Shown here: piece by piece, positions 1 through 64,000 of the stretch
Layout of the letters: each line of letters starts with the position of its first letter
How positions within the stretch are numbered: the stretch's first letter is position 1
Assembly (NCBI GenBank): GCA_947507875.1
Contig: CANNQP010000003.1
Coordinates: 62,001 to 126,000, forward strand
DNA length: 64,000 bases
Direction: 5' to 3'
Source of the DNA: Verrucomicrobiaceae bacterium
GTDB lineage: Bacteria > Verrucomicrobiota > Verrucomicrobiia > Verrucomicrobiales > Verrucomicrobiaceae
Notes under the pieces: generated by a model
What the model was told of the DNA's origin: nothing
Seen by the model: the letters and a program-made list of their open reading frames with translations, nothing else
The model's database searches: none
Program-made: the position numbers and the translations under genes

Positions 1-508
1 GCGCGAGCTTCGTCACATCACGTCGACTGCCGTCGGAATAATGAGCACTAACCTTAAGCTGCTGCGCCATTTTCGGCTTCAACGTGATGCGCGAGGGCTC
101 AACAACGATCTCTTTCAAAGAGGGCTCATTTGGCTGCGTGTACGGCATGCCCTCGGCGATCCAGCGCACGAGTGTCTGATAAGATTCGGATCCCGGTTCG
201 AGATGCTTGCCCCCCGTGTGCGGCACAATGGCAGCGCCTTTGGTGATGAGCAGGCTTTCTTCCGGCGCGGGCGGGAACACACGGCGACCTTTGCCCTGCT
301 TGACGATGGCCTCGTAGTCCTCTTCGGGTTCAAAGCCCAGCACGCTGAGGCGAAAGCCGCGCTGGCCGGTGATCGCCTTCGCATGGCAGGCGCCTGCATT
401 ACAGCCCGCTTTCGTCAAAATGGGCTGAATGTCACGCACGAAGCTCAGTGGCTCCGCAGCGAAACCAGCCGTGGCGAGGCAGCAGAGGATAAGGTTGATC
501 CGTAGCAT
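1..508 (-). CDS. Secreted cytochrome-like protein, DUF1549/DUF1553 (PSD1) type, N-terminal part
   Basis: Partial gene: it starts at 508 and runs off the left edge, so only about 169 residues are visible. It opens with a short signal peptide ending near residue 17. Then comes a cysteine motif CNAGACH (Cx4CH) followed by the GFRLSVLGF stretch and the WIAEGMPY segment. These are typical of the N-terminal domain of verrucomicrobial and planctomycetal DUF1549 proteins. A bacterial Ig-like (BIG2) domain seems to begin near residue 140. The DUF1549 and DUF1553 parts would lie beyond the edge and are not seen. It is the last visible gene of the operon that starts at 8067, 45 nt after the DUF1592 gene. 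The Cx4CH spacing differs from a normal heme c site, so heme binding is uncertain. The physiological role of the family is not established. Confidence 0.8.
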   Translation of the reverse strand, partial: MLRINLILCCLATAGFAAEPLSFVRDIQPILTKAGCNAGACHAKAITGQRGFRLSVLGFEPEEDYEAIVKQGKGRRVFPPAPEESLLITKGAAIVPHTGGKHLEPGSESYQTLVRWIAEGMPYTQPNEPSLKEIVVEPSRITLKPKMAQQLKVSAHYSDGSRRDVTKLA

Positions 509-553
509 TTCAGACAAACCTACGCGGCAATGTCACCAGTTTTGGCATGAGAT

Positions 554-3500
554 TCAGTTTCTTGCGACTGCATTCCTTCCACGCATCTCACGGAACTGGC
601 GGCTTGTCACAACATGCTCCACCAGGGTTCCAAAGCGCAGGTCGCTCTTCATCATCTGCTCGATCAGCGGCTTGTCGGAAAGTTGCACGCTGCGGCCCAG
701 CGCGTAGCCCAGCAGTTTACGGCAAAACTGACGCGTGAAGTCGTCGCGACGTTTCGTCAGCAGGTAGTCGCGGAGATCGGCGAGGCCATCGATCTTCGTG
801 CCATCGGGTAAAACGGTCTTCGTTTCGGCCGGGCGGGCACGACCGATGGCGTCAAAGCCCTCCAAGGCAAAGCCGTAAGGATCGATGCGCTTGTGGCAGC
901 CCATGCAGTTCTCATCGCGACTGTGTCGCTCGATGAGCTGGCGCTCGGTGAGGTCAGCAGGAGCCTCTTCAGGCAAAACAGGCACACCTTTCGGCGGTAT
1001 GGGAAGTTTTTCACCCAGCACGACCTCCGTGAGCCAGGTGCCACGCAGAATGGCGCTGTTGCGCGAAGCTCCAGCCTGTTTGGCGAGTGTCGCCGCGAAA
1101 CCGAGAATGCCACCGCGGCCTTGAGCGTGGAGATCGTCGATGCGTTTCCAAGAAGGATTCTCCCGCAGAGTGAGAGAACCCTCAGATTGTTTCTCTGAAA
1201 TTCTAATCTGTGGGTTTTTTGAATCTGCGGGAAAACCCGTCTCATAGTGCTTCGCGAGTTCCGCGTTCACAAAGGTGTGATCCGCATCGAGCAGACTCAG
1301 GATGCTGCGGTTGTTTTGGATGAGGTCGATGAAGAAGCGGGTGACTTCTTCCTGCATGTCGTCGCGAAGATCGAGGAAGGTCGGGAAGTGCCGTTCGCTC
1401 TTTTCTTCGAGCGTGGCGACGTCACGCACGTGCAGGTATTGGCAGCCAAACTCAAGCGCCAGGCGACGCACCTTGTCGCTCTTCAACATGCGGCGAGTCT
1501 GGCCAATCAGGTCATCAAGCTCACTGGATCGCAGTTCCTCATCGGGCGCGGAAGACCACAAAAAGTAGCTGAGCCTCGTCGCAAGCTCCTGTGGGCTCAC
1601 CGGCCCGGTTTTGGCAGGCGCTTTCTCCCCGCGATACAAAAACGCGGGCGAAGTCAGCACGCGCACCAGCATCAGCCGCGGATCAAAGGCTCGAAGGCCG
1701 TTGCTCTCTTTTTCGCTTAGCGGACGCCGCCATGCTTGTTCGGCAAAGGCGAGCACGGCAGCCTTTTGAGGCTCGATGGCGGTTTTTTGCTGCTCTTTGA
1801 ACTTGGCGGCGGCTTTCAGGATCGGCTCGCGCATCGGTTCGAAGGCGCTGGGCTTCGCATCTTGCGTGGCGAACTGGAAAAGCTGCTCAAAGACGTCCAC
1901 CTGCTTGAGAGGAGCCTCGCTGACCAAGAGCAGTTCGTCCCAAACATGGTCGAGTTCGCGCGATTCGGCCTCGGAGAGCATCAAACGGCGCAAAGGCTCG
2001 TCTTCGCGATGGAATAGCGTCAGCGTGACCACCTCGTCCACCGGCACGATGCGCGTGTAGCAGAGCGCGATGGGGAACAAGGCACGAAACTCATCGAAAG
2101 CGGCTTCGAAACGGCTACGCGCCGCGCTGGCCTCGTTCACGATGATCGGCGCGCTGTGCTGCGTGACGAGGTTGTTGTCGCTCCACTGGCCGCTTTTGAT
2201 TCCCGTCTCCGATTTACCCGCCACGAGGCTGTTTGAAGTATCCGGCTTCTCGGTGTGCACGCGCATCTGCACGCTGCCGTGGGTTTTGGAGGCCAGTTTG
2301 CCGTTCACGACGAACTCCGTGCCATTCGCGAGTGCAGCGGGAATCGTCACTTCCAGCACCGAAGGCGCTTTGGCGGTGAGATCGGTCGGATGGTTCCGAT
2401 CCAACCGATCATTCAAAAAGCTCCGCAGCAGTGGTGAGTTCAGCGGAAAGTCCTTCTCCAAAGACTGCCGCACCTTCACCGCGAGTTCCGGCGAAGGCTT
2501 CTTCCGCCACTCCGCGATGGGCGCGGGCACATCCGGCGCGGCTTCGAGGCTCGCGGGCTGGCTGAGGAAATGCCACGCGCCATGTGGATTGCCCTTCAAG
2601 ATATTCGGCGAGACGTCTTTCGCGAGATCCCAAGTCTTCGAGCCATCGCTGAGCGTGAGGTTGATGGCGGTGAGGTCGCAGGCGTGGCTGCCATCGCGCG
2701 GACCGATGACCAAAGCGACGACTTGGCCGGGCTCGACGCGCACGTTTTCAAACGGACCCATTGGCAAAACGGTCGCGCCTTTGGTTTCGCCTTTCGCGAG
2801 CACCTCGCTGGTGTGACCACGACGCACTTCGAGCGCCCAGGTGACGCCGTTGCCGCATTCGGGATGCGCGTCGGAAACATCACCGTGAAGGCGGAGCGTG
2901 CCCGCCTTCTCACATTTCCAGGCGATGACCGAGGCACGCGTCGGTGAGGGATGCGTGGCGACGCTGTGCGCCTGCATCACCCCCGGCGTGCGCACGGTGG
3001 CATCGGAGGAGTTGGCGAGCACGCTGAGCGCCTGCTCGCCCTGCCAGCCTTGGATGAAGTTGTAATCGGGAGTGCCCAGCATCTTCTTCGTCAGCAGCGG
3101 TTCGAGCTTCGTGGTGCCCAGACCGAGGTATTCACGCCACGCGGCGATCAAAACAGGGTCCGCTTCGTCTTTGCCACCTGCGATGGCGTTCAGGCACTGC
3201 TCGGTGCTCGCGATGATTCTCTCACGCTGCTCTTCGAGGTGCTTCACGAGCGCGGGAAGGCCGTTGATTGGCAAATCGGGCCTTCCGGCAGCGACGAGGC
3301 GCGGATTCTGCCAGATGACTTCATCGCCCTCGCTGCCATCGCCCGCGTCGGTGGTGGTCAAATAAAGCGTCACATCGCGGTCGGAAGTGAGTTTGACGCG
3401 CATCTCGTGATTCGCGGCAAGTGGCGTCACGGGCTCCTGCCAGGCCTTCGGGCCGTTTTCCTTGCCGATGTGGCCGACGTTGGCAAATCGCCATAAAACC

Positions 3501-4399
3501 TGCTGCCAGGGCTCGATGTCGGTCACGGTGAGCTTCTTCTCGCGAAACTTCACCCGCAGCGGATCGAGCAAAACGGATGGTTTCGGGCTTATGAGCGCCT
3601 CACGGAGGATTTGAAGGTATTTCGGGCTCAAACCGACCGCGCTGATGTGGCCTTGAAGTGAATCGAGATACCTCGCGAGCGGCAGGCGACCGCTTCCAGT
3701 GCCGGTATCGAGCTTGATGCCCTGCGCAGAGGTTTGCGCCGCCTTTCCTGTGGTGGTGTGTTTCGCATAAATGCCGCGGATGCGTGCCAGAGCCTCGTCC
3801 GTCCAATCCTGTGCCGAGGTGCTCGCCGACCAGCGCATGCCATGCGGCGTGAAAACCGCATGCGCAGCAACTTCCTTCGCCGCATCGAGATACTTGGTGA
3901 GCAACGCGGGCGACATGACGAGTGCCGCACCGGCATTGGTGAATCCTTCGCCCGCTGCGCCATCGACGGGGAACTCACGCGCGGGATCGAGCGACTCGAC
4001 ACCGGTCAGATCGCGCAGCGTGTAGGTGTATTCCATGTTCGACAGCCGCCGCAGCACGACGGAGCCGGGATCGCCTGCATTGGCGAGGGCGATTTGATCC
4101 AACGTGCCACGCACCCAATCCGTGAGCTGCTTTTTCTCCGTTGGGGAGAATTGCTTTTCCTTCTTCGGCGGCATTTCGTCCATCTCGATCTGCTCCAGCA
4201 CGTTTTCCCAGATGTGCGGCTCCTTTTGAATGTCGTAGGCTTCGAGATCGAGATCGCCCTTCTGCTTTTCAGTGGAGTGACAGTTGAGGCAGTGGGTTTG
4301 AAGGAGGGCGCGCGGTTCGATGGCACGAGCAGATGAAATCAGCACACAAAGCGCCCCTGCAGTGGCTGCTCGAAAAAGAATGTCTATGGTGATGTTCAT
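554..4399 (-). CDS. Secreted cytochrome c-like PSD protein with DUF1587/1592/1588/1585 domains
   Basis: 1281 residues with a signal peptide (cleavage after about residue 26). A planctomycete-type cytochrome c segment carries CLNCH at residues 37-41. Next is a DUF1587-like region (the NMEYTYTLRDLTG segment near 120), then a long central region probably including a carbohydrate-binding-like beta domain. DUF1595, DUF1592 and DUF1588 fill the last 450 residues, with a second CxxCH (CMGCH, residues 1165-1169) followed by IDPYGFALEGFD, and DUF1585 is at the C-terminus. Two CxxCH sites suggest a di-heme periplasmic protein. In Verrucomicrobia and Planctomycetes these proteins pair genetically with DUF1552 proteins, as here (6035-7366). 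The gene lies 38 nt after the sulfatase in the same operon. The domain order is recognised from sequence; the biochemical role is unknown, with redox help in glycan breakdown an inference. Confidence 0.88.
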   Translation of the reverse strand: MNITIDILFRAATAGALCVLISSARAIEPRALLQTHCLNCHSTEKQKGDLDLEAYDIQKEPHIWENVLEQIEMDEMPPKKEKQFSPTEKKQLTDWVRGTLDQIALANAGDPGSVVLRRLSNMEYTYTLRDLTGVESLDPAREFPVDGAAGEGFTNAGAALVMSPALLTKYLDAAKEVAAHAVFTPHGMRWSASTSAQDWTDEALARIRGIYAKHTTTGKAAQTSAQGIKLDTGTGSGRLPLARYLDSLQGHISAVGLSPKYLQILREALISPKPSVLLDPLRVKFREKKLTVTDIEPWQQVLWRFANVGHIGKENGPKAWQEPVTPLAANHEMRVKLTSDRDVTLYLTTTDAGDGSEGDEVIWQNPRLVAAGRPDLPINGLPALVKHLEEQRERIIASTEQCLNAIAGGKDEADPVLIAAWREYLGLGTTKLEPLLTKKMLGTPDYNFIQGWQGEQALSVLANSSDATVRTPGVMQAHSVATHPSPTRASVIAWKCEKAGTLRLHGDVSDAHPECGNGVTWALEVRRGHTSEVLAKGETKGATVLPMGPFENVRVEPGQVVALVIGPRDGSHACDLTAINLTLSDGSKTWDLAKDVSPNILKGNPHGAWHFLSQPASLEAAPDVPAPIAEWRKKPSPELAVKVRQSLEKDFPLNSPLLRSFLNDRLDRNHPTDLTAKAPSVLEVTIPAALANGTEFVVNGKLASKTHGSVQMRVHTEKPDTSNSLVAGKSETGIKSGQWSDNNLVTQHSAPIIVNEASAARSRFEAAFDEFRALFPIALCYTRIVPVDEVVTLTLFHREDEPLRRLMLSEAESRELDHVWDELLLVSEAPLKQVDVFEQLFQFATQDAKPSAFEPMREPILKAAAKFKEQQKTAIEPQKAAVLAFAEQAWRRPLSEKESNGLRAFDPRLMLVRVLTSPAFLYRGEKAPAKTGPVSPQELATRLSYFLWSSAPDEELRSSELDDLIGQTRRMLKSDKVRRLALEFGCQYLHVRDVATLEEKSERHFPTFLDLRDDMQEEVTRFFIDLIQNNRSILSLLDADHTFVNAELAKHYETGFPADSKNPQIRISEKQSEGSLTLRENPSWKRIDDLHAQGRGGILGFAATLAKQAGASRNSAILRGTWLTEVVLGEKLPIPPKGVPVLPEEAPADLTERQLIERHSRDENCMGCHKRIDPYGFALEGFDAIGRARPAETKTVLPDGTKIDGLADLRDYLLTKRRDDFTRQFCRKLLGYALGRSVQLSDKPLIEQMMKSDLRFGTLVEHVVTSRQFREMRGRNAVARN

Positions 4400-4437
4400 G
4401 GTTGGAAAGTTTGGATGGCCCTTGTGCCTTTGTGGAA

Positions 4438-5994
4438 TCAGCGTGTTGCCTTCGGCAGGTGCGGCAGCAGCTTGTCGAAGAGGTCCTGCTGCTCGTTGAG
4501 CGCGGCGAGGTGCTCCGTATTGCTGGCAAGGTTCTCGCGCTCAAGCGGATCAGTCTGGTAGTCGTAGAGTTCGACGGACTCGATTTGAGCCGTGATGCGG
4601 GGCTTTTCGGTGCTGAGGTCGGCACGGCGCCATTCGATGTAGCGGTAGCGCGGTGTGCGCAGCGCCCAACCCATGATGCCATCCTTGGCTGATCGTGGAG
4701 CCATTTGGCTGATCGCAGCCTCGTGCAGTGTGTGGGTCTCGCCGCGCATCAACGGCACTAGGCTTTTGCCTTCCACGTGTTGTGGCACCGGCAGATTGGC
4801 GAGTTCGCAGAGCGTGGGATAGATGTCGAGGAACTCCACGATCTTGGTGACGCGTAGCGACTGCTTTTGATGCGGCGTGGCGATGATCAGCGGCGCGCGG
4901 GTTGCGTCCTCGTAGTTGGTGACTTTGCCCCAATGACCGTGCTCACCCAGATGGAAGCCATGATCGCCCCAGAGGCAGATGATGGTGTTGTCGGCTATGC
5001 CCGTCTCTTCGAGCGTCTTCATCAGAAGACCTACCTGCGCGTCAATGTAGGAGACACAGGCCGCGTAGCCGTGGATGAGCTCGCGCTGCTGTGATTCGGA
5101 AATCGGGCCGATCTTCGGCACATCGGAGTAAGCGCGTAGCTCACCCGAGTGGCTGTAAAACGCGAGGTCGTGCGGGCTGGCCTTCGGCAGGTTTTGCACC
5201 GGAGCGAGCGGAAGCGAGGCGCGATCGTAGAGGTCCCAGTATTTCTTCGGCGCGATGAATGGCAGATGAGGCTTCACAAAACCGACTGCGAGGAAAAAAG
5301 GGCGGCCTTGCTCTTTGAACTCGCGGATGCGCTTGGCCGCGGTGAAGGCCACGCCGCCGTCGTGGTAGGCGTTGTCCGCGATGTCGCAGCCTTCTGTTGC
5401 TGGCCCTGAGGCGGGCTTGCCCTGCGAGGCAAGCTCGACCAGCCGAGTTTTGGTCGCAGGGTCCTGGTAACCACCCGGCGCGGGTTTTTCCCCGGGAGCC
5501 ATCTCCCAAGGGCCATAGGGCACGGTCCACGAGGCGCGGTCGTTCCCCGCATCCACCGTGCGCCCATCGAAGACCTTGTGCAGCGGATGTGTGATGTAGC
5601 CGTGATTCCTGAACTGCTGCGGCAGCGTGACGAGATCCGGGAAGCGGGTGCGCAGGATGTCTTGCGGTTGCGTGGGATTAAAAAACACGCGCGTCGAGTC
5701 GGGTCGAAGCCCGGTGAGCACGCTCATCCGCGATGGAGCGCAGAATGACACCTGGCAATAGCTTGAGGTGAACAGCGTGCCACGCGAGGCAAGACGGTCG
5801 ATGTTCGGCGACTTGATCCACGAAGCACCGTAGCAGCCCAGCAGCGGCTTCAAGTCATCGACGACGATGAATAGAACGTTTGGCTTTTTCGGCGGTGCAT
5901 CAGCGTGCAGTGCGACGAGCGGAGCAAGCACCAGCGCCATGAGGAGAGAACGACAAAAAGATTGGAGACAGAAAAATAGGTTTCTGTTCTTCAT
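4438..5994 (-). CDS. Secreted sulfatase, iduronate-2-sulfatase-like (S1 family)
   Basis: 518 residues if translation starts at the ATG at 5994, which precedes a good signal peptide (basic MKNRN start, hydrophobic core to about residue 30). Metal-binding Asp residues are at 46-47. The sulfatase signature CAPSR lies at residues 85-89; its Cys85 would be converted to formylglycine by a maturase not seen in the window. A later GDHGFHLGEHGHWGK segment is typical of iduronate-2-sulfatase-like enzymes. It should hydrolyse sulfate esters of a glycan in the periplasm. It sits between the DUF1552 gene (40 nt upstream) and the DUF1592 gene in a GntR-led operon. The Shine-Dalgarno GGAGA at 6002-6006 lies inside a perfect 20-bp inverted repeat whose other arm codes for residues 9-16, so translation could be gated by RNA structure. 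The substrate cannot be told from sequence. Confidence 0.93.
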   Translation of the reverse strand: MKNRNLFFCLQSFCRSLLMALVLAPLVALHADAPPKKPNVLFIVVDDLKPLLGCYGASWIKSPNIDRLASRGTLFTSSYCQVSFCAPSRMSVLTGLRPDSTRVFFNPTQPQDILRTRFPDLVTLPQQFRNHGYITHPLHKVFDGRTVDAGNDRASWTVPYGPWEMAPGEKPAPGGYQDPATKTRLVELASQGKPASGPATEGCDIADNAYHDGGVAFTAAKRIREFKEQGRPFFLAVGFVKPHLPFIAPKKYWDLYDRASLPLAPVQNLPKASPHDLAFYSHSGELRAYSDVPKIGPISESQQRELIHGYAACVSYIDAQVGLLMKTLEETGIADNTIICLWGDHGFHLGEHGHWGKVTNYEDATRAPLIIATPHQKQSLRVTKIVEFLDIYPTLCELANLPVPQHVEGKSLVPLMRGETHTLHEAAISQMAPRSAKDGIMGWALRTPRYRYIEWRRADLSTEKPRITAQIESVELYDYQTDPLERENLASNTEHLAALNEQQDLFDKLLPHLPKATR

Positions 5995-6021
5995 CTTTTT
6001 ATCTCCAATCTTTTTGTCGTT
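5949..6021. repeat. Perfect 20-bp inverted repeat around the sulfatase start codon
   Basis: The arms at 5949-5968 and 6002-6021 are exact reverse complements, 33 nt apart. Inside, 5969-5974 and 5981-5986 form a further 6-bp pairing. In the mRNA (minus strand) the 5' arm holds the Shine-Dalgarno GGAGA of the sulfatase and the 3' arm lies within its signal-peptide codons, while the start codon (5992-5994) is in the loop. This would sequester the ribosome-binding site. It may be a translational switch, or the scar of an inverted duplication. Confidence 0.85.
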
Positions 6022-6034
6022 TGAGACCGCATCC

Positions 6035-7366
6035 TCACACTTCCTCCAGCATGAGTTTCGCATCACCGAAGGTCTTCGGGCGCACGTCCATCTTGTCCAT
6101 CATCGACATGAAGAGGCGGCAAAGCTGGCGGTCGGGCTTGTCTTTGTAGTCGAGCGTGCGGCCAGTCTTGAGCCTGCCGCCGGCGCCGCCGAGGACGATG
6201 ACGGGGAGCTGATCATTGTCGTGCTTGGCTCCGGCCATCATGCTGGAGCAGTGCATGAGCATCGTGTTGTCCAGCAGCGTGCGCTCGCCTTCGCGAACGC
6301 TGTCCATCTTCCGCGCAAGGTAAGCGAGTTGCTGCATGAAGAGCTGATTCACCTTGAGGTAGTCCTCGCCGTCGCTGTGCGAAAGCAGGTGATGGATCAT
6401 GTAGTCGATGCCGTGGCCGGGCTGCTGCACGCTAGGCAGATTTGGGAAACGCAGGGCGCTGTGGTCGTTGTTGAGCTTCAGCGTGGTGATGCGCGTGGTG
6501 TCCGTTTGAAAGCCGAGCACGAGGATGTCGCACATGAGCTTCATGTGCTCGGCGATGTCCTGCGGGATGCCATCGGCGGGGCGTTGCATATTGGGTTTGT
6601 CCAAAGTGGGCCGCCAGCCTTGCAGTTCGCCGCGTTTGCCGGCGTTTTCGATGCGCTTCTCCACCTCGCGCACGCTGTCGAGATACTCGTCGAGCTTCCG
6701 CTGGTCGCTGGTGCTGATGTCGCGGCGCAAATCCTGCGCATCGGACAGCACGGCATCGAGCACGCTTTTGTCCGCAGGCGAGGCCTCATCTTTGAAGAGA
6801 CGGTCAAAGGCCAGCGCGGGGTAAAGCTCCAGCGGCGTCGGCGTGGTCGGCGAACTCCACGAGATGTGGGAGCTGTAGAGCATCGAGTAGTTTTTGTGCA
6901 CCGATGGATTCGACTTCTCGCAGGCCAAAACGAGGCTCGGCACCTTCGTGGAGCGTCCGTAGGTCTGGGCGAGCATTTGATCAAAGCTCGTGCCGCTGCG
7001 GATCTCGCCACCGCTCGCGATGGGCGCGCCGGAGAGCATGTTGCCGGTCTGCGAGGAGTGGATGTTCCCTTTGCGTGCCTCCTCGTGATACAAACCGCGC
7101 ACAAAGAGCAATCGCTCGCGGAAGTCCTTCAGCGGCTCCAGTACGCGACCGAGTTCCATCGCCTTTCCTTCGCCCCTCGCCCACCATTCCTTCGATTGGA
7201 AGCCATTGCCGGAAAACGTGACGCAAAGGCGCACCGGAGCCTCGCTCGCCGGTTTGTTTTTCTTCGGCTCATCGCCCCAAACATTGACGGACTCCATCCA
7301 CGGCAGCGCCATGGTGACGCCTGCGCCACGCAGGAAGGCTCGACGGTTGAATCGGTGGGTGTTCAT
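6035..7366 (-). CDS. DUF1552 family protein, Tat-exported
   Basis: 443 residues. A twin-arginine signal (RRAFLRG at residues 8-14, then a hydrophobic stretch) directs Tat export of a folded, possibly cofactor-bearing protein. The rest matches the DUF1552 family as I know it: an N-terminal VTFSGNGFQ-type strand, a central stretch rich in conserved charges, and the LPVIVLGGAGG and TGRTLDY segments near the C-terminus. DUF1552 resembles the DUF1501/alkaline-phosphatase-like fold but its activity is unproven. DUF1552 and DUF1592 genes are commonly neighbours in Verrucomicrobia, Planctomycetes and myxobacteria, and here they flank the sulfatase. It is the second gene of the GntR-led operon, 41 nt after the regulator. 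Confidence 0.9.
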   Translation of the reverse strand: MNTHRFNRRAFLRGAGVTMALPWMESVNVWGDEPKKNKPASEAPVRLCVTFSGNGFQSKEWWARGEGKAMELGRVLEPLKDFRERLLFVRGLYHEEARKGNIHSSQTGNMLSGAPIASGGEIRSGTSFDQMLAQTYGRSTKVPSLVLACEKSNPSVHKNYSMLYSSHISWSSPTTPTPLELYPALAFDRLFKDEASPADKSVLDAVLSDAQDLRRDISTSDQRKLDEYLDSVREVEKRIENAGKRGELQGWRPTLDKPNMQRPADGIPQDIAEHMKLMCDILVLGFQTDTTRITTLKLNNDHSALRFPNLPSVQQPGHGIDYMIHHLLSHSDGEDYLKVNQLFMQQLAYLARKMDSVREGERTLLDNTMLMHCSSMMAGAKHDNDQLPVIVLGGAGGRLKTGRTLDYKDKPDRQLCRLFMSMMDKMDVRPKTFGDAKLMLEEV

Positions 7367-7407
7367 GAGGGTGCTTGGTCTTGTTCTTGGCTCTTAGCGT
7401 GGTCGCA

Positions 7408-8067
7408 TCATGCATTGGTTGGCATAACCGGAAGCCATTCGCGCCAGCCTTGGATGTGGTCGCGCATCTTCCGCTCGCAGACCGATGGTGGCTGGGTTCT
7501 GAAGCACTCAAGGAGACCTTGGTGCGCGGTCACGGTCTCGTCACGAGTATCGAGCTTCTGTCCTTGATGCTGCCGGTGCAGTCTTCCGAGCCAAAGATCC
7601 AATTCACCCAACATGGAACGCCACAGCTTCATTAGACGCCCGTTCCCGGATGCTTGGATGATGATCTCATGAAATTCCAGATCAAGATGGGTGACATCCA
7701 AGATCGACTTTGCTCGGGCGGTGGCACGGATGTTCTTTTCGAGCCGTCGTGGATTCGCCCGGAGAGTCGGTGCCGCCAGTCGCGCGGCCAGAGGTTCCAG
7801 CGTGAGACGCAACACATAGAGTTCCTCAAAATCCCCAGGCGAAAGTTCCTTCACGTACGCTCGTCCCGTGACACTGAACTCCACCAGGCCATCACGCTCC
7901 AGCGCAAACAATGCTTCGCGGACAGGAACCCGACTCACCCCCAACTCTCGCGCCACAGCGACCTCTGCCAAAAGGGAACCGGGTTGGCTTTGACCACTGA
8001 TGATCCGACGACGAAGCAGGTCGGTAGCGTATTCAGAGCGAGATGATAAATCAGACAATTTGCGCAT
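7408..8067 (-). CDS. GntR family transcriptional regulator with FCD ligand domain
   Basis: 219 residues from the ATG at 8067. An N-terminal winged helix (about residues 8-75) has the GntR signature LGVSRVPVREALFALERDGLV. A helical FCD domain (about 90-210) carries likely metal and ligand residues: the Asp and His of LDLEFHE, the His of AHQGL and the His of MRDHI. Such proteins bind palindromes and let go on binding an organic acid or sugar acid. It is the first gene of an operon with DUF1552, sulfatase, DUF1592 and DUF1549 genes, so it probably senses a product of glycan breakdown. A perfect palindrome at 8071-8101 ends 3 nt before the start codon, pointing to autoregulation. An in-frame GTG at 8103 inside the palindrome is less likely as start. 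No clear Shine-Dalgarno is visible. Confidence 0.9.
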   Translation of the reverse strand: MRKLSDLSSRSEYATDLLRRRIISGQSQPGSLLAEVAVARELGVSRVPVREALFALERDGLVEFSVTGRAYVKELSPGDFEELYVLRLTLEPLAARLAAPTLRANPRRLEKNIRATARAKSILDVTHLDLEFHEIIIQASGNGRLMKLWRSMLGELDLWLGRLHRQHQGQKLDTRDETVTAHQGLLECFRTQPPSVCERKMRDHIQGWREWLPVMPTNA

Positions 8068-8070
8068 AAT

Positions 8071-8101
8071 GTATACCGTTTGAGTCAACCAAACGGTATA
8101 C
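8071..8101. promoter_or_regulatory. Palindromic operator upstream of the gntR-type gene
   Basis: Perfect inverted repeat GTATACCGTTT-N9-AAACGGTATAC. The arms cover 8071-8081 and 8091-8101, and each holds the self-palindromic GTATAC, a core often seen in sites of FCD-type GntR proteins. It lies directly before the regulator start (8067), so binding would block transcription of the whole five-gene operon. A second, imperfect inverted repeat follows at about 8109-8129. Assignment of the site to this regulator is inference from position. Confidence 0.75.
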
Positions 8102-8322
8102 ACTATGGAATTCTTTCCACGGAAGAATTTACACTATCGCCTCACTGAACGACATAACCTTCGCCCTCACTTCATTCGATGCAATTTGCAGCATGACCAT
8201 GAACGGATCGGAGGTTGTTTGCCATCCACGCGCCGCGACCTCAGTTGATCCACCCACTCATGCCGGAGCATGCGCAATAACTCTTTTTTTGCAGTTCAGG
8301 CCGGGCGGTTGGCTACAACTCA

Positions 8323-10080
8323 TCACAGACACTTCAAGCTACTCACCGGAATCACGGCAAGCTCGTTCGCCATATGGCTTTTGTGAGTGTAGCCGATGTA
8401 GAGTTTATCCCCGCACTCGACAGCATAAGGGTAACTGAAGTCGGCGTTTGGTGCGGACACGCCGGGCGTGTGATCGAAGACTGAGGTGCGAATGAGAAAG
8501 ACTTGGCTAAAGAGCGACTCACCGGGTTTGCTAACAGCGATGGTCAGGGGTGTTCGTTTTCCGCCGGTGTCGGCGGTGGTGGTACAGACGAGGAATCGCT
8601 GGCCCGTACTCAAGGTGCCTGCATAGGGCTTGCTGGTAGCCATCGGTAGGTTTGAGAGAGCGGTAGATGTCCAGCTGCGGCCATAGTCATCACTCTCGGA
8701 AAGCAAGGCGCGAGACCGCTTACCATAACGAGAGATATTGGTGATGCGCTTGCCGTCCACGATCACGGTGGATTCACCCCATAGATTGGTCCCCAGACCA
8801 GGTGCGGCTGGAATGACCCTAGATTCCCACTTGGTGAAGTCCGCCCCCCGACTGATGGCCACCGTGGGCAGGTTGGCTCCCTTAGCGAAAGGCGAAAGAT
8901 GAAGTCCCGCCATGATCCAATTCCCGTCCTCCATCCTTAGCGGTTCCTGCATGGGCCAGAAGCCATCCTCGATCACAATGCCCTGCGCTTCCCAGCGTCC
9001 CGTCGCTTCGTCCAAAAGATAGGCCCGTGTGTGAACCCGATGGTATTTTTCGGCGTGAGCATGATAGGCCCCCATGAAGGCCCACAGTCGGCCGCCTTGC
9101 GAAAGAAAGACCCCGTGACTGACCGCGAGATCGCCCTCACCGACGTCCATCACCTGTGCAGGGCCCCAGGTCTTACCTCCGTCATCGCTCACTTTAACAT
9201 GCGCTTCCTCGGTGGGAGTATTTTCCTCACCCCGGTTGAATCCATAGGAAGCATAAAGACGACCTTTGTGCCAGGCGAGTCCGACGCCGAGAGTAAAACG
9301 GCATTGGTCGTCATCCGGTGCGCGTTTTTTGATGACATGAAACTCTGCTCCCTGCACCTGAGGCAGTTCGGCGGCCTTGGGGATCGACTGAACATCGTTC
9401 CATAGTGGCAATCCGGCAACAAACTTTGGCAGCTCGTGTCGGCTCGCAACCGGGCGGTAGCTGGAAGCCACCTCCTCAGCCTTCACTGCACGCGGTTGCA
9501 CCCAGAGTTCGTCCACCGCGCCAGTGAACGCTTGGCGGACCTGCCCCTCATCCCAGATGCCACCGAGCGTGATGGGAGCCTTCGTCGAAAGGATAGGCGT
9601 CTTGAGTTTCACCTCCCCCACAGGCTTTCCATTCAAAAACAGCGTCGCCTTGCTCGCATCAACCACCATCGTAGCCAGATGCCATACACCAGCCTTCAAG
9701 GGCTCAACGCACGAAATGGTGCTCCACACGCTTTGCTGAAAATACGCTTTGAGCCTGCCATCTGGTTCGATAATGAGGCTCCACTGACGGTCCCCTAACG
9801 AATAACGATTCTTGCCCACAAGGATCTGCTGACTCCCCGCGAGTTGATAAGGATTGAACCACACCGAAAGCGTAAAAATGCCGCTCGCGAGTTGCGCACT
9901 GTCTTTGAGTTCGATCAGCGATTCGCCATTAAGCACCAGACTCTGACCGGCAACCCCTGGAGCACACGCGGTCATGCCATGAATGACGAGCGAGTCATCG
10001 ATAGCATCTAGCGGCCATCTTTGAGCCAGGCAAGTCACCGTGATGGACAAGAGCAACAACAAAAAGCGGACTGTTTTCAT
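8323..10080 (-). CDS. Secreted LamG and sialidase (BNR repeat)-like protein
   Basis: 585 residues from the ATG at 10080, chosen because a clean signal peptide (MKTVRFLLLLLSITVTCLA) follows; the reading frame continues upstream to 10248 without one. Residues about 25-190 look like a LamG/concanavalin-type jelly roll (FTLSVWFNPY, WHLATMVVDASKATLFLNGKPVG). The C-terminal two thirds look like a sialidase beta-propeller with Asp-box motifs SDDGGKTW and SDDYGRSW. Such proteins act on host or environmental glycans as exo-sialidases or related hydrolases, or only bind them. The catalytic residues of GH33 cannot be confirmed by eye. It stands alone, 219 bp upstream of the GntR operon start and probably separately transcribed. 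It may be part of the same polysaccharide lifestyle as the sulfatase operon. Confidence 0.8.
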   Translation of the reverse strand: MKTVRFLLLLLSITVTCLAQRWPLDAIDDSLVIHGMTACAPGVAGQSLVLNGESLIELKDSAQLASGIFTLSVWFNPYQLAGSQQILVGKNRYSLGDRQWSLIIEPDGRLKAYFQQSVWSTISCVEPLKAGVWHLATMVVDASKATLFLNGKPVGEVKLKTPILSTKAPITLGGIWDEGQVRQAFTGAVDELWVQPRAVKAEEVASSYRPVASRHELPKFVAGLPLWNDVQSIPKAAELPQVQGAEFHVIKKRAPDDDQCRFTLGVGLAWHKGRLYASYGFNRGEENTPTEEAHVKVSDDGGKTWGPAQVMDVGEGDLAVSHGVFLSQGGRLWAFMGAYHAHAEKYHRVHTRAYLLDEATGRWEAQGIVIEDGFWPMQEPLRMEDGNWIMAGLHLSPFAKGANLPTVAISRGADFTKWESRVIPAAPGLGTNLWGESTVIVDGKRITNISRYGKRSRALLSESDDYGRSWTSTALSNLPMATSKPYAGTLSTGQRFLVCTTTADTGGKRTPLTIAVSKPGESLFSQVFLIRTSVFDHTPGVSAPNADFSYPYAVECGDKLYIGYTHKSHMANELAVIPVSSLKCL

Positions 10081-10260
10081 GAGATGATACTTATAGTCCG
10101 TCAATGTGGCAGATCTGGCAGCAAAGAGTCTGATGGCGCAGTGTTTTTTCGTTCGCGCGCCCCATGCCCTTAGGCACCACGAGGCGACTCTACTGCAGGC
10201 GAGGGACAGGCATAGCCCGCGACTCAAGCCATCCGTGAATTTCACCACTAACGGGCCAAT

Positions 10261-11274
10261 TCAGGATAACTGGCCACTTAGCTTGAAATACCTCTCCATA
10301 ACCATGAGGTTAATGAGCTGCTCACGCAAAGGATCGTCAAACTGACTGCGGTGGTTTTTGGCAGCCTCTATGATGGTCAATGCCTCCTCTGGATGGCGAT
10401 TGTAGTATTCCATCTTCTCAGGAAGGTCACTGAAGTCATCGCGCAACTCCACAAAGTGAACACCTGACACAAGACGCCCTTCCATAAACCAGCTTTCTAT
10501 CTTAGGTTTTGGCATCATGCATAACGAATTGGATGAGAAAATCCACTTTAGGTTAGTCGCCACATCATTGCCCTCGATACTGACTACAAACCGGTAACGC
10601 AATTGCTCCGCGAAACTCAGAAAAGGCTTCCGATCCATAGGCAGTGCGTTGGATCTGGTATCGCCAAAATCGGTTTGAGCCATTCCGCGGGTCAGTCGCA
10701 AAAAATCCTTCCGCCAAGGCTGATGACAAGCTCCACGAAAAACCGCGCCTGGTTGCTTCTGCTCAAAACTTAGGGCGTCATCAACTCGCTTAAAGTGCCT
10801 CATTTCGTTAAGTTTGAGGAGCACTCCATGCGGAGGGCACTCACCGATGCGCCGTGATTTTGTGAAGCTCGGCACGTTGAGGGACGATCGGTTGTCGCCA
10901 AAACGGTAGGCAAAGCGCAGCCTTGGGTCAAAGTAGCGGGCATAACGATTGAAGTCGGCGTAGTAGGTGCTGTTAGACGCTTTATTCCAATCCCAACCCA
11001 GGTGGCGCAGCGCCATCCTCGCCACCCAACGCCTCAACCAGAAGCCCTCCCAGTTCAGTTGATATTGGTTTTTGGCATTGGGACCGATGTCAAATTGCTC
11101 GTTCAATCCGAGGTAGTAATCCACTCGCGACCTCGCTTGGGCCAATCCCTCACTCGCCGCGGCTTCAAGCTTGCGCGGCAGTTGACGGCGCCACCAAAAA
11201 CGAGGCACCATCTGGCGAAACAAATGCTCGGTGTAGTAGACCAACTTGGTGGGCATTTTTGGCTGGATTAACAT
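10261..11274 (-). CDS. Glycosyltransferase family 90 (LpsA/CAP10-like)
   Basis: 337 residues, cytoplasmic or peripheral. The C-terminal half has the pattern of the CAP10/LpsA family: a PGAVFRGACHQPWR segment, then YRFVVSIEGNDVATNLKW, and a conserved LCMMPKPKIESWFMEGRLVSGVHFVEL stretch (in parts) used for nucleotide-sugar binding. Family members transfer a sugar, often xylose or glucose, to lipopolysaccharide or capsule. The N-terminal third is basic and rich in Trp and Tyr, as in LPS-modifying members. A second ATG at 11256 is possible. Nearby genes (LolD-like ATPase, YlbF) do not form an obvious LPS cluster, so this may be a lone modification gene. The family call is firm; the acceptor is unknown. 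Confidence 0.82.
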   Translation of the reverse strand: MLIQPKMPTKLVYYTEHLFRQMVPRFWWRRQLPRKLEAAASEGLAQARSRVDYYLGLNEQFDIGPNAKNQYQLNWEGFWLRRWVARMALRHLGWDWNKASNSTYYADFNRYARYFDPRLRFAYRFGDNRSSLNVPSFTKSRRIGECPPHGVLLKLNEMRHFKRVDDALSFEQKQPGAVFRGACHQPWRKDFLRLTRGMAQTDFGDTRSNALPMDRKPFLSFAEQLRYRFVVSIEGNDVATNLKWIFSSNSLCMMPKPKIESWFMEGRLVSGVHFVELRDDFSDLPEKMEYYNRHPEEALTIIEAAKNHRSQFDDPLREQLINLMVMERYFKLSGQLS

Positions 11275-11470
11275 ACTTTACAGTTACTCTCATTCAGATT
11301 GACTGTCATCGGCAGTAGCTCTCTTTTTTAGTATCACGGAAATAGGGCAGTGACTCGATATTCCCATCCAAAAAATTAAAAATCATTTCATGGCCGTCGC
11401 AAAAACGATGCGATCCACCCACGGTTTATTGAGTTGGCTTAGTGGCTAAGTTCACATCAAACACTCACAC

Positions 11471-12184
11471 TCACCAGCGCAGCATCTTGGCGGGAACGCG
11501 TTGATCATTTGTATGCTCTCGGATGATCTGCCCATCCTTCAGATGTAGAACTCGATCAGCCATTCCTGCCATGTCAGCATTGTGCGTGATGACGATGACT
11601 AAAGTGCCGAGCTGTTGATTGATTCGCTCCACGGCCTCTAACACCGTGATGCCAGTTCCCACATCCAGGGCTCCGGTTGGCTCGTCACAAAGCAGAACCT
11701 CTGGTTTTTTAGCAATCGCTCGGGCAATCGCGACACGTTGCTGCTCTCCACCGCTAAGCTGACTTGGGAAATGGTCCATCCGATGCTGAAGGTTCACCAT
11801 AGCGAGCGCTTCTTCGGGCTTCATCGGATCACGAGAAATTTCAGTGATGAGAGCTACATTTTCTCTCGCAGTCAGGCTGGGGATGAGATTGTAAAACTGG
11901 AAGACAAAGCCAACGCAGTTTCTGCGAAATTGCGTTAGTACACGCTCCCCAGCACCCCCTAGATCCCAGCCTTTGTAGCGCAGCCTACCTTCCGTAGGGA
12001 TATCCAATCCCCCCAGGATGTTCAGCAGGGTTGACTTACCGCTGCCAGACGCGCCGAGAAGAACGACCAGCTCTCCTGCCCTAAACTGCAAATCCACACC
12101 ATGCAGGGCGACCACATCCACTTCACCCGTGTGATAGACTTTTTTCAAGCCTTGGGCCTCAAAGATGGGCTCTTGCGCCGACAT
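11471..12184 (-). CDS. ABC transporter ATP-binding protein, LolD/MacB-like
   Basis: 237 residues. Walker [10 protein letters not shown] near residue 44, Q-loop in [18 protein letters not shown], signature [15 protein letters not shown], Walker [13 protein letters not shown] and the H-loop VITHN are all present, so it should hydrolyse ATP. The sequence is of the LolD/MacB/FtsE class that drives FtsX-type permeases in lipoprotein or peptide export. No permease is beside it; an FtsX-type LolC/E permease lies 45 kb away (57622-58905), but a link is only a guess. The gene follows the ylbF-like gene by 15 nt, so the two are probably co-transcribed. Confidence 0.92.
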
Positions 12185-12199
12185 TTTCAGGACAGAGGA

Positions 12200-12625
12200 T
12201 CATTGGCAACCGCAACCACCACCGCCGCCACCACCACAGCAACCGCCGCTTCCCATCACTTCTTCCAACGCCGGCACTCTGCCTTTTTCGAGAGTTTTGG
12301 TAATGTAACCATTGACCGTATTGGCCACCTTTTGAAGTGCATCTTGAGCCGCCATGAAACTCTGGATGCCATCGTGCTGATCGGCTTGGTCCTGAAGCAG
12401 TTGAAAGCGGGAAAGGTCTTCGGCTTCGAGTTCGACCCCGCTGCGATGACGCTGCTCGAGTGTGCGACCGAGATTCATCACATCACGGTAAAGGGCGACC
12501 GCTTGCTCATCAGCAAGAAATGTCTCCGCGGCGTCGCGGGCAGATTGGATCTCAGGGTCAGCGGCGATGGCAGCGCAAAGAGCTTCGATCTGGGTAGTAA
12601 TGGCAGGAGCGATCAGGGGCGACAT
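12200..12625 (-). CDS. YlbF family protein with Gly/Cys-rich tail
   Basis: 141 residues. The helical body (about 10-120) matches YlbF/YmcA-type proteins: IQSARDAAETFLADEQAVALYRDV, then a helix with EAEDLSRFQLLQDQADQHDGIQSF and a third with LQKVANTVNGYI (quoted in parts). In Bacillus, YlbF, YmcA and YaaT form an Fe-S-bearing complex that affects RNase Y and development. Here the last 15 residues are GGCC followed by seven Gly and CGCQ, giving four Cys in a flexible tail that could bind metal or an Fe-S cluster. It is the first gene of a two-gene unit with the ABC ATPase and is divergent from the gene at 12777. The family call is good; what the tail does is unknown. Confidence 0.82.
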   Translation of the reverse strand: MSPLIAPAITTQIEALCAAIAADPEIQSARDAAETFLADEQAVALYRDVMNLGRTLEQRHRSGVELEAEDLSRFQLLQDQADQHDGIQSFMAAQDALQKVANTVNGYITKTLEKGRVPALEEVMGSGGCCGGGGGGGCGCQ

Positions 12626-12776
12626 GGAGCTGACAGCTAACTCTATTCAGCGATATGTCGAACAATTATCCAATCCGCTCAAGGACACGGGGCGCACGGA
12701 GCTACCCAGGCGACAAAGAGGCACATCGGCACTCCATTTCCTTGTCAGCAGCGCCAGCCCGCGCCAAGAACTCACC

Positions 12777-13880
12777 ATGCTCCGTGGTGCTGAAAAATGG
12801 CTCTTCCCTTACCTGCGCACCGCGCGCCATGCGGTGCGTATCTCACCAGCGACGCCCCTGCATGCATGCATCGCAGTCTGCGATCACTACGAACCGCTAC
12901 ACGACACCGATTTAGTTGGGGCACGCAGCACGATTGCTCATTGGCAGGAAAAATGGCCCGTTATGGTCGCCGAGCACCGGGATAGTTCAGGCCGTGGACC
13001 GAGGCACAGCTTCTTTTATCCCATCGAGCAATACGACACCTCTCTGATCGCCCCTCTCGCTGACCTGTGCCGTCAGACTGGCAGTGAAGTGGAAATCCAT
13101 CTTCATCATGATCGCGATACGCGGGAAACATTAACCGCAAAGCTAACTCAAGGCGTGGCAGACCTGGCCAGCCATGGCTTGCTCAGCCGTGATGCATCGG
13201 GGCGACCTGCATATGCCTTCATTCATGGGAATTGGGCATTGGACCATTCTCATCCCTCCGGGCGCAAATGCGGAGTGCCTGATGAGCTCGCCGTTCTGAG
13301 AGAGACCGGCTGCTACGCGGACATGACCATGCCTGCGGCCCCAGACCCCTGCCAAACTTCCATCATCAATGCAGCCTACTACGCCCGTGAAGATGGCCTA
13401 CCCCGCTCTCATGACCGTGGCATTCCTGTCCGCAAAGGGCAAACCGCTACCCTGCGTGACCTCAGGGATCATTTGCTGCTCATCCAAGGACCTCTAGGAC
13501 TGAACTGGCGCTGGCGGAAGTGGGGGCTCATTCCACGTCTAGAAAATGGAGATGCCTCTGGTAGCAACCCGCCCACGCTCAATCGGCTCAAGCTTTGGTT
13601 AAGCCACTGCCCCCGCGTCTTGGATGGCCCCCCATGGCTTTTCATCAAGCTTCACACTCACGGTGGCATCTCCAAAAACTATCAAATCCTATTGGGACAG
13701 GCCATGCGGCGCTTCTACCAGGAGCTAACGCGATTTGAGACCCATACACCAGGCTTCCATTTTCATTTCGTTACCGCGAGAGAGATGGTGAATCTTGTAC
13801 ATGCGGCAGAAGATGGCAAGCAAGGCTCACCCGCCGATTGGCTCGATTACTGCCATGCAAGGCCCCCTGTACTTGGCTAG
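12777..13880 (+). CDS. Polysaccharide deacetylase-like protein
   Basis: 367 residues from the ATG at 12777. The frame is open further upstream, but that part overlaps the divergent ylbF-like gene. The protein looks like a NodB/polysaccharide-deacetylase relative: an early DHYEPLHD, an EIHLHHD strand with acidic and His residues, then HGNWALDHSHPSG and a C-terminal KLHTHGG motif. Such His and Asp clusters fit a metal-dependent TIM-barrel hydrolase. Similar proteins occur near exopolysaccharide genes in Planctomycetes and Proteobacteria, usually without an assigned substrate. No signal peptide is seen. Its stop lies 4 bp from the stop of the convergent phosphorylase gene. The family call is from motifs only. 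Confidence 0.6.
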   Translation: MLRGAEKWLFPYLRTARHAVRISPATPLHACIAVCDHYEPLHDTDLVGARSTIAHWQEKWPVMVAEHRDSSGRGPRHSFFYPIEQYDTSLIAPLADLCRQTGSEVEIHLHHDRDTRETLTAKLTQGVADLASHGLLSRDASGRPAYAFIHGNWALDHSHPSGRKCGVPDELAVLRETGCYADMTMPAAPDPCQTSIINAAYYAREDGLPRSHDRGIPVRKGQTATLRDLRDHLLLIQGPLGLNWRWRKWGLIPRLENGDASGSNPPTLNRLKLWLSHCPRVLDGPPWLFIKLHTHGGISKNYQILLGQAMRRFYQELTRFETHTPGFHFHFVTAREMVNLVHAAEDGKQGSPADWLDYCHARPPVLG

Positions 13881-13884
13881 TCTC

Positions 13885-14649
13885 TCAGCACGAGAGCGCG
13901 GCCTTCAGTAGAGTGGCCAAAGCCTGCGAACTCTGCTGACCGACGGCCACCACCTCACCATGATCGAGCGTTTGCGGTTTCAGGCCCGCTGCCCAATTGG
14001 TGAGCATCGAGATGCCGGCGACCTTCATGCCAAGCGCACGGGCCTGAATCGCCTCGGCAACCGTGGACATCCCGACTGCATCAGCCCCCATCACCCGCAG
14101 CATCCGAATCTCAGCAGGCGTCTCATATTGGGGCCCTAGCAGACCCGCATAGACGCCTTGGTGCAGGTTCATCCCCACTTCTCCCGAGGCGCGCAGAAGC
14201 GATTGCCTCCAGCCCTCATCATAGAGCTGGCTCATGTCGTGAAAATGCGGTCCACCCAGCAGAGGTGAGGTACCCTGCAGATTCAACTGATCGGTGATCA
14301 GCATCAAGTCACCCACGCCAAAATGCGGCGCGATCGCCCCAGCGGCATTCGTCAACAGCACACGGCGGACGCCCCATTCATGCATCAAACGAATGCCTGC
14401 CGTGATTTCACGAGCTGTCAGACCTTCATAGAGGTGCCGCCTGCCTTGGGCGATCAGGATGGGATGCTCTGCAACGCGGGTCAGCACGAGCCGCCCAGCA
14501 TGCCCTGGCACGGATGACGCCCCCCAGCCAGGGACCTCCGAGTAGGAAACTTCAGCCTCCACACCCAAGAGATCCGCCACGCCGCCTAATCCTGAGCCGA
14601 GCACAATCGCGGTTTCGGGACAGGCGGCGGTGAGGGTAGATAGGCTCAT
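13885..14649 (-). CDS. Purine nucleoside phosphorylase, trimeric PNP/MTAP family
   Basis: 254 residues from the ATG at 14649; an upstream extension is open but lacks family sequence. It cleaves purine nucleosides with phosphate to base and ribose-1-phosphate in salvage. Visible family motifs are GSGLGG (phosphate loop) near the N-terminus, GHAGRLVLTRV, GRRHLYEG, TNAAGAI, GPQYETPAEIRMLR followed by GADAVGMSTVAE, and LTNWAAG, whose Asn contacts the purine. The order and length fit trimeric PunA-type enzymes rather than hexameric DeoD. It is divergent from the PurS-like gene at 14752 with about 100 bp between, which places purine salvage beside a possible purine biosynthesis part. Confidence 0.93.
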   Translation of the reverse strand: MSLSTLTAACPETAIVLGSGLGGVADLLGVEAEVSYSEVPGWGASSVPGHAGRLVLTRVAEHPILIAQGRRHLYEGLTAREITAGIRLMHEWGVRRVLLTNAAGAIAPHFGVGDLMLITDQLNLQGTSPLLGGPHFHDMSQLYDEGWRQSLLRASGEVGMNLHQGVYAGLLGPQYETPAEIRMLRVMGADAVGMSTVAEAIQARALGMKVAGISMLTNWAAGLKPQTLDHGEVVAVGQQSSQALATLLKAALSC

Positions 14650-14751
14650 CGCGTGATCATTCCCAGCCTGAGCGCTAGCGCAAGACCACACCTCACCGCC
14701 AAAGAATCCACCGTTGCAGGCGCGGCACTCCTTGCTAGGCACTCATTCACC

Positions 14752-15198
14752 ATGACCCAAGCCTTTGAAATCCTCGGCAAATTCGATCAGGAAAGCGACT
14801 GCCAAAAGCTCCTTTACGCCCCTCTCAGCCAGCGCCTAACCTTCCGCGAAACCCTCGTCTATCGCGTGGACTATGAAGGCGACGCTGCTGCGCTAGAGGC
14901 CTTTGTGCGCCAAGTCCTGCTTGATCCCATCAGCCAAACTCTGCGAGATGCGAGCTCTCAGGCGTTCGAATCAGCCGCCTTTGTCCTCGAGTATGGCATG
15001 AAGGGTGGCGCTCTCGATTTGGAAAAAGAAACGATCTTGGGCTACTTCCGCTCTGTCGCCAATCCAGGCTTTAGCCTTCAAAAACTGACTCTGCGCAAGC
15101 GAATCTATGTCTTCGGAGCGAACGCCACTGAAGCGCCTTTTGTTCGAGACATCTGCAATCCCGCCATCCACACATGGGAAGTGAGGCGACCTGCCTGA
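14752..15198 (+). CDS. Free-standing PurS/PurL-N-terminal-like protein
   Basis: 148 residues from the ATG at 14752. I see two related halves. The first ends in VRQVLLDPISQTLRD; the second begins FVLEYGMKGGALDLEKETI and ends with FVRDICNPAIHTWEV. This recalls the N-terminal part of some FGAM synthases, where tandem PurS-like halves carry FTDPVIQ and LLANDLIE-type segments. If so, it would be the ammonia-channelling or dimerisation part of phosphoribosylformylglycinamidine synthase as a separate chain. No PurL or PurQ gene is in the window. It sits divergent from a purine nucleoside phosphorylase gene. The match is from memory of motifs and needs a profile search; a conserved hypothetical protein is the alternative. 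Confidence 0.5.
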   Translation: MTQAFEILGKFDQESDCQKLLYAPLSQRLTFRETLVYRVDYEGDAAALEAFVRQVLLDPISQTLRDASSQAFESAAFVLEYGMKGGALDLEKETILGYFRSVANPGFSLQKLTLRKRIYVFGANATEAPFVRDICNPAIHTWEVRRPA

Positions 15199-15291
15199 GT
15201 AAGGCAAAAAGTCAGGAAACTCTCGGAACAGCGGAAAAACGTCTGTGCAATCCGCTCCAAAGACATAGGATACACCATCGGTTTTCCGCAG

Positions 15292-15984
15292 ATGCACGAT
15301 CACATCCTCAGCTCCTTCAACCAAGCCCTCACTCGTCTTCGGGAGCAGGTGCTCACTATGTCCAGCATGGCACGCAAGAACCTCGGGGATGCCATGCGAG
15401 GCCTACTCGAGCGCGATACCGATCTGTGCAATGCGGCGATCGCGGCCGATCAAGACGTGAATGAGCTGGAAAAGAGCATCGACCATCTCGGCATGCAGAT
15501 CCTGCTGAAATTTCAGCCTACGGCTCACGATCTGCGGCAGGTCATGGGCACGATTCGTGTGGCCAACAATTTGGAACGCATCGCTGATCAAGCCAGCAGC
15601 ATTGCCAAACGGGCGCGCCACATCAACCATCTTCCCGAGATCGCCGAGGTCAAACTCATCGAACCCGTTTACCAGCTCTGCATTCGTAACCTTGCGGCTA
15701 GTTTGGATGCTTTCACCCATGCGAATACTGAAGCCGCCGCGGCGGCACGCCTGCTCGACAAGGAGCTGGATGCCGCGGAGAAGGCACTGGATGCAGCCTT
15801 GCTTCAGATCATGGAAGCGCGCCATGCTCAACTGGAAGCCTACCTCCATCTGATCTTTGTGGCTCGCTTCCTAGAGCGCGTTGGAGATCACGCGAAAAAC
15901 ATCTGTGAAGACACCATCTTCATCGAAAAGGCTGAAGACATTCGTTTCACGAAACACCGCCGGGAATCTGATCCCGTTGGCTGA
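15292..15984 (+). CDS. phoU: Phosphate signalling protein PhoU
   Basis: 230 residues, all helical, two three-helix bundles. Each bundle has the metal-binding PhoU motif: NNLERIADQAS near residue 92 and LERVGDHAKNI near 197. PhoU dampens phosphate uptake and signalling by touching the PstB ATPase and a PhoR-type kinase. No pst or phoR genes are nearby, so this is a lone copy. It is preceded by the PurS-like gene (93 bp) and followed by a strong bidirectional terminator at 16012-16045. A link to the phosphate-sparing betaine-lipid genes at 51174-53017 is possible but not shown. Confidence 0.95.
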   Translation: MHDHILSSFNQALTRLREQVLTMSSMARKNLGDAMRGLLERDTDLCNAAIAADQDVNELEKSIDHLGMQILLKFQPTAHDLRQVMGTIRVANNLERIADQASSIAKRARHINHLPEIAEVKLIEPVYQLCIRNLAASLDAFTHANTEAAAAARLLDKELDAAEKALDAALLQIMEARHAQLEAYLHLIFVARFLERVGDHAKNICEDTIFIEKAEDIRFTKHRRESDPVG

Positions 15985-16011
15985 AGCCTTGGCATCCCAG
16001 CCACGAACCAT

Positions 16012-16045
16012 AAAAAAGCCCCATCAGGAATGATGGGGCTTTTTT
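16012..16045. terminator. Bidirectional intrinsic terminator between phoU and secDF
   Basis: A 15-bp perfect stem (16012-16026 with 16031-16045) and a GGAA tetraloop. The GC-rich core GCCCCATCA is flanked by six A on the left and six T on the right, so it works as a U-tract hairpin for transcripts from both strands. It lies between the convergent phoU and secDF genes. Confidence 0.95.
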
Positions 16046-16075
16046 GAATGAATCGACAACGGGCACGCGAGCTGA

Positions 16076-18478
16076 TCATGCCCCACTGCCAACCTTGGCC
16101 GCAGCAACAGCAGCCTCGGCCTTGAGGGCTGCTTCGTGACTCTCCAGCACCTTGCGCTTGAGGCTGACGCCGGTTTTTTGCGCGTACCAGAGCACCAGCG
16201 GACTGGCAATGAAGATGGACGAATAGGTGCCAAGCAACACGCCGATGGTGATCGGCAAAGCGAATTCCGTCATGGCTGGGTTACCCATGAAAAGAAGAAT
16301 GACCATCGGCGCGAGCGCTGTAGGCCCCGTTAGGAGCGTGCGACTGAGGGTTTTGCAGATGGCCTCATTCATGAGATCACGAATTGAACCAGCGCCACCA
16401 CGCTTGATCGTCTCACGAATGCGGTCAAAAACCACGATGGTGTCGTTGATCGAATAGCCTGCGATGGTGAGGAGGGCTCCCACGTGGATTAAGCTCATCT
16501 CCTGACCAAAGAGCACACACAGACCAGGCACCATGAGCACATCATGGAACAGGGCAACCACTGCGCCCAGAGCAAAGGCCACTTCATAACGCAGCAGCAA
16601 GTAAAAGAAGATAAAGATCAAAGCCACGGCCATGGCGATGATGGAGGTCTGCGCTGACTCCGAACCGATGAGCGCCCCCACCGTTTCAAGGCTAGTGCCT
16701 TTCACGCTGTCCTTGAACTTGCTGTTCACAGTTCCTTCGATGATCGCCCCAGCGGCTTGTTCTCCACGGATGGCCAAAACTTCACCGCCCGTAGCATTGC
16801 TCTTTCTCTGAAGGTAAAAACTGCCAATCGGTTTGCCATCAGGTAGCTTGAGTTCTTTCAGCGCAGCCTCGACTTCTCGATCAGTCAGTTTTTTCCCTTC
16901 AGCCAGTTCGATGTGCAGCAATGATCCTCCACGGAAATCGATGCCAAAGCTTTCCTTACCCTTGAAGGCCAATGTTCCAAATGAGATCGCCGTGACGACC
17001 AGGGAAGCGATGATGAATTTCGGTGAGGCAGAGAGGATATCGAAAACCTTGTCAGGGATAATGCGCGTCGTCTTCAGCCCGGTCAGCCATCCCTTGTCGA
17101 TAACCCACATGAAAATAACACGTGTCACGATGAGGGCGCCGATCAAAGAACTCACCAAGCCAATCATGAGTGTCACAGCGAAGCCACGAACCAAGCCGCC
17201 GGAGATGGCAAAGAGGATCAGCGCAGCAATGATGGTGGTGATGTTTGAGTCTGCGATGGCTGAAAAAGCTTTATCATAGGCGGCCTCCAGAGCTCCTGAG
17301 AGGGTTTTGCCAGCCTCCATTTCCTCTCGCAGGCGCTCGTAGATGAGAACGTTGGCATCCACCGCCATACCGATGGTCAGAACAATCCCCGCGATACCCG
17401 GCATCGTCAGCACGAACTGGAACAGAGACATACCGCCAAAGAGCACAGCCAAGTTGATCACCAGACCGACAATGGCGATCAAACCTGCCAAACGGTAAAT
17501 GAAGAGCATGAAAACCGTGGTCATGATCAGACCGGCCAAGCAGATCCATTTCCCCTGGTCGATGGATGATTGCCCATAAGAAGCAGAAACCGCGTTTTCC
17601 GACTCAATCGTCATCGGATTTTTCAGCGGGTTCTTCAGCAAGGTCGCAAGTTGGACGGATGACTCTCGGTTGAAGTTACCGGAAATGACGGCGGTGCCGC
17701 CAAACCGATCCGTCTGAAGAACGGGTGCCGAGATGATTTCGCTATCGACGATGATGGCGAGCTGGCGACCTTTGTTCACAGCAGCGATCTCATCGAATTT
17801 CTTGGAGCCATCGGTATTCAAGTTGAGGTAAACCTTCCACCCCTCCGCATCCATCGTGGCAAAGGCATCGCTAACGCCATCGCCTTCCATATCAGGACGG
17901 TTGCGGACGAGTTCAGCTCCACGATCCGGCAGATCTTTGCCTTGGGCGTCTTTTTCGGCCTTGTACTTCATCTTGGCCCAGCCAGGCTCGGTCAGACCAC
18001 CCCCATCGATCTCAGCCACCTTAGAGCGGCTGTCTTGGTGGACGATACGGAACTCCAGCTTGGCCACTTGTTGGATCTTGGTGCGCACGTCAGCGAAGTC
18101 CTCAGGCTTCACGCCAGGCATCTGAATCAAGATGCGATCGCTACCTTGGGGCTGCATCGAAAGGTCCTTTTCACCATTCGGGTTGAGACGCTTTTCTAGA
18201 ATCGCAATGGCCTGCTGGACATCCTCAGCGGTCACGGACTGGGTCTTGCCTTCTTTGTCCACCGACTCTTTCAGGCGCACGACAAACTCACTGCCACCTT
18301 TCAAGTCGATGCCGAGCGGGATACCCAAATTCTTCACGGTCAGCACCGCGAATAGGGTCATCAACATGATGAGAGAGCTGCCCACCCAGCGCTTGGTTTT
18401 GTGGACCACCGTGCCGATGTAAAACAGCAGCAACAGCAGGATAGCGGTTCCGACGAGGAAGGTGACGTAGGCGTTCAT
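16076..18478 (-). CDS. secDF: Fused protein translocase subunit SecDF
   Basis: 800 residues from the ATG at 18478. The SecD half carries an N-terminal membrane segment, the GIDLKGGSEFVVRL strand, a periplasmic domain with the QMPGVK segment, and six membrane helices including GIVLTIGMAVDANVLIYERLREE. The SecF half starts near residue 500 with the FGIDFRGGSLLHIE strand and ends in membrane helices with SINDTIVVFDRIRE. The conserved Asp in VDANV and the paired SecF NDTIVVFDR fit the proton path. SecDF uses the proton gradient to pull proteins through SecYEG. It follows yajC and tgt (75 nt after yajC), the usual tgt-yajC-secDF order. Verrucomicrobia often carry the fused form. Confidence 0.97.
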   Translation of the reverse strand: MNAYVTFLVGTAILLLLLFYIGTVVHKTKRWVGSSLIMLMTLFAVLTVKNLGIPLGIDLKGGSEFVVRLKESVDKEGKTQSVTAEDVQQAIAILEKRLNPNGEKDLSMQPQGSDRILIQMPGVKPEDFADVRTKIQQVAKLEFRIVHQDSRSKVAEIDGGGLTEPGWAKMKYKAEKDAQGKDLPDRGAELVRNRPDMEGDGVSDAFATMDAEGWKVYLNLNTDGSKKFDEIAAVNKGRQLAIIVDSEIISAPVLQTDRFGGTAVISGNFNRESSVQLATLLKNPLKNPMTIESENAVSASYGQSSIDQGKWICLAGLIMTTVFMLFIYRLAGLIAIVGLVINLAVLFGGMSLFQFVLTMPGIAGIVLTIGMAVDANVLIYERLREEMEAGKTLSGALEAAYDKAFSAIADSNITTIIAALILFAISGGLVRGFAVTLMIGLVSSLIGALIVTRVIFMWVIDKGWLTGLKTTRIIPDKVFDILSASPKFIIASLVVTAISFGTLAFKGKESFGIDFRGGSLLHIELAEGKKLTDREVEAALKELKLPDGKPIGSFYLQRKSNATGGEVLAIRGEQAAGAIIEGTVNSKFKDSVKGTSLETVGALIGSESAQTSIIAMAVALIFIFFYLLLRYEVAFALGAVVALFHDVLMVPGLCVLFGQEMSLIHVGALLTIAGYSINDTIVVFDRIRETIKRGGAGSIRDLMNEAICKTLSRTLLTGPTALAPMVILLFMGNPAMTEFALPITIGVLLGTYSSIFIASPLVLWYAQKTGVSLKRKVLESHEAALKAEAAVAAAKVGSGA

Positions 18479-18553
18479 GGGAGGTTGGGGAAAGGTTCTA
18501 AAAATAGGATAGCTCAATTGAGAGCCTGCGATTGATACCGCTGGGGCAAAAAC

Positions 18554-18898
18554 TCAGGCTGCGCTCGCCTCGACAACATCGCTCTTTTTGCTCACGGAGC
18601 CAATGGCACTGCGCTCATACTCCACCTTCACATTGTCCGCCAGCTTCACCATGACCGTCTTCTCCTTGGTGCTGGTGATGATGCCGTGCTCGCCGCCATT
18701 CATGACGACATGATCGCCGACCTTCACATTGCTGATGAGCTTCTCATGCTCCTTCTGGCGCTGGCGCTGGGGACGAATGAGTAAAAAGTACATCATCACG
18801 AACATGAGCACCATCATGATCATGGGATTGCCCAAGATGCCTCCAGGAGGAGGCGTGCCTGCGGCTTGGGCAAGAAAAGAGGAGGAAAGAAAAAGCAT
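18554..18898 (-). CDS. yajC: Preprotein translocase subunit YajC
   Basis: 114 residues. One membrane helix (about 25-45, MVLMFVMMYFLLIRPQ) is followed by the conserved RPQRQRQKEHEKLISNVKVGD stretch (in part) and a cytoplasmic beta domain, ending in an Ala/Val tail. The N-terminus before the helix is longer than usual and rich in Gly and Pro, with a signal-like start. YajC joins the SecDF-YidC complex. Its start is 2 nt after the tgt stop, so tgt, yajC and secDF are one transcript. Confidence 0.95.
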   Translation of the reverse strand: MLFLSSSFLAQAAGTPPPGGILGNPMIMMVLMFVMMYFLLIRPQRQRQKEHEKLISNVKVGDHVVMNGGEHGIITSTKEKTVMVKLADNVKVEYERSAIGSVSKKSDVVEASAA

Positions 18899-18900
18899 GG

Positions 18901-20058
18901 TTAATCAGTGGAATCGGAACGTGTCTGGTAGCGGGCGATGACCTCCGCCCGGAATTCGGAGAAGCAACCTTGCTCGATGGCCAACCGCGCCCTGGACGTG
19001 AGGGACGCGTAGAAATGCAGATTGTGCAGGGAAATCAACCTCAATCCCAGCACCTCCTGGGTGTTGATCAAATGCCGGAGGTAGGCTCGCGAAAAACCCT
19101 GGCACAGCGGGTGGGTGTCCTCAGCGATGGGCCGGAAGTCCCGCGCATACTTGGCATTTCGCAGATTCATCATGCCTTCATGGGTAAAGGCGGTGCCGTT
19201 TCGCGCCAACCGGGTCGGCAAGACACAGTCGAACATGTCGATCCCTCGCGCGATCAACTCCACAAGCTGAGGCGGCGTCCCCAGGCCCATGGCGTAGCGG
19301 GGCTTTTGCTCGGGGAGCAGCGGGCAGGCCCACTCCGCGATGCGCATCATGTCTTCCTCAGGCTCGCCCACGCTGAGACCGCCGACGGCGTAACCAGGGA
19401 AATCCATGGCAACCAACTCACGCGCACATTGTTGGCGCAGATCCTGGAAAACGCTACCCTGCACGATGGGGAAATGCAGTTGCTTCGTGAAATGAGGATC
19501 GCGGCCAAAGGCCCCCGCATCGGGCTGATGCTCACTCACCCAGTCACGGCAGCGTTTCGCCCAACGCAGGGTCAGCTCCATGCTTTTTCGCGCCTCCTCA
19601 TGCGTACAAGGGTAAGGCGTGCATTCATCAAAAAGCATGGCGATGTCGCTGCCCAGTGTGGCCTGGATTTCCATCGCCGTTTCCGGACCGAGGAACATTG
19701 GCGTGCCATCGACATGATTTTGGAAATAGCAGCCCTCCTCCTTGATCTTGCGCAACTTCGCGAGAGAGAAGACCTGAAACCCACCGCTGTCCGTGAGGAT
19801 CGGGCGGTTCCAGTTCATGAATTGGTGCAGCCCCCCCGCCTCGCGAATGATGTCAGTGCCCGGGCGCACCCAGAGGTGGTACGTATTGCCCAAAATGATC
19901 TGGGCATTCAGCGCCCGCAACTCATCCGGATGCACCGCCTTGACCGTGCCCTGCGTGCCCACGGGCATGAAGACCGGCGTTTCGATCACTCCATGCGGCG
20001 TCCGCAACCGACCACGGCGGGCGGCAGAGCTGGGATCCTGATTCAGGAGGTCGAACAT
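18901..20058 (-). CDS. tgt: tRNA-guanine transglycosylase, with altered zinc site
   Basis: 385 residues. It swaps guanine-34 of Asp, Asn, His and Tyr tRNAs for preQ1 in queuosine synthesis. Present are the base-binding DSGGFQ (Asp90), GGLSVGE (about 227-233) and the catalytic DMFDCVLPTR with nucleophile Asp277. The C-terminal zinc site is unusual. The normal CxCxxC...H is here D314-T-H316-P-L-C319 with His345, so two Cys are replaced by Asp and His. The reading frame around it is intact (SRAYLRHL and LISLHNL follow as expected), so this is not a sequencing frameshift. A D/H/C/H set could still bind zinc. The gene heads the tgt-yajC-secDF operon. Confidence 0.96.
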   Translation of the reverse strand: MFDLLNQDPSSAARRGRLRTPHGVIETPVFMPVGTQGTVKAVHPDELRALNAQIILGNTYHLWVRPGTDIIREAGGLHQFMNWNRPILTDSGGFQVFSLAKLRKIKEEGCYFQNHVDGTPMFLGPETAMEIQATLGSDIAMLFDECTPYPCTHEEARKSMELTLRWAKRCRDWVSEHQPDAGAFGRDPHFTKQLHFPIVQGSVFQDLRQQCARELVAMDFPGYAVGGLSVGEPEEDMMRIAEWACPLLPEQKPRYAMGLGTPPQLVELIARGIDMFDCVLPTRLARNGTAFTHEGMMNLRNAKYARDFRPIAEDTHPLCQGFSRAYLRHLINTQEVLGLRLISLHNLHFYASLTSRARLAIEQGCFSEFRAEVIARYQTRSDSTD

Positions 20059-20421
20059 AGTTCAAGCAAAAGAGCGCGGACTTTGGAGGCTGCACAGGAA
20101 CGTGTCAAAGAGTGATCCAATGCCCTCTCTCAGAATGATCCAAGCTCATTCACACAGGCCTCAGAGCCACAGAGGCTCGGCAGCGCCTGCTGTCTTCACC
20201 GCGAGACTTGGCCGACGCATTGCCTTACAATCAACGGCTCAACGGCAGGTGAACGCAAGCAATGCACCATGGGAACTCATGCACTATTCTCGGCTTTGCA
20301 TAACCAAGCTAGAGGAGCCTTTTGTGGCGGTGAGATGGTTTCTGGTGAATGACCGACTGCCCACCGAGAATGGTTCTCGTCATGACCTGTTTCCGGTAAA
20401 ATCAAGGAGGCTTGATCCCGT
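20059..20421. other. Non-coding stretch between DUF58 and tgt genes
   Basis: 363 bp upstream of tgt and downstream of the DUF58 gene. A plus-strand frame (20102-20572) is open but has a Ser/Arg-rich, low-complexity translation and runs into the DUF58 gene, so I do not call it. The tgt promoter should lie here. No terminator hairpin with a T tract was seen. Confidence 0.5.
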
Positions 20422-21354
20422 TCAAGCTCCTGCCATAGCGCGACTACGATTTAGCAAATCCAGAAAGCTCTGTTCGAACGGCTCCTCAGAACCACACTGC
20501 AAGAAGTCGATTCGGTGCCCTGCGCACTCTCGGGAAAGCGTGTCGCAGAACGCATCAAAACTTTCGGTGTAGCGCTGCACATCCCGCTTCGTGAGCCAAA
20601 ACCGGCGACGCTCTCCCGTCTCGACCTCATCCAGTTCAACTTCGCCCTCAAGCATTGGCTGACGCTCATCGGGATGCAGGATTTGAAGGAAATGACACTC
20701 TCCGGGCCATGCGGCCGCCCGCTTCACAGCCGCAGGGGCAGCAGCCACATCCTGTCCAAAAAAATCCGAGATCACAAAAATGACCCCATATCGCTGTCGG
20801 GTAGGGTGAAAGTCCGAAAAAGCGCGCTCCAGATCCGTCACTCCCGCAAAGGGCAGCCGAGAAGCCGCATTCAGAATTTTTTCGATATTCCCCTGCCCTC
20901 GCAAAGGCGGCAACTCTTGGCGAACCGTGCTGCCCAGTGAGTAAAGGCTGACCCGCTGCTGAGCAGCCAGACCCAGATAAGCCAATGCCACAGCGAATCG
21001 CAAGGCCTGAACACGCTTTGAGCCATACGGGCGCGCCATGGATGCACTTGTATCCACCATCAGATGCAAGTTTAACTCCTGCGTTTCCTCGTAAAGACGG
21101 ACAAAAAGCTTATCTAGGCGTGCGTAAAGACGCCAATCAATCGCACGATAATCTTCCCGCGGTGTGTAATGACGGTAATCCTTGAACTCACGAGTGAACC
21201 CAGTGGCAGGGGACGACTGGGCTCCACGGCGGCTCAGCATCCGGCGCTTCCGCAATCGAACCGCAAGCGATCTCAATCGATCAAGAAAGGCGGCGTCAAA
21301 CAGCTCTTCGCGAGGGTTGGCAGGGACTTCAGTCACAACCTCAGCGTGCCCCAA
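20422..21354 (-). CDS. DUF58 domain protein (vWA-like)
   Basis: About 310 residues. The centre matches DUF58: the GFTREFKDYRHYTPREDYRAIDWRLYAR-type region (quoted in part) followed by a vWA-like domain with the metal site DTSAS, then RYGVIFVISDFFGQ. These proteins normally work with a MoxR AAA ATPase, perhaps as chaperones for cofactor or metal insertion, but no MoxR gene is adjacent. The start is uncertain: the longest form begins with TTG at 21354 and a GTG at 21336 lies behind a GAGG. It has no signal peptide. The MarR gene starts 73 bp away in the same direction. Confidence 0.9.
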   Translation of the reverse strand: MGHAEVVTEVPANPREELFDAAFLDRLRSLAVRLRKRRMLSRRGAQSSPATGFTREFKDYRHYTPREDYRAIDWRLYARLDKLFVRLYEETQELNLHLMVDTSASMARPYGSKRVQALRFAVALAYLGLAAQQRVSLYSLGSTVRQELPPLRGQGNIEKILNAASRLPFAGVTDLERAFSDFHPTRQRYGVIFVISDFFGQDVAAAPAAVKRAAAWPGECHFLQILHPDERQPMLEGEVELDEVETGERRRFWLTKRDVQRYTESFDAFCDTLSRECAGHRIDFLQCGSEEPFEQSFLDLLNRSRAMAGA

Positions 21355-21426
21355 GAGTTAGCTGCTGGGAAGCGTGGATTTTCATCGCCACCCAGCAACC
21401 ACGGCTGACTCAGGATTTTTGATCCA

Positions 21427-21942
21427 TTAGGCAGCGGCAGTCACACTACCACTGTAAGAATCCAAGAAGGTCTCCGCATCGCTCGCAGAGGATTCATTCA
21501 TGGCCTCAGCAATCTGATTTTGCAGCTCATCGCGAAGACGGCTCACCAAATCGAGCCCCTTGGAGGTAACCCGCACCAAGACTTTGCGGCGGTCATCGAT
21601 CGCGTGAGTGCGCTCCATGTAACCCAATTTTTCCAACCGATCGACCAATCCCGTAGCTGCTGCCGTGGAGTGGGCCATCTTGCGAGCAATGTCTGTCATC
21701 GTCAACTCCCGTGCCGTGGCAAGGTAACTGAGCAAGAAAAACTGAGCAAAGGAGATGTTCTCGCGATTGAGTTCCCGGGACAGATTCAGCAAGAAAACGC
21801 GCTGGCTGAAAAGAATGAAATCTGCCAGCTTCGCAGGATCTTGATTCTTGGGGATTACAGGGTTGCCCATGATTGTGCCCGTCAAATCGTCTAACAGCGC
21901 ATGGTCTTGGCTTGGTGAGGAAGCTTGATTCGTGGTAGGCAT
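21427..21942 (-). CDS. MarR family transcriptional regulator
   Basis: 171 residues with an N-terminal extension of about 40 residues before the usual MarR fold. The winged helix is clear: LTMTDIARKMAHSTAAATGLVDRLEKLGYMERTHAIDDRRKVLVRVTSKG (parts). MarR proteins bind short palindromes as dimers and release on binding a small aromatic or oxidant. An imperfect inverted repeat at 21991-22036, upstream of the start, is a candidate operator. The target could be itself, the DUF58 gene behind it, or the divergent dedA gene. Ligand unknown. Confidence 0.92.
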   Translation of the reverse strand: MPTTNQASSPSQDHALLDDLTGTIMGNPVIPKNQDPAKLADFILFSQRVFLLNLSRELNRENISFAQFFLLSYLATARELTMTDIARKMAHSTAAATGLVDRLEKLGYMERTHAIDDRRKVLVRVTSKGLDLVSRLRDELQNQIAEAMNESSASDAETFLDSYSGSVTAAA

Positions 21943-22261
21943 ACCGGCAGGGTTAGGTTTATTGGGTTTTTTTAAACAGTAGCAAATAATACAGACTTAT
22001 GAATTTAAGATCAAATGGAAATTCCATAAAATCTGTAAAATAAACCACTCTCTGTCTTTGAATCTCTCAGTCATGAGAAATCAACAACCCTGTATTATCA
22101 ATCGTGAAAGCTAAGCTGGCAAGATTTTTTTAAAAATAGTCCACCTCTTGTCGCGCCAGGAGCTAAATTTAAGAAAGGCGGCTCCAAGCGATTCTGGGGA
22201 TGAAAGGCACGCGACCCTTTTCGTTTGCCCAAAGGCGACACGAATGGACTATCGGCGCTCT
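21943..22261. promoter_or_regulatory. AT-rich divergent regulatory region between marR-type and dedA genes
   Basis: 319 bp and clearly more AT-rich than its surroundings. It holds a gapped inverted repeat: 21991-22006 against 22019-22036, pairing ACAGA with TCTGT, TTATG with CATAA and GAATTT with AAATTC. A smaller inverted repeat TGGAA-A-TTCCA lies at 22016-22026. Position suits MarR operators or promoters for both genes. The site assignment is inference. Confidence 0.4.
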
Positions 22262-22897
22262 ATGCCTCAGCTTTTTGATTTTATCCTTCATGTGGACAAG
22301 CATCTGCAAACTTTTGCGGAGGAGCACCGCACGGCCATCTACATTCTGTTGTTCGCCATCGTGTTCTGCGAAACTGGCTTGGTTGTGACCCCATTCCTGC
22401 CAGGAGACTCCCTTTTGTTTGCCGTCGGGGCTTTAGCTGCCCAAGGCCTGCTGCGGATAGAGTTGATCATCCCGCTTCTGATGGGGGCAGCCATTTTAGG
22501 GGATAATTTGAATTATTGGATCGGTAGGCGAAGTGGCGATTGGATGGTGACGCGACCCTGGTTTAAGCGCGAGTATCTAACGAAGACGGAGCACTTTTTC
22601 GTGAAACATGGTGGACGCGCTATCATCATCGCTCGCTTTGTGCCCATTGTTCGCACCTTTGCACCCTTTACCGCTGGCTTTGGCCAGATGCATTATTCAC
22701 GATTTTTGGCATTCAGCATCGGGGGGGGGCTGTTGTGGGTCGGAGGGATTTCTTTACTCGGGTATGCCTTGGGCAACTTACCCTTCATCAAAAGCAACTT
22801 CAAACTAGTCTCCCTTCTTATCATCGCGGTATCTTTGTTGCCCATCCTGATTGAGGTGATTCAACACAAGAGCGCTGCCAAAAACAACCCACCCTGA
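22262..22897 (+). CDS. DedA family membrane protein
   Basis: 211 residues from the ATG at 22262 (an ATG at 22244 is also in frame). Five or so membrane helices. The family motif is present as ARFVPIVRTFAPFTAG with the conserved Arg and Pro residues, after the early ETGLVVTPFLPGDSLLF and GDNLNYWIGRRSG segments. DedA/SNARE-associated proteins are flippases or transporters for polyprenyl or phospholipid carriers. A run of nine G at 22721-22729 codes for Gly-Gly-Gly in a late helix and is prone to slippage. Its gene is divergent from the MarR gene, which may control it. Confidence 0.93.
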   Translation: MPQLFDFILHVDKHLQTFAEEHRTAIYILLFAIVFCETGLVVTPFLPGDSLLFAVGALAAQGLLRIELIIPLLMGAAILGDNLNYWIGRRSGDWMVTRPWFKREYLTKTEHFFVKHGGRAIIIARFVPIVRTFAPFTAGFGQMHYSRFLAFSIGGGLLWVGGISLLGYALGNLPFIKSNFKLVSLLIIAVSLLPILIEVIQHKSAAKNNPP

Positions 22898-23142
22898 AAG
22901 CCCTGTATCTCCAAGAAGAACGATCCGTTGCCCATGGGATGCCTTGGCAGGTCCAAGAGAGCCGCGGATGCAGCAAGCCGATGCTAGCAAACGACGCACT
23001 TCGGAACGCAGCGGCTGAATGGGCAACAGACCTCGCGGGGTCAGGCCGCTAGCGCGTCGAACGACCTTTTATTCAGGCCGATCAACACAAGCGACGAACA
23101 CGCCACCATTCATTGATAATCAAAGCGTAAAAACAACCTAGA

Positions 23143-23820
23143 TCATGGCTTCCTTTGGGACCATTCTTCACGTAACACGGGTTCCAGGATTTCTTTCCAC
23201 TTTGCATAGCCCGCTGGGCTGAGATGCAGCAGATCCTTGGCGTAGTAGTCGCGAATCGGCTCTCCTTTGGCATCGGCCAAATAATGATCGCAGTCCACAT
23301 AACGAACCCACGCTCTTTCAGCAGCCCAGGTCTGCAACTTCTGGTTGAGCTCACGCACCTGAGGAATCTGGGATTTTCTTTTGATCGAAATCTTCACCGA
23401 GGTCAGCACCACCTTCGTCGAAGGTAACTTGTCATGAACCTGATCGAGAAAGCGCGTGTAGTCCTGGAATGACTCCTCCACCGAGAGCTTTGCATTCAGG
23501 TCATTGCTTCCCGTGTAGGTGACCAGGATCTTCGGCTCGTGGCGCAAAACCACCGTGTCAAAAAACGCGATCAGGTCATTCGCCACACTGCCGCCAAAGC
23601 CACGGTTGATCACCGGCAGGCCCTGAAAATCCTCCTTGAGCGTCTTCCAGAGGCGGATACTCGAACTGCCGGTGAAGACAATGCCGCCCTTCTCCACAGG
23701 TGCCGCCGCGAACACGGCGATCTCTTTCGCAAAGCGCTCAGGCTGAGGTCGTGGCGTCGACTCAGCCGACAGCATCTCCGAAGAAAAGACGAGAAGACAA
23801 AGCCAAGGAAAGCATTTCAT
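23143..23820 (-). CDS. Secreted SGNH/GDSL hydrolase
   Basis: 225 residues from the ATG at 23820, followed by a signal peptide ending near SAES. SGNH blocks are visible: GSSSIRLW (block I, Ser nucleophile; GDS replaced by GSS), NRGFGGSVANDLI (block II Gly), YTGSNDL (block III Asn) and the C-terminal LHLSPAGYAKW (block V, with its catalytic His). It should be a periplasmic or secreted esterase, for example for acetylated glycans. The gene is divergent from gatB with about 146 bp between. Confidence 0.88.
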   Translation of the reverse strand: MKCFPWLCLLVFSSEMLSAESTPRPQPERFAKEIAVFAAAPVEKGGIVFTGSSSIRLWKTLKEDFQGLPVINRGFGGSVANDLIAFFDTVVLRHEPKILVTYTGSNDLNAKLSVEESFQDYTRFLDQVHDKLPSTKVVLTSVKISIKRKSQIPQVRELNQKLQTWAAERAWVRYVDCDHYLADAKGEPIRDYYAKDLLHLSPAGYAKWKEILEPVLREEWSQRKP

Positions 23821-23966
23821 GGGCCCTGCTAACGACGCATTCAACTAGGCTCAATCATCAAAACAGCCGGATTTCCCCGAACCGTGCCAAGAGGATCCAA
23901 GTCATGCCTTTCTATGAGAGCACCGCTTGCCATTCGGCGGCGGGTCTTCCACTATCGCGGCCCGTC

Positions 23967-25436
23967 ATGCCCAAGTACATCGTCACCATCGGCCTTGAAG
24001 TTCACGCCCAGCTCACCACGCGCAGCAAGATGTTCTGCGCCTGCCCTGTCGAGTTCGGTGCAGAGCCGAACACCCTCACCTGCCCGACCTGCCTCGGCCT
24101 GCCGGGCGCCCTACCCGTACTGAATGAAGGTGCTATCGAGAAAACGATCCTCACCGGCATGATGCTCGGCTGTGAGACCCCGCCGGTCGTGAAGTGGGAT
24201 CGCAAAAACTACTTCTACCCCGACATGCCGAAAAACTACCAGACCACGCAGTTCGACCTGCCGCTCTGCCTCGGCGGCGGCGTGCCACTGTATAATCTGG
24301 CCTACCCGAAAGACGCGCAGAAGTCCATCGCCCATCCAGGCAAGATCGTGAAGCTCACGCGCATCCATTTGGAGGAAGACGTGGCGAAAAGCACCCACCA
24401 CGACAAATTCACCACCATCGACTTCAACCGCGCCGGCACCCCGCTGATGGAAATCGTATCCGAGCCCGATATCGACAGTGCCGAAGAGGCCGTCGCCTAC
24501 CTGAACAGCCTGCGGCAAATCCTCATCTATGGCGGCGTCAGCGATGCCGATATGGAAAAGGGTCAAATGCGTGCCGATGTGAACATCTCTGTCCGCCCCG
24601 AAGGCCAAAAAGAACTTGGCGTCAAAATCGAGCTCAAGAACATCAATTCCATGAGCGCCATCCGCCGCGCCATCAAAGCCGAGACCGAGCGCCAGATCGA
24701 CATTCTCGAAGGCCGCAATCCCGAAAAGCTAGTTCAGAGCACGCGCCGCTGGGACGATGACGCCGGAGTCACCACCAAGATGCGGGACAAAGAAGACTCC
24801 CACGACTACCGCTATTTTCCCTGCCCCGATCTCATTCCCCTGCGCACGGCTCATCTGGTCGAGCGCATCCGTTCCAGCGTTCCCGAACTACCTCATGAAA
24901 AGCGCGCTCGTTTCGAGCGCGATTACGGCGTCAGCGCATACGATGCGGATGTACTTGCCAGTGAAAAACCACTGGCTGCATACTTTGAAGCCGCCGTGGC
25001 TGCTGACCCGAAGGTGCCTGCGAAAAAAATCGCCAACTGGGTCATCAACGACTTGCTCGGCCAGCTCAAAGAAAGCGAAGACGGCATCACGTCCTGCCCC
25101 GTGCAAGCTGAATCGCTCGTCGAGCTGATCGCCTTGGTCGAAGCCGGGAAAATCTCCAACAACCAAGCCAAAGAAGTCTTCGCCGAAATGTTCGCCACCG
25201 GCGGAGCCGCTGCTGAGATCGTCAAAGCCAAAGGCTTTGAGCAAGTCAGCGACAGCGGAGCCCTCGAAGCCATCGTGGATCAAATCCTCGCCGCCAATCC
25301 CGAGAAAGTCGCTGAGGTCAAAGGCGGCAACGAAAAAGCCATGAACTGGTTTACCGGCCAAGCCATGAAGGCCAGCCAAGGCAAAGCCAATCCCAAGCTT
25401 GTCACAGAGATCGTTCGGAAAAAAGTGCTGGGATAA
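23967..25436 (+). CDS. gatB: Asp-tRNA(Asn)/Glu-tRNA(Gln) amidotransferase subunit B
   Basis: 489 residues from the ATG at 23967 (MPKYIVTIGLEVHAQL); the ATG at 23904 gives a 21-residue extension without family sequence. GatB binds the mischarged tRNA and has the kinase/amidotransferase site. Seen are GLEVHAQL, the Zn-region CPTCLGLPGALP, DLPLCLGGG, the HLEEDVAKS segment, DFNRAGTPLMEIVSEPD, MEKGQMRADVNIS and a C-terminal YqeY-like helical domain from about residue 350. gatA and gatC are not in the window, so the operon is split. This predicts indirect Asn-tRNA or Gln-tRNA charging in the host. Confidence 0.97.
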   Translation: MPKYIVTIGLEVHAQLTTRSKMFCACPVEFGAEPNTLTCPTCLGLPGALPVLNEGAIEKTILTGMMLGCETPPVVKWDRKNYFYPDMPKNYQTTQFDLPLCLGGGVPLYNLAYPKDAQKSIAHPGKIVKLTRIHLEEDVAKSTHHDKFTTIDFNRAGTPLMEIVSEPDIDSAEEAVAYLNSLRQILIYGGVSDADMEKGQMRADVNISVRPEGQKELGVKIELKNINSMSAIRRAIKAETERQIDILEGRNPEKLVQSTRRWDDDAGVTTKMRDKEDSHDYRYFPCPDLIPLRTAHLVERIRSSVPELPHEKRARFERDYGVSAYDADVLASEKPLAAYFEAAVAADPKVPAKKIANWVINDLLGQLKESEDGITSCPVQAESLVELIALVEAGKISNNQAKEVFAEMFATGGAAAEIVKAKGFEQVSDSGALEAIVDQILAANPEKVAEVKGGNEKAMNWFTGQAMKASQGKANPKLVTEIVRKKVLG

Positions 25437-25551
25437 ACAGCACTTCAACCCTTTCGAGAACAGCTCTTCGAAGGCGAATTGAGGACCGAAGCCTTCGTCA
25501 AACGGCCTATGCCTTGCGGCCTAGCTCCGGTTGGATTATGCCAGGGTTTGC

Positions 25552-27336
25552 ATGAGTTCTTCTTATCCTGATCGTTGGTGCCTTGGAGCTTGGTTCTCTG
25601 GCTTCGGAGCTGCGGACTACCTTGCCTTCAGAGCGGCCTTATCTGCCGACCTGAAGGCTCTCGGCGAAAAGACACTGACTGAGAAACCTTCGTCCACAGA
25701 GATTGCTCAGCGTATCCTCGATCTGGAAAGCTTGGGAGATCGCTTGGGCCACTTGTCTGCTTACTTGGGCTGCCTTTCTGCTGATGATGCGAACCATGAA
25801 GAAGTCAAAGGGGACGAGGCCTGGTGCGCGACGCTAGAGGCTGAAAATCTAAAGCTTCATGCAAATCTCCGCTCCGTGCTTGCCCAGCTGGAGGAGTCCA
25901 GCTTTCAGCAACTGCTGGCTGAGCCGTCCATGAAAGAGGCAAGCCATGCGATCCAGAGGATGCGAATGGAAGGTCGCCAGCAGATGAACCCCGAGCTGGA
26001 ATCCCTCGCAGCTGATCTCAATGTGAATGGCCTCCATGCCTGGGGCAGGCTCTATGACACACTGACAGGACAGATGGATTTCCCGATGACCTTCCCCGAT
26101 GGCCGTGTCGAACAGGTGCCGATGTCTCGCCGCCGGGCTTTGATGGCGATGCCAGATCGTCGTGTGCGAGCAGCCGCCTTTCATGAAGGACAGAAGCCTT
26201 GGCTCGAGCACGAGGTCACCCTGGCTACTGCGCTGAATGGCATCGCTGGCACACGCCTTTCGCTCTATGGTCGGCGGGGAGTGGGGCATTTTCTGACCCC
26301 CCCGTTGTTCGATGCCGCGATGAGCCGAGAGGCACTGGAAGCGATGTTATCTGCCATTCATGAAAACCTTGAGCTGCCCCGCCGTGCTCTGAGAAAGGCC
26401 GCAAGCCTGCAGGGCAGCTCAGCGCTTTGCTTTTATGACTTGGAAGCTCCCCAAATCGCCGCTCCTGAGGGAATGAACCTGTCTTGGGAGGATGCTTGTG
26501 CGAAGGTAGAGTCCGCCTTTCGCACGGCCTACCCGGCACTGGGCGAATACTTCAAGGAGATGATGGCCAAGCGCTGGATCGAAGCAGAGCCGCGTGCGGG
26601 GAAACGTCCAGGAGCCTTCTGTACAGGGTCCTTACTGCGCCGTGAACAACGCGTTTACATGACCTACCACGGCACGGTGCATGACATGGTCACTTTGGCG
26701 CATGAGGTCGGCCATGCGTGGCACTCACGCGTGCTGAACTCGATGCGTTCGATGGCGGTAGCCTATCCGATGACCTTGGCTGAGACGGCCTCTAACTTTG
26801 GCGAGATGATTCTCCTCTCCGGGTTAATGCAAGATCCGTCTCTAGAGGCAGCCACGCGTGCTTATTTGATCGATCAGGAAATGCTGCGAGCTCACGCAAA
26901 CTTGGTGAACATCCCGATGCGCTATGCGTTTGAGAAAGCCTTCTACACGGAACGAGCTGCGGGTGAGGTTTCGGTATCACGAATCAAAGAGCTGATGAAG
27001 GAAGCGCAGCAAAAGCTGTATGGCGATACCCTAGAATCAGGCGCTGAAGACTCGATGTTCTGGGCCTCCAAGATGCACTTTTACATCACAGGCCTCTCGT
27101 TCTACAATTTCCCCTATGTCTTTGGCTATCTTCTGAGCCAAGCGCTCTTTGCTCAGTTTAAGGAGGAAGGACCGGCCTTCCTGCCACGCTACGAGGCCTT
27201 TTTGCGCCTGACGGGGAGCGCTAACTGTGAGGAGGTGGTGCGCCACACCTTGGGTCAAGATTTGACCACACCTGCGTTTTGGACACGCGCCATCCAGGCC
27301 ATGACCCCGTCTTTGATTGCTTACGAGGCGCTGTGA
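25552..27336 (+). CDS. pepF: M3 family oligoendopeptidase (PepF-like)
   Basis: 594 residues from the ATG at 25552. The zinc site is HEVGH at residues 384-388 (in VTLAHEVGHAWHS) with the third ligand Glu411 in LAETASNFGEM. The upstream RPGAFCTGSLLRREQRVYMTYHG region (parts) and the N-terminal helical domain fit PepF-type oligoendopeptidases, about 600 residues. It degrades short peptides in the cytoplasm. No signal peptide. Its last 16 bp overlap the end of the convergent nusG-like gene. It follows gatB by 115 bp, perhaps on its own promoter. Confidence 0.93.
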   Translation: MSSSYPDRWCLGAWFSGFGAADYLAFRAALSADLKALGEKTLTEKPSSTEIAQRILDLESLGDRLGHLSAYLGCLSADDANHEEVKGDEAWCATLEAENLKLHANLRSVLAQLEESSFQQLLAEPSMKEASHAIQRMRMEGRQQMNPELESLAADLNVNGLHAWGRLYDTLTGQMDFPMTFPDGRVEQVPMSRRRALMAMPDRRVRAAAFHEGQKPWLEHEVTLATALNGIAGTRLSLYGRRGVGHFLTPPLFDAAMSREALEAMLSAIHENLELPRRALRKAASLQGSSALCFYDLEAPQIAAPEGMNLSWEDACAKVESAFRTAYPALGEYFKEMMAKRWIEAEPRAGKRPGAFCTGSLLRREQRVYMTYHGTVHDMVTLAHEVGHAWHSRVLNSMRSMAVAYPMTLAETASNFGEMILLSGLMQDPSLEAATRAYLIDQEMLRAHANLVNIPMRYAFEKAFYTERAAGEVSVSRIKELMKEAQQKLYGDTLESGAEDSMFWASKMHFYITGLSFYNFPYVFGYLLSQALFAQFKEEGPAFLPRYEAFLRLTGSANCEEVVRHTLGQDLTTPAFWTRAIQAMTPSLIAYEAL

Positions 27337-27884
27337 TCTAATTCCCGACCGGCGACCACGGCGCGCGGCATGTGCTCGGTGAGGACTTGGGTGGTTTTCA
27401 CTTCGACCAAACGTTCTCGACCCAGAAATTCGAGCAGGATTTTCACCCGCTCTTCACCGGTAAGCACGCTATTCACAATGCCTTTCAGACCTCGCATGGG
27501 ACCTTCGGTGAGTTCGACCACATCGCCAACCTTCACATTCACCTGCACTTCCTTCACCACTTGATCATCCATCTCTTCACGGATGGCCTGAATCACCATG
27601 TCTGGCACAGGACTCATGGTGTCACCAAAACCAACAATACGCAGCACGTTTTGGGAATGCTTGACCGCACGGATGGAGGTGGCCGGAACAAAGCGTGCAA
27701 AGAAGTAGCTAGGAAAAAGGGCCTCCGTGAACCAGACCTTACCGCGGCGGGTGTTGCGCTGAAATTTGATGCGCGGACAGTAGGCCTCTACCCCAGACAA
27801 TCCCTGCATCATGCCCGCAGCGAGGTGCTCGCATTTGGGGCGGGTGTGAATGACATACCAGGCAGCTTCGGTGGAGAGTTCCAT
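27321..27884 (-). CDS. NusG-family transcription antitermination paralogue
   Basis: 187 residues from the ATG at 27884. The NGN domain begins AAWYVIHTRPKCEHLA and includes the FPSYFFARF strand. The C-terminal KOW domain has VGDVVELTEGPMRGLKGIVNSV. It lacks the secE-rplK context of housekeeping NusG and so looks like a specialised paralogue of the RfaH/LoaP kind, which boosts long surface-polysaccharide or secondary-metabolite operons. No such operon is next to it, so it would act at a distance. It ends inside the 3' end of pepF (16 bp overlap). The gene it serves cannot be named. Confidence 0.88.
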   Translation of the reverse strand: MELSTEAAWYVIHTRPKCEHLAAGMMQGLSGVEAYCPRIKFQRNTRRGKVWFTEALFPSYFFARFVPATSIRAVKHSQNVLRIVGFGDTMSPVPDMVIQAIREEMDDQVVKEVQVNVKVGDVVELTEGPMRGLKGIVNSVLTGEERVKILLEFLGRERLVEVKTTQVLTEHMPRAVVAGRELDHSAS

Positions 27885-27996
27885 GGACAGGTGTCGGCGT
27901 GATAGGCCCGGCATGCGTCATGGGCAACTCCCGTTTGCGCAAAGCGCGGGACTACTCCAGTCTGCGCGCCCTTCCTCTAGCCAGCCTTCGCCACGT

Positions 27997-28587
27997 ATGC
28001 TCAAAGACCTGCACGACTACCTCTATCACCTCGCCCCAAGCGGCGGGCTGCCGATGAAGCCTGTAGGCATCCTTCTGGGACTGGCGCTGCTGGCGAGCCA
28101 CCTTTGGGCTTGGCGCAATGCAGACCGCACGCGTGCCTTCCTGCGCGCTTTCCCCAGAAATTACAAGTTAGGCGCACTGATCCTGACCATCGACTTTGCC
28201 TGGGGCATGATGGCACTGGCCAACATGGACATGGGAGAGTTCTACTTTTTGCGGAAGTGGTTTCTCATGCTCGTGCCTGTGGGATTTGCGGCGGTGCTGA
28301 TCTTCGTGCCTGAATTTCTAGCTGTGCGGGCACTGGGAAGCTTGATGCTGCTCGTGGCTGGCCCCGTGTTGGCTTCAGCCTTTCTCCAGGAGCAAGTGAC
28401 ACGCCTGCTTCTGCCTGCACTGGCGTACGTTTGGATCATCGCTGGCATGTATTTTGTCGGCATGCCCTACCTGATGCGCGATGGCATCGACTGGCTGCTC
28501 GCGCGTGAGAGTCGGTGGAATCTCGCCGTCTGGTCTGGTGTCGGCTACGGGGCACTGCTGCTCGTGTTGGCCCTTTTCACCTACTGA
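27997..28587 (+). CDS. Hypothetical multi-pass membrane protein
   Basis: 196 residues from the ATG at 27997; upstream in-frame codons overlap the divergent nusG-like gene. About five hydrophobic segments are visible: residues near 22-37 (VGILLGLALLASHLW), 55-72, 85-105, 110-145 and the final one ending LLLVLALFTY. No family motif is recognised. It is divergent from the nusG-like gene and its stop overlaps by 7 bp the stop of the convergent pseudo-protease gene. Function unknown. Confidence 0.75.
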   Translation: MLKDLHDYLYHLAPSGGLPMKPVGILLGLALLASHLWAWRNADRTRAFLRAFPRNYKLGALILTIDFAWGMMALANMDMGEFYFLRKWFLMLVPVGFAAVLIFVPEFLAVRALGSLMLLVAGPVLASAFLQEQVTRLLLPALAYVWIIAGMYFVGMPYLMRDGIDWLLARESRWNLAVWSGVGYGALLLVLALFTY

Positions 28588-30293
28588 GCTACCCCCATAG
28601 ACGTCGGAGCAGAGCGCTTCTGATGTTCGGCAAAAGCTTGGCGCGCTTCTGCATTACGCCCCGACTTTTTCAGCGCGTAAGCTAGGTTTTTCCAGGCCTG
28701 CGGATGAGATGGACGCAAACGCACCGCGTTGCGATAAGCCTTGACCGCTTCCTCGAAAGCCTGAGATCGATCCAGCAGCAGCCCCTGATAATACCAAGCT
28801 TCAGCGCTGCGGGGATCGAGCTTCAGACTACGGGTAACGGCGGTCTGCGCCCCCTCGTAGTCGCGCAACCGACCACGCACATAGGCACTGAGATACCAGG
28901 CCTGTGCATGCGTGGGCGCCAACAGCATGACACGACGCAGCGAGTCATCGGCGCTGCCGAGGTCGCCATCGCGCACCTGTCGGCCTGCCAAAAGCAACCA
29001 AGCGAGAGCGTCATCCGGGCGCTGCTCCACCGCGAGCTCCAGGGCCTCACGATCCTCGTTGCTGTCGTCTGGAGTTTGCCGCGACTGGCGCAGCTTATCA
29101 AAGGCTAGTTGATGCCAATACAGGCCGGATTGGGGGTCGAGCGCTACCGCCTTGCGCTGGCAATTCACGGCCTCTTCTGCTGCCCCGAGATGAGTCGCCG
29201 CCAGGCCCAGCAGTGCCCAACATTCGGCACTGCGTGGGTATTTCTGGGTCAGTTCCATCAGCTGGCGTAAAGCGGGCTCCAGGCGCTTTTGCTGAAGAGT
29301 CTGGAAGGCACGCTGGAAACCTACATCTTGGGCCACCTGACGCAGCTTGGGACGGCGCGGTAAAGCATTCAGCGGCTGCATGGGGGCACGTTCACGCCGG
29401 ATGTGCAGGGCTGCAGCATCACAGCGTAGGGCGAAATTCATCCAGCTCTTGAGCGGCACCTTCATGCCGACGATGGCGATCACACGCCCTTCATCATCAT
29501 AGACGGGTGAACCCACCGCACCCGGGGAATCTTGGCCACGCACATTGAGCCAGCCCAGTCCCGTCAGCGAATTGTCCGCCTGCATCATGGCATCGGCGAG
29601 CACGAGCCCGCGCTTTTCAGAAACAGCCACCAGGTGGCATGCCTTCTCCGAGGCAAAGCTTGTGCCTGGAGCAAGTTCCGCCGGCGTCGTGTCACGGTGC
29701 TCGCTCTGCAGCAGAGCGACACCTGTGACGAGATCAGCATGATAAAAGCCACGGATGCGGTGGTTCGCACCATCCGCACCTGTCGCAGTGATGTAATCAA
29801 TCTGCTCAGCGATCTCAGGGTGAAGCAGGCCACTGTCAGTCAAAATCACGCCATCAGCAGATACAAAGCAGCCCACACCGATGGCAAGCTGCGAGCCATG
29901 AGCGTCCCAGACGCGAAGACTGACCACACTGCGCACGATTTTCATGCCAAGCTCACGCAGGCGTTCATCTTCCTGGGTGGGCGGGCGAAAGGGCACAGGC
30001 ACCTGAGTCTCAGAAGGAATCAGAGGGAGAAGCGGAGGCAGCAGGTCTGCCTCAGGATCCGCCACGAGTGGCAACGGTTTCCCCGACTGCTGGAACAGCA
30101 ACAGAGGGTTCTCATAATCGGCGGCATCCACAGCTCCGCGGGGATCATCAGGCAGCTCCAGACGAGGCATCTCCGGCCGTTTGGATTGGGTCGGTTTAGC
30201 TTCCGCACGCCTCGTAACAGGGTCGAGCACCTCGGCCGGCAGTGGCTTGTTTTCAGCCACCTGTGCCATCATCACCGGCACGAGAGCCAGCAT
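28581..30293 (-). CDS. Trypsin-like pseudo-protease with TPR repeats
   Basis: 570 residues. A short hydrophobic start suggests export. Residues about 110-290 look like a DegP/HtrA-type S1 domain (GVGCFVSADGVILTDSGLL, ALLQSE, SPGAVGSPVYDDEGRVIAIVG), but the triad is gone. The His position is Gly155 (TDSGLL for TNxHVV), the Asp position is Gly191, and the Ser position is Val260 (GAVGSP for GNSGGP). From about 330 to the end there are six or so TPR units (for example SAEAWYYQGLLLDRSQAFEEA). So it probably binds peptides or partners rather than cutting them. It is divergent from the beta-barrel gene with only 36 bp between starts. The role in the envelope is inferred. Confidence 0.82.
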   Translation of the reverse strand: MLALVPVMMAQVAENKPLPAEVLDPVTRRAEAKPTQSKRPEMPRLELPDDPRGAVDAADYENPLLLFQQSGKPLPLVADPEADLLPPLLPLIPSETQVPVPFRPPTQEDERLRELGMKIVRSVVSLRVWDAHGSQLAIGVGCFVSADGVILTDSGLLHPEIAEQIDYITATGADGANHRIRGFYHADLVTGVALLQSEHRDTTPAELAPGTSFASEKACHLVAVSEKRGLVLADAMMQADNSLTGLGWLNVRGQDSPGAVGSPVYDDEGRVIAIVGMKVPLKSWMNFALRCDAAALHIRRERAPMQPLNALPRRPKLRQVAQDVGFQRAFQTLQQKRLEPALRQLMELTQKYPRSAECWALLGLAATHLGAAEEAVNCQRKAVALDPQSGLYWHQLAFDKLRQSRQTPDDSNEDREALELAVEQRPDDALAWLLLAGRQVRDGDLGSADDSLRRVMLLAPTHAQAWYLSAYVRGRLRDYEGAQTAVTRSLKLDPRSAEAWYYQGLLLDRSQAFEEAVKAYRNAVRLRPSHPQAWKNLAYALKKSGRNAEARQAFAEHQKRSAPTSMGVAQ

Positions 30294-30329
30294 GAACCAT
30301 GTAGAATGGAGCAGGCGCGAAGATTACCC

Positions 30330-31064
30330 ATGCGCGCACTCCCAGCCCTTCTCCTTAGCTTTGCTTTGCCTACCTTCACGCAGGCGGCCGATCTTGAGCT
30401 CATGTCACTCGGCCCTGCCAAAGAAGATGCCATCGGTAAACGCAAGTTTGGTCCCTATGTGGGTGTCGCCATGGGTTCGACCACAGGTCAAAAAGGCCGA
30501 GTGCAGCTCGGCAATTTGAAGTCAGACCTAAATGGCCACGATGGAGCGGCCATGATCAGCATGGAGGTCGGCAAAAGCTGGCGCATGCGTCGCATTCCTC
30601 TGATGTTTTCCTTGGACGCCGAAGGAACCTTCACTGCGACCTCGCTAGAAGGTCAATTTCGGAACGCGAGCCGTGCGAACGATCCTCGCACCTACTCAGC
30701 GGACATGAGTTCCCTTTTCTTCACGCTCAATGGAACCTTCGCCCTCGACCTCTGGCGATACCGCGCGCGCATGGGTCAGGTACTCGCAGGTTTCCGCCCG
30801 TACGTCGGTGGCGGCTTCGGAGGTGGACAAGTTTGGTATCGCAACGCAACAGCTTCGACGGGAACCGCCACAGCACCAAGCGACGCACCGTTCAACATTG
30901 ATGAATTCATCAACTCCTGGAATTGGTATGCGGGCCTCGAGTGGTGCTGGAAAGATCAATACTCCTTGTTTGCCGAGTATCGCAAAACCATGGTCGGCGA
31001 CCTTGATGATTTGGCCAACTTCTCGAACGAAGGTTACATGATCGGCTTCCGCTATCGCTACTGA
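30330..31064 (+). CDS. Outer-membrane beta-barrel protein
   Basis: 244 residues from the ATG at 30330, with a signal peptide ending at TQA (about residue 19); an ATG at 30306 would add 8 residues. After a short acidic linker, alternating aromatic and glycine strands follow (KFGPYVGVAMGST, FRPYVGGGFGGGQVWY, QYSLFAEYRKT) and the chain ends GFRYRY, a C-terminal aromatic strand typical of BAM substrates. It fits an OmpA/OmpW-like eight-stranded barrel. It leads a plus-strand set with the lipoprotein at 31112 and the BamD-like protein at 31593. Ligand unknown. Confidence 0.82.
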   Translation: MRALPALLLSFALPTFTQAADLELMSLGPAKEDAIGKRKFGPYVGVAMGSTTGQKGRVQLGNLKSDLNGHDGAAMISMEVGKSWRMRRIPLMFSLDAEGTFTATSLEGQFRNASRANDPRTYSADMSSLFFTLNGTFALDLWRYRARMGQVLAGFRPYVGGGFGGGQVWYRNATASTGTATAPSDAPFNIDEFINSWNWYAGLEWCWKDQYSLFAEYRKTMVGDLDDLANFSNEGYMIGFRYRY

Positions 31065-31111
31065 TTTTTGATTCGCCTCTTAGCCCCACCTCACCCCTCC
31101 CCCTTCGCTCC

Positions 31112-31591
31112 ATGCTCCGCGCCTCGTTCCTCCTCCTCACCGCCGCAGCCACCTTCGGCCTGACTTCTTGCAAAACCGTCACCACAGCCCGCAGTCAGTT
31201 CCCAGACAGTCCTGTGTCATGGCAGTTGGTCAGTGAAATGGTCGATGAAGAAACCATCGACTACACCTTGAGGTTCCGCAACACCGGCACTCAGGTGATC
31301 AGCTTTGACTACACGGTCTCTGATGAACCTGGAGTGCCTCACACCGATGCTGAAGGCCCCAATTCGGGCTTGGTCGAAAATCTGTATCCCGGCGCGGAAG
31401 CGAACGTGAAGAATCCCCTGAAGCGGATGAAAAACATCTACGTGGTGCTGGGTCGTGTGACCTACGGAAAGAAAGACAGCAGCGCACTAGCGAAGCTTTA
31501 CAAGCCATCGGCAGCGAAAGCAGCTGCTCATTCCCCTGAGACTGCAGCATCTCTGCCCTTGCTAGAACCTGTGACACCTCCTGCTCCTTGA
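31112..31591 (+). CDS. Hypothetical lipoprotein
   Basis: 159 residues. Signal peptide with lipobox GLTSC, so Cys20 is likely lipidated. The mature part has a beta-sandwich-like region (TIDYTLRFRNTGTQVISFDYTV, parts) and the KNPLKRMKNIYVVLGRVTYGKK stretch, then an Ala/Pro-rich tail. This pattern resembles small envelope lipoproteins of the YcfL kind, but I cannot name the family. The next gene starts 1 nt after its stop, so the two are translationally linked and may act together at the outer membrane. Confidence 0.75.
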   Translation: MLRASFLLLTAAATFGLTSCKTVTTARSQFPDSPVSWQLVSEMVDEETIDYTLRFRNTGTQVISFDYTVSDEPGVPHTDAEGPNSGLVENLYPGAEANVKNPLKRMKNIYVVLGRVTYGKKDSSALAKLYKPSAAKAAAHSPETAASLPLLEPVTPPAP

Positions 31592-31592
31592 G

Positions 31593-32564
31593 ATGGATCA
31601 AACGGCTAAGCAGTGGATCTTTTTTTTCGCCGCCCTACTGAGCTGGGGCGGCGTTTTTGCGCAGGGAAACGATGAAGCCAATGCCATCAGGCTTTACCAA
31701 CGAGGGATGAAGCAGCTGGGAGATGGCGAGGCCGAAGAGGCCCTCGAACGCTTCAATACCGTGGCGAAACGCTACCGGGGCTCTCACGCCTGTGCACTAG
31801 CCCTCTGGGAAATCTATCGCATCCAAGAACATCTGGATAATCCAGAGGCTGCCTTTGAAGCTCTAAATCGCTTAGCCACCGAACAGCCTGGGCACTTTGA
31901 AAAAGCCCAATCCATGCAGCTCAAGCTCGTGCGCCGATGGGTCGGCAACGATCCCAAGTACAAACGAAGCCTTGAAGTCAAAAAGGCACCCGAAACCATC
32001 TTGCCAGAAACGCTGCTGGCCATGCTGAATGCGATCGTCAAAAGCGGGCCGCGAAGCGAGGCGGGTATCGAAGCCCAATTCCTTCGAGGCCTCGTACATG
32101 ATCGTGCCAATCAAAAGCGAGAGGCCATCGCTAGCTACGAAGACTTTGCGGAAAACTTCCCCACCCATGAGCTGGCGGATGATGCAGCCTTTCAAGTCGC
32201 CGACATTCCCTACCGGCAGTGGCGACAGATGCGTGGAGATTCCCCCCATCAGCGAGAGGCGGCTGCGGTCGGCCTGTCTTGGTTCCTGGCGCGTTACACT
32301 CAGTCTGACAAAGCTGCGCAAGCTCGCGCTTACCTTGCCGAAGTTCAAGTGGCCGAGCGACGCGAATTGCTCAGCCTGGCACGCTTTTATGAAAGCCGCA
32401 GCAAGCAAGAAGCTGCAGCCGTGTATTACCGGCAGTTAGGAGAAAAATTTCCCGAGTTTGTCACCACCGATGAAACCCTCGCAGCCAAGGTGCGTGGGAG
32501 CATGAATGGCGCATCGAACAATCACCCCACAGGTGGGGAAGATCTTCAAGTCGGCCCACGCTGA
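31593..32564 (+). CDS. Secreted TPR protein, BamD/YbgF-like
   Basis: 323 residues. Signal peptide (hydrophobic to about residue 23, likely cleavage AQ|GN) but no lipobox Cys, unlike typical BamD. TPR-type helical pairs run through it (AIRLYQRGMKQLGDGEAEEALERF, AIASYEDFAENFPTHELADDAAF, AAAVYYRQLGEKFPEF, quoted in parts), as in outer-membrane assembly factors. It begins 1 nt after the lipoprotein gene. A role in outer-membrane assembly with the beta-barrel two genes upstream is inference; other tetratricopeptide scaffold roles are possible. Confidence 0.75.
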   Translation: MDQTAKQWIFFFAALLSWGGVFAQGNDEANAIRLYQRGMKQLGDGEAEEALERFNTVAKRYRGSHACALALWEIYRIQEHLDNPEAAFEALNRLATEQPGHFEKAQSMQLKLVRRWVGNDPKYKRSLEVKKAPETILPETLLAMLNAIVKSGPRSEAGIEAQFLRGLVHDRANQKREAIASYEDFAENFPTHELADDAAFQVADIPYRQWRQMRGDSPHQREAAAVGLSWFLARYTQSDKAAQARAYLAEVQVAERRELLSLARFYESRSKQEAAAVYYRQLGEKFPEFVTTDETLAAKVRGSMNGASNNHPTGGEDLQVGPR

Positions 32565-33039
32565 GTTAACCAACATCCATCGTGGGCATGACTCACGCGG
32601 AATCAGGAAAAAAGCTGACAGTGGCGAGCGTGCTAGCGTTTTTATGACCATCTCTCGATGATACATTGTTAGGTCGCATGCATCATCAGACTCATGCTCC
32701 CTGTCGGAAGCAGTGGCTTGAGCTGTCGCTGCTCATCGCCGTCTTTAGATAACTCAAGAGATGCATGGAACGCACTTGTTCAGCTCCAAGAAGCTAGTGT
32801 TAGCACTATGTTTTTTCACAGCAGGCAGCGGCACACCATGCTCTGCTAGACCACGCCCACTAACGTGTTTTATAACCTTTGGAATCGTCGAACTCTTGGT
32901 GAACCCAAGATTCACCAGCTCCTCTGCATTGTCGGAAGAAGCAAAAAAAGAAACAACATGCAGCCTCAAAGATGGGCTAAAGACGCCGTCCCTGCTGCCC
33001 TTTCACTCTTCCATGTTTGACTGATCGCAAGGGCCAGGC
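32565..33039. other. Gene-poor stretch between convergent genes
   Basis: 475 bp between the ends of the TPR gene (plus) and the His-rich barrel gene (minus). A plus-strand frame at 32761-33024 (87 residues) starts with a signal-like hydrophobic stretch, but it has no spaced ribosome-binding site and no family sequence, so I leave it uncalled. A weak hairpin with a short T run is near 32620-32645. No strong terminator, RNA gene or repeat seen. Confidence 0.45.
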
Positions 33040-33879
33040 TTAGAAGCGCCAAAGCAGCCCCAGGTGCAAGGTCAAGTCTGGGGCCGAAGGCGTAAGTCCA
33101 GCGCCGAAACCAATCCGCAGCGCAAAACCGCCCGGCAAACCGACCATGCTCGTTAGCAAGAGTTGCTGAGCGCTGTTTCTCTCTTCGAAATCACCCGTCG
33201 CCTCCACCCCGAGCGAAAAATCATGATTCACCTCATGGCGTAGACCTACGGCATAACCCCAGCCAGGACTCCCTCCATCGCCTGATACAAAGCTAACTAA
33301 ATTTGCTACTAGCTTTGTATTTTCTTCAACATCAGCCTCGAGGATAAGTCGGCTATGCCAGCCGCTTTCTCCATGACGATGAATGCCCCCGTGCGAACCG
33401 TGACGGTATCCACCTGAACCATGATCATGAATGATCGGTGGGGGTGCGTCAGGGCCTGTGCCGGGATCATGAACGTGCACAGAGCCATTTCCATGAGCGT
33501 GGCCAGCTCTTTCCGCAAATTCATAAGCCGTCCAAAGGCCTGCACGAAAGTTGAATGGCCCAGAAGGCACAGGCAGAGCCAGCAGCCACTGGGGCGTGAT
33601 GCCCTTGTAGCGCCAACCTTCCCCTTCATCGGAAAAGCCAACATTGAGGCCAAAAGCGAGCGCCGGAGCCAAGCCAATGAAGAAGCCAGGTTCTGTCGAA
33701 AACTCATTTGCCGAACCCTCACGGGAATATTCCACTCCCGTGAGAGCAACACCGCCGAAGCCGGAAGGAATGGCACTATCCTGAACTAGGATGAAGTCCC
33801 GCCCATGGTGGCCATGGACAGGACAAAATCCAAAGAACAGCAGGCAGGCTATCAGCCTACGCAAGAGGCGGGAGGACAT
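33040..33879 (-). CDS. His-rich outer-membrane barrel protein
   Basis: 279 residues. Signal peptide ends near GHHGRDF, so the mature protein begins with His-His. The body reads as beta strands with Gly and aromatics and ends LLWRF, a typical last barrel strand. One loop of about 55 residues (roughly 125-180) has over a dozen His in HxH and HGxxH patterns (HAHGNGSVHVHD, IIHDHGSGGYRHGSHGGIHRHG), a probable metal-binding loop facing outside. It is the last gene of the operon starting at 44795 and lies 34 nt after the Trp-repeat protein, so a role in copper capture or passage is inferred. Zinc or nickel are alternatives. Confidence 0.78.
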   Translation of the reverse strand: MSSRLLRRLIACLLFFGFCPVHGHHGRDFILVQDSAIPSGFGGVALTGVEYSREGSANEFSTEPGFFIGLAPALAFGLNVGFSDEGEGWRYKGITPQWLLALPVPSGPFNFRAGLWTAYEFAERAGHAHGNGSVHVHDPGTGPDAPPPIIHDHGSGGYRHGSHGGIHRHGESGWHSRLILEADVEENTKLVANLVSFVSGDGGSPGWGYAVGLRHEVNHDFSLGVEATGDFEERNSAQQLLLTSMVGLPGGFALRIGFGAGLTPSAPDLTLHLGLLWRF

Positions 33880-33913
33880 CTCAGGCAGTGGTGTTCAGAC
33901 CTCGGGATCTGCC

Positions 33914-36900
33914 TCAATCATTGGCAGACAAGATCAAAGATGCATCGCCAGAGATGAGGCTGACCGGCAATTCGCCAGGAAAGGTATTCATCAGGAAGAA
34001 ACCAAACCCTTTCACAGCTGAGCCATCCTGCACCAAAACGCCTTGATACTTGGCTCTACGCGTAACCCGTGAACCGGTAGCCTCACGCACCTGAAAGCCA
34101 CCCTCATACAGCCCACTATTGCGAGTGAGAGCGAGGCTGACTCGGCAAGGATTCCGCGTAAAACTACCCGCACCAGTGGAAGTCAGACGCCCTTCCACGC
34201 TAGGTTGATTTTCACTAAACTCCAGCTGCGCATGATCAAAGCTAACAGCAACGCGATCCTGACCCGTGAGGCTAGGTCGCGGGCCGCCAATCACGCGTAG
34301 TTGCGCAGGGCCAAAGCCAGCTGGGTAGCTGGTGTCCAAAGCCCTGGGTATGCGTGGCAAGCGATACCAGTCGGCACTCGAATCCTCTAAACTACGCCCA
34401 AGAGCTTGATGAATAAAAAAACGCGCCATGAAGGAGCCCGACCGTTCCATACGCTGACGTGGCAGTTCCCTTCCCTGACGTGGAATGACCCCCACCTGAG
34501 TGAAAAGGATCTGAAGGACACCGAAACCGCCATCCTGCTCAACCGGTGCCGATTGGGTGATGGCGTTACCATCTGCGAGCTTCAACGTGATGGATGCATT
34601 CCCTACCGCACTAACAGTAAAGGAAGCAAAACCGTGACCTTCTGGCAAAGAAACGCTCTCGTCGAGATCATCCCGTTGCGTCTGAAGAGCCAAGGTGTAG
34701 TCGCCACGGTAGGGTGCCGTCAGCAGAACCCGACTGAGCGCGGAAAAAGTTAGCTCATTTAGGCTATCGGATACCCTACCCTCTACCACACGACGTGCCG
34801 TATCGTAACTCAAGCTAAGCACGAGTGGCGCACGACCTGAACGCGGAATTTGCACCTGAGCGCCAGGGCCACTTGGGCTAAAAGAGAACCGACCCACCAG
34901 GCGATGACGCTCGGCACCCAGCTGCATTTGGCCACTCAACAAACCCAAAGGAGTAATGCTGATATCGACAAGACCACCAAGGTTTTCATTCAGAGCCACC
35001 GAGCGTTTCAGGAGCCCGGTGAAGCGACCAGCCATGCCTGCCGGCAAGGGATCAATCGCCAATGAGTCTACAAGAACCTCTGAAGTTCCTGCTGCATTTG
35101 ATACGCTCAAACGCAGAGGAAAAACACCTGCAGCGGTAGGGATGCCCGAGATAACACCTGTGGCAGCGTGAACACTCAATCCAGCAGGCAGCCTACCCTC
35201 GACACGCAACGTCGCCGGAAGCATCATGACCGGCACTTCAACGCGATAGGGCTGACCAATGATTCCTGGTGGAAGATCAAAGCCAGGCTCAATCTCTGGA
35301 GGTATAATGACTCTCACCGACGCCTGCATACTATCCACATGACCAATCGGGTTCCTAACACGCACGTGATAGCGACCAGAGTCACTGGCTGATGCAGCGG
35401 AGACCATGAGCGTACGTCCCGTCTCTGCACGCAGGATAGCACCGTCTTTGAACCATTGATACTGTAGTTCAGCGCCTGTCGCAGAGACTGCGAGGCGGAT
35501 GGGACGTCCTGCAATCATCATGTTGCCATTTGGCTGAGAGGTAATTCGGGGCGAAGAGCCTACCACCGGGGCTCGACCCTGGAAGGTCGCTTTAAAGCCC
35601 TGACGATTGGGGTTCGTCGCTGGGGCGTTGCTACCGATGACAAGCGTGTAAAAGCCAGGCTCAAGTGTCCAGGAACGCGTCACCGTGCTCTCGGTGCTGT
35701 TGTCGAGATGATCGAGATAGCTCAGGTCTTCCGCCCAGCCGACATTGCCTCGGTTGTTGTAGGTGTGGTCATCGCTGCCATCGTTATCCCACCCACGCCA
35801 CAGGGTGAAGCTGGGGAACATGCTGCTTGTATCGGCTTTGCGATTGGCATCGGAAGGAGACGGCCAGGGAACGGTCGCATCACGCTCGATCGTCAGATCC
35901 AAAGTCATGGCCGCTGGAATGTAAATCGCGACCCAGCGTGAGGTGTGTGTCCAGCCAACCGGAGCATCGCCCGCGCTGGCATCAAACAACGCATTGTCTT
36001 CCCAGCTCCAAGCTCCGACGTGATCACTGAAACTGCGCTCTGCACCATTGGGTTGTCCGACATAGACTAGATTATAGCCAATGCCACCCGTCGCAGGTCC
36101 TTCTTCAGGGTAGGTGTTGGCCACAGGATCACCATGCGTGTCACCAGGAAGTGCACGACGCACGTCATAGGTGAATTTGAAACCCTGACGGTTTGGATTC
36201 GTGGCGGGTGCATTGCTGCCAAGAACCAAGGTGTAGTCACCCGCAGGTAGGCGCCAAGTGCGGGTGATGGCGGTTTCCGTGCTGTTGTCAATGTGATCCA
36301 GGTATGACAACGCAGGAGCCCAGGGCAGACGCCCGCGGTTGTTGTAGGTGTGGTCATCGCTGCCCGTGTTCTGCCAGCCACGCCAAAGCGTCAGGCTGGG
36401 GAACATGCTGCTCGTGTCAGCCTTGCGGTTAGGATCTGTGCCGCTCGGCCAGGGGACGTTGGCATCGCGCTCCATCGTGACAGTGAAAAAGACGGTCTCA
36501 TCCAGACCCACAGCCAACCATTTGGAAGTGTGTGTCCAGCCGACCGGGGGCTCACCTGCACTGGCATCAAAGAGAGCATTGTCTTCCCAACTCCAAGCAC
36601 CGACATGATCCGAAAAGCTGCCATAATCCCCATTGCCTGCGATCAAAGTGCGCGCGTAGCCCACTCCCCCGGTGGCAGGAGTATTTTCAGGATAAGTGTT
36701 CGGCACGGGATCGACATCATCATTTCGTGTCATATCCAAGGTCACGCGAAAGCCCTGGCGATTGGGATTGGTGGCCGGCGCATTGCTGCCGAGCGCGAGT
36801 GTGTAGTCTCCAGCGGGTAAGATGTAGGTGCGCGTGATGGTCGTCTGGGTGCTGTTGTCCAGGTGATCGCGGTAGGTGATATCCTCCGCCCAGGCCACAT

Positions 36901-37897
36901 TGCCTCGGTTGTTGTAGGTGTGGCTGTCTGTGCCGTCGTTGTCCCAGCCATTCCAAATCGTGAAGCTCGGGAACATGCTGCTCGTGTCGGCCAGTCGGTC
37001 AGGCGCATTCGAAGAAGGCCATGGCACCGTCGCATCGCGTTCCATCGTGACCGTCACAAAGGCACGGCGCGTGAGTCGCATCGCTACCCAGCGCGAGGTA
37101 TGAGTCCAGCCGACGGGTTCCGTGCCTTGGTTGGGATTGCCGAACAAAGCATTGTCCTCCCAACTCCAAGAGCCAACGTGGTTGGAGAAAGCCATCCGGT
37201 CGCTGCCATCCGTGACGACGGTGTGGGCATAGCCGATGCCGCCTGTCTGAAGATCCACGGGCAACTGGGCACTCGTGCTCAACGTGCATTTGAAGCCTTG
37301 ACGATTCGCGTTCGTCGCGGGTGCATTGCTGCCGAGCGCGAGCGTGTAGTTACCCGCTGGCAAGATGTAGGTGCGCGTGATGGTCTCCTGAGTGCTATTG
37401 TCCAAGTGATCGCGGTAGGTGATGTCCTCCGCCCAGGCCACATTGCCTCGGTTGTTGTAGGTGTGGCTGTCTGTGCCGTCGTTGTCCCAGCCATTCCAAA
37501 TCGTGAAGCTCGGGAACATGCTGCTCGTGTCGGCCAGTCGGTCAGGCGCAGTCGAAGAAGGCCACGGCACCGTCGCATCGCGTTCCATTTTGATCGTGAG
37601 CAAGACAGGCTTTTGCAGGCTCAAAGCCACCCAGCGAGAGGTATGCGTCCAGCCGACGGGTTCCGTGCCTTGATTGGGATTGCCGAACAAAGCATTGTCC
37701 TCCCAACTCCAGGAGCCAACGTGGTTGGAAAAAACGGCTTGGTCCCCAGCAGCGCCAAGGCTGACGGTGTAGGCGTAGCCAATGCCACCAGCTTGAGGGT
37801 CAGTGGCGCTGACGGTGGCCGCGTGGCCTTTCAGCGGAAGGAGTGCGGCGGCCAAAAGGGAGACTAGCCCTTGGGCAGCATGGTTGAGGTATCTCAT
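33914..37897 (-). CDS. Secreted protein with four Trp/His-rich repeats, Ig and putative-Ig domains; MopE/CorA-like candidate
   Basis: 1327 residues with a signal peptide ending near GHAAT. Four tandem repeats of 170-190 residues (37-218, 219-409, 410-603, 604-772) each have 8-9 Trp and four invariant His in N/DHVG, GWTHTS, HTYNNRG and DHLDNS (DHIDNS in the third). An Ig-like domain (about 780-862), a putative-Ig domain (863-945) and a long C-terminal domain follow; the last is shared with the neighbour at 37970-42346. From memory, MopE binds Cu(I) with a kynurenine made from Trp130 plus His132 and His203. Each repeat here has the same Trp-x-His (83/85, 264/266, 454/456, 649/651) and a His 60 residues later (145, 326, 516, 711). 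I infer four copper sites on a surface protein. Kynurenine formation is not shown. Confidence 0.7.
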   Translation of the reverse strand: MRYLNHAAQGLVSLLAAALLPLKGHAATVSATDPQAGGIGYAYTVSLGAAGDQAVFSNHVGSWSWEDNALFGNPNQGTEPVGWTHTSRWVALSLQKPVLLTIKMERDATVPWPSSTAPDRLADTSSMFPSFTIWNGWDNDGTDSHTYNNRGNVAWAEDITYRDHLDNSTQETITRTYILPAGNYTLALGSNAPATNANRQGFKCTLSTSAQLPVDLQTGGIGYAHTVVTDGSDRMAFSNHVGSWSWEDNALFGNPNQGTEPVGWTHTSRWVAMRLTRRAFVTVTMERDATVPWPSSNAPDRLADTSSMFPSFTIWNGWDNDGTDSHTYNNRGNVAWAEDITYRDHLDNSTQTTITRTYILPAGDYTLALGSNAPATNPNRQGFRVTLDMTRNDDVDPVPNTYPENTPATGGVGYARTLIAGNGDYGSFSDHVGAWSWEDNALFDASAGEPPVGWTHTSKWLAVGLDETVFFTVTMERDANVPWPSGTDPNRKADTSSMFPSLTLWRGWQNTGSDDHTYNNRGRLPWAPALSYLDHIDNSTETAITRTWRLPAGDYTLVLGSNAPATNPNRQGFKFTYDVRRALPGDTHGDPVANTYPEEGPATGGIGYNLVYVGQPNGAERSFSDHVGAWSWEDNALFDASAGDAPVGWTHTSRWVAIYIPAAMTLDLTIERDATVPWPSPSDANRKADTSSMFPSFTLWRGWDNDGSDDHTYNNRGNVGWAEDLSYLDHLDNSTESTVTRSWTLEPGFYTLVIGSNAPATNPNRQGFKATFQGRAPVVGSSPRITSQPNGNMMIAGRPIRLAVSATGAELQYQWFKDGAILRAETGRTLMVSAASASDSGRYHVRVRNPIGHVDSMQASVRVIIPPEIEPGFDLPPGIIGQPYRVEVPVMMLPATLRVEGRLPAGLSVHAATGVISGIPTAAGVFPLRLSVSNAAGTSEVLVDSLAIDPLPAGMAGRFTGLLKRSVALNENLGGLVDISITPLGLLSGQMQLGAERHRLVGRFSFSPSGPGAQVQIPRSGRAPLVLSLSYDTARRVVEGRVSDSLNELTFSALSRVLLTAPYRGDYTLALQTQRDDLDESVSLPEGHGFASFTVSAVGNASITLKLADGNAITQSAPVEQDGGFGVLQILFTQVGVIPRQGRELPRQRMERSGSFMARFFIHQALGRSLEDSSADWYRLPRIPRALDTSYPAGFGPAQLRVIGGPRPSLTGQDRVAVSFDHAQLEFSENQPSVEGRLTSTGAGSFTRNPCRVSLALTRNSGLYEGGFQVREATGSRVTRRAKYQGVLVQDGSAVKGFGFFLMNTFPGELPVSLISGDASLILSAND
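35582..37789 (-). repeat. Four tandem coding repeats of about 510-580 bp
   Basis: Repeat units map to about 37244-37789, 36671-37243, 36089-36670 and 35582-36088, coding for residues 37-772 of the protein. Units 1 and 2 share a 126-bp identical stretch (36882-37007 equals 37425-37550, offset 543 bp), which points to recent duplication or gene conversion. Units 3 and 4 are more diverged but keep all four His and the GWTHTS motif. Confidence 0.9.
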
Positions 37898-37969
37898 TTC
37901 AGTATCTTCGTGTCTTGGGGGTGGAGGGTTCAGCCAGTGAAAAGGTGGGGAAAAAGCAGCGCGCGAGAC

Positions 37970-40900
37970 TCAGGGCTGCCCGCTCAATTCGACACGACCC
38001 GAGAGTTGGCGCGTCGTCGTCGGGGTCGTTCTTGGGGGGCCTGCTGTGGGCATTTCTGCAAGGTTGAAAAAGCCATAACCGCGCGGACCACGACCATCAT
38101 CGACGATCATGCCTGCGAAGGTTGTATTGCGCGTCAGATCTCGGGGCGTCGTGCCGCTTGTGTCACGATCCACCAGCAGGAATTGGCCACGGAACGCACC
38201 CGTGACACCCGGAGTGAAGGAGGTGCCACTGCCCGGAGTCACCGTGATTTTGACCGACCCTGGATTCGGGCTGATGGCCGGAACCCGCGCCGGACTACCG
38301 CTCTGAATCTCAAAGGCCGAAAGATCGAGCCTCGTTTCAGGACTTGGCGCTCCTCCCTCGCGGAAGATGAGGCGTGCATTGCCGGCTCCGGCAGACAACC
38401 CCATGGCCCGCGAGGTGGCGGCAGGGATCACATAGCGCCTACCGAAGGTTTCCAGCGCAGTGACCTCGATGCCACTTTTGTAGCTACGTGTGGTAGAACT
38501 CGTGGCTTGCGGACGCTTGAACCAGCTCAGGCTCGTCGAGGCTAACGAAAAGCTTGCTGAACTATCGATCTGGAGCGCACCCAAGAGCGAACCTGTATTC
38601 GAGTAAAGAAGCTGAAACAAGGGCAGCCGCCCCCCCTGACGTAGAGGCCCGGAAAGCGTGATAGCAGAGCTTCCATCGGCCAACCAAAGCACTCCTGAAA
38701 CCGCACCAGTCGTGCTTACCCGAAACGCACCGACGCTGTAACCCTGGGGCAACTCCGGCTTTGCGCGATCCACGTCAGAGAGTACAGAGGCAAAGGTGTA
38801 ATTCCCCGCCAAACCCGCAGGCACGGCCTCTGGCAGATGAGCAGCCAAAGGAAGCTGCACCGTCAATCGCGCCGAAGGGTTCGCTGGATCTGGAATGGTT
38901 GTTTCCAACTGACCCGACAACGCACGACTCGCACGCTGGAGCGTGAAACTCAGGGTCAATGCCGCTAGCGGCGAACGCCGGGGAATCGTGACCGTGCCAG
39001 TCGGATCAGCATCCGGCTGCACAATCAATTTTCCAGAGAAGGCATGAGAGACTGTGCCCAGGTAAAGTGTGCCGCTGAAGGCACCGAGGCTGGTCGTGGT
39101 CAGGGTGAGGCGTCCACCCAGATTTCCATTCACCTCCGTCGATTCATGACGCGGCACCACCCCCTGGAAGCTGCCTAACGCTCCCGAAGGGAAAGGCGAA
39201 ACAACAAGATTTTGCAGCCAAGGGAAGCCCGTGCCGTTGGCATTCGTCGCACGCACCCGCACGGGATAACCGGGGGCTGCCCGTGCGGTGGTGGGTCGGC
39301 CAGAAATCACGCCGGTAGCGGCATTCAGCGTTAGGCCAGGTGGCAGATCTGTCGCTGAAAAACGGGTCGGACTGTGACTGGCGCTGACCTGGGCCCGATA
39401 GTCCTGCCCAACAATCGGTTGAGGCAAATTGAGCGGATTCATCACTGGCCAAGGCAGGATGGTAAGCAGGGCGGGATTGCTAGTCACACTCGATGTCGCG
39501 TTGTAAACGCGCACGGTGTAGGTGCCTTCGGTCAGAGGTGAAGCACCGATGACCGTGTGGCTGGAGCGAGTCGCACCGGGGATCGGTTGATCGTTGCGCC
39601 GCCACTCGTATTGCAGGCCGGTGCCTGTCGCTGTGACGCTAAAACTGGCATTGGCCCCCTGCTTCACGGTCACAGGGGCCGGATGCCGAGTGATCTCAGG
39701 TGCCGGAGTCACGGTCACTGCTGCCGCCTGGCTGGTGACACTGCCCTGACTGGTGGTGATGACCACCGTGTAGCTGCCTGCATCTTGAGATGCGATGGGG
39801 GAAAGGCGTAGTTCAGGTGAATTGGTTCCCACAAGAGTTGTGCCACGACGCCACTGATAACTTTGACCGATGCCATCCGCGACGACACTCAGCACCACTT
39901 CGGCACCAGGGAGCACCGTGGCCCCCACGGGTTGCCTGCGGATGATGGCCTTGCCATTGACGAGACCAGGATTGGGATCGCTGCGATCTAGGAAACCATC
40001 TTCATCTTCATCTCCACCCAAACGCTCGCCTGCACCGGGTAGCACGCCCATGAAGGCTAACCAATCGCCTGCATTGAGCGAATTCAGCAAAGCTGCGCGT
40101 GTGACGATTCCCTGCGTGGACTGATCCCAGCGATAACCCGTCTGTGTTCCTCGCACCCATCGCAGCGAACGAAACTCCCCGCCGACCTTGCCTCGAACGA
40201 TCAAGTCGCTGTCTCGATTTTTCGCCAGATCCTCTGTGGTCTCGGCTTCCAGCAGAGCAAGCTCCGCGAGGACGGTGGGATCGGTGCGATTTGCTGAAGT
40301 GACGACTCGACTGTAACCCACGATGGGAGCCGTGCCGGTGTCAAAGCTGCGCATGAAGGCTGACACATCCGCAAACTCCTGAGGCGTTTCCAAGAGATCA
40401 AGCACGTAGGGATGCACGATGGGCAGCTCAAACCCAACCCCGTCATGCAACATGCCGAAACCACTGAGAGACTGCGCCCCTGCCCGACCATTGTAAGTGA
40501 GACGCTGGTAAATGGTGCGTAGGGGCGGATTCTTCACCGGTTGGCTCAGCCCAGACTCCTGAGGCAGGTCGATGTTGTTGTTCGAACCCAGCGGGTGGGT
40601 GTGACACGTGATGCAGTGGCTTTTCACATGGCTATTGAAAAGAGCCACGCCCTCCTGGGGTCTAGAGCCATCCGAGAGTGTGGCGCGCAGAGTGCGATCC
40701 AAATTTCGATTTGGATTCGCGTGATGGACGATCGATTTCAGATAATCTGCCAGATTATCCATGTCCGTCGCATCGAGTTCTTCACCCCCCATCAGCAAGT
40801 CAAAGGTGCTGTTGAAGCTCTGCAATGTGGGTCGATCCCCGCGCCAGTGAAAGGGCGCGCCATCCTGCATGCCGCGAAGCGTCTGGGTGACCATGGGCCC

Positions 40901-42346
40901 TTTCATCGGGTGCAGGGAGTAGGGGCGTAGGGTCGAGTCATGGACGGATAGGTTTTGACCAAAAACGGTCATCATCTCGCCACCAGGATCACCGAGATCC
41001 CAGGCCATGCCGTCGCGGTCTGCATCAATGTGACAGGTGCCGCAGGAGGCCGTGCCATTCCCAGAGAGTCGCGCATCAAACAAGTAACCTCGACCTTCGC
41101 GAATGAGTCGCGGCATGGGATCATAGGCCGCCAGCGGCACCTCATCCACGACAGCAGCGGTGTCCGTGCGAATCACAGACAGACTACTGGAGAGCTTATT
41201 CAGCACATAAAGTCGCTGACGCGTCTCATCCAGCACGAGGCCACGGGGGCCACGCATGCGCGCCGCACTGGTGTCTGTGCCGGTGCGCACATCCACCCGG
41301 GAAAGCACCGCCGCCGTTTCCGGGTCCACTTGGGCGATACGGTCCGAGGCAAAGGCAGCCACCCAGAGTGTCGTGCCATCGGCACTGAAGGCGAGGCTGG
41401 TGGGCTGAGCGAGCGCGGTGGCACGAGCCGTAGGATTTGGCAGGATGCTGTAGTCGATGCCGGCATTCAAATCATGCGGGTGCACTCCCTCTGCATCAAT
41501 CACCGTGAGGCGGTTGTCGGCAAAATGACCGCGCAGGGCTGGCTCAAACTGAATCAGGTTCAGAGCTTCCGTGTTGCTCACCCAAATTTCATTTTGTCCA
41601 GGACGGCAAGCCACATCAAACAGGTTCGTGCCGACATCAGAGATCATGCGCAGGACGGTATCGGTGGAGGTATCCACCTCAGCCACGTCATGATCGAGGA
41701 TCGTGTTCGTCACGCGGGGATCGCTGGCGGGCACGATCAGAGCTGTGTCCGGCGGCACAGGTAGAGCGGGATTGGTCGGCTCAGGTTGCGGTGGTGCGAC
41801 CTCTTTGGGCAGCACGGTCGTGCGATTCCCGGATAACAAAAAGGCTGCGTAGAGGCGCGTGCCATCCGCATTCGCGGCCAGGGCGTGGGGATAGACTCCA
41901 TTCAGGGAGATCGAGCCGACCTGCGCTCGTGTGGTGGGATCATAGACCCGAACCTGGGCGTCCCGAGCACAGCTGACGTAAGCTTTTCCTGCCGCAAAAA
42001 CAACGTCTGAAGGTTCATCGCCCGTGCGGATCGTATCCACCACAGCCTGGCTGGAAAGACTGAGGATGGAGATGGAATCACTCACCTCATTGATGACCCA
42101 GACTTCATCGTTGCTGCGTGCCCGCACCGTCACGGGCTCTAGCCCCACGGGGATATGACCGAGTCGCACAGGGGTGCCAGAGCTGAGGTCAAAGACGGCC
42201 ACCCGCGCGCTCGGCGAGTCCACGGCCACCAGCCGCGTGCCATCGGGGGTCATGGTCAAAGGATGCACCTGACGTGCCTCAAAGTGCTGCCATGCAGCAT
42301 TGGCCATGGTGGCCCAGAGTAGAAAGGATGCGGTCCAGAAGTTCAT
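37970..42346 (-). CDS. Secreted beta-propeller/di-heme MauG-like protein with Ig domains
   Basis: 1458 residues with a signal peptide to about residue 17. Residues 20-410 form a YVTN-type beta-propeller. Residues about 415-670 resemble the di-heme peroxidase/MauG class: GYLFDARLSGNGTASCGTCH (heme site 435-439), FHWRGDRPTLQSF, then HCITCH (578-582) and KNPPLRTIYQRL. An acidic Ca-site-like stretch (GGDEDEDGFLDRSDP, about 778-792) follows, then two Ig-like domains, a putative-Ig domain and a C-terminal domain like that of the repeat protein downstream. MauG relatives MbnH and the CorA/MopE partners oxidise Trp in a neighbour. The repeat protein 72 nt downstream is the obvious candidate substrate. 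Distal heme ligands were not identified. A surface electron-transfer role is the alternative. Confidence 0.8.
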   Translation of the reverse strand: MNFWTASFLLWATMANAAWQHFEARQVHPLTMTPDGTRLVAVDSPSARVAVFDLSSGTPVRLGHIPVGLEPVTVRARSNDEVWVINEVSDSISILSLSSQAVVDTIRTGDEPSDVVFAAGKAYVSCARDAQVRVYDPTTRAQVGSISLNGVYPHALAANADGTRLYAAFLLSGNRTTVLPKEVAPPQPEPTNPALPVPPDTALIVPASDPRVTNTILDHDVAEVDTSTDTVLRMISDVGTNLFDVACRPGQNEIWVSNTEALNLIQFEPALRGHFADNRLTVIDAEGVHPHDLNAGIDYSILPNPTARATALAQPTSLAFSADGTTLWVAAFASDRIAQVDPETAAVLSRVDVRTGTDTSAARMRGPRGLVLDETRQRLYVLNKLSSSLSVIRTDTAAVVDEVPLAAYDPMPRLIREGRGYLFDARLSGNGTASCGTCHIDADRDGMAWDLGDPGGEMMTVFGQNLSVHDSTLRPYSLHPMKGPMVTQTLRGMQDGAPFHWRGDRPTLQSFNSTFDLLMGGEELDATDMDNLADYLKSIVHHANPNRNLDRTLRATLSDGSRPQEGVALFNSHVKSHCITCHTHPLGSNNNIDLPQESGLSQPVKNPPLRTIYQRLTYNGRAGAQSLSGFGMLHDGVGFELPIVHPYVLDLLETPQEFADVSAFMRSFDTGTAPIVGYSRVVTSANRTDPTVLAELALLEAETTEDLAKNRDSDLIVRGKVGGEFRSLRWVRGTQTGYRWDQSTQGIVTRAALLNSLNAGDWLAFMGVLPGAGERLGGDEDEDGFLDRSDPNPGLVNGKAIIRRQPVGATVLPGAEVVLSVVADGIGQSYQWRRGTTLVGTNSPELRLSPIASQDAGSYTVVITTSQGSVTSQAAAVTVTPAPEITRHPAPVTVKQGANASFSVTATGTGLQYEWRRNDQPIPGATRSSHTVIGASPLTEGTYTVRVYNATSSVTSNPALLTILPWPVMNPLNLPQPIVGQDYRAQVSASHSPTRFSATDLPPGLTLNAATGVISGRPTTARAAPGYPVRVRATNANGTGFPWLQNLVVSPFPSGALGSFQGVVPRHESTEVNGNLGGRLTLTTTSLGAFSGTLYLGTVSHAFSGKLIVQPDADPTGTVTIPRRSPLAALTLSFTLQRASRALSGQLETTIPDPANPSARLTVQLPLAAHLPEAVPAGLAGNYTFASVLSDVDRAKPELPQGYSVGAFRVSTTGAVSGVLWLADGSSAITLSGPLRQGGRLPLFQLLYSNTGSLLGALQIDSSASFSLASTSLSWFKRPQATSSTTRSYKSGIEVTALETFGRRYVIPAATSRAMGLSAGAGNARLIFREGGAPSPETRLDLSAFEIQSGSPARVPAISPNPGSVKITVTPGSGTSFTPGVTGAFRGQFLLVDRDTSGTTPRDLTRNTTFAGMIVDDGRGPRGYGFFNLAEMPTAGPPRTTPTTTRQLSGRVELSGQP

Positions 42347-42352
42347 GGCAGG

Positions 42353-42658
42353 TCAGCCTTTGACTAGGTTGAGCGATCGAATGTTGTATATCTTTGCCTG
42401 ATCTCCCAGCGCTTGAGTCGCTTGCTGAAGGGTCAGAGGTTTTTTCGAAAGAATCTGCAGACGGGGAAGCCCGCCTGCCTTTGACGAGAGAATTTTCACC
42501 GAGTGCACGCCCTCAATCTTCATCATGGCGGCTTTCACGTGGCTGGAGCAGGCACTGCAAAAGATACCCGCGACTTCGCCTTCGTAAGTCTTTGCCGGTT
42601 CCGCTGCCCAAGCGCTGGCAAGGATCAGGATGAGGCAGAAATGGATGAGTCGTGTCAT
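42353..42658 (-). CDS. Secreted heavy-metal-associated (HMA) domain protein
   Basis: 101 residues with a signal peptide to about residue 19 (ASAWA). The HMA ferredoxin-like fold is seen with the metal-binding Cys34 and Cys37 in GIFCSACSSHVKAAM, then the VHSVKI strand. It should bind Cu(I) or another soft metal in the periplasm and hand it on. It starts 9 nt after the SCO1 stop and ends 6 nt before the di-heme gene, so it is within one transcript. Export of an HMA protein is less common than cytoplasmic CopZ and fits periplasmic copper delivery. Confidence 0.88.
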   Translation of the reverse strand: MTRLIHFCLILILASAWAAEPAKTYEGEVAGIFCSACSSHVKAAMMKIEGVHSVKILSSKAGGLPRLQILSKKPLTLQQATQALGDQAKIYNIRSLNLVKG

Positions 42659-42667
42659 GGAAAAAAG

Positions 42668-43375
42668 TCAGGAATGTTCATCGCCCAGCAGCTGGTGGAC
42701 ATGCTCGTGGAGACGTTCGGCCATGAGTTTAGCAACTTCCGGTTGAGGATGGAAGACCGCATAATAGCCGCGGACGCGTCCCTGACCGTCGATCAGGGCG
42801 ATGCGCAGGTCGTGCTCATAGAGGTCGTCCGGAGTGATGCGCTCCTCTTCGGGGATTGGCTTCGCTGCCGTCATGCCGAGCTGCTCGGTCATGAAATCCC
42901 ACAGTTTTTGCCGTTCCCCCGTCACGAACCACCACGGCGAATTGTCCCGAGCTCCGACCGCTTCAGCGTAGGCTTTCAGCAAGGCCACGTTGTCACGCTC
43001 AGGTTGAATGGCGACGGAAAGCAGCTGGATGCCAGGATGCGTCGCGAACTCTTCGTTCAGCTTTTGCAGCTGAGCCGTCACCGCAGCGCAACCGTGCGGA
43101 CACTGGGTGTAGAGGTATGCCGCGACCACCACCTTGCCTTTCAGGTCTGAAAAATGCACCGTTTGACCGCTGCGCTCCGTGGCTTGCAGATCCTCTTTCA
43201 CGGTAGCAAAGACGGGCAACTCCGCCTTGGGTAGTGCCTGCTGCAAAAAGCGGCTGTAAGCCCAACTCAGTGCCACAATGATCATGATGAATCCGCCCAT
43301 CAGCAGCCAGAAGCGCAGCGGATTGAAGGGCGCTGGGGCTTCGGCAGGTGATGGAAGAGGGGGCGTCATGGCCAT
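42668..43375 (-). CDS. SCO1/SenC-type copper chaperone
   Basis: 235 residues. An N-terminal membrane anchor (about 20-40) is followed by a thioredoxin-like SCO domain. Copper ligands are Cys92 and Cys96 in YLYTQCPHGCAAV (CxxxC; the usual second Pro of CPxxCP is absent) and His188 in DLYEHDLRIALID. SCO proteins deliver copper to the CuA site of cytochrome oxidase or act as thiol-disulfide helpers. No oxidase genes are here, but a cytochrome c, an HMA protein and a di-heme protein are in the same operon, so copper supply to this locus is likely. An ATG 6 nt inside (43369) is also possible. Confidence 0.92.
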   Translation of the reverse strand: MAMTPPLPSPAEAPAPFNPLRFWLLMGGFIMIIVALSWAYSRFLQQALPKAELPVFATVKEDLQATERSGQTVHFSDLKGKVVVAAYLYTQCPHGCAAVTAQLQKLNEEFATHPGIQLLSVAIQPERDNVALLKAYAEAVGARDNSPWWFVTGERQKLWDFMTEQLGMTAAKPIPEEERITPDDLYEHDLRIALIDGQGRVRGYYAVFHPQPEVAKLMAERLHEHVHQLLGDEHS

Positions 43376-43393
43376 GATGAGATCTAGGGGAAG

Positions 43394-43609
43394 CTAGTGT
43401 ATACGCTTTGACAATTCCTCCAAGGTCCTGGGATTCGTGGGTTGGTCCGCATCCACTGGCAAAAGGGCTTCGGGCACGATGACGCCCGTGACCCTAGCCC
43501 GTGGAGCCTCAAGCAGCGCATGCTGCCATCGACTCAGCCAGCCTCTTCCGCCCCGTGCGGCTTGGCTCCGCAATGGGACGAAAACAAAATGAAACAGACC
43601 TCTGGTCAT
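43394..43609 (-). CDS. Small hypothetical protein, translationally coupled
   Basis: 71 residues. The start ATG overlaps the cytochrome c stop (ATGA at 43606-43609) and the stop lies 18 nt before the SCO1 start, so it fills the gap in the operon, the main reason for the call. The N-terminus is hydrophobic (GLFHFVFVPL) and the middle is Arg-rich. No Cys, no metal motif and no known family. If not real, the gap would be a 230-bp spacer. Medium to low confidence. Confidence 0.5.
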   Translation of the reverse strand: MTRGLFHFVFVPLRSQAARGGRGWLSRWQHALLEAPRARVTGVIVPEALLPVDADQPTNPRTLEELSKRIH

Positions 43610-44091
43610 GGTTGGGTTAGCGTTACAGGGATTTTCTCCAGTTCAGCCTCCGTCCACATGGCCGTGCGGGCTTTTTCCGCTTCGCGGATGGCTTTGACTT
43701 GGTCAGTAGCTACAGAGGGGGCCTGATTGCCAAAGCTATTCCGCACGTAGGTCAGCACGGCTGCGATTTGTTCGTCGTTCAGCGTGGTGCCCTGGGCAGG
43801 CATGAGCGGGGCAGGGGTGTTGAAAGGCTGGCCATTCAGTTGGATGGGCCCGGTCAGTCCGTGCAGAACCATGCGGATGAGTCGATCCGGCTTGGGAGCG
43901 GCCACCCAATCCGATGACGCTAGAGAGGGAAACATGTTAGGCAATCCGAGGCCCGTGGGTTGGTGGCAGGCAAAGCAGACCTGCATGTAAACTTGCTGAC
44001 CTTTGGCCATCTGCTCAGCAGAGGGTGCTTCTGCCAAAAGTTGAGTGCTGGCAGTGAGTGCGAGAAAAAGTGGAACGGAAAAACGAGGCAT
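43606..44091 (-). CDS. Secreted cytochrome c
   Basis: 161 residues from the ATG at 44091, with a signal peptide to about residue 20. Heme c site CFACH at residues 39-43, then GLPNMFPSLASSDW and a likely axial Met in APLMPAQG before the final helix LNDEQIAAVLTYVRNSFG. It is a class I cytochrome of the kind that feeds copper or di-heme enzymes. A C-terminal extension rich in charges follows. It lies upstream of the SCO1, HMA and di-heme genes and probably supplies or accepts electrons for the di-heme protein. The gap of 281 bp to the DUF2946 gene may hold a promoter. Confidence 0.93.
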   Translation of the reverse strand: MPRFSVPLFLALTASTQLLAEAPSAEQMAKGQQVYMQVCFACHQPTGLGLPNMFPSLASSDWVAAPKPDRLIRMVLHGLTGPIQLNGQPFNTPAPLMPAQGTTLNDEQIAAVLTYVRNSFGNQAPSVATDQVKAIREAEKARTAMWTEAELEKIPVTLTQP

Positions 44092-44372
44092 AAAAACGGC
44101 GCGAAGGCCCAGAATAAGGGATGAGAGAAAGGGTGGGATGGAATCGCCCCCATCCAGAAACGGCTGGATGGGGACGCCCGGCAAAGAGGGCGGCACTGGC
44201 TGTAACCGCCTCCCATGTCATGCCGGGAAAGCGGTGCGCTGGCAGTCTTTCGACTCTTCAGGCTTTAGCAGGTGTTCATCGAGCCAGCGCGCCACGAAAT
44301 GATGACACGAAACGATTGAGCATCATTTCAGGAGCACGGATTCAGGACCTGCGAAGACCTAGCAGAGACTGC

Positions 44373-44795
44373 TCAGCAGGCGAACTGGGGCGGTGGCGTC
44401 TCAGGCTGTTCCCGTCGGTTCACCGCGACTTCATGGGCCGTCGGCCAGGAGTGCGTTTGTTTTTTGGGGAAAGCAAATTGGGGAATCCAGACGAGAGCCA
44501 GGGTCAGCTTCAGGTCGTGATCCTTGCCCACAGGAGCATTGGGCGAGTTATCTTCCTGATTGCTAGCATCCATGCCTTTTTTCACGGCATTGCAGAGTGG
44601 GCAGGGGTGCTCCCCATCAAAGGTTTTGCTTACCGCTTCAGCCAGGCTGTCCTGCTGGGAGAACTTGATCATCATGCCTGTCCAGGCGATACCCTGAAGC
44701 ACAACCCACTGGAGGCCCACCGAAAGGCAAAGCGCCAGCACGACCGCCCGACGCGCCAAGCGCAGCAAGGATGGGCTGACGTGGGTGAGACTCAT
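44373..44795 (-). CDS. DUF2946-like membrane/periplasmic protein
   Basis: 140 residues. An N-terminal hydrophobic helix (about 17-36) is followed by a periplasmic segment with Cys65 and Cys68 in GEHPCPLCNAVKKG, the pattern I associate with DUF2946-type proteins, and a Pro-rich C-terminus ending in Cys. These proteins are often found beside copper or cobalt uptake and cytochrome genes. It is the first minus-strand gene of the copper/cytochrome block and is divergent from the OmpR-type regulator at 45029. The family is assigned by motif, role unknown. Confidence 0.65.
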   Translation of the reverse strand: MSLTHVSPSLLRLARRAVVLALCLSVGLQWVVLQGIAWTGMMIKFSQQDSLAEAVSKTFDGEHPCPLCNAVKKGMDASNQEDNSPNAPVGKDHDLKLTLALVWIPQFAFPKKQTHSWPTAHEVAVNRREQPETPPPQFAC

Positions 44796-45028
44796 GCAGT
44801 GATCTTGATTGTGCAGGAACTAACGTCCTAGCTCAAGGCGGAAGATCAACAAAACTTTCATCCGCTGAGACCCGCAAGACGATCAGATTGCCGCCCGCAA
44901 TTGTGCAAGAATGGGCCAAGGGAACCCTGAAGGCGAGGCCCGTAAGCCAGCACAACGCTTGCGGTTTTTTGTGAAGGCTGTGTAAAAACGACCACGCTGA
45001 CTAGCCGACCTGTTTATCTTTTCCTGCC

Positions 45029-45769
45029 ATGCCTCCCGAAATAAATCCCCATTCAGATGGTAAAACGCATGTGCTCGTCATTGACGACGATCGCAAGCTC
45101 GCTGCCCTCATCCGCGACTACCTGACGCCGTTGGGCTATGGGGTGGAGCTAGAACACACGGGACCTGAAGGGGCCGAGCGCGCGCTCAGTGGCCACTGGC
45201 ATGCTGTGATCCTGGATGTGATGCTGCCCGGCTGCGATGGGTTTGAAGTGCTGCGTCGCATCCGCGCGAAGTCTGCCGTGCCCATCCTGATGCTGACCGC
45301 GCGGGGAGAAGAGGCCGATCGCATCGTGGGCCTGGAGATCGGCGCGGACGATTACCTACCCAAGACCTTTTCCACCCGTGAGCTGCTGGCCCGACTGCGC
45401 GCAGTAACACGGCGCTCAGGCATCGCCCAAACCACAGGCACGGAGCCTCCGGTAAAAGAACTGATCGTGGGCACGGTGCGTCTGAATCTGGACGCGCGGA
45501 TCGCCACGCAAAACGATCAAATGCTCGTCCTCACCCCGGTGGAGTTTGACATCCTGACTGCACTGATGAAGTCACGTGGACGGATCAAGTCGCGCGAATC
45601 ACTGATCGAAAGCCTACGCGACCGACAGTACGAAGTCTTTGATCGCAGCGTGGATGTGCACGTGGCTGCGCTGCGGAAAAAGCTAGGCGATGATGCCCAT
45701 CAGCCACGCTACATCCGCACCGTGCGTAGCGCTGGTTACATGTTCATCAATCCTGATGCGCCAGGCTGA
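45029..45769 (+). CDS. OmpR-family response regulator, orphan
   Basis: 246 residues. Receiver domain: acidic pocket IDDD (about 18-21), phospho-acceptor Asp63 in VILDVMLPG, Lys112 in YLPKTFS. The winged helix of the OmpR/CpxR type follows from about residue 150 (LTPVEFDILTALMKSRGRI, then SVDVHVAALRKKLGDD and RTVRSAGYMF). There is no histidine kinase gene beside it. The DUF2946-led copper/cytochrome block starts 233 bp away on the other strand, so it may be the controller, like CusR or CpxR in other bacteria. That link is inference from position. Confidence 0.92.
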   Translation: MPPEINPHSDGKTHVLVIDDDRKLAALIRDYLTPLGYGVELEHTGPEGAERALSGHWHAVILDVMLPGCDGFEVLRRIRAKSAVPILMLTARGEEADRIVGLEIGADDYLPKTFSTRELLARLRAVTRRSGIAQTTGTEPPVKELIVGTVRLNLDARIATQNDQMLVLTPVEFDILTALMKSRGRIKSRESLIESLRDRQYEVFDRSVDVHVAALRKKLGDDAHQPRYIRTVRSAGYMFINPDAPG

Positions 45770-45804
45770 GGCTTGACTTTTTAACCAAAACCACCGGGCT
45801 CCAT

Positions 45805-46467
45805 TCAGAGTAAGTTCGGCAATGTCAGCAGATCGCATGGATGATCCACAATCACATCGGAACCATGCTTGTGCAGCTCTTCCACGCTGCGGAAACCCCA
45901 GCTGACGCCGATGCCGAGCATGCCTGCGTTTTTCGCAAACGCCATGTCGATGCCGGAATCCCCCACGTAGGCGCACTGGCTGACCTCGACACCGAGCGAT
46001 GCAGCGGCCTCCCTCGCGCCCGCAGGATCGGGTTTGCGCGGCACCTCGTCACGCTGACCGAGGACGATGCCGAAGGTCTCGGCGGGGAAAAAGTAGTCGC
46101 AGCACAGCGTGGTGAAGCGGTGCGGTTTGTTCGAGATGCAGCCGACCTTCAGCCCGCGTGCCTTCAGCTGCGTCAGCGTCTCCATCATGCCCTCATAAAC
46201 GACGGTCTGATCATGCCAGCCGCTCTCATAGTGGCGCTGGTAGTCGCGCAGGCAGGCGTCGATGATCGCTTCCGTCCTCGCCTCTTCGGGCAAAGCTCGG
46301 CACACGAGCTGCCGCACGCCATCGCCGATGTATTCGGGGAAGACGGACAGCTCACGCGCCGGATAGCCGTGGTCCACTAGCATGCGGTTGATGGCACCGG
46401 CGAGATCGGCGAGGGAATCAATGAGAGTTCCATCAAGGTCGAAAAGAATGGCTTTTATGGCAGGCAT
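45805..46467 (-). CDS. gph: Phosphoglycolate phosphatase-like HAD hydrolase
   Basis: 220 residues. HAD motifs: FDLDGTLIDSLAD (nucleophile Asp in DLDGT), CISNKPH (motif II with Ser/Asn), the Lys in RKPDP (motif III) and VGDSGIDMAFAKNAGM (motif IV). The four-helix cap and length match Gph, which clears 2-phosphoglycolate. Other small phosphate esters are possible. It ends 35 bp after the convergent regulator gene. Confidence 0.88.
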   Translation of the reverse strand: MPAIKAILFDLDGTLIDSLADLAGAINRMLVDHGYPARELSVFPEYIGDGVRQLVCRALPEEARTEAIIDACLRDYQRHYESGWHDQTVVYEGMMETLTQLKARGLKVGCISNKPHRFTTLCCDYFFPAETFGIVLGQRDEVPRKPDPAGAREAAASLGVEVSQCAYVGDSGIDMAFAKNAGMLGIGVSWGFRSVEELHKHGSDVIVDHPCDLLTLPNLL

Positions 46468-46640
46468 AGCGGTCTCTTACCTGCCAAGGGATGAACCTGA
46501 CTTCAACCAGGAACCCAAAAGCGGTAAGCCTGAAGACCTGCCGGATAGACGAGAGCGCGGAGATGACTCTGCCATGCAGAACGGGAAAGGTCGCGCGCAG
46601 CATCAAGAACCGTCCATGCGCCGCATTTCGCTAGGGCCAC

Positions 46641-47378
46641 TTACTTTTCCAAAGCGTGCATCATCGGCTCGATCAACTGCCAACCGCCAGGCAGGTCCAC
46701 GCGAGCCAGCTCACCCAACTCGGTAAAATAAAGATTCGCCTCCCAGCCCGCCATCGCCCTAGCTGTCACGACATAGGATTGCCGGGCACGACCCGCAAGC
46801 ATCAGGGTGCCCTCCCGAGCAGTGATCAGCGGTCTCACTCCAGGCGCAGGCATGGGCATGGCAGCAAGCCCCCCCGCCACGGGCAGCAGGGCCGCCAGAC
46901 CCGCGCTATCCATCACGACCTGATTGCCCTTTTTCACTTCTACCTCTGGCAGTTTCATGCTGCCCTGCCAGTTGATCTTCGCCTCGGTCTCTGCCTCAGG
47001 CAGATGGATCCTCGCCTGCAGGGACTTCCATTGCTCCGCCTTTTCCAGGTCGGCCGTCAGGCGAAACCCTGCCTCCAAAACCTGAGGCCCCACAGGAACC
47101 TTCACGACCCCATTCACCACCACTAAAAAACTGGGGGGCTGCCCCTCTGACTCCTGCCGCCGCGCAGTGAAGCTAGCGTGACCCAGCTTTTCGTCACTGC
47201 GCAAGATGTGCAACGTCCCGCCCGAAATCGCCGGCGCAGTCAGGAACTTCTCCAGCACCCATTCAGGCGGCACCGCAGCAAAGCGGGATTCTGCAGGAAA
47301 GTAGGCATCGCGGATGACCAGCCCGGTCATCACCAACCAGAATAAAAGGACCCCAAGGCTAACCACGCGCCAAAACAT
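46641..47378 (-). CDS. Hypothetical membrane-anchored protein
   Basis: 245 residues from the ATG at 47378. One N-terminal hydrophobic segment (about 4-23) anchors or exports it; the frame is open upstream but lacks a membrane-type start. The rest has beta-strand-like sequence (GGTLHILRSDEKLGHASFTARR, SFLVVVNGVVKVPVG) and ends GWQLIEPMMHALEK. I recognise no family. The 173 bp between it and gph and the 217 bp to pgpH hold no other gene. Confidence 0.65.
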   Translation of the reverse strand: MFWRVVSLGVLLFWLVMTGLVIRDAYFPAESRFAAVPPEWVLEKFLTAPAISGGTLHILRSDEKLGHASFTARRQESEGQPPSFLVVVNGVVKVPVGPQVLEAGFRLTADLEKAEQWKSLQARIHLPEAETEAKINWQGSMKLPEVEVKKGNQVVMDSAGLAALLPVAGGLAAMPMPAPGVRPLITAREGTLMLAGRARQSYVVTARAMAGWEANLYFTELGELARVDLPGGWQLIEPMMHALEK

Positions 47379-47595
47379 CGTGACGTAACCTTGCCAGGAA
47401 AAAGACCGACAGGCAAGCCGCGCGCATGAGTTCGTGCCAAGAATGTGCCGGGCCGTTCGAATCACGAGTGGGTAGCTTCTTGCCCCTCCATCAGAGCAGA
47501 TTTCGCCTCAAATAGTTAAGTCTTCTGAAGCATTCCAATTCCAAAAGTGCCCTTGTCCGGTAAGCTGCCTGTGATAGCTTCGAGCCTCCCTACTC

Positions 47596-49320
47596 ATGTT
47601 CGAATCTCTCCGGCGCGCCCGTCTGCAACGCGAAGGCCTCTCTTGTGGCAAAGTGCGTCGCAAGCATCAGGACGATGATCTTGTCGATGAGCTGCGCACC
47701 CATCCCGCTGCCACCATCCTGATCTATGCGCTCTTCTTTGGTGGTCTGGGCCTGCTGATGAAAGCTGCCGCTGCTGCTGTGCCCGGCACTGTTCAACCAC
47801 AGCTCACCTCTTACCTCGCCGCCGCGGCCATCGGGGCCGCCATGGTGGTTCATCTGACCGTCGCGCTCCGCCAAGACGTAGCGGACAATGCCGAACTGGT
47901 GCTCGTACTCGGCACCCTGCTCATCCAATTCACGACCAGCGTGGCCATGCTCGACTTCGGCTACAGCAAAGGCTGGACCTCCGCACTGCCGGTTTTAGCC
48001 CTGCCGCACGCGCTGGGGCCCATGATTCTTTCTGTCGCTCTGGGCCGGAAAATCGGCCTCTTCGGTGCCATTTATTCCAGCTTGCTGGGAGCCATCGTCT
48101 TCATCCCGGTGAATCTCATCACCTACCTGGCCTGCTCCGCCCTGATCGGCTTCCTTGTCGTACTGTTCACAAACCACGTGCGTCGGCGGAACAAGCTCTT
48201 CATGGCCGGCATCTACATCGGCCTGCTTGCCGCTGGCTTTTCCCTCATCCAGCACCACGCCAGCGGAACGCTAGACCCACAAAACCTCGGACGTGTGCTC
48301 GGTGTGCCACTGACGATCGGCATCCTCACCGGACTTGTCGTCGGCGGAACCCTGCCCATGATCGAAAGCCTCTTCGGCGTCACCACAGAGATGTCCTGGC
48401 TCGAGCAGGCTGACCTAAACCACCCACTGATGAAGCGGCTGAGCATCGAGGCGCCTGGCACCTACCACCACAGCCTCATCGTCGCGAACATTGCCGAAGC
48501 TGCTGCCGAAGCCATCGGTGCCAATGCCGCCATGACGCGCGTCTGCGCCTATTTTCATGACATTGGCAAGCTGACCAAGCCCGAGTACTTCATCGAAAAC
48601 ATGGACCCGGCCCTCAATCCCCATGAGGACCTCACCGCGCGCATGAGCGCGCTGATCCTCATTGCCCATGTCAAAGATGGCGTCGATCTCGCCATCAAGC
48701 ACAAGCTCAACTGCCGTATCATCGATGTCATCGAACAGCACCATGGCACCACCCTCGCCTGGTACTTTTACAAACGCGCCCTCGATCAGAAGGCCGAAAT
48801 GATTCGCCTGGTCGAACAGGGCAAGTCCAAGGAAGACGACATCCCGCAGGTCACCGAGGACGTCTTCCGCTACCCAGGCCCGCGCCCCCAGTTTAAAGAA
48901 TCCGCCATTATCTCCCTCGCCGACGCCATCGAAAGCGCCTCCCGCTCTCTCGAAAAACCCACCCCCTCCCGCGTCGAAGCCCTTGTCGATGAAATCGTCC
49001 AAAGCCGCATGGCCGACAGCCAACTCGACGAATGTGACCTTACCATCGCTGAGCTCGCCCGCGTCAAGGCCAGCTTCGTCAAAACCCTGCTCAGCATGAT
49101 GCACAGCCGAGTGAAGTATCAAAAAGCCCACGAGGCCACCCACACCAGCATCATCAGCCCGCGTGCGCTCGCCACGACGGCTTCGGATGCCCACTCCAAC
49201 ATGGCCGAAAGCCGCCCCGCCAATTCTGGTACAACCGCCTATCTTATCGGTGGCGAGACCCCGCCCTCGGAGCGGAAAAAGCGCAGCCCCCGGAAAACTC
49301 CACCTGCCTCCGCCGCCTGA
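47596..49320 (+). CDS. PgpH-like membrane HD-domain phosphodiesterase
   Basis: 574 residues. About seven membrane helices fill residues 40-260, followed by a cytoplasmic HD domain with GTYHHSLIVANIAEAAAEAIG, the signature FHDIGKL, and the later EQHHGTTLAWYFY. The family hydrolyses c-di-AMP. Compared with typical PgpH proteins of 700 or more residues, it lacks the large extracellular 7TMR-HDED sensing domain, so the signal input may come from the membrane part alone. The C-terminal 50 residues are Pro/Ser/Lys-rich and disordered. It is followed at 1 nt by ybeY, a pairing common in bacteria. Confidence 0.9.
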   Translation: MFESLRRARLQREGLSCGKVRRKHQDDDLVDELRTHPAATILIYALFFGGLGLLMKAAAAAVPGTVQPQLTSYLAAAAIGAAMVVHLTVALRQDVADNAELVLVLGTLLIQFTTSVAMLDFGYSKGWTSALPVLALPHALGPMILSVALGRKIGLFGAIYSSLLGAIVFIPVNLITYLACSALIGFLVVLFTNHVRRRNKLFMAGIYIGLLAAGFSLIQHHASGTLDPQNLGRVLGVPLTIGILTGLVVGGTLPMIESLFGVTTEMSWLEQADLNHPLMKRLSIEAPGTYHHSLIVANIAEAAAEAIGANAAMTRVCAYFHDIGKLTKPEYFIENMDPALNPHEDLTARMSALILIAHVKDGVDLAIKHKLNCRIIDVIEQHHGTTLAWYFYKRALDQKAEMIRLVEQGKSKEDDIPQVTEDVFRYPGPRPQFKESAIISLADAIESASRSLEKPTPSRVEALVDEIVQSRMADSQLDECDLTIAELARVKASFVKTLLSMMHSRVKYQKAHEATHTSIISPRALATTASDAHSNMAESRPANSGTTAYLIGGETPPSERKKRSPRKTPPASAA

Positions 49321-49321
49321 G

Positions 49322-49783
49322 ATGCCCGCCCGCCTGCCGCGCCTGCGCCTCCACCACCAGTCCCTACGCCAGCGCCCGCGCCTCCGCTGGTTGAAAAAGC
49401 TGGCCATCACGGCCCTCCCGCATTGCCAAGCTCAAGCCAAACATGCAGACGCGCCCCTCCTGCACCTTGAGGAAATCGAGATCACTTTGGTCAGCGATGC
49501 CGATATTGCCCGTGTCCATGGCGAATTCCTCGACGATCCCACCCCCACGGACGTCATCACCTTTCATCACGGCGAGATCCTGATCAGCGCCGACACCGCT
49601 GCCGCAGTTGCCCCAGAGCACGGCCATAGCCTCGACCAAGAACTCGCCCTGTACCTCATCCACGGCCTCTTGCATCTCGGTGGCTGGGAAGATGAAGCCG
49701 ACGACGAAGCTGCAGCCATGGCAGTGGCCCAGCAGAACATCCTCCAGCACTGCCTTTCGATCCTCCCTGTTCAGAGTCTCTAA
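49322..49783 (+). CDS. ybeY: Endoribonuclease YbeY, divergent metal site
   Basis: 153 residues from the ATG at 49322, one base after the pgpH stop. It fits YbeY: strands with LEEIEITLVSDADIARVHGEFLDDPTPTDVITFH (parts), GEILISADTA, and the metal motif near residue 117. The usual HGxLHLxGYDH is here HGLLHLGGWED, so the first two His are present but the third is Asp. YbeY matures 16S rRNA and acts in ribosome quality control. The Asp may still bind the metal, or activity may be altered. The N-terminus is Arg-rich and about 25 residues longer than usual. Confidence 0.88.
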   Translation: MPARLPRLRLHHQSLRQRPRLRWLKKLAITALPHCQAQAKHADAPLLHLEEIEITLVSDADIARVHGEFLDDPTPTDVITFHHGEILISADTAAAVAPEHGHSLDQELALYLIHGLLHLGGWEDEADDEAAAMAVAQQNILQHCLSILPVQSL

Positions 49784-50484
49784 AAATTGACGATATCTGC
49801 CACGTCTGCCCCAGCCTCCTGCGTAAGGCTCACTATGTGCAAAAGCAGGAAACCCAAGGCACAGCAAAACACCGAGCCTCGGTCTGCATCAGATTAGGTG
49901 CACTGTTCCTTTAGCGGTATTTGCACCTTTGTTTCTTCATGGCGGGGACACCACAACCCAGCCTCCTGCGACAGCTCTTTGATTTTTGCCAAGCTTCGTG
50001 CTCAGCACGAGGAGCAGGCGTTTCCCTCTTCGAGTTCCATGGCGGCCTCGCCCGCCATGGAAAAACAACATGAAGGCAGATGACTCCTTCATCGCCAAGA
50101 GTGTCCACAAAAGCTCAGCACAGCTACCTGCATTATCTTTAGCTGAGTCGCGAGCCCAGCTCTTGGCCATAAACTAGAGGTCAGAACTTTAACGCCCTTA
50201 AGCTCAAACCCTGCTTTGCACGGAGCATGACAAAAAGACAATCAATCAACCCATCAAAACCCAAGAAGAAACCACCCTCCACTTATATCATATATAATAT
50301 CTATTAATTACTTCGATACTATATTAATCAAAATATTGATTTGGCTTATAAATGAGGGAAATGATTCCGAGTAGGATTAAATGTTATTCATTAAACGATG
50401 AATGGGTTGGCAGCCTAAAATGCTGATCTTTCTAAACCTTAACCTTAGTGAATGGCTCCCAAAAAATTTGGCATAGAACTCAAA
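49784..50484. other. 701-bp gene-poor, AT-rich stretch
   Basis: No convincing gene between ybeY and the gene at 50485. Two hairpin-forming palindromes lie at 49998-50010 and 50035-50062 (separate entry). From about 50270 to 50450 the base content falls to mostly A and T, far below the surroundings, ending before the next gene. This suggests a strong promoter or recently acquired DNA. No transposase, integrase or attachment repeat was seen. Confidence 0.55.
49998..50062. repeat. Two hairpin-forming palindromes in intergenic DNA
   Basis: The first, CGTGCT-C-AGCACG, spans 49998-50010. The second has 11-bp perfect arms, 50035-50045 and 50052-50062 (TTCCATGGCGG with CCGCCATGGAA), around a 6-base loop, followed by an A run on the plus strand, that is a T run for minus-strand transcripts. 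The second could be a terminator on the minus strand or part of a REP-like element. No other copy was noticed in the window. Confidence 0.6.
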
Positions 50485-51102
50485 ATGAACACTGACAGAT
50501 CCCCTGTTATCTTAATTTTGATTATGGCTATGCTAGTTGGCGCGATTGCGGGCGGCATTGTCAGCTTTCATCCAAATAAAGAAGAACTTGAGAGATACCG
50601 AGGGTTTTTGCGCGCCGCTGAAGCAAATTTAGCTGCTGCACTTCAAAAGGCAGAAGTCACTAATCATCATTATTACCAACAGTTGAAGGTAAGTGATGCC
50701 AATCTAGCCTGGAGCGAGGGGGCGAATTTTGAGTTCACCTTAAGAAACAACTCCGCGAGTCCTGTTCAAAAAATCCACTGCAGCGCTCAGCTTGTGCGCG
50801 ATCACCCAAGCCTTGAAGTCGTCGCCAAAGAAGATTTCTCTTTCTCGTTCGATGCCCCCTTAGCTTCTGGCGAAAGCAAGCGGCTTCAGATCTCGAGTGC
50901 CAGTTCAGCCTCATGGAGCAGCCCGCTCATTAGGGACTCACTCGTGAAATCTCATGGAGTTAGTTTTTCCATTTCAATCACAGGTGCCGAACGCACGGAT
51001 GGGGTTCCTCACCAAGAAGCTAACCTCGCCTACCACCACGAGATTAGCCACTACAAGAAAGAGGTAGCGAAGTATCGTGAAGAGATTCGAAAGAGGGAAT
51101 GA
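50485..51102 (+). CDS. Hypothetical membrane-anchored coiled-coil protein
   Basis: 205 residues if started at 50485; an ATG at 50452 would add 11. One membrane segment (about 7-30, VILILIMAMLVGAIAGGIV) is followed by a helical charged stretch (about 33-60), then an Ig-like region with FEFTLRNNSASPVQKI, and a final coiled coil (HHEISHYKKEVAKYREEIR). This order recalls small FxLYD/DUF-type proteins whose beta domain lies outside the membrane. No motif names it. It lies at the edge of the AT-rich stretch and is itself more AT-rich than its neighbours, which may mean transfer. Confidence 0.65.
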   Translation: MNTDRSPVILILIMAMLVGAIAGGIVSFHPNKEELERYRGFLRAAEANLAAALQKAEVTNHHYYQQLKVSDANLAWSEGANFEFTLRNNSASPVQKIHCSAQLVRDHPSLEVVAKEDFSFSFDAPLASGESKRLQISSASSASWSSPLIRDSLVKSHGVSFSISITGAERTDGVPHQEANLAYHHEISHYKKEVAKYREEIRKRE

Positions 51103-51173
51103 GTTAGCGACATGATCGTGCATGGCCAGCTAACGTGCGGACGCATTCTGCCATGCAGAAATTAGTTTTTTCA

Positions 51174-51830
51174 TCAACGCGGGTTTCCGATGTAGTTGAG
51201 GTAAGTCCACAAGCCGCCGTAAGCGTGGCGAATCTGACAGGCCAGGGGCTGGAAGCACTGATTTAATGTGGTCAGCACTTGGCCTTCCATGCGAACGTGA
51301 TTGACCCCCATCCAACGGCGAAACCAAGCGTAGGGGCTGCTGTGAAAGTCAGCCACGGCGATAAGTCCACGTGGGCTGAGGTCATGGCGGCTGATGCGCA
51401 AAACATCATCGTAACCGGGATTGATCATACTCAACGAGTAGCTGCAAACGATGAGATCAAACTTTGGCCCAAGGGCCATGGGGGCGTCGTAGGCACGATG
51501 GATAAGGCCGACGCGGGAACCATGGGGGCGCACCTTGGCGCGGGCACGGTCTAGCATCTCACGAGACAGATCGAGACCCATGATCTGGGCTTTGGGAAAA
51601 CGTGCGGCTAGGGCAACGAGGTTGCTGCCTGTGCCACAGCCGATCTCGAGGATACGCTGGGGCATCATCATGTGTTGGGAGACGCTGCGCACCAACGACT
51701 GGCGGCCAAACAGGAAGGCCCAACGGGTGAGGTCATAGATACCAGCATGCCAGCGGTAGTAAGCAGACAGTGGGTGGTCATGCAGACGATTCGTGCTAGC
51801 GGCTGGCGTGGCGGTAAGGACGGTACTCAT
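51174..51830 (-). CDS. btaB: SAM-dependent methyltransferase, BtaB-like (betaine lipid)
   Basis: 218 residues. Rossmann methyltransferase: ILEIGCGTGSNLVALAARFP (motif I), QIMGLDLS (acidic end of strand 2), FDLIVCSYSLSMI and GLIAVADFHSSP. Length and the N-terminal HPLSAYYRWHAGIYDLTRW fit BtaB, which adds three methyl groups to diacylglyceryl-homoserine to give DGTS. Its start overlaps the btaA stop by 4 nt (51827-51830), so they are translationally coupled. The pair makes phosphorus-free membrane lipids, usually under phosphate limitation; a Pho-box was not identified. Confidence 0.9.
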   Translation of the reverse strand: MSTVLTATPAASTNRLHDHPLSAYYRWHAGIYDLTRWAFLFGRQSLVRSVSQHMMMPQRILEIGCGTGSNLVALAARFPKAQIMGLDLSREMLDRARAKVRPHGSRVGLIHRAYDAPMALGPKFDLIVCSYSLSMINPGYDDVLRISRHDLSPRGLIAVADFHSSPYAWFRRWMGVNHVRMEGQVLTTLNQCFQPLACQIRHAYGGLWTYLNYIGNPR

Positions 51831-53017
51831 GGCAGGACGCGGGCGAAGAGGGTGCAGCCGTAGGTGCCGACACGATCGAGCGGGTGATAGTGCTGTGCCT
51901 GTTTGGTATCGAGCTGGAGACGCTGCAGGATCTCAGGTGGGATGAAGTCGATCTGCGGGCTGGCGGACCGCATAAGGATGCAGGCACCGGGGGCGCTGTT
52001 CTCCAGAAGAAGCTGCCATTCCTCATGCAGGGCCTGAGGCTTATGGGTCGCCAGCCAATCCTGATGATCTAGCAGGACGAAATGCGTGTAGGAACCCGGA
52101 TGCTCACGCAGGAAATTCGCCAAAGTGGCGGTGTGGGTTTTGAGTCGCGGTTCGCGCTCGCGCAGCACAGCTTGATGTTCTGGCACAAGATAGTTGGGGC
52201 AGCAGCCTGGAGTATAGTGACCCGTGAAATAAACACGCCAGAAGTAGTTGTCCCAAAAGGGCACCTCGGTGAGCACGTGCTCCATTTTTTGCTGGATGTA
52301 ACCGCAGAGGCCACCGGGGAATCGGGTCTCGATCAGCCTGACCTGGGCTCGGGGCACGCCGAGCATGGTCATGGCCATGGGCTGGCGTAGCAGCAAGGTG
52401 ATGAAACGCCCCCAGAGAAGAGGGCGGACATGGGCGTAAAGTCGGCGCTGCTCCTCCAAGCTATTGATGTGCAGCAGGGCGTCCACATAATCGCGCACTT
52501 GGGCACTACCCAAGAAGGTATGTAGGGTGAGCCAAGCCATCTGGCCGGCGGTGCCTCGATAATAAAAGGAGGGGTTTAGTGAGGTGCGACGAAAATAATA
52601 ATGCTTATCCTGCCAATAGCGCAGCGCGTGGGGAGGTAGCCCACCCGATAACCGGCCCAACAGGCCACGCATGTCAGGATGCGCGCCGTAACCAAAGGTC
52701 TGGAAGAGCTCCTCAAAATCACAGAGGCGGATCATCGCCTTTTTTAGCTCCAGCAGGGCGTTTTGACGTGGATTCACGTCCACGGCATGTATTTCCGCTG
52801 GATTGTCGAGCAGATAATCCAAGGCATTGCAGCCCGCGCTTGTGATCATGACCACGCGGCTGCTAGCGTCTAGGCGCATCATGGCACGGTCCAGCCGTGG
52901 ATCCTCCCAGCAGGTGTTGTAAACGAGGTTCCCCCCATGCACGCGGCGGAAGATGGCGTCCTGGGTATGATGACTGATCTGGGCGGGCAAAGAAGCGCGG
53001 GCAGGCATGCAGTACAT
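51827..53017 (-). CDS. btaA: BtaA-like 3-amino-3-carboxypropyl transferase (DUF3419)
   Basis: 396 residues from the ATG at 53017 (GGGG lies 8 nt before; an ATG at 53008 is also possible, and upstream codons overlap the CHASE2 gene end). DUF3419/BtaA moves the aminocarboxypropyl group of SAM to diacylglycerol. Visible are LVYNTCWEDPRLDRAMM, VVMITSAGCNALDYLL (SAM-site strand), IHAVDVNPRQNALLELK, and later YFTGHYTPGCCPNYL. With btaB it gives the betaine lipid DGTS. It follows the CHASE2 gene by 50 nt in the same direction. Such gene pairs are known in Alphaproteobacteria, and here they indicate betaine lipids in a verrucomicrobium. Confidence 0.92.
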   Translation of the reverse strand: MYCMPARASLPAQISHHTQDAIFRRVHGGNLVYNTCWEDPRLDRAMMRLDASSRVVMITSAGCNALDYLLDNPAEIHAVDVNPRQNALLELKKAMIRLCDFEELFQTFGYGAHPDMRGLLGRLSGGLPPHALRYWQDKHYYFRRTSLNPSFYYRGTAGQMAWLTLHTFLGSAQVRDYVDALLHINSLEEQRRLYAHVRPLLWGRFITLLLRQPMAMTMLGVPRAQVRLIETRFPGGLCGYIQQKMEHVLTEVPFWDNYFWRVYFTGHYTPGCCPNYLVPEHQAVLREREPRLKTHTATLANFLREHPGSYTHFVLLDHQDWLATHKPQALHEEWQLLLENSAPGACILMRSASPQIDFIPPEILQRLQLDTKQAQHYHPLDRVGTYGCTLFARVLP

Positions 53018-53067
53018 CGGGTGCCCCAGGTCGGGTGAATCACAGCCGATTTTGTGCAACGATATCG

Positions 53068-54336
53068 TTAGACCTTGGAAGCGGGCGTAGATGCCTCGTT
53101 TACCTCTTCCTGAGCTCTTTTGCCGGTTATCCAACCCACCAGCGAACCGGTAACGATGAGTGCCACCGGCATGGCAGGAGAGCACCAGATGAACACCGCA
53201 TGAAAGGCACCAAAACTAATGAACAATGCTACAAAGATGCAGATCAGTCCACGGCGCAACGGATGCTGAGCGCCTCCGCCAAGACAGATCCAAGCCGAAG
53301 CCAACCCGGCGATCACCCAAACCAACCCTTGAGGCCAGCCGACCAGCTTCGTCAAAGATGGCAAGGCCAGCATCTGAGCCAGCGCCTGGGCTTGAATGAA
53401 AGCAGGGCGCGGACGCGTGCGATCATCATGATCCAGGCCGAGGACGATGATTTTGCCGGTGCCAAGGGCGGCCTTGTCTTCGGGTGAAAGGGTTTCCGCT
53501 AGTGTGCCGGTCATGAGGTCTAGGGCATTGATCACCGGTACCTTGCGCTCCAAATTCACTTTCACCAAACCCTCTTGGCCCAGAGGAACGAAGGCTCCAT
53601 TCGAGAGGTAGGCAGCGGCTCCAGGCCCCAAGCGCAAACGATGCTCAGCATAGGGGGTGCCGGTGAGTCGAGCCAGGGTCTGGGCCAGTAGGCTAGGATA
53701 GAGACGCGCTCCGACGCGAAGGGCATAAGGCAGGAAACACGAACCTTCCTGATGGGGTAAGCTGGCTTCGAGTCCCAGTTCACCCATGACACGCAGGGCG
53801 GGGTCAGGAACCGAAACCAAAGCCGCAATGGCAGGAGCTAAGTGCACGTCACCTTCGATCCTTTGAAATTGCGGCAGTGTCTCCACCAGATCTCCCATGA
53901 AGGGCGGTGATATCTCAGCATGGTTCTTTTCTGCCAAAGTCATCTCCACGGCGCTAATCACGTTCGTGTAGGGCATCAGGCTTTCCGCTAAAGCAGGAAG
54001 GAATTCCGGTGGCGGGCTACCCCAATTCAGCGGCGTGGCCAAGACCAGTGCCGCTGGAGCATAATCTTGTAGAGACTTCAGCAGCATTTGCCAGTCGAGT
54101 GGCGTGGGCGGCCAGCCGCCGTAGTCGAGCCGATCCGATTCGCGAAGGGCCACCATCACCACCTGCCCTCCAGCGGAGGGATCTGGCTGGCTCAGTCGCT
54201 CACGCGCATTGGATGCGAGGAAGTCGAGGAAAAGTTCATCGAAGTGCTGAAAACGCCCCGCGCTCTGCTCACGATCAACATACCAGCCAATGGACACCCA
54301 ACTAGCGGCGAGGAACAAGAGACGAATCCAATACAT
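53068..54336 (-). CDS. CHASE2 domain membrane protein
   Basis: 422 residues from the ATG at 54336. One N-terminal membrane helix, then a long extracytoplasmic CHASE2-type region (about 30-330: FDELFLDFLASNARERLSQ, VVMVALRESDRLDYGGWPP, KIIVLGLDHDDRTRP), then three C-terminal membrane helices (LVWVIAGLASAWI, LICIFVALFISFGAF, AMPVALIVTGSLVGWI). Unlike most CHASE2 proteins it ends without a kinase, cyclase or GGDEF output domain, so it may be a sensor or scaffold only. It lies 50 nt upstream of btaA in one direction, so it could be part of that transcript. Confidence 0.82.
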   Translation of the reverse strand: MYWIRLLFLAASWVSIGWYVDREQSAGRFQHFDELFLDFLASNARERLSQPDPSAGGQVVMVALRESDRLDYGGWPPTPLDWQMLLKSLQDYAPAALVLATPLNWGSPPPEFLPALAESLMPYTNVISAVEMTLAEKNHAEISPPFMGDLVETLPQFQRIEGDVHLAPAIAALVSVPDPALRVMGELGLEASLPHQEGSCFLPYALRVGARLYPSLLAQTLARLTGTPYAEHRLRLGPGAAAYLSNGAFVPLGQEGLVKVNLERKVPVINALDLMTGTLAETLSPEDKAALGTGKIIVLGLDHDDRTRPRPAFIQAQALAQMLALPSLTKLVGWPQGLVWVIAGLASAWICLGGGAQHPLRRGLICIFVALFISFGAFHAVFIWCSPAMPVALIVTGSLVGWITGKRAQEEVNEASTPASKV

Positions 54337-54552
54337 GGCTAGGGTGTGTGCAAAGAAATCCTCAGCATGGACCAAGCTGAGATCTCAAAGCGAAACGTGT
54401 CCAAGGCAGAAATGCAACGCCTTTCATTACGTGGAACCACGGACTTAGCACTTGCTGTTTAAAACCATGCCAAGGTTCATCATCCGACTTTCAGCTTCAA
54501 CCATCGACGAAGGCGCTCAGTTTCTACCCAGCTTGCGTTTTGAAAGCAAGCC

Positions 54553-54957
54553 TCACCCCAAAAACCGCCCACGCCACTCGGGTCGCGGCAAAACACAATG
54601 CGCTTTTTTGCCAAAAAACCGATAGCGATTGGACGCGACAAAGGAATAGGCCAGATCCCGCAACGAGCGTGGGATGAATTTTAGAGCACGCCAGCAAGCC
54701 ATCTTGCCTCCCAGCAAAGCCAGCAACTCTAACGCAGCGTCGCTTTTCACAAAATGACCCTCAGGTGTCAGCAGCAGCATCGTGTGTGGTTCTGCCGGAT
54801 CGAAGCCATGTTGTCGATAAAGCTTTGCCCCAAGCTCGGACTGGATGGGGCAAAACGTGACCACGCCCCGCGGGTCATGCTCTAGTACCCACTGCACCGT
54901 CTGATCGCAAAGATGACAGACCCCGTCAAAAAGCAGAAGATGGGTCCATTCCGGCAT
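54553..54957 (-). CDS. DCC family thiol-disulfide protein (DUF393)
   Basis: 134 residues from the ATG at 54957 (the frame opens with TTG at 54963). The DCC signature is at the N-terminus: LLFDGVCHLCDQTVQWV with the CxxC pair, followed by the thioredoxin-like FCPIQSELG and VKSDAALELLALLGG. The C-terminal RPEWRGRFLG is typical of small DCC proteins. Likely redox or metal handling in the cytoplasm. It stands alone between the CHASE2 gene and the NarL-type regulator. Confidence 0.9.
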   Translation of the reverse strand: MPEWTHLLLFDGVCHLCDQTVQWVLEHDPRGVVTFCPIQSELGAKLYRQHGFDPAEPHTMLLLTPEGHFVKSDAALELLALLGGKMACWRALKFIPRSLRDLAYSFVASNRYRFFGKKAHCVLPRPEWRGRFLG

Positions 54958-55082
54958 GATCAAGAACTAGGATTGAAGCGAATCGCCTGAATGCAAGTGC
55001 AGGCGACAATAGATTTACCCAGATGCCTAGAGCAAAGACGCTCATGATCGACCCAGGCTGCCCATGGCAGAACAGATTGTGT

Positions 55083-55763
55083 TTAAATCAGGCTTTGTGC
55101 TAACCGGGCCACGGCCTCCGCCTTCGAATGGACCCCAAGTTTTCGATAAATTTTTTTCAAATGGGCACGGATGGTCTCATGGCTAAGCCCGAGCTGAAGC
55201 GCAGCGCCTTTTGCTGAACCATTTTTGGCCAGAGTGTTGAGGACGACTTCCTCACGCTGGGTGAGTTGATTGAAAGCCTGAATGCGTTTCTTGGCTGACC
55301 CCAAAGCGGCATGAGTTTGGAAGCATTGATCCGCCAGCAAACGTGCAACCTCAGGACTGAGCGTGAGCCCTTCATACCGCTCCCCGTCTAGCTTGAGTAG
55401 CAAGTCTTCCAAATGGGACTGTTTGATCAAATACCCTGACACGCCGCGCTGCATCAACGGCAAAACATGACGCGGCTCAGAGGAAGAAGTCAGCATGATG
55501 CAGATGACCGAAGGGTGCTCGTTTCGCATCCTTGTGACCAACTCAACACCTTCCAGCCTCGGCAACTCTAGGTCCACGAGAAGCATTTCCACTTCGGTCC
55601 TTTTTGGGTCAGCCCAGAATCGCTCCGCACTCTCCCAACTGCCCACGACAGCAACGCTTTGCTGCTTTTGCACTAAGCTCTGGATGGATAGCCGACTAAC
55701 CGGATTGTCTTCAACAATACCGATTTTTTTCGAGGGCGGCTTGGTTTCAAGAAGTTCTGCCAT
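55083..55763 (-). CDS. NarL/FixJ-type response regulator
   Basis: 226 residues. Receiver: IVEDN (about 16-20), phospho-acceptor Asp64 in LLVDLELPRL, Lys114 in YLIKQS. A LuxR-type HTH ends the protein (LTQREEVVLNTLAKNGSAKGAALQLGLSHETIRAHLKKIYRKLGV, parts). No kinase is adjacent. It is divergent from the Gfo/Idh/MocA gene with 381 bp between. Target unknown. Confidence 0.93.
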   Translation of the reverse strand: MAELLETKPPSKKIGIVEDNPVSRLSIQSLVQKQQSVAVVGSWESAERFWADPKRTEVEMLLVDLELPRLEGVELVTRMRNEHPSVICIMLTSSSEPRHVLPLMQRGVSGYLIKQSHLEDLLLKLDGERYEGLTLSPEVARLLADQCFQTHAALGSAKKRIQAFNQLTQREEVVLNTLAKNGSAKGAALQLGLSHETIRAHLKKIYRKLGVHSKAEAVARLAQSLI

Positions 55764-56144
55764 TCAGCATGGATGGATGGGTTGTTATACAACGAGTGCT
55801 CTCAGGATAAATATCCGACCGTTCTCCATCCGAACCTCGCGATGAGGTTGTAGGGTGCCACGATTCACAAATCGAGCGCAATTTCGCCTTCGCGTCATGA
55901 TCAAGCAACGCTCCGCGAATGCAGTCATCCAGAGCCTATGGCAACTCTGTCTCAAACGCAGTCCGGATGCAACGATTGGCACTCGCCCACAGAGCATTGG
56001 CGTTCACAAAGTGCTTTGTCGATAAAGCAAAGCGCAGGTCGCAGCAGGTAGCGAAAACCCTTTTTTTAAGCCAAGGCGAGGGTACATTGAGGCGCAAAGA
56101 ATGCTTGCAGCCAGGCGTTGGTTTCGTCCAATCTTAAGACCCTT
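55764..56144. other. Divergent intergenic region
   Basis: 381 bp between the response regulator (minus) and the oxidoreductase gene (plus). It holds a T8 run near 56060 and short open frames without family sequence. Promoters for both genes should lie here. No palindromic operator or RNA gene recognised. Confidence 0.45.
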
Positions 56145-57533
56145 ATGGAAAACACCCCTGTCACTTCATCACGCCGTGATTTCATCAAGACTGCCACGCA
56201 GGCCACTGCGGGTCTGTCCGTGCTTTCCGGCATTCATATCCCTTATGTTCACGCGGCTGGGGATGACACCATTAGCGTTGCCTTGGTGGGCTGCGGTGGC
56301 CGTGGCACTGGGGCAGCGAGCAACATGATGGGCGTGAAGCAGCGCACCCGACTGGTAGCGATGGCTGATGTGCAGGAGAGCCGTCTGGAGGCGAGCTTCA
56401 ATGGGTTGAGCGCCAAGCACCCCGATCGCTTCTCCGTGTCAGCGGACGCGAAATTCATCGGCTTCGACGCCTACAAGAAAGCCATCGACATGCTCAAGCC
56501 CAATGACATCGTCATCATGGCGACGCCGCCCGCTTTTCGCTGGGTGCAGTTTCAGTATGCCATCGAGAAGGGCGTGAACGTCTTCATGGAAAAACCCATC
56601 TGTGTGGACGCGCCAAGCGGACGCCGCATGCTGGAGCTAGGCAAGAAAGCTGCGGAGAAGAACCTAAAGGTGGGCGTGGGCCTGATGTGCCGTCACTGCC
56701 GCGTGCGAGGTGAGCTCTTTGACCGCATCCAGCAGGGCGAGATCGGTGACATCATTCTGGGGCGCGCATACCGTCTCCAGGGACCCGTGGGCACGTGCTT
56801 CACGAAACCGCGCGATGCTAGCACGGACCCGAACGAGCTGATTTACCAAATCAAGAACTTCCACAGCTTCCTCTGGGCCTCTGGTGGTGCATTCAGCGAC
56901 TTCAACATTCACAACATCGACGAGATTTGCTGGATGAAGAACGACTTTCCGATTGAGGCCAAGGCCACCGGCGGCCGCACGGAGCGTGGCGACTACGTGG
57001 ATCAGAACTTCGACCACTACAGCGTCGAATACACCTTCCGCGATGGGACGAAATTCTGGCTGGAAGGTCGAAATGCGATGAAGACGCACAATGAGTTCGC
57101 CAGCTACGTGCATGGCAGCAAGGGCATGGCTATCATTTCCACGGCAGGTCACTTCCCTTCCAAGGCGATGACATTCAAAGGGCAGAACAAGAGTGCCAAG
57201 GACATCATCTGGCGTGGCAAGCAGCCCGAACCGAATCCCTATGATCTGGAGTGGCAAGACCTTGTGGACGCAATCCACAACAACAAGCCCTACAGCGAAG
57301 TGGAGCGTGGCGCGATGGCCAGCCTGGTCACGGTCATGGGCCGCATGAGTGCCCACACAGGTCAGCTCGTGACCTTTGACCAACTGATGGCGCACGATCA
57401 TGAATTCGCCCCAGGGGTGGACAAACTCACGATGGATGGCCCTGCGCCACTTGTCGCCGATGCAAACGGCAAGTATCCGATCCCCTACCCTGGAGCCAAC
57501 GGCCTCTATGAATACGTGGTGAACAAGGCCTAA
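56145..57533 (+). CDS. Tat-exported Gfo/Idh/MocA oxidoreductase
   Basis: 462 residues from the ATG at 56145. Tat signal SRRDFIKTATQATAG near residues 9-23. The Rossmann fold follows with VALVGCGGRGTGAAS, then the catalytic-region EKPICVDAPSGRRM (conserved Glu-Lys-Pro) and the C-terminal beta domain with the GGAFSDFNIHNIDEICW helix. Verrucomicrobia and Planctomycetes have many such periplasmic sugar or inositol oxidoreductases with a bound NAD(P) cofactor. The substrate is unknown. A terminator at 57565-57594 follows. Confidence 0.93.
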   Translation: MENTPVTSSRRDFIKTATQATAGLSVLSGIHIPYVHAAGDDTISVALVGCGGRGTGAASNMMGVKQRTRLVAMADVQESRLEASFNGLSAKHPDRFSVSADAKFIGFDAYKKAIDMLKPNDIVIMATPPAFRWVQFQYAIEKGVNVFMEKPICVDAPSGRRMLELGKKAAEKNLKVGVGLMCRHCRVRGELFDRIQQGEIGDIILGRAYRLQGPVGTCFTKPRDASTDPNELIYQIKNFHSFLWASGGAFSDFNIHNIDEICWMKNDFPIEAKATGGRTERGDYVDQNFDHYSVEYTFRDGTKFWLEGRNAMKTHNEFASYVHGSKGMAIISTAGHFPSKAMTFKGQNKSAKDIIWRGKQPEPNPYDLEWQDLVDAIHNNKPYSEVERGAMASLVTVMGRMSAHTGQLVTFDQLMAHDHEFAPGVDKLTMDGPAPLVADANGKYPIPYPGANGLYEYVVNKA

Positions 57534-57564
57534 CCGGCGCTTGAAACGCTAGACTTCATGAGCT

Positions 57565-57594
57565 CGGAGATCCGATGGGTCTCCGGGCTTTTTT
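57565..57594 (+). terminator. Intrinsic terminator after the Gfo/Idh/MocA gene
   Basis: A 9-bp stem (57565-57573 with 57577-57585, one T-G pair) and a 3-base loop, followed by GGCTTTTTT. It lies 32 bp after the stop and would end plus-strand transcription. The T tract is absent on the other side, so it seems one-way. Confidence 0.85.
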
Positions 57595-57621
57595 GTCGGA
57601 GAAAAAAGACCGGGCCTAAGC

Positions 57622-58905
57622 TCAGTCGCGAAGCGCCGCCGCAGGTTCCAGACGAGCAGCGATCCAAGCCGGGATGAGCCCAGCGGTGATGCAAAGCAGG
57701 ATGGAAAAGACACAGGTCATGCTGATGTGCCAGACATCCAGCCGCGCGGGAATGGTGGAGAGAAACACGCCCTCCACGGCATGGATCTGACCGCCTGTGG
57801 CAAGAGCTAGCAGAGCGCGCAAATCATCGCGCAACCACAAAACCAGCAAGCCGCCGATGAGGCCCAAAAGCGTACCGAGCACCCCCACGATGACCGCCTG
57901 CAGCGTGAAGATGCCGATGATTTGGCTGGGACGACTGCCAATAGCAGCCAACATGCCGATCTCACGTCGCTTTTGGGTCGTAACGGTGATGGTCGTGTTC
58001 ATCACGGAAAAAGCGGCCACGAGGGCGATGATGGAGAGTACGAATTGCATCATGGTCTGCTCATTGCGCATAGCGGCGAGGCGTGCCTTTTCCTGGTCGG
58101 CCCAGGTTTCCACCTGCCATCCTGGCGCAAGAGCTGCGAAGGTGGCAGACCTTTCCAGCGCTTTCTCAGGCTCTGCTAGCTCCAGGGCGATGCCGCCAGG
58201 GTGATCTCCCAGGCGAAAAATGGCCTGGGCCGTCCTGAGCGAGGCACAGGCGAGCAACCCGACGGCCTCGCTACGCAGCACTCCGGAAACTCGCAGCTTT
58301 TGTGGATGTAGGCTGATCTTGCGGATCATCTCTCGGCGTTGGGCATCGTTCTCTTGCTCATTCGCCTCACTGTATTGACGCACCGCCTCGTTTACATTCG
58401 GGCCTGCATAAACGCTGAATTCATCCCCGAGCTGTAGTCCCAGGCTGCTCATGTGCTGGTCCGTCAGCACCAGGGAACCCTCCGCGAGATCAAAACTGCC
58501 TGCGAGAAGATGGGTGCGGAGTTTGGTCAGATGGCTGGCTGCTTTTTCCGCAGGCACGGCAAGCAGTTGAGCCAGCGCTTGGGCATCGTCTTTGGCTAAG
58601 TAAACTTTGTCGGTCGCGCAGGGCACCGCCGAAAGCACACCCGGCTGGGCCTGTAGTTTTTCCAGAACACCTGGCCAGCGCGCAGCGGCATCCTTACCGT
58701 CAGGCCTGAGCATGATGTGGGGATTGGAGCCCATCAGCGTGTCGCGGAAGTCGGCCTCAAAGCCAGCCATGACCGAGCGGACGACGATCATCATGAGCAC
58801 GCCAACCGCGACGCCGACGAGAGAGACCAGCGTAATGACCGAGACGAAATTTCGTTTGGGCCTCAAATATCGCAGCGCCAGGAAGAAAGAGGCATTCTGT
58901 ATCAT
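57622..58905 (-). CDS. LolC/LolE-like ABC permease
   Basis: 427 residues. N-terminal membrane helix after the family start FFLALRYLRPKRNFVSVITLVSLVGVAVGV (parts), a periplasmic region (about 45-270), then three C-terminal helices of FtsX type (IIALVAAFSVMNTTITVTTQKRREIGMLAAIGSRPSQI, in parts; and the last LLCITAGLIPAWIAARLEPAAALRD). It fits LolC/E, which with a LolD ATPase releases lipoproteins from the inner membrane. No LolD is adjacent; a LolD-like ATPase is at 11471-12184. The tRNA-Val gene lies 35 bp upstream. Confidence 0.9.
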   Translation of the reverse strand: MIQNASFFLALRYLRPKRNFVSVITLVSLVGVAVGVLMMIVVRSVMAGFEADFRDTLMGSNPHIMLRPDGKDAAARWPGVLEKLQAQPGVLSAVPCATDKVYLAKDDAQALAQLLAVPAEKAASHLTKLRTHLLAGSFDLAEGSLVLTDQHMSSLGLQLGDEFSVYAGPNVNEAVRQYSEANEQENDAQRREMIRKISLHPQKLRVSGVLRSEAVGLLACASLRTAQAIFRLGDHPGGIALELAEPEKALERSATFAALAPGWQVETWADQEKARLAAMRNEQTMMQFVLSIIALVAAFSVMNTTITVTTQKRREIGMLAAIGSRPSQIIGIFTLQAVIVGVLGTLLGLIGGLLVLWLRDDLRALLALATGGQIHAVEGVFLSTIPARLDVWHISMTCVFSILLCITAGLIPAWIAARLEPAAALRD

Positions 58906-58939
58906 GGTGGCCGTGGATGCCGTCCTGTGCGTGGAAGGA

Positions 58940-59014
58940 TGGTGCGCAGTACAGGGTTCGAACCTGTGACCCCCACCATGTCAAGGTGATGCTCTACCAC
59001 TGAGCTAACTGCGC
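58940..59014 (-). tRNA. tRNA-Val (GAC)
   Basis: 75 nt including an encoded CCA (58940-58942). Acceptor GCGCAGU pairs with ACUGCGC and the discriminator is A. D arm AGCUCAGUGGUAGAGC, anticodon arm UCACC-UUGACAU-GGUGG with anticodon GAC, T arm with GGUUCGAACCC. All stems pair with only one G-U (27-43). It reads GUC and GUU codons. It lies between the LolC/E gene and the PL6 gene. Confidence 0.97.
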
Positions 59015-59106
59015 GGGTCGAAGGGCTCGTCACTTACTCCACTCAGAGAAGTGGGCAACTTGTTTTTATGGAATGAAACACGAGCCTCTGGCAGTTTTAC
59101 GGTCTC

Positions 59107-60363
59107 ATGCGCTCCCTAACCGCCTGCTTCTTTTTCCTCCAAGGCTTCTCCATGACCAACCAAGCTGCGGAAAAAACCGTGGCTGATCCGGCCCATCTTC
59201 CTGAAGCTTTGCCAGGCGATGTGCTGGTGCTGCCCGAGGGTGAATTTAGCAACGTGAGCCTCATTTTGAAGGGCAAAGGCAGCGAAAAAGCCCCCATCAC
59301 CCTCCGTGCTGCGGTGCCGGGAAAGACCATCTTCACCGGCACCAGCACGCTACGCATGGCAGGGCAGCATCTGGTGGTTGAAGGGCTGCATTTCCGCGAT
59401 CCTGACCCCAGCCTGAGTGACTTGATCGAATTCCGCCAAGACGCCAAGAGTCTGTCTAGCCACTGCCGGTTGACCCGCTGCGCGATCACCTTGAGCCGGA
59501 AGCAGGCCAAGGCCAAAGAATCACGTTGGGTGGGGCTCTATGGCCGTAGCAACCGGGTGGACCATTGCCGCCTGGAGGGAAAAACAGGCAAGGGTACAAC
59601 GCTGGTGGTCTGGCTAGGTGGAGAGAATGGCGGAGAGCACCGCATCGACCACAACGACTTTGGTCCGCGGGAAAAGCTGGGCAAAAACGGCGGCGAAACG
59701 ATCCGCATCGGCGATAGCAAGACCTCCATGCTCAAGGGCGGCTGCCTAGTCGAAGCCAATGTCTTTTATCGCTGCAATGGAGAGGCCGAATGCATCTCCA
59801 ACAAATCCTGTGAGAACGTGTATCGGGGCAATACCTTCCTGGAAGTCGGCGGCACGCTGACACTGCGCCATGGCAACGGCTGCGTGGTGGAGGGAAATGT
59901 TTTTCTGGGCAACGATGCCTCTGGCACCGGCGGCATCCGCATCATTGGCGAAGATCACACCGTGCGGGGCAACTACCTGGAAAACCTTCGCGGTGACGAC
60001 GGCAGGTCCGCGCTGTGCCTCATGATGGGCATTCCCGATTCACCACTGAACCGCTACTTTCAGGTCAAGCGCGCCAGAGTCATCGGCAACATGCTGGTGA
60101 ACTGCGAGCACCCGGTACTCCTTGGTTTGGCAGATGACACCAAGGCCACTCTAGCACCGACGGATTGCTTGTTCGAAGGCAATCAATTCCGCTGCCCAGG
60201 GCGTGACATCGTCGAGGCACGCTGCGGCCTAGAGGGCCTGCGCTGGAAAAACAACGTCTATGAAGGCAACGCCGCAGGCATCCCAGGCATGGAAGCAGGA
60301 AAACCACAAATCCAGCCACTGAAGGGCCTGACGCGCGCTGATGTGGGCCCCGGCTGGAATTAA
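59107..60363 (+). CDS. Polysaccharide lyase family 6 (chondroitinase-B/alginate lyase-like)
   Basis: 418 residues with a short signal peptide. A right-handed beta-helix with PL6 motifs: VDHCRLEGKTGKGTTLVVWL, HRIDHNDFGPREKLGKNGGETIRIGD (parts), ECISNKSCEN and LTLRHGNGCVVEGN. Catalytic Lys233 (in SNKS) and Arg254 (in LRHG) match the chondroitinase-B pair. It cuts uronic-acid-containing glycans such as alginate or dermatan by beta-elimination. The nearest gene is the TIGR01777 epimerase at 36 bp. The substrate cannot be told, but it fits the sulfatase-rich, glycan-eating lifestyle. Confidence 0.93.
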   Translation: MRSLTACFFFLQGFSMTNQAAEKTVADPAHLPEALPGDVLVLPEGEFSNVSLILKGKGSEKAPITLRAAVPGKTIFTGTSTLRMAGQHLVVEGLHFRDPDPSLSDLIEFRQDAKSLSSHCRLTRCAITLSRKQAKAKESRWVGLYGRSNRVDHCRLEGKTGKGTTLVVWLGGENGGEHRIDHNDFGPREKLGKNGGETIRIGDSKTSMLKGGCLVEANVFYRCNGEAECISNKSCENVYRGNTFLEVGGTLTLRHGNGCVVEGNVFLGNDASGTGGIRIIGEDHTVRGNYLENLRGDDGRSALCLMMGIPDSPLNRYFQVKRARVIGNMLVNCEHPVLLGLADDTKATLAPTDCLFEGNQFRCPGRDIVEARCGLEGLRWKNNVYEGNAAGIPGMEAGKPQIQPLKGLTRADVGPGWN

Positions 60364-60399
60364 GGCCAACCGCGGCATCTCCCAACCGTATCCCCAGTC

Positions 60400-61299
60400 A
60401 TGAAAATAGGCATCACAGGCGCCAGCGGGCTGATCGGGCAAAAGGTCGGACGGCTGGGCATAGATTCCGGTCATGAAATCATCGGCTATTCACGCCACGC
60501 CATGAAGGCAGATGCCGTGATCCGCCGATCTTGCCTTACGAGCGCGGGCGATCCATTGCCCGAGACCCCCCTGGATGCGCTGGTGCATCTTGCGGGCGAA
60601 TCCCTGCTCGGCGTCTGGACGGCTGCCAAGCAACGGCGCATCTGGGAAAGCCGCGTGGAGCTCACCCAGGCGATCGTGGCACGCCTGCGAAATTGGCAGC
60701 CCCAGCATCGGCCCCGCGTCTTGCTCTGTGCTTCAGGCATCGGCTTTTACGGCGACCGTGGCGATGAGTTGCTGGATGAGCAAAGTCGTGCGGGTTCTGG
60801 GTTCTTGGCGGACCTCTGCCAGGCCTGGGAAGCAGCCGCCAGGGAAGCCGAAGGATTGGGCATTCGTGTGGTACTGCTGCGCACTAGCATGGTATTGGCG
60901 AGGGAGGGCGGCGCCTATCCCTTGATGCGTATGGCTTTTCGCCTGGGTGTGGGAGGTCGGTTGGGCTCAGGCAAGCAGTGGATGTCCTGGATTCATGCTC
61001 AGGACGAGGCCGCGCTGATCCTGTGGGCAGCAGAAAACGAGACCGTGTCTGGTCCTCTGAACCTTTGCACGCCGCAGCCTGTGACGAATGCCGACTTCAC
61101 CCGTTCCCTAGCGCGCAGTCTGAAGCGACCGGCTTTTCTGCATGCCCCCGCCATTGCCCTACGTCTCTTGGCGGGTGGCATGGCAAAGGAGATGCTCCTG
61201 ACCAGTCAGCGCGTCATGCCGCGCACCGCTCTTTCCCATGGCTACCGCTTTGCTCATGGAGATCTGGAGGAAGCCCTGCCCACGCTGGCATGCGGCTGA
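60400..61299 (+). CDS. TIGR01777 NAD-dependent epimerase/dehydratase
   Basis: 299 residues. SDR Rossmann start MKIGITGASGLIGQKVG, then ALVHLAGESLL, the WQPQHRPRVLLCASGIGFYGD (parts) with the catalytic region, and the C-terminal PAIALRLLAGGMAKEMLLTSQRVMP. This is the YfcH/SulA-like family, of unknown substrate, often with cell-division or envelope roles suggested. It follows the PL6 gene by 36 bp and precedes the HAD gene by 75 bp. Confidence 0.92.
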   Translation: MKIGITGASGLIGQKVGRLGIDSGHEIIGYSRHAMKADAVIRRSCLTSAGDPLPETPLDALVHLAGESLLGVWTAAKQRRIWESRVELTQAIVARLRNWQPQHRPRVLLCASGIGFYGDRGDELLDEQSRAGSGFLADLCQAWEAAAREAEGLGIRVVLLRTSMVLAREGGAYPLMRMAFRLGVGGRLGSGKQWMSWIHAQDEAALILWAAENETVSGPLNLCTPQPVTNADFTRSLARSLKRPAFLHAPAIALRLLAGGMAKEMLLTSQRVMPRTALSHGYRFAHGDLEEALPTLACG

Positions 61300-61374
61300 G
61301 GATCGGCTAGACTGCGGTGGTGGGCTTTGGCAAGCTCCCTCATCCTTCTTTCACCCACGACCACCGCTTTTCCC

Positions 61375-62253
61375 ATGGCCGCCTCTCAGACCACCATCGC
61401 TGTCATCTACGATTACGATCAGACGCTCAGCCCGACCTACATGCAGGATGAGACGCTGTTCCCTCACTTTGGCATCCATGCTGGCCAGTTCTGGAAACGA
61501 AGCCGTGAGCTGGTGGACCAGCAGGGCTACGACGGTGAACTCGCTTACCTGAAGTGCATGCTCGACTACCTGGAAATGGATCGCCCCACCAATGAAGAGC
61601 TAAACAAGCTTGGTTCCCAGCTATGCTACTACCAGGGCGTACCACAGGTGTTTGAGGAATTGAATGCCACCCTGAGTCCACAGCATCGCTCACTCGGCAT
61701 CAAGATTGAGCATTACATCGTCTCTTCTGGCCTGAAAGTGTTGCTGGATGGTAGCTCGCTGGCCCCTTTCGTAAAACGCATTTTCGGCTGCGAGTTCGGC
61801 ACGGATCAAGAAGGGCGCATCAGCTTCCCGAAACGCGTCATCAGCCACACCACGAAGACACAATACCTGTTCCGCATCAACAAAGGCATGCTCGAGCCGC
61901 ACGAGGACGTGAACGACCACATGGACCCTGAGCTGCGCCCCATCCCCTTCCAAAACATGATCTATGTCGGCGATGGTCCCACCGATGTTCCGTGCTTCAC
62001 CCTCATGAAGCGGTACGGCGGCCACGCCATCGCGGTTTACAACGCCGAAGAGGCTAGCCGGTCCAGCTTTCGCAAATGCTACCAGCTCAATGCCCTCGCC
62101 GACCGAGTGAAGCACATCGCCCCAGCCGACTATCGGCCAGGCAGTCACCTGCGCCTCCTTCTAGAGGAAATGATTCAGGACATCGCCGACGCGATCGTTC
62201 GGCGCAAGAAGCTGGAGATCGAAGAAGGCACGGTCTCCGCGCCGCATTTTTGA
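61375..62253 (+). CDS. HAD superfamily phosphatase
   Basis: 292 residues from the ATG at 61375. HAD motif I is IYDYDQTLS (Asp13 and Asp15), a Ser in HYIVSSGLK is motif II, and GDGPTDVPCF is motif IV with the metal Asp. The cap insert after motif I is helical, as in PSP-like HAD-IB enzymes. No signal peptide. Substrate unknown. Plus strand; its stop is 11 bp from the stop of the convergent small lipoprotein gene. Confidence 0.85.
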   Translation: MAASQTTIAVIYDYDQTLSPTYMQDETLFPHFGIHAGQFWKRSRELVDQQGYDGELAYLKCMLDYLEMDRPTNEELNKLGSQLCYYQGVPQVFEELNATLSPQHRSLGIKIEHYIVSSGLKVLLDGSSLAPFVKRIFGCEFGTDQEGRISFPKRVISHTTKTQYLFRINKGMLEPHEDVNDHMDPELRPIPFQNMIYVGDGPTDVPCFTLMKRYGGHAIAVYNAEEASRSSFRKCYQLNALADRVKHIAPADYRPGSHLRLLLEEMIQDIADAIVRRKKLEIEEGTVSAPHF

Positions 62254-62263
62254 CCCCAAGCCA

Positions 62264-62392
62264 TCAGCCACCGATGGGCGATGGGCGGCTGCTGCCCATT
62301 TGCAGGCGGTTGTAGTTCCCTTTCGGACTGCGGCAGGCAGGTAGGGCGCAGAGAGTAGCAATGAGGAGCACAGCGGTCAGGATGCGTTTCAT
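62264..62392 (-). CDS. Very small lipoprotein
   Basis: 42 residues from the ATG at 62392. Basic MKR start, hydrophobic ILTAVLLIATLCA, and the lipobox LPAC, so Cys20 would be lipidated, leaving a mature chain of 23 residues. It resembles entericidin-type small lipoproteins in size and layout. It lies 67 nt after pabB on the same strand and may have its own promoter. No known family beyond this. Confidence 0.7.
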   Translation of the reverse strand: MKRILTAVLLIATLCALPACRSPKGNYNRLQMGSSRPSPIGG

Positions 62393-62459
62393 GGTGGAAT
62401 CTGGAGCTAAGCGCACCTGCTGCGGAAGGCAAGGCACAGAGCAAACTGTGCTCGGGGCT

Positions 62460-63734
62460 TTAGCGTCTCGATTTGGGCTCATGGGTCTGCCAGGCCCTCA
62501 ACAGACCGCTGGCCTTGTGCAAGGTCTCCTCCCACTCACGCTCGGGGATGCTGTCAGCCACGATCCCGGAGCCTGCGTGAAAGGTCACCTCCGTGCCACG
62601 GCGAATCGCTGTGCGTATGGCGATGCTCCACTGACTGCTGCCATCAAAGCCAAAGCCACCGATGGCCCCAGTGTAAAGGCCCCGCGGCCACGGCTCCAGC
62701 TCTGCAATGATCTCCAAGGCACGTTTTTTGGGAGCGCCACTGATGCTTCCCCCTGGAAAGCAAGCTCGAAAGGCAGCCGCATGACTGACCTCTGCCCGCA
62801 AGGTGCCGGTGACGGTCGAAACGAGGTGATACACCTGCGCGAACGCCTCCACCTTCCACAGATCCGTCGTCTGCACCGTGCCAAAGTCACAGACTTGGCC
62901 CAGGTCGTTTCTTTCCAAATCAGTGATCATCAGCAGCTCGGCGCGCTCTTTTTCACACAGAGGCAGCTCGCGCGCGCTCATCGCATCCCGAACAGGATCC
63001 TCTGGAAAACGCGGGCGCGTGCCTTTGATCGGTCGCGTGACGATGGTGCGACCGTCCATTTTCAAAAAAAGCTCCGGTGAGGCAGAGAGCACCGCGATCT
63101 CTCCCCAATCTAGGCAAGCCGAATGAGGCGCTGGAGAAACCTCACGCAGGCGCAAATACATGGCCAACACATCCGCCTCAGCGGGCCAGGACGCCTGCCA
63201 GGGGTGCGAGAGATTGACCTGATAAATATCACCCGCGGCAATGTAGGCCTGGGCCTGACACACCGCATCGATGAATTGCTGACGCGAGACCTGCGGGGTG
63301 AAATCGAGTGGGGCGACCCTACCCTGTCGCTCAGCCGTAGGTGCGACGAGCTCATGCACCGCCTGCCCCTGCTGCCACCAATGGCCGGCATCATGATCGT
63401 AGCGAAGCACGTGCAGGTATTCGCCGAGCAGGAATTCGCCATCGAAACCGACCCAACCGTACAGGCCTCCGCAGCCGCCCTGCGCCACCCTTTTTTCCAC
63501 TGCCGCCCAGTCTCGATGAATGCTGCCGCTGAAAATCGACACAGGCTCCGCCATCAGCATCGAAATGCTACCTGGACCCACCACCGCGCTATCCAGCCAG
63601 AGGAACCCCGGCCGATGAGCCAGCTGCCGCGCGACTTGCACAGGGCTGCCTAGATCCCCGAGGCGCTGCCATGTGCCAGCCCCGGGCATGGGGGAGCTGG
63701 AGATCAGGCTAGGGCAAACAGTGGGCTGAGACAT
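62460..63734 (-). CDS. pabB: Aminodeoxychorismate synthase component I
   Basis: 424 residues from the ATG at 63734. The chorismate-binding domain has RPIKGTRPRF, SASPELFLKM, FPGGSISGAPKKRALEII and the end SGIVADSIPEREWEETLHKA. The N-terminal domain is shorter than in TrpE and lacks a clear Trp-feedback LLES motif, which points to PabB (folate pathway) rather than anthranilate synthase. It joins with a PabA glutaminase not in the window. A small lipoprotein follows. The gene before it is a glycosyltransferase, apparently unrelated. Confidence 0.88.
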   Translation of the reverse strand: MSQPTVCPSLISSSPMPGAGTWQRLGDLGSPVQVARQLAHRPGFLWLDSAVVGPGSISMLMAEPVSIFSGSIHRDWAAVEKRVAQGGCGGLYGWVGFDGEFLLGEYLHVLRYDHDAGHWWQQGQAVHELVAPTAERQGRVAPLDFTPQVSRQQFIDAVCQAQAYIAAGDIYQVNLSHPWQASWPAEADVLAMYLRLREVSPAPHSACLDWGEIAVLSASPELFLKMDGRTIVTRPIKGTRPRFPEDPVRDAMSARELPLCEKERAELLMITDLERNDLGQVCDFGTVQTTDLWKVEAFAQVYHLVSTVTGTLRAEVSHAAAFRACFPGGSISGAPKKRALEIIAELEPWPRGLYTGAIGGFGFDGSSQWSIAIRTAIRRGTEVTFHAGSGIVADSIPEREWEETLHKASGLLRAWQTHEPKSRR

Positions 63735-63803
63735 GGGGAATGAGCAAAAGGCATCTACTCTGCCCCTGAGCCAGCGCCACGGGCAAAACAAAGCCAAGGC
63801 ACA

Positions 63804-64000
63804 TTACGCGCCCTGACGCCAAATCGGGCGTCGGCACCGAACGTCCCACACATCGCAGGCCATCCTCCAGGAATCGCGCAGCAGGCTTACCTTCCCGCCT
63901 GGAATTTCTTGCCAATCGATAGGCACCTCCTGAATGAGGCATCCCGTATCCAAGAGTGCTGCCATGAGCTCGACATCAAAGGCAAAACCCATGATCTGGA
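63804..64000 (-). CDS. Glycosyltransferase family 2, C-terminal end (cut by window edge)
   Basis: Partial: only about 65 C-terminal residues are here; the gene continues beyond 64000. The end has GFAFDVELMAALLDTGCLIQEVPIDW and a segment PGGKVSLLRDSWRM, a pattern I know from dolichyl- or polyprenyl-phosphate sugar transferases and ArnC-like GT2 enzymes, whose C-terminal region holds the Phe-Asp-Val-Glu-Leu and Val-Pro motifs. Catalytic DxD is out of view. Stop at 63804 is 67 bp upstream of pabB on the same strand. Confidence 0.75.
   Translation of the reverse strand, partial: QIMGFAFDVELMAALLDTGCLIQEVPIDWQEIPGGKVSLLRDSWRMACDVWDVRCRRPIWRQGA

Follow-up and report, generated by a model that had tools for sequence, protein, structure and literature searches.

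The CorA/MopE type of copper chemistry is counted as part of the copper supply of methanotrophs. The operon described here raises the question of whether the same kind of site is used in a bacterium of another kind, and by which enzyme it would be matured. The operon lies in the window (the whole stretch of 64,000 nucleotides that was analysed), which is part of a 4.4-Mb draft genome (G000; 95 contigs, 93% complete). Eight open reading frames, all on the minus strand, occupy positions 33040–44795 at the coordinates given in the original prediction, and six of the seven spacings between them (34, 72, 6, 9, 18, −4 and 176 nt) are below 75 nt, in keeping with its description of mostly short gaps. 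Transcription would be expected to run from a small protein with a CPLC motif through a cytochrome c, a 71-aa open reading frame, SCO1, an HMA-type protein, a propeller/di-heme protein and a four-repeat protein to a His-rich barrel.

The four-repeat protein (1327 aa; 33914..37897) has an N terminus that by eye resembles a signal peptide, four CorA-like domains of about 190 residues, and an Ig domain, a He_PIG domain and a C-terminal module (together 33995..35542, from Pfam and alignment). The repeats comprise residues 34–215 (37253..37798, from alignment and an AlphaFold2 model), 216–406 (36680..37252), 407–600 (36098..36679) and 601–785 (35543..36097), and repeats 2, 3 and 4 are 81%, 62% and 62% identical to repeat 1. 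Each carries a GWTHTS motif and a SHTYNN or DHTYNN motif ([SD]HTYNNRG), so the four Trp/His repeats are present as predicted, and scaling to four sites is right for this protein; among its relatives, the number of repeats with a site ranges from one to four. Residues 733–1301 align with residues 842–1427 of the di-heme protein (30% identity over 617 columns, E = 9e-52), identifying a C-terminal module shared by the two proteins.

The Pfam family of MopE/CorA, PF18252, matches the whole repeat protein with 41 bits (cut-off of 27). Three single-domain relatives from nitrifiers and one methanotroph score below that cut-off (17.7–23.3 bits), and locus L036 gives no match. A PF18252 search of the protein's own genome missed it, although hmmscan detects the family in the protein itself, and a single-sequence search of the PDB returned mostly Ig domains and neither CorA nor MopE. 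Genome searches were performed with a profile built from 80 CorA-like domains (A3). In the PDB, the only matches of this profile below E = 0.01 are CorA (E = 0.0027) and MopE (E = 0.0034), and the profile aligns the W-T-H of the repeats to CorA residues 62–64. The AlphaFold2 model of repeat 1 (pLDDT of 92.9) has CorA and MopE* as its top two structural matches, well separated from all others, at 14–20% identity. The homology to MopE/CorA is thus upheld by profile and by fold, and the repeats are almost certainly true relatives of CorA.

The available text of PMC3912023 gives the CorA ligands as Kyn62, His64 and, as the third ligand, His114, with the kynurenine nitrogen 2.9 Å from the copper and termed a second-sphere ligand. 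The corresponding residues of the repeats are W83, H85 and H145; W264, H266 and H326; W454, H456 and H516; and W649, H651 and H711, the last placed by repeat register. Among 336 domains from the window protein and 109 homologues (415 matches minus 79 short ones), W83 and H85 are each conserved in 334, H145 in 328 and H164 in 335, and the triad of W83, H85 and H145 is intact in 328. The 80-domain set, which also covers nitrifiers and methanotrophs, keeps these residues in 77, 77, 76 and 66 domains, with the full triad in 24 of its 25 non-Verrucomicrobiota rows. Domains that lack W-x-H always lack H145 too (2 of 2 and 3 of 3 in the two sets; these five rows are four distinct sequences from two lineages, two rows being nearly identical). 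H145 is lost alone in 6 of 334 and 1 of 77 W-x-H-bearing domains. Such joint loss is the behaviour of a metal site, as read from the alignments. Because H145 is lost together with W-x-H, it is assigned as the third ligand in place of H164, which is kept in all five rows without W-x-H and is Asn in 11 of the 25 non-Verrucomicrobiota rows, each with W-x-H. The distant His is matched to CorA by conservation and co-loss rather than by direct alignment to His114. The middle residue of W-x-H varies in some di-heme-linked relatives (GWTH, GWGH, GWRH and GWVH), with W and H constant. The repeats very probably bind Cu(I).

The candidate maturation enzyme is the 1458-aa propeller/di-heme protein (37970..42346). 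A YVTN-type beta-propeller (residues 1–400; 41147..42346) is followed by a di-heme domain (residues 402–680; 40307..41143), in which two CxxCH motifs are found (CGTCH, 435–439, and CITCH, 578–582; spacing of 143). Both motifs are invariant in 156 aligned di-heme sequences, the window protein included, as are H479, W501, H645 and Y647; we take Y647 and W501 as possible counterparts of the axial Tyr and inter-heme Trp of MauG. The best PDB sequence match of the propeller is a surface layer protein (1l0q, E = 4e-17), followed by hydrazine synthase beta (5c2v_B, E = 2e-5). Other YVTN propellers score equally well or better, and a specifically hydrazine-synthase-beta-like propeller was therefore rejected. 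The di-heme domain is structurally most similar to hydrazine synthase gamma, with peroxidases also close. The models NF052340, NF052341 and NF052342 stay below their cut-offs (59.1 of 560, 17.1 of 625 and 52.6 of 1250 bits), and the MauG model gives 16.5 bits (cut-off of 443.85).

The original prediction had likened this partner to the di-heme peroxidases linked to MopE and CorA and to MbnH, but its assignment to a CorB/SACCP or MbnH type is not supported. The MbnH model TIGR04039 gives 19.8 bits (cut-off of 362.85), limited to residues 416–442, and MbnP models match none of the eight operon proteins; membership of the MbnP/MbnH system was rejected on both grounds. A profile comparison with CorB-like proteins from nitrifier and methanotroph loci covers 52 columns at 48% probability, and with profiles that scarcely align and the weak MbnH score, a CorB-type partner was also rejected. 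The inferred kinship to MopE/CorA therefore holds at the level of the domain and is unsupported for the partner, a different di-heme family standing in the place of CorB.

A scan of genome contigs yielded 65 loci, 43 from Verrucomicrobiota and 22 from others (Nitrospira, Nitrosomonas, a beta-proteobacterium, two Methylococcaceae and one deltaproteobacterium). Wherever a Verrucomicrobiota locus includes 2.5 kb or more of upstream sequence (34 loci), a propeller/di-heme frame with a CxxCH spacing of 141–154 precedes the CorA-like gene. The remaining nine start at the edge of their contig: two retain the last part of a di-heme gene upstream (L004 and L029), three a match to the C-terminal module of the di-heme protein (L009, L023 and L024), three have nearly no upstream DNA (L005, L022 and L032), and one, L021, is an exception with a barrel and a CPLC protein upstream instead of the di-heme gene. 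The check was also made in reverse from the di-heme gene, in genomes partly overlapping the earlier set; the neighbourhood of 27 of 32 matches was read, the window's own match and four that were weak or fragmentary being left aside. Of the 27, 23 lie close to a CorA-like domain that bears W-x-H, two loci stop at a contig edge (L111 and L114), and L115 and L126 have no nearby CorA-like domain. The predicted linkage to a di-heme protein is thus supported, as a near-obligate gene pairing.

Among 112 genomes of the order, 26 have both genes, 82 neither, three the di-heme gene alone and one a partial CorA-like match alone. The host genus is patchy, with both genes in four genomes and neither in 19; G112, of the same genus as the window, also has the locus. 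Haloferula sp. BvORR071 (locus L038) carries the gene pair in a version with a single repeat. One protein among the 280 tested, P0109, is a fusion of propeller, di-heme domain and a single CorA-like domain carrying GWTHTS. The A3 profile matched 6 of 288 genomes of the phylum in a survey that scored fewer candidates per genome. One of these, G251 (2.6 Mb, weak matches), was examined as a potential verrucomicrobial methanotroph, and no PmoA/AmoA was found; its sandwich proteins lack W-x-H. The host had been described as non-methanotroph-like, and indeed PF02461 (PmoA/AmoA) was found neither in the window's draft genome nor in the other Verrucomicrobiota genomes searched (0 of 18 in total). It was found in 8 of 13 non-Verrucomicrobiota genomes, and the five negative ones may be incomplete bins.

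A different di-heme frame lies near the CorA-like gene in 19 of the 22 non-Verrucomicrobiota loci; the other three are contigs of 3.1–7.3 kb. These CorB-like frames are 623–876 aa long with a CxxCH spacing of 332–353, and the seven that were scanned give 77–122 bits with the MbnH model, compared with 19.8 for the window protein. In an unrooted domain tree, a branch supported at 100/99 has all Verrucomicrobiota rows on the same side. On these comparisons, the di-heme family that accompanies the CorA-type protein in nitrifiers and methanotrophs differs from the one that accompanies it in Verrucomicrobiota.

The accessory genes agree in part with their predicted labels. SCO1/SenC (42668..43375; CPHGC) and the mono-heme cytochrome c (43606..44196; CFACH) are confirmed by Pfam at 62.8 bits (cut-off of 22.8) and 48.9 bits (cut-off of 21.3). 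The HMA-type metallochaperone-like protein (42353..42658) has the CSAC motif, with a score slightly below the cut-off (23.1 against 24.8). The small CPLC protein (44373..44795; TFDGEHPCPLC) had been labelled DUF2946, a label rejected for lack of any Pfam match at E ≤ 1 in this protein or eight homologues. The predicted 71-aa small protein (43394..43609) may not be a real gene, since tblastn found no relative across the 65 loci at E ≤ 1e-4. The last product (33040..33879) has the 17 His and C-terminal LLWRF of a His-rich barrel, and the OMP_b-brl match is weak (E = 0.16; 0.0086 in one homologue, none in another); an outer-membrane barrel is plausible from these features. Relatives of the CPLC protein occur in 32 and of the barrel in 27 of the 43 Verrucomicrobiota loci, several of which are truncated, and SCO1, HMA and cytochrome c are all present in nine. 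From these counts, the core is the CPLC protein, the di-heme protein, the CorA-like protein and the barrel, and the chaperones and cytochrome look like optional parts. A divergent response regulator (45029–45769) was rejected as a conserved regulator, tblastn against homologous loci being null at E = 1e-10. COX2 was found in all 14 genomes searched (eight with the module and six without), and in the window's own genome; NosZ (TIGR04246) was found in two of 14, the window's genome not among them.

Taken as a whole, the operon is best read, with somewhat better than even confidence, as encoding an exported four-site Cu(I) protein whose Trp residues are oxidised to kynurenine by the neighbouring di-heme protein. 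Both proteins are probably exported, since they have signal-like N termini and a common C-terminal module and the last gene encodes a putative barrel. In every GWTHTS motif, the Trp would be converted to kynurenine by the di-heme protein, a role that the accessible part of PMC3912023 proposes for SACCP/CorB. One Cu(I) would then be bound per domain through the kynurenine and two His, giving four Cu(I) per chain. Copper captured at the cell surface would pass to the His-rich barrel and, where HMA and SCO1 are present, onward through them to copper enzymes such as a haem-copper oxidase. The repeat protein is very likely a target of the di-heme protein, and that the product is kynurenine is, by analogy, fairly likely.

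The two His might instead bind Cu(I) alone, with an unmodified second-sphere Trp and the di-heme protein serving as an electron-transfer partner or peroxidase that makes no kynurenine and instead oxidises, reduces or protects the copper. The kynurenine of CorA, at 2.9 Å, is itself called second-sphere, and methane still supported growth of a strain that lacked the CorB-type gene (both in the portion of PMC3912023 available); the di-heme domain is also nearest to hydrazine synthase gamma and peroxidases. This reading is nevertheless rather unlikely: the Trp equals the nearer His in conservation (334 of 336 for both) and is lost jointly with both His, and CorA produced recombinantly in E. coli contained no copper, according to the same portion of PMC3912023. 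The likeness to hydrazine synthase, which includes a match to its beta–gamma fusion (52.6 bits) and the preference of the di-heme part for the gamma subunit, could also mean a small-molecule enzyme to which the CorA-like protein, joined to it by the common C-terminal module, is an accessory copper or binding subunit. With scores so far under the cut-offs (59.1/560, 52.6/1250 and 17.1/625) and SCO1, HMA and a His-rich barrel indicating copper, we regard this as improbable.

Maturation by the di-heme protein, which we prefer, leaves two possible roles, and acquisition or storage of copper is reasonably favoured over detoxification. A four-site sponge at the surface overlaps with the other readings, differing in role only, and would accord with a single, probably exported chain that bears four sites, with the His-rich barrel and with patchiness within the genus (4 genomes against 19). 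It is doubtful because one Cu(I) per ~190-residue domain is a low capacity, and because CorA and MopE are copper-repressed in the available text of PMC3912023.

Because site domains and a predicted maturase occur in a host whose draft genome yielded no PmoA/AmoA, this uncommon type of copper site probably extends past methane and ammonia oxidisers. Literature searches found nothing on comammox and MopE or for Cu_bind_CorA, and PMC6189053, in the part available, may show MopE/CorA homologues in ammonia oxidisers. The CorA-type site is multiplied in one chain in these Verrucomicrobiota and accompanied by a different di-heme partner. If that partner makes kynurenines, it provides a second, independent enzyme–substrate pair for the question of how CorA and MopE acquire theirs; P0109 would then be a one-chain version, directly expressible and testable, and the repeats that have lost all three ligands together (in L040 and L043) are natural negative controls. 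Tentatively, and at slightly less than even confidence, we propose a second, separate class of Trp-to-kynurenine maturase that combines a propeller with a hydrazine-synthase-gamma-like di-heme domain. In Verrucomicrobiota without a copper monooxygenase, it would form as many as four Cu(I)–kynurenine sites on a single multi-domain surface protein and, in P0109, act on a domain within its own chain; the CorA-type substrate would thus be coupled to two distinct di-heme families in two deep branches.

Among known systems, MauG probably belongs to the same superfamily as the window di-heme protein, which has two c-type heme motifs. MbnH, which reportedly forms kynurenine in MbnP, likewise couples a di-heme protein to a partner protein; the operon differs in having no MbnP match and an MbnH score far under the cut-off. 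MbnH and MbnP are described near methanobactin operons in the available text of PMC3621798. Hydrazine synthase gamma and beta (5c2v) resemble the di-heme and propeller parts, with scores far below the family cut-offs, whereas the partner here is a CorA-like protein. CorB/SACCP shares the placement of a c-type di-heme gene beside a CorA-type gene, but the window partner has a beta-propeller and a CxxCH spacing of 143; compared with the two-gene CorA/CorB system, it is not of the CorB/SACCP type, and its host has no PmoA/AmoA found. The closest known domains are those of CorA (Methylomicrobium album BG8, 4bz4) and MopE* (Methylococcus capsulatus Bath, 2vov), from which the window system is distinguished by a different di-heme partner, a host without a detected copper monooxygenase, and four domains per chain joined to Ig and He_PIG modules.

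The small protein that opens the operon (window 44373–44795) carries the motif TFDGEHPCPLC, which is common to many of its relatives. These relatives occur in 32 of the 43 Verrucomicrobiota loci, and the window protein matches no Pfam family. Divergent from the operon lies an OmpR-type response regulator (window 45029–45769), for which no match was found among the collected CorA-like and di-heme loci. In locus L021 (1–3700), a two-repeat CorA-like gene directly follows the CPLC protein gene, with no di-heme gene between them; repeat 2 of its product lacks all three copper ligands.

Five multi-repeat homologues (P0008, P0042, P0046, P0051 and P0088) each have one repeat (hit number 2) in which Asp replaces the distant His and W-x-H is kept. 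A second CorA-like gene stands directly 3′ of the first in L040 (8648–9142), L043 (7594–8088) and L062 (11195–11689); judged by sequence, these are site-free paralogues in tandem. W-x-H and the distant His have been lost together from the L040 and L043 copies, and GWTHTS was not seen in the L062 copy. Locus L141, in the 2.6-Mb genome G251, encodes a small TFDGEHPCNMC protein followed by two HISYxGRN sandwich proteins, both without the copper site. To judge by short domain hits, many multi-repeat homologues probably have a similar site-free sandwich as their N-terminal domain.

The module is patchy in the window's genus: in a search of order-level genomes, four of its members had both genes and another 19 had neither gene, a distribution that points to loss or transfer.

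Our literature search found no paper treating comammox and MopE together. Five Nitrospira loci (L048, L063, L065, L066 and L067) each contain CorA-like genes in two or three copies, of which one L063 copy is a weak match, together with two CorB-like di-heme genes, and AmoA is present in all five of the corresponding genomes.
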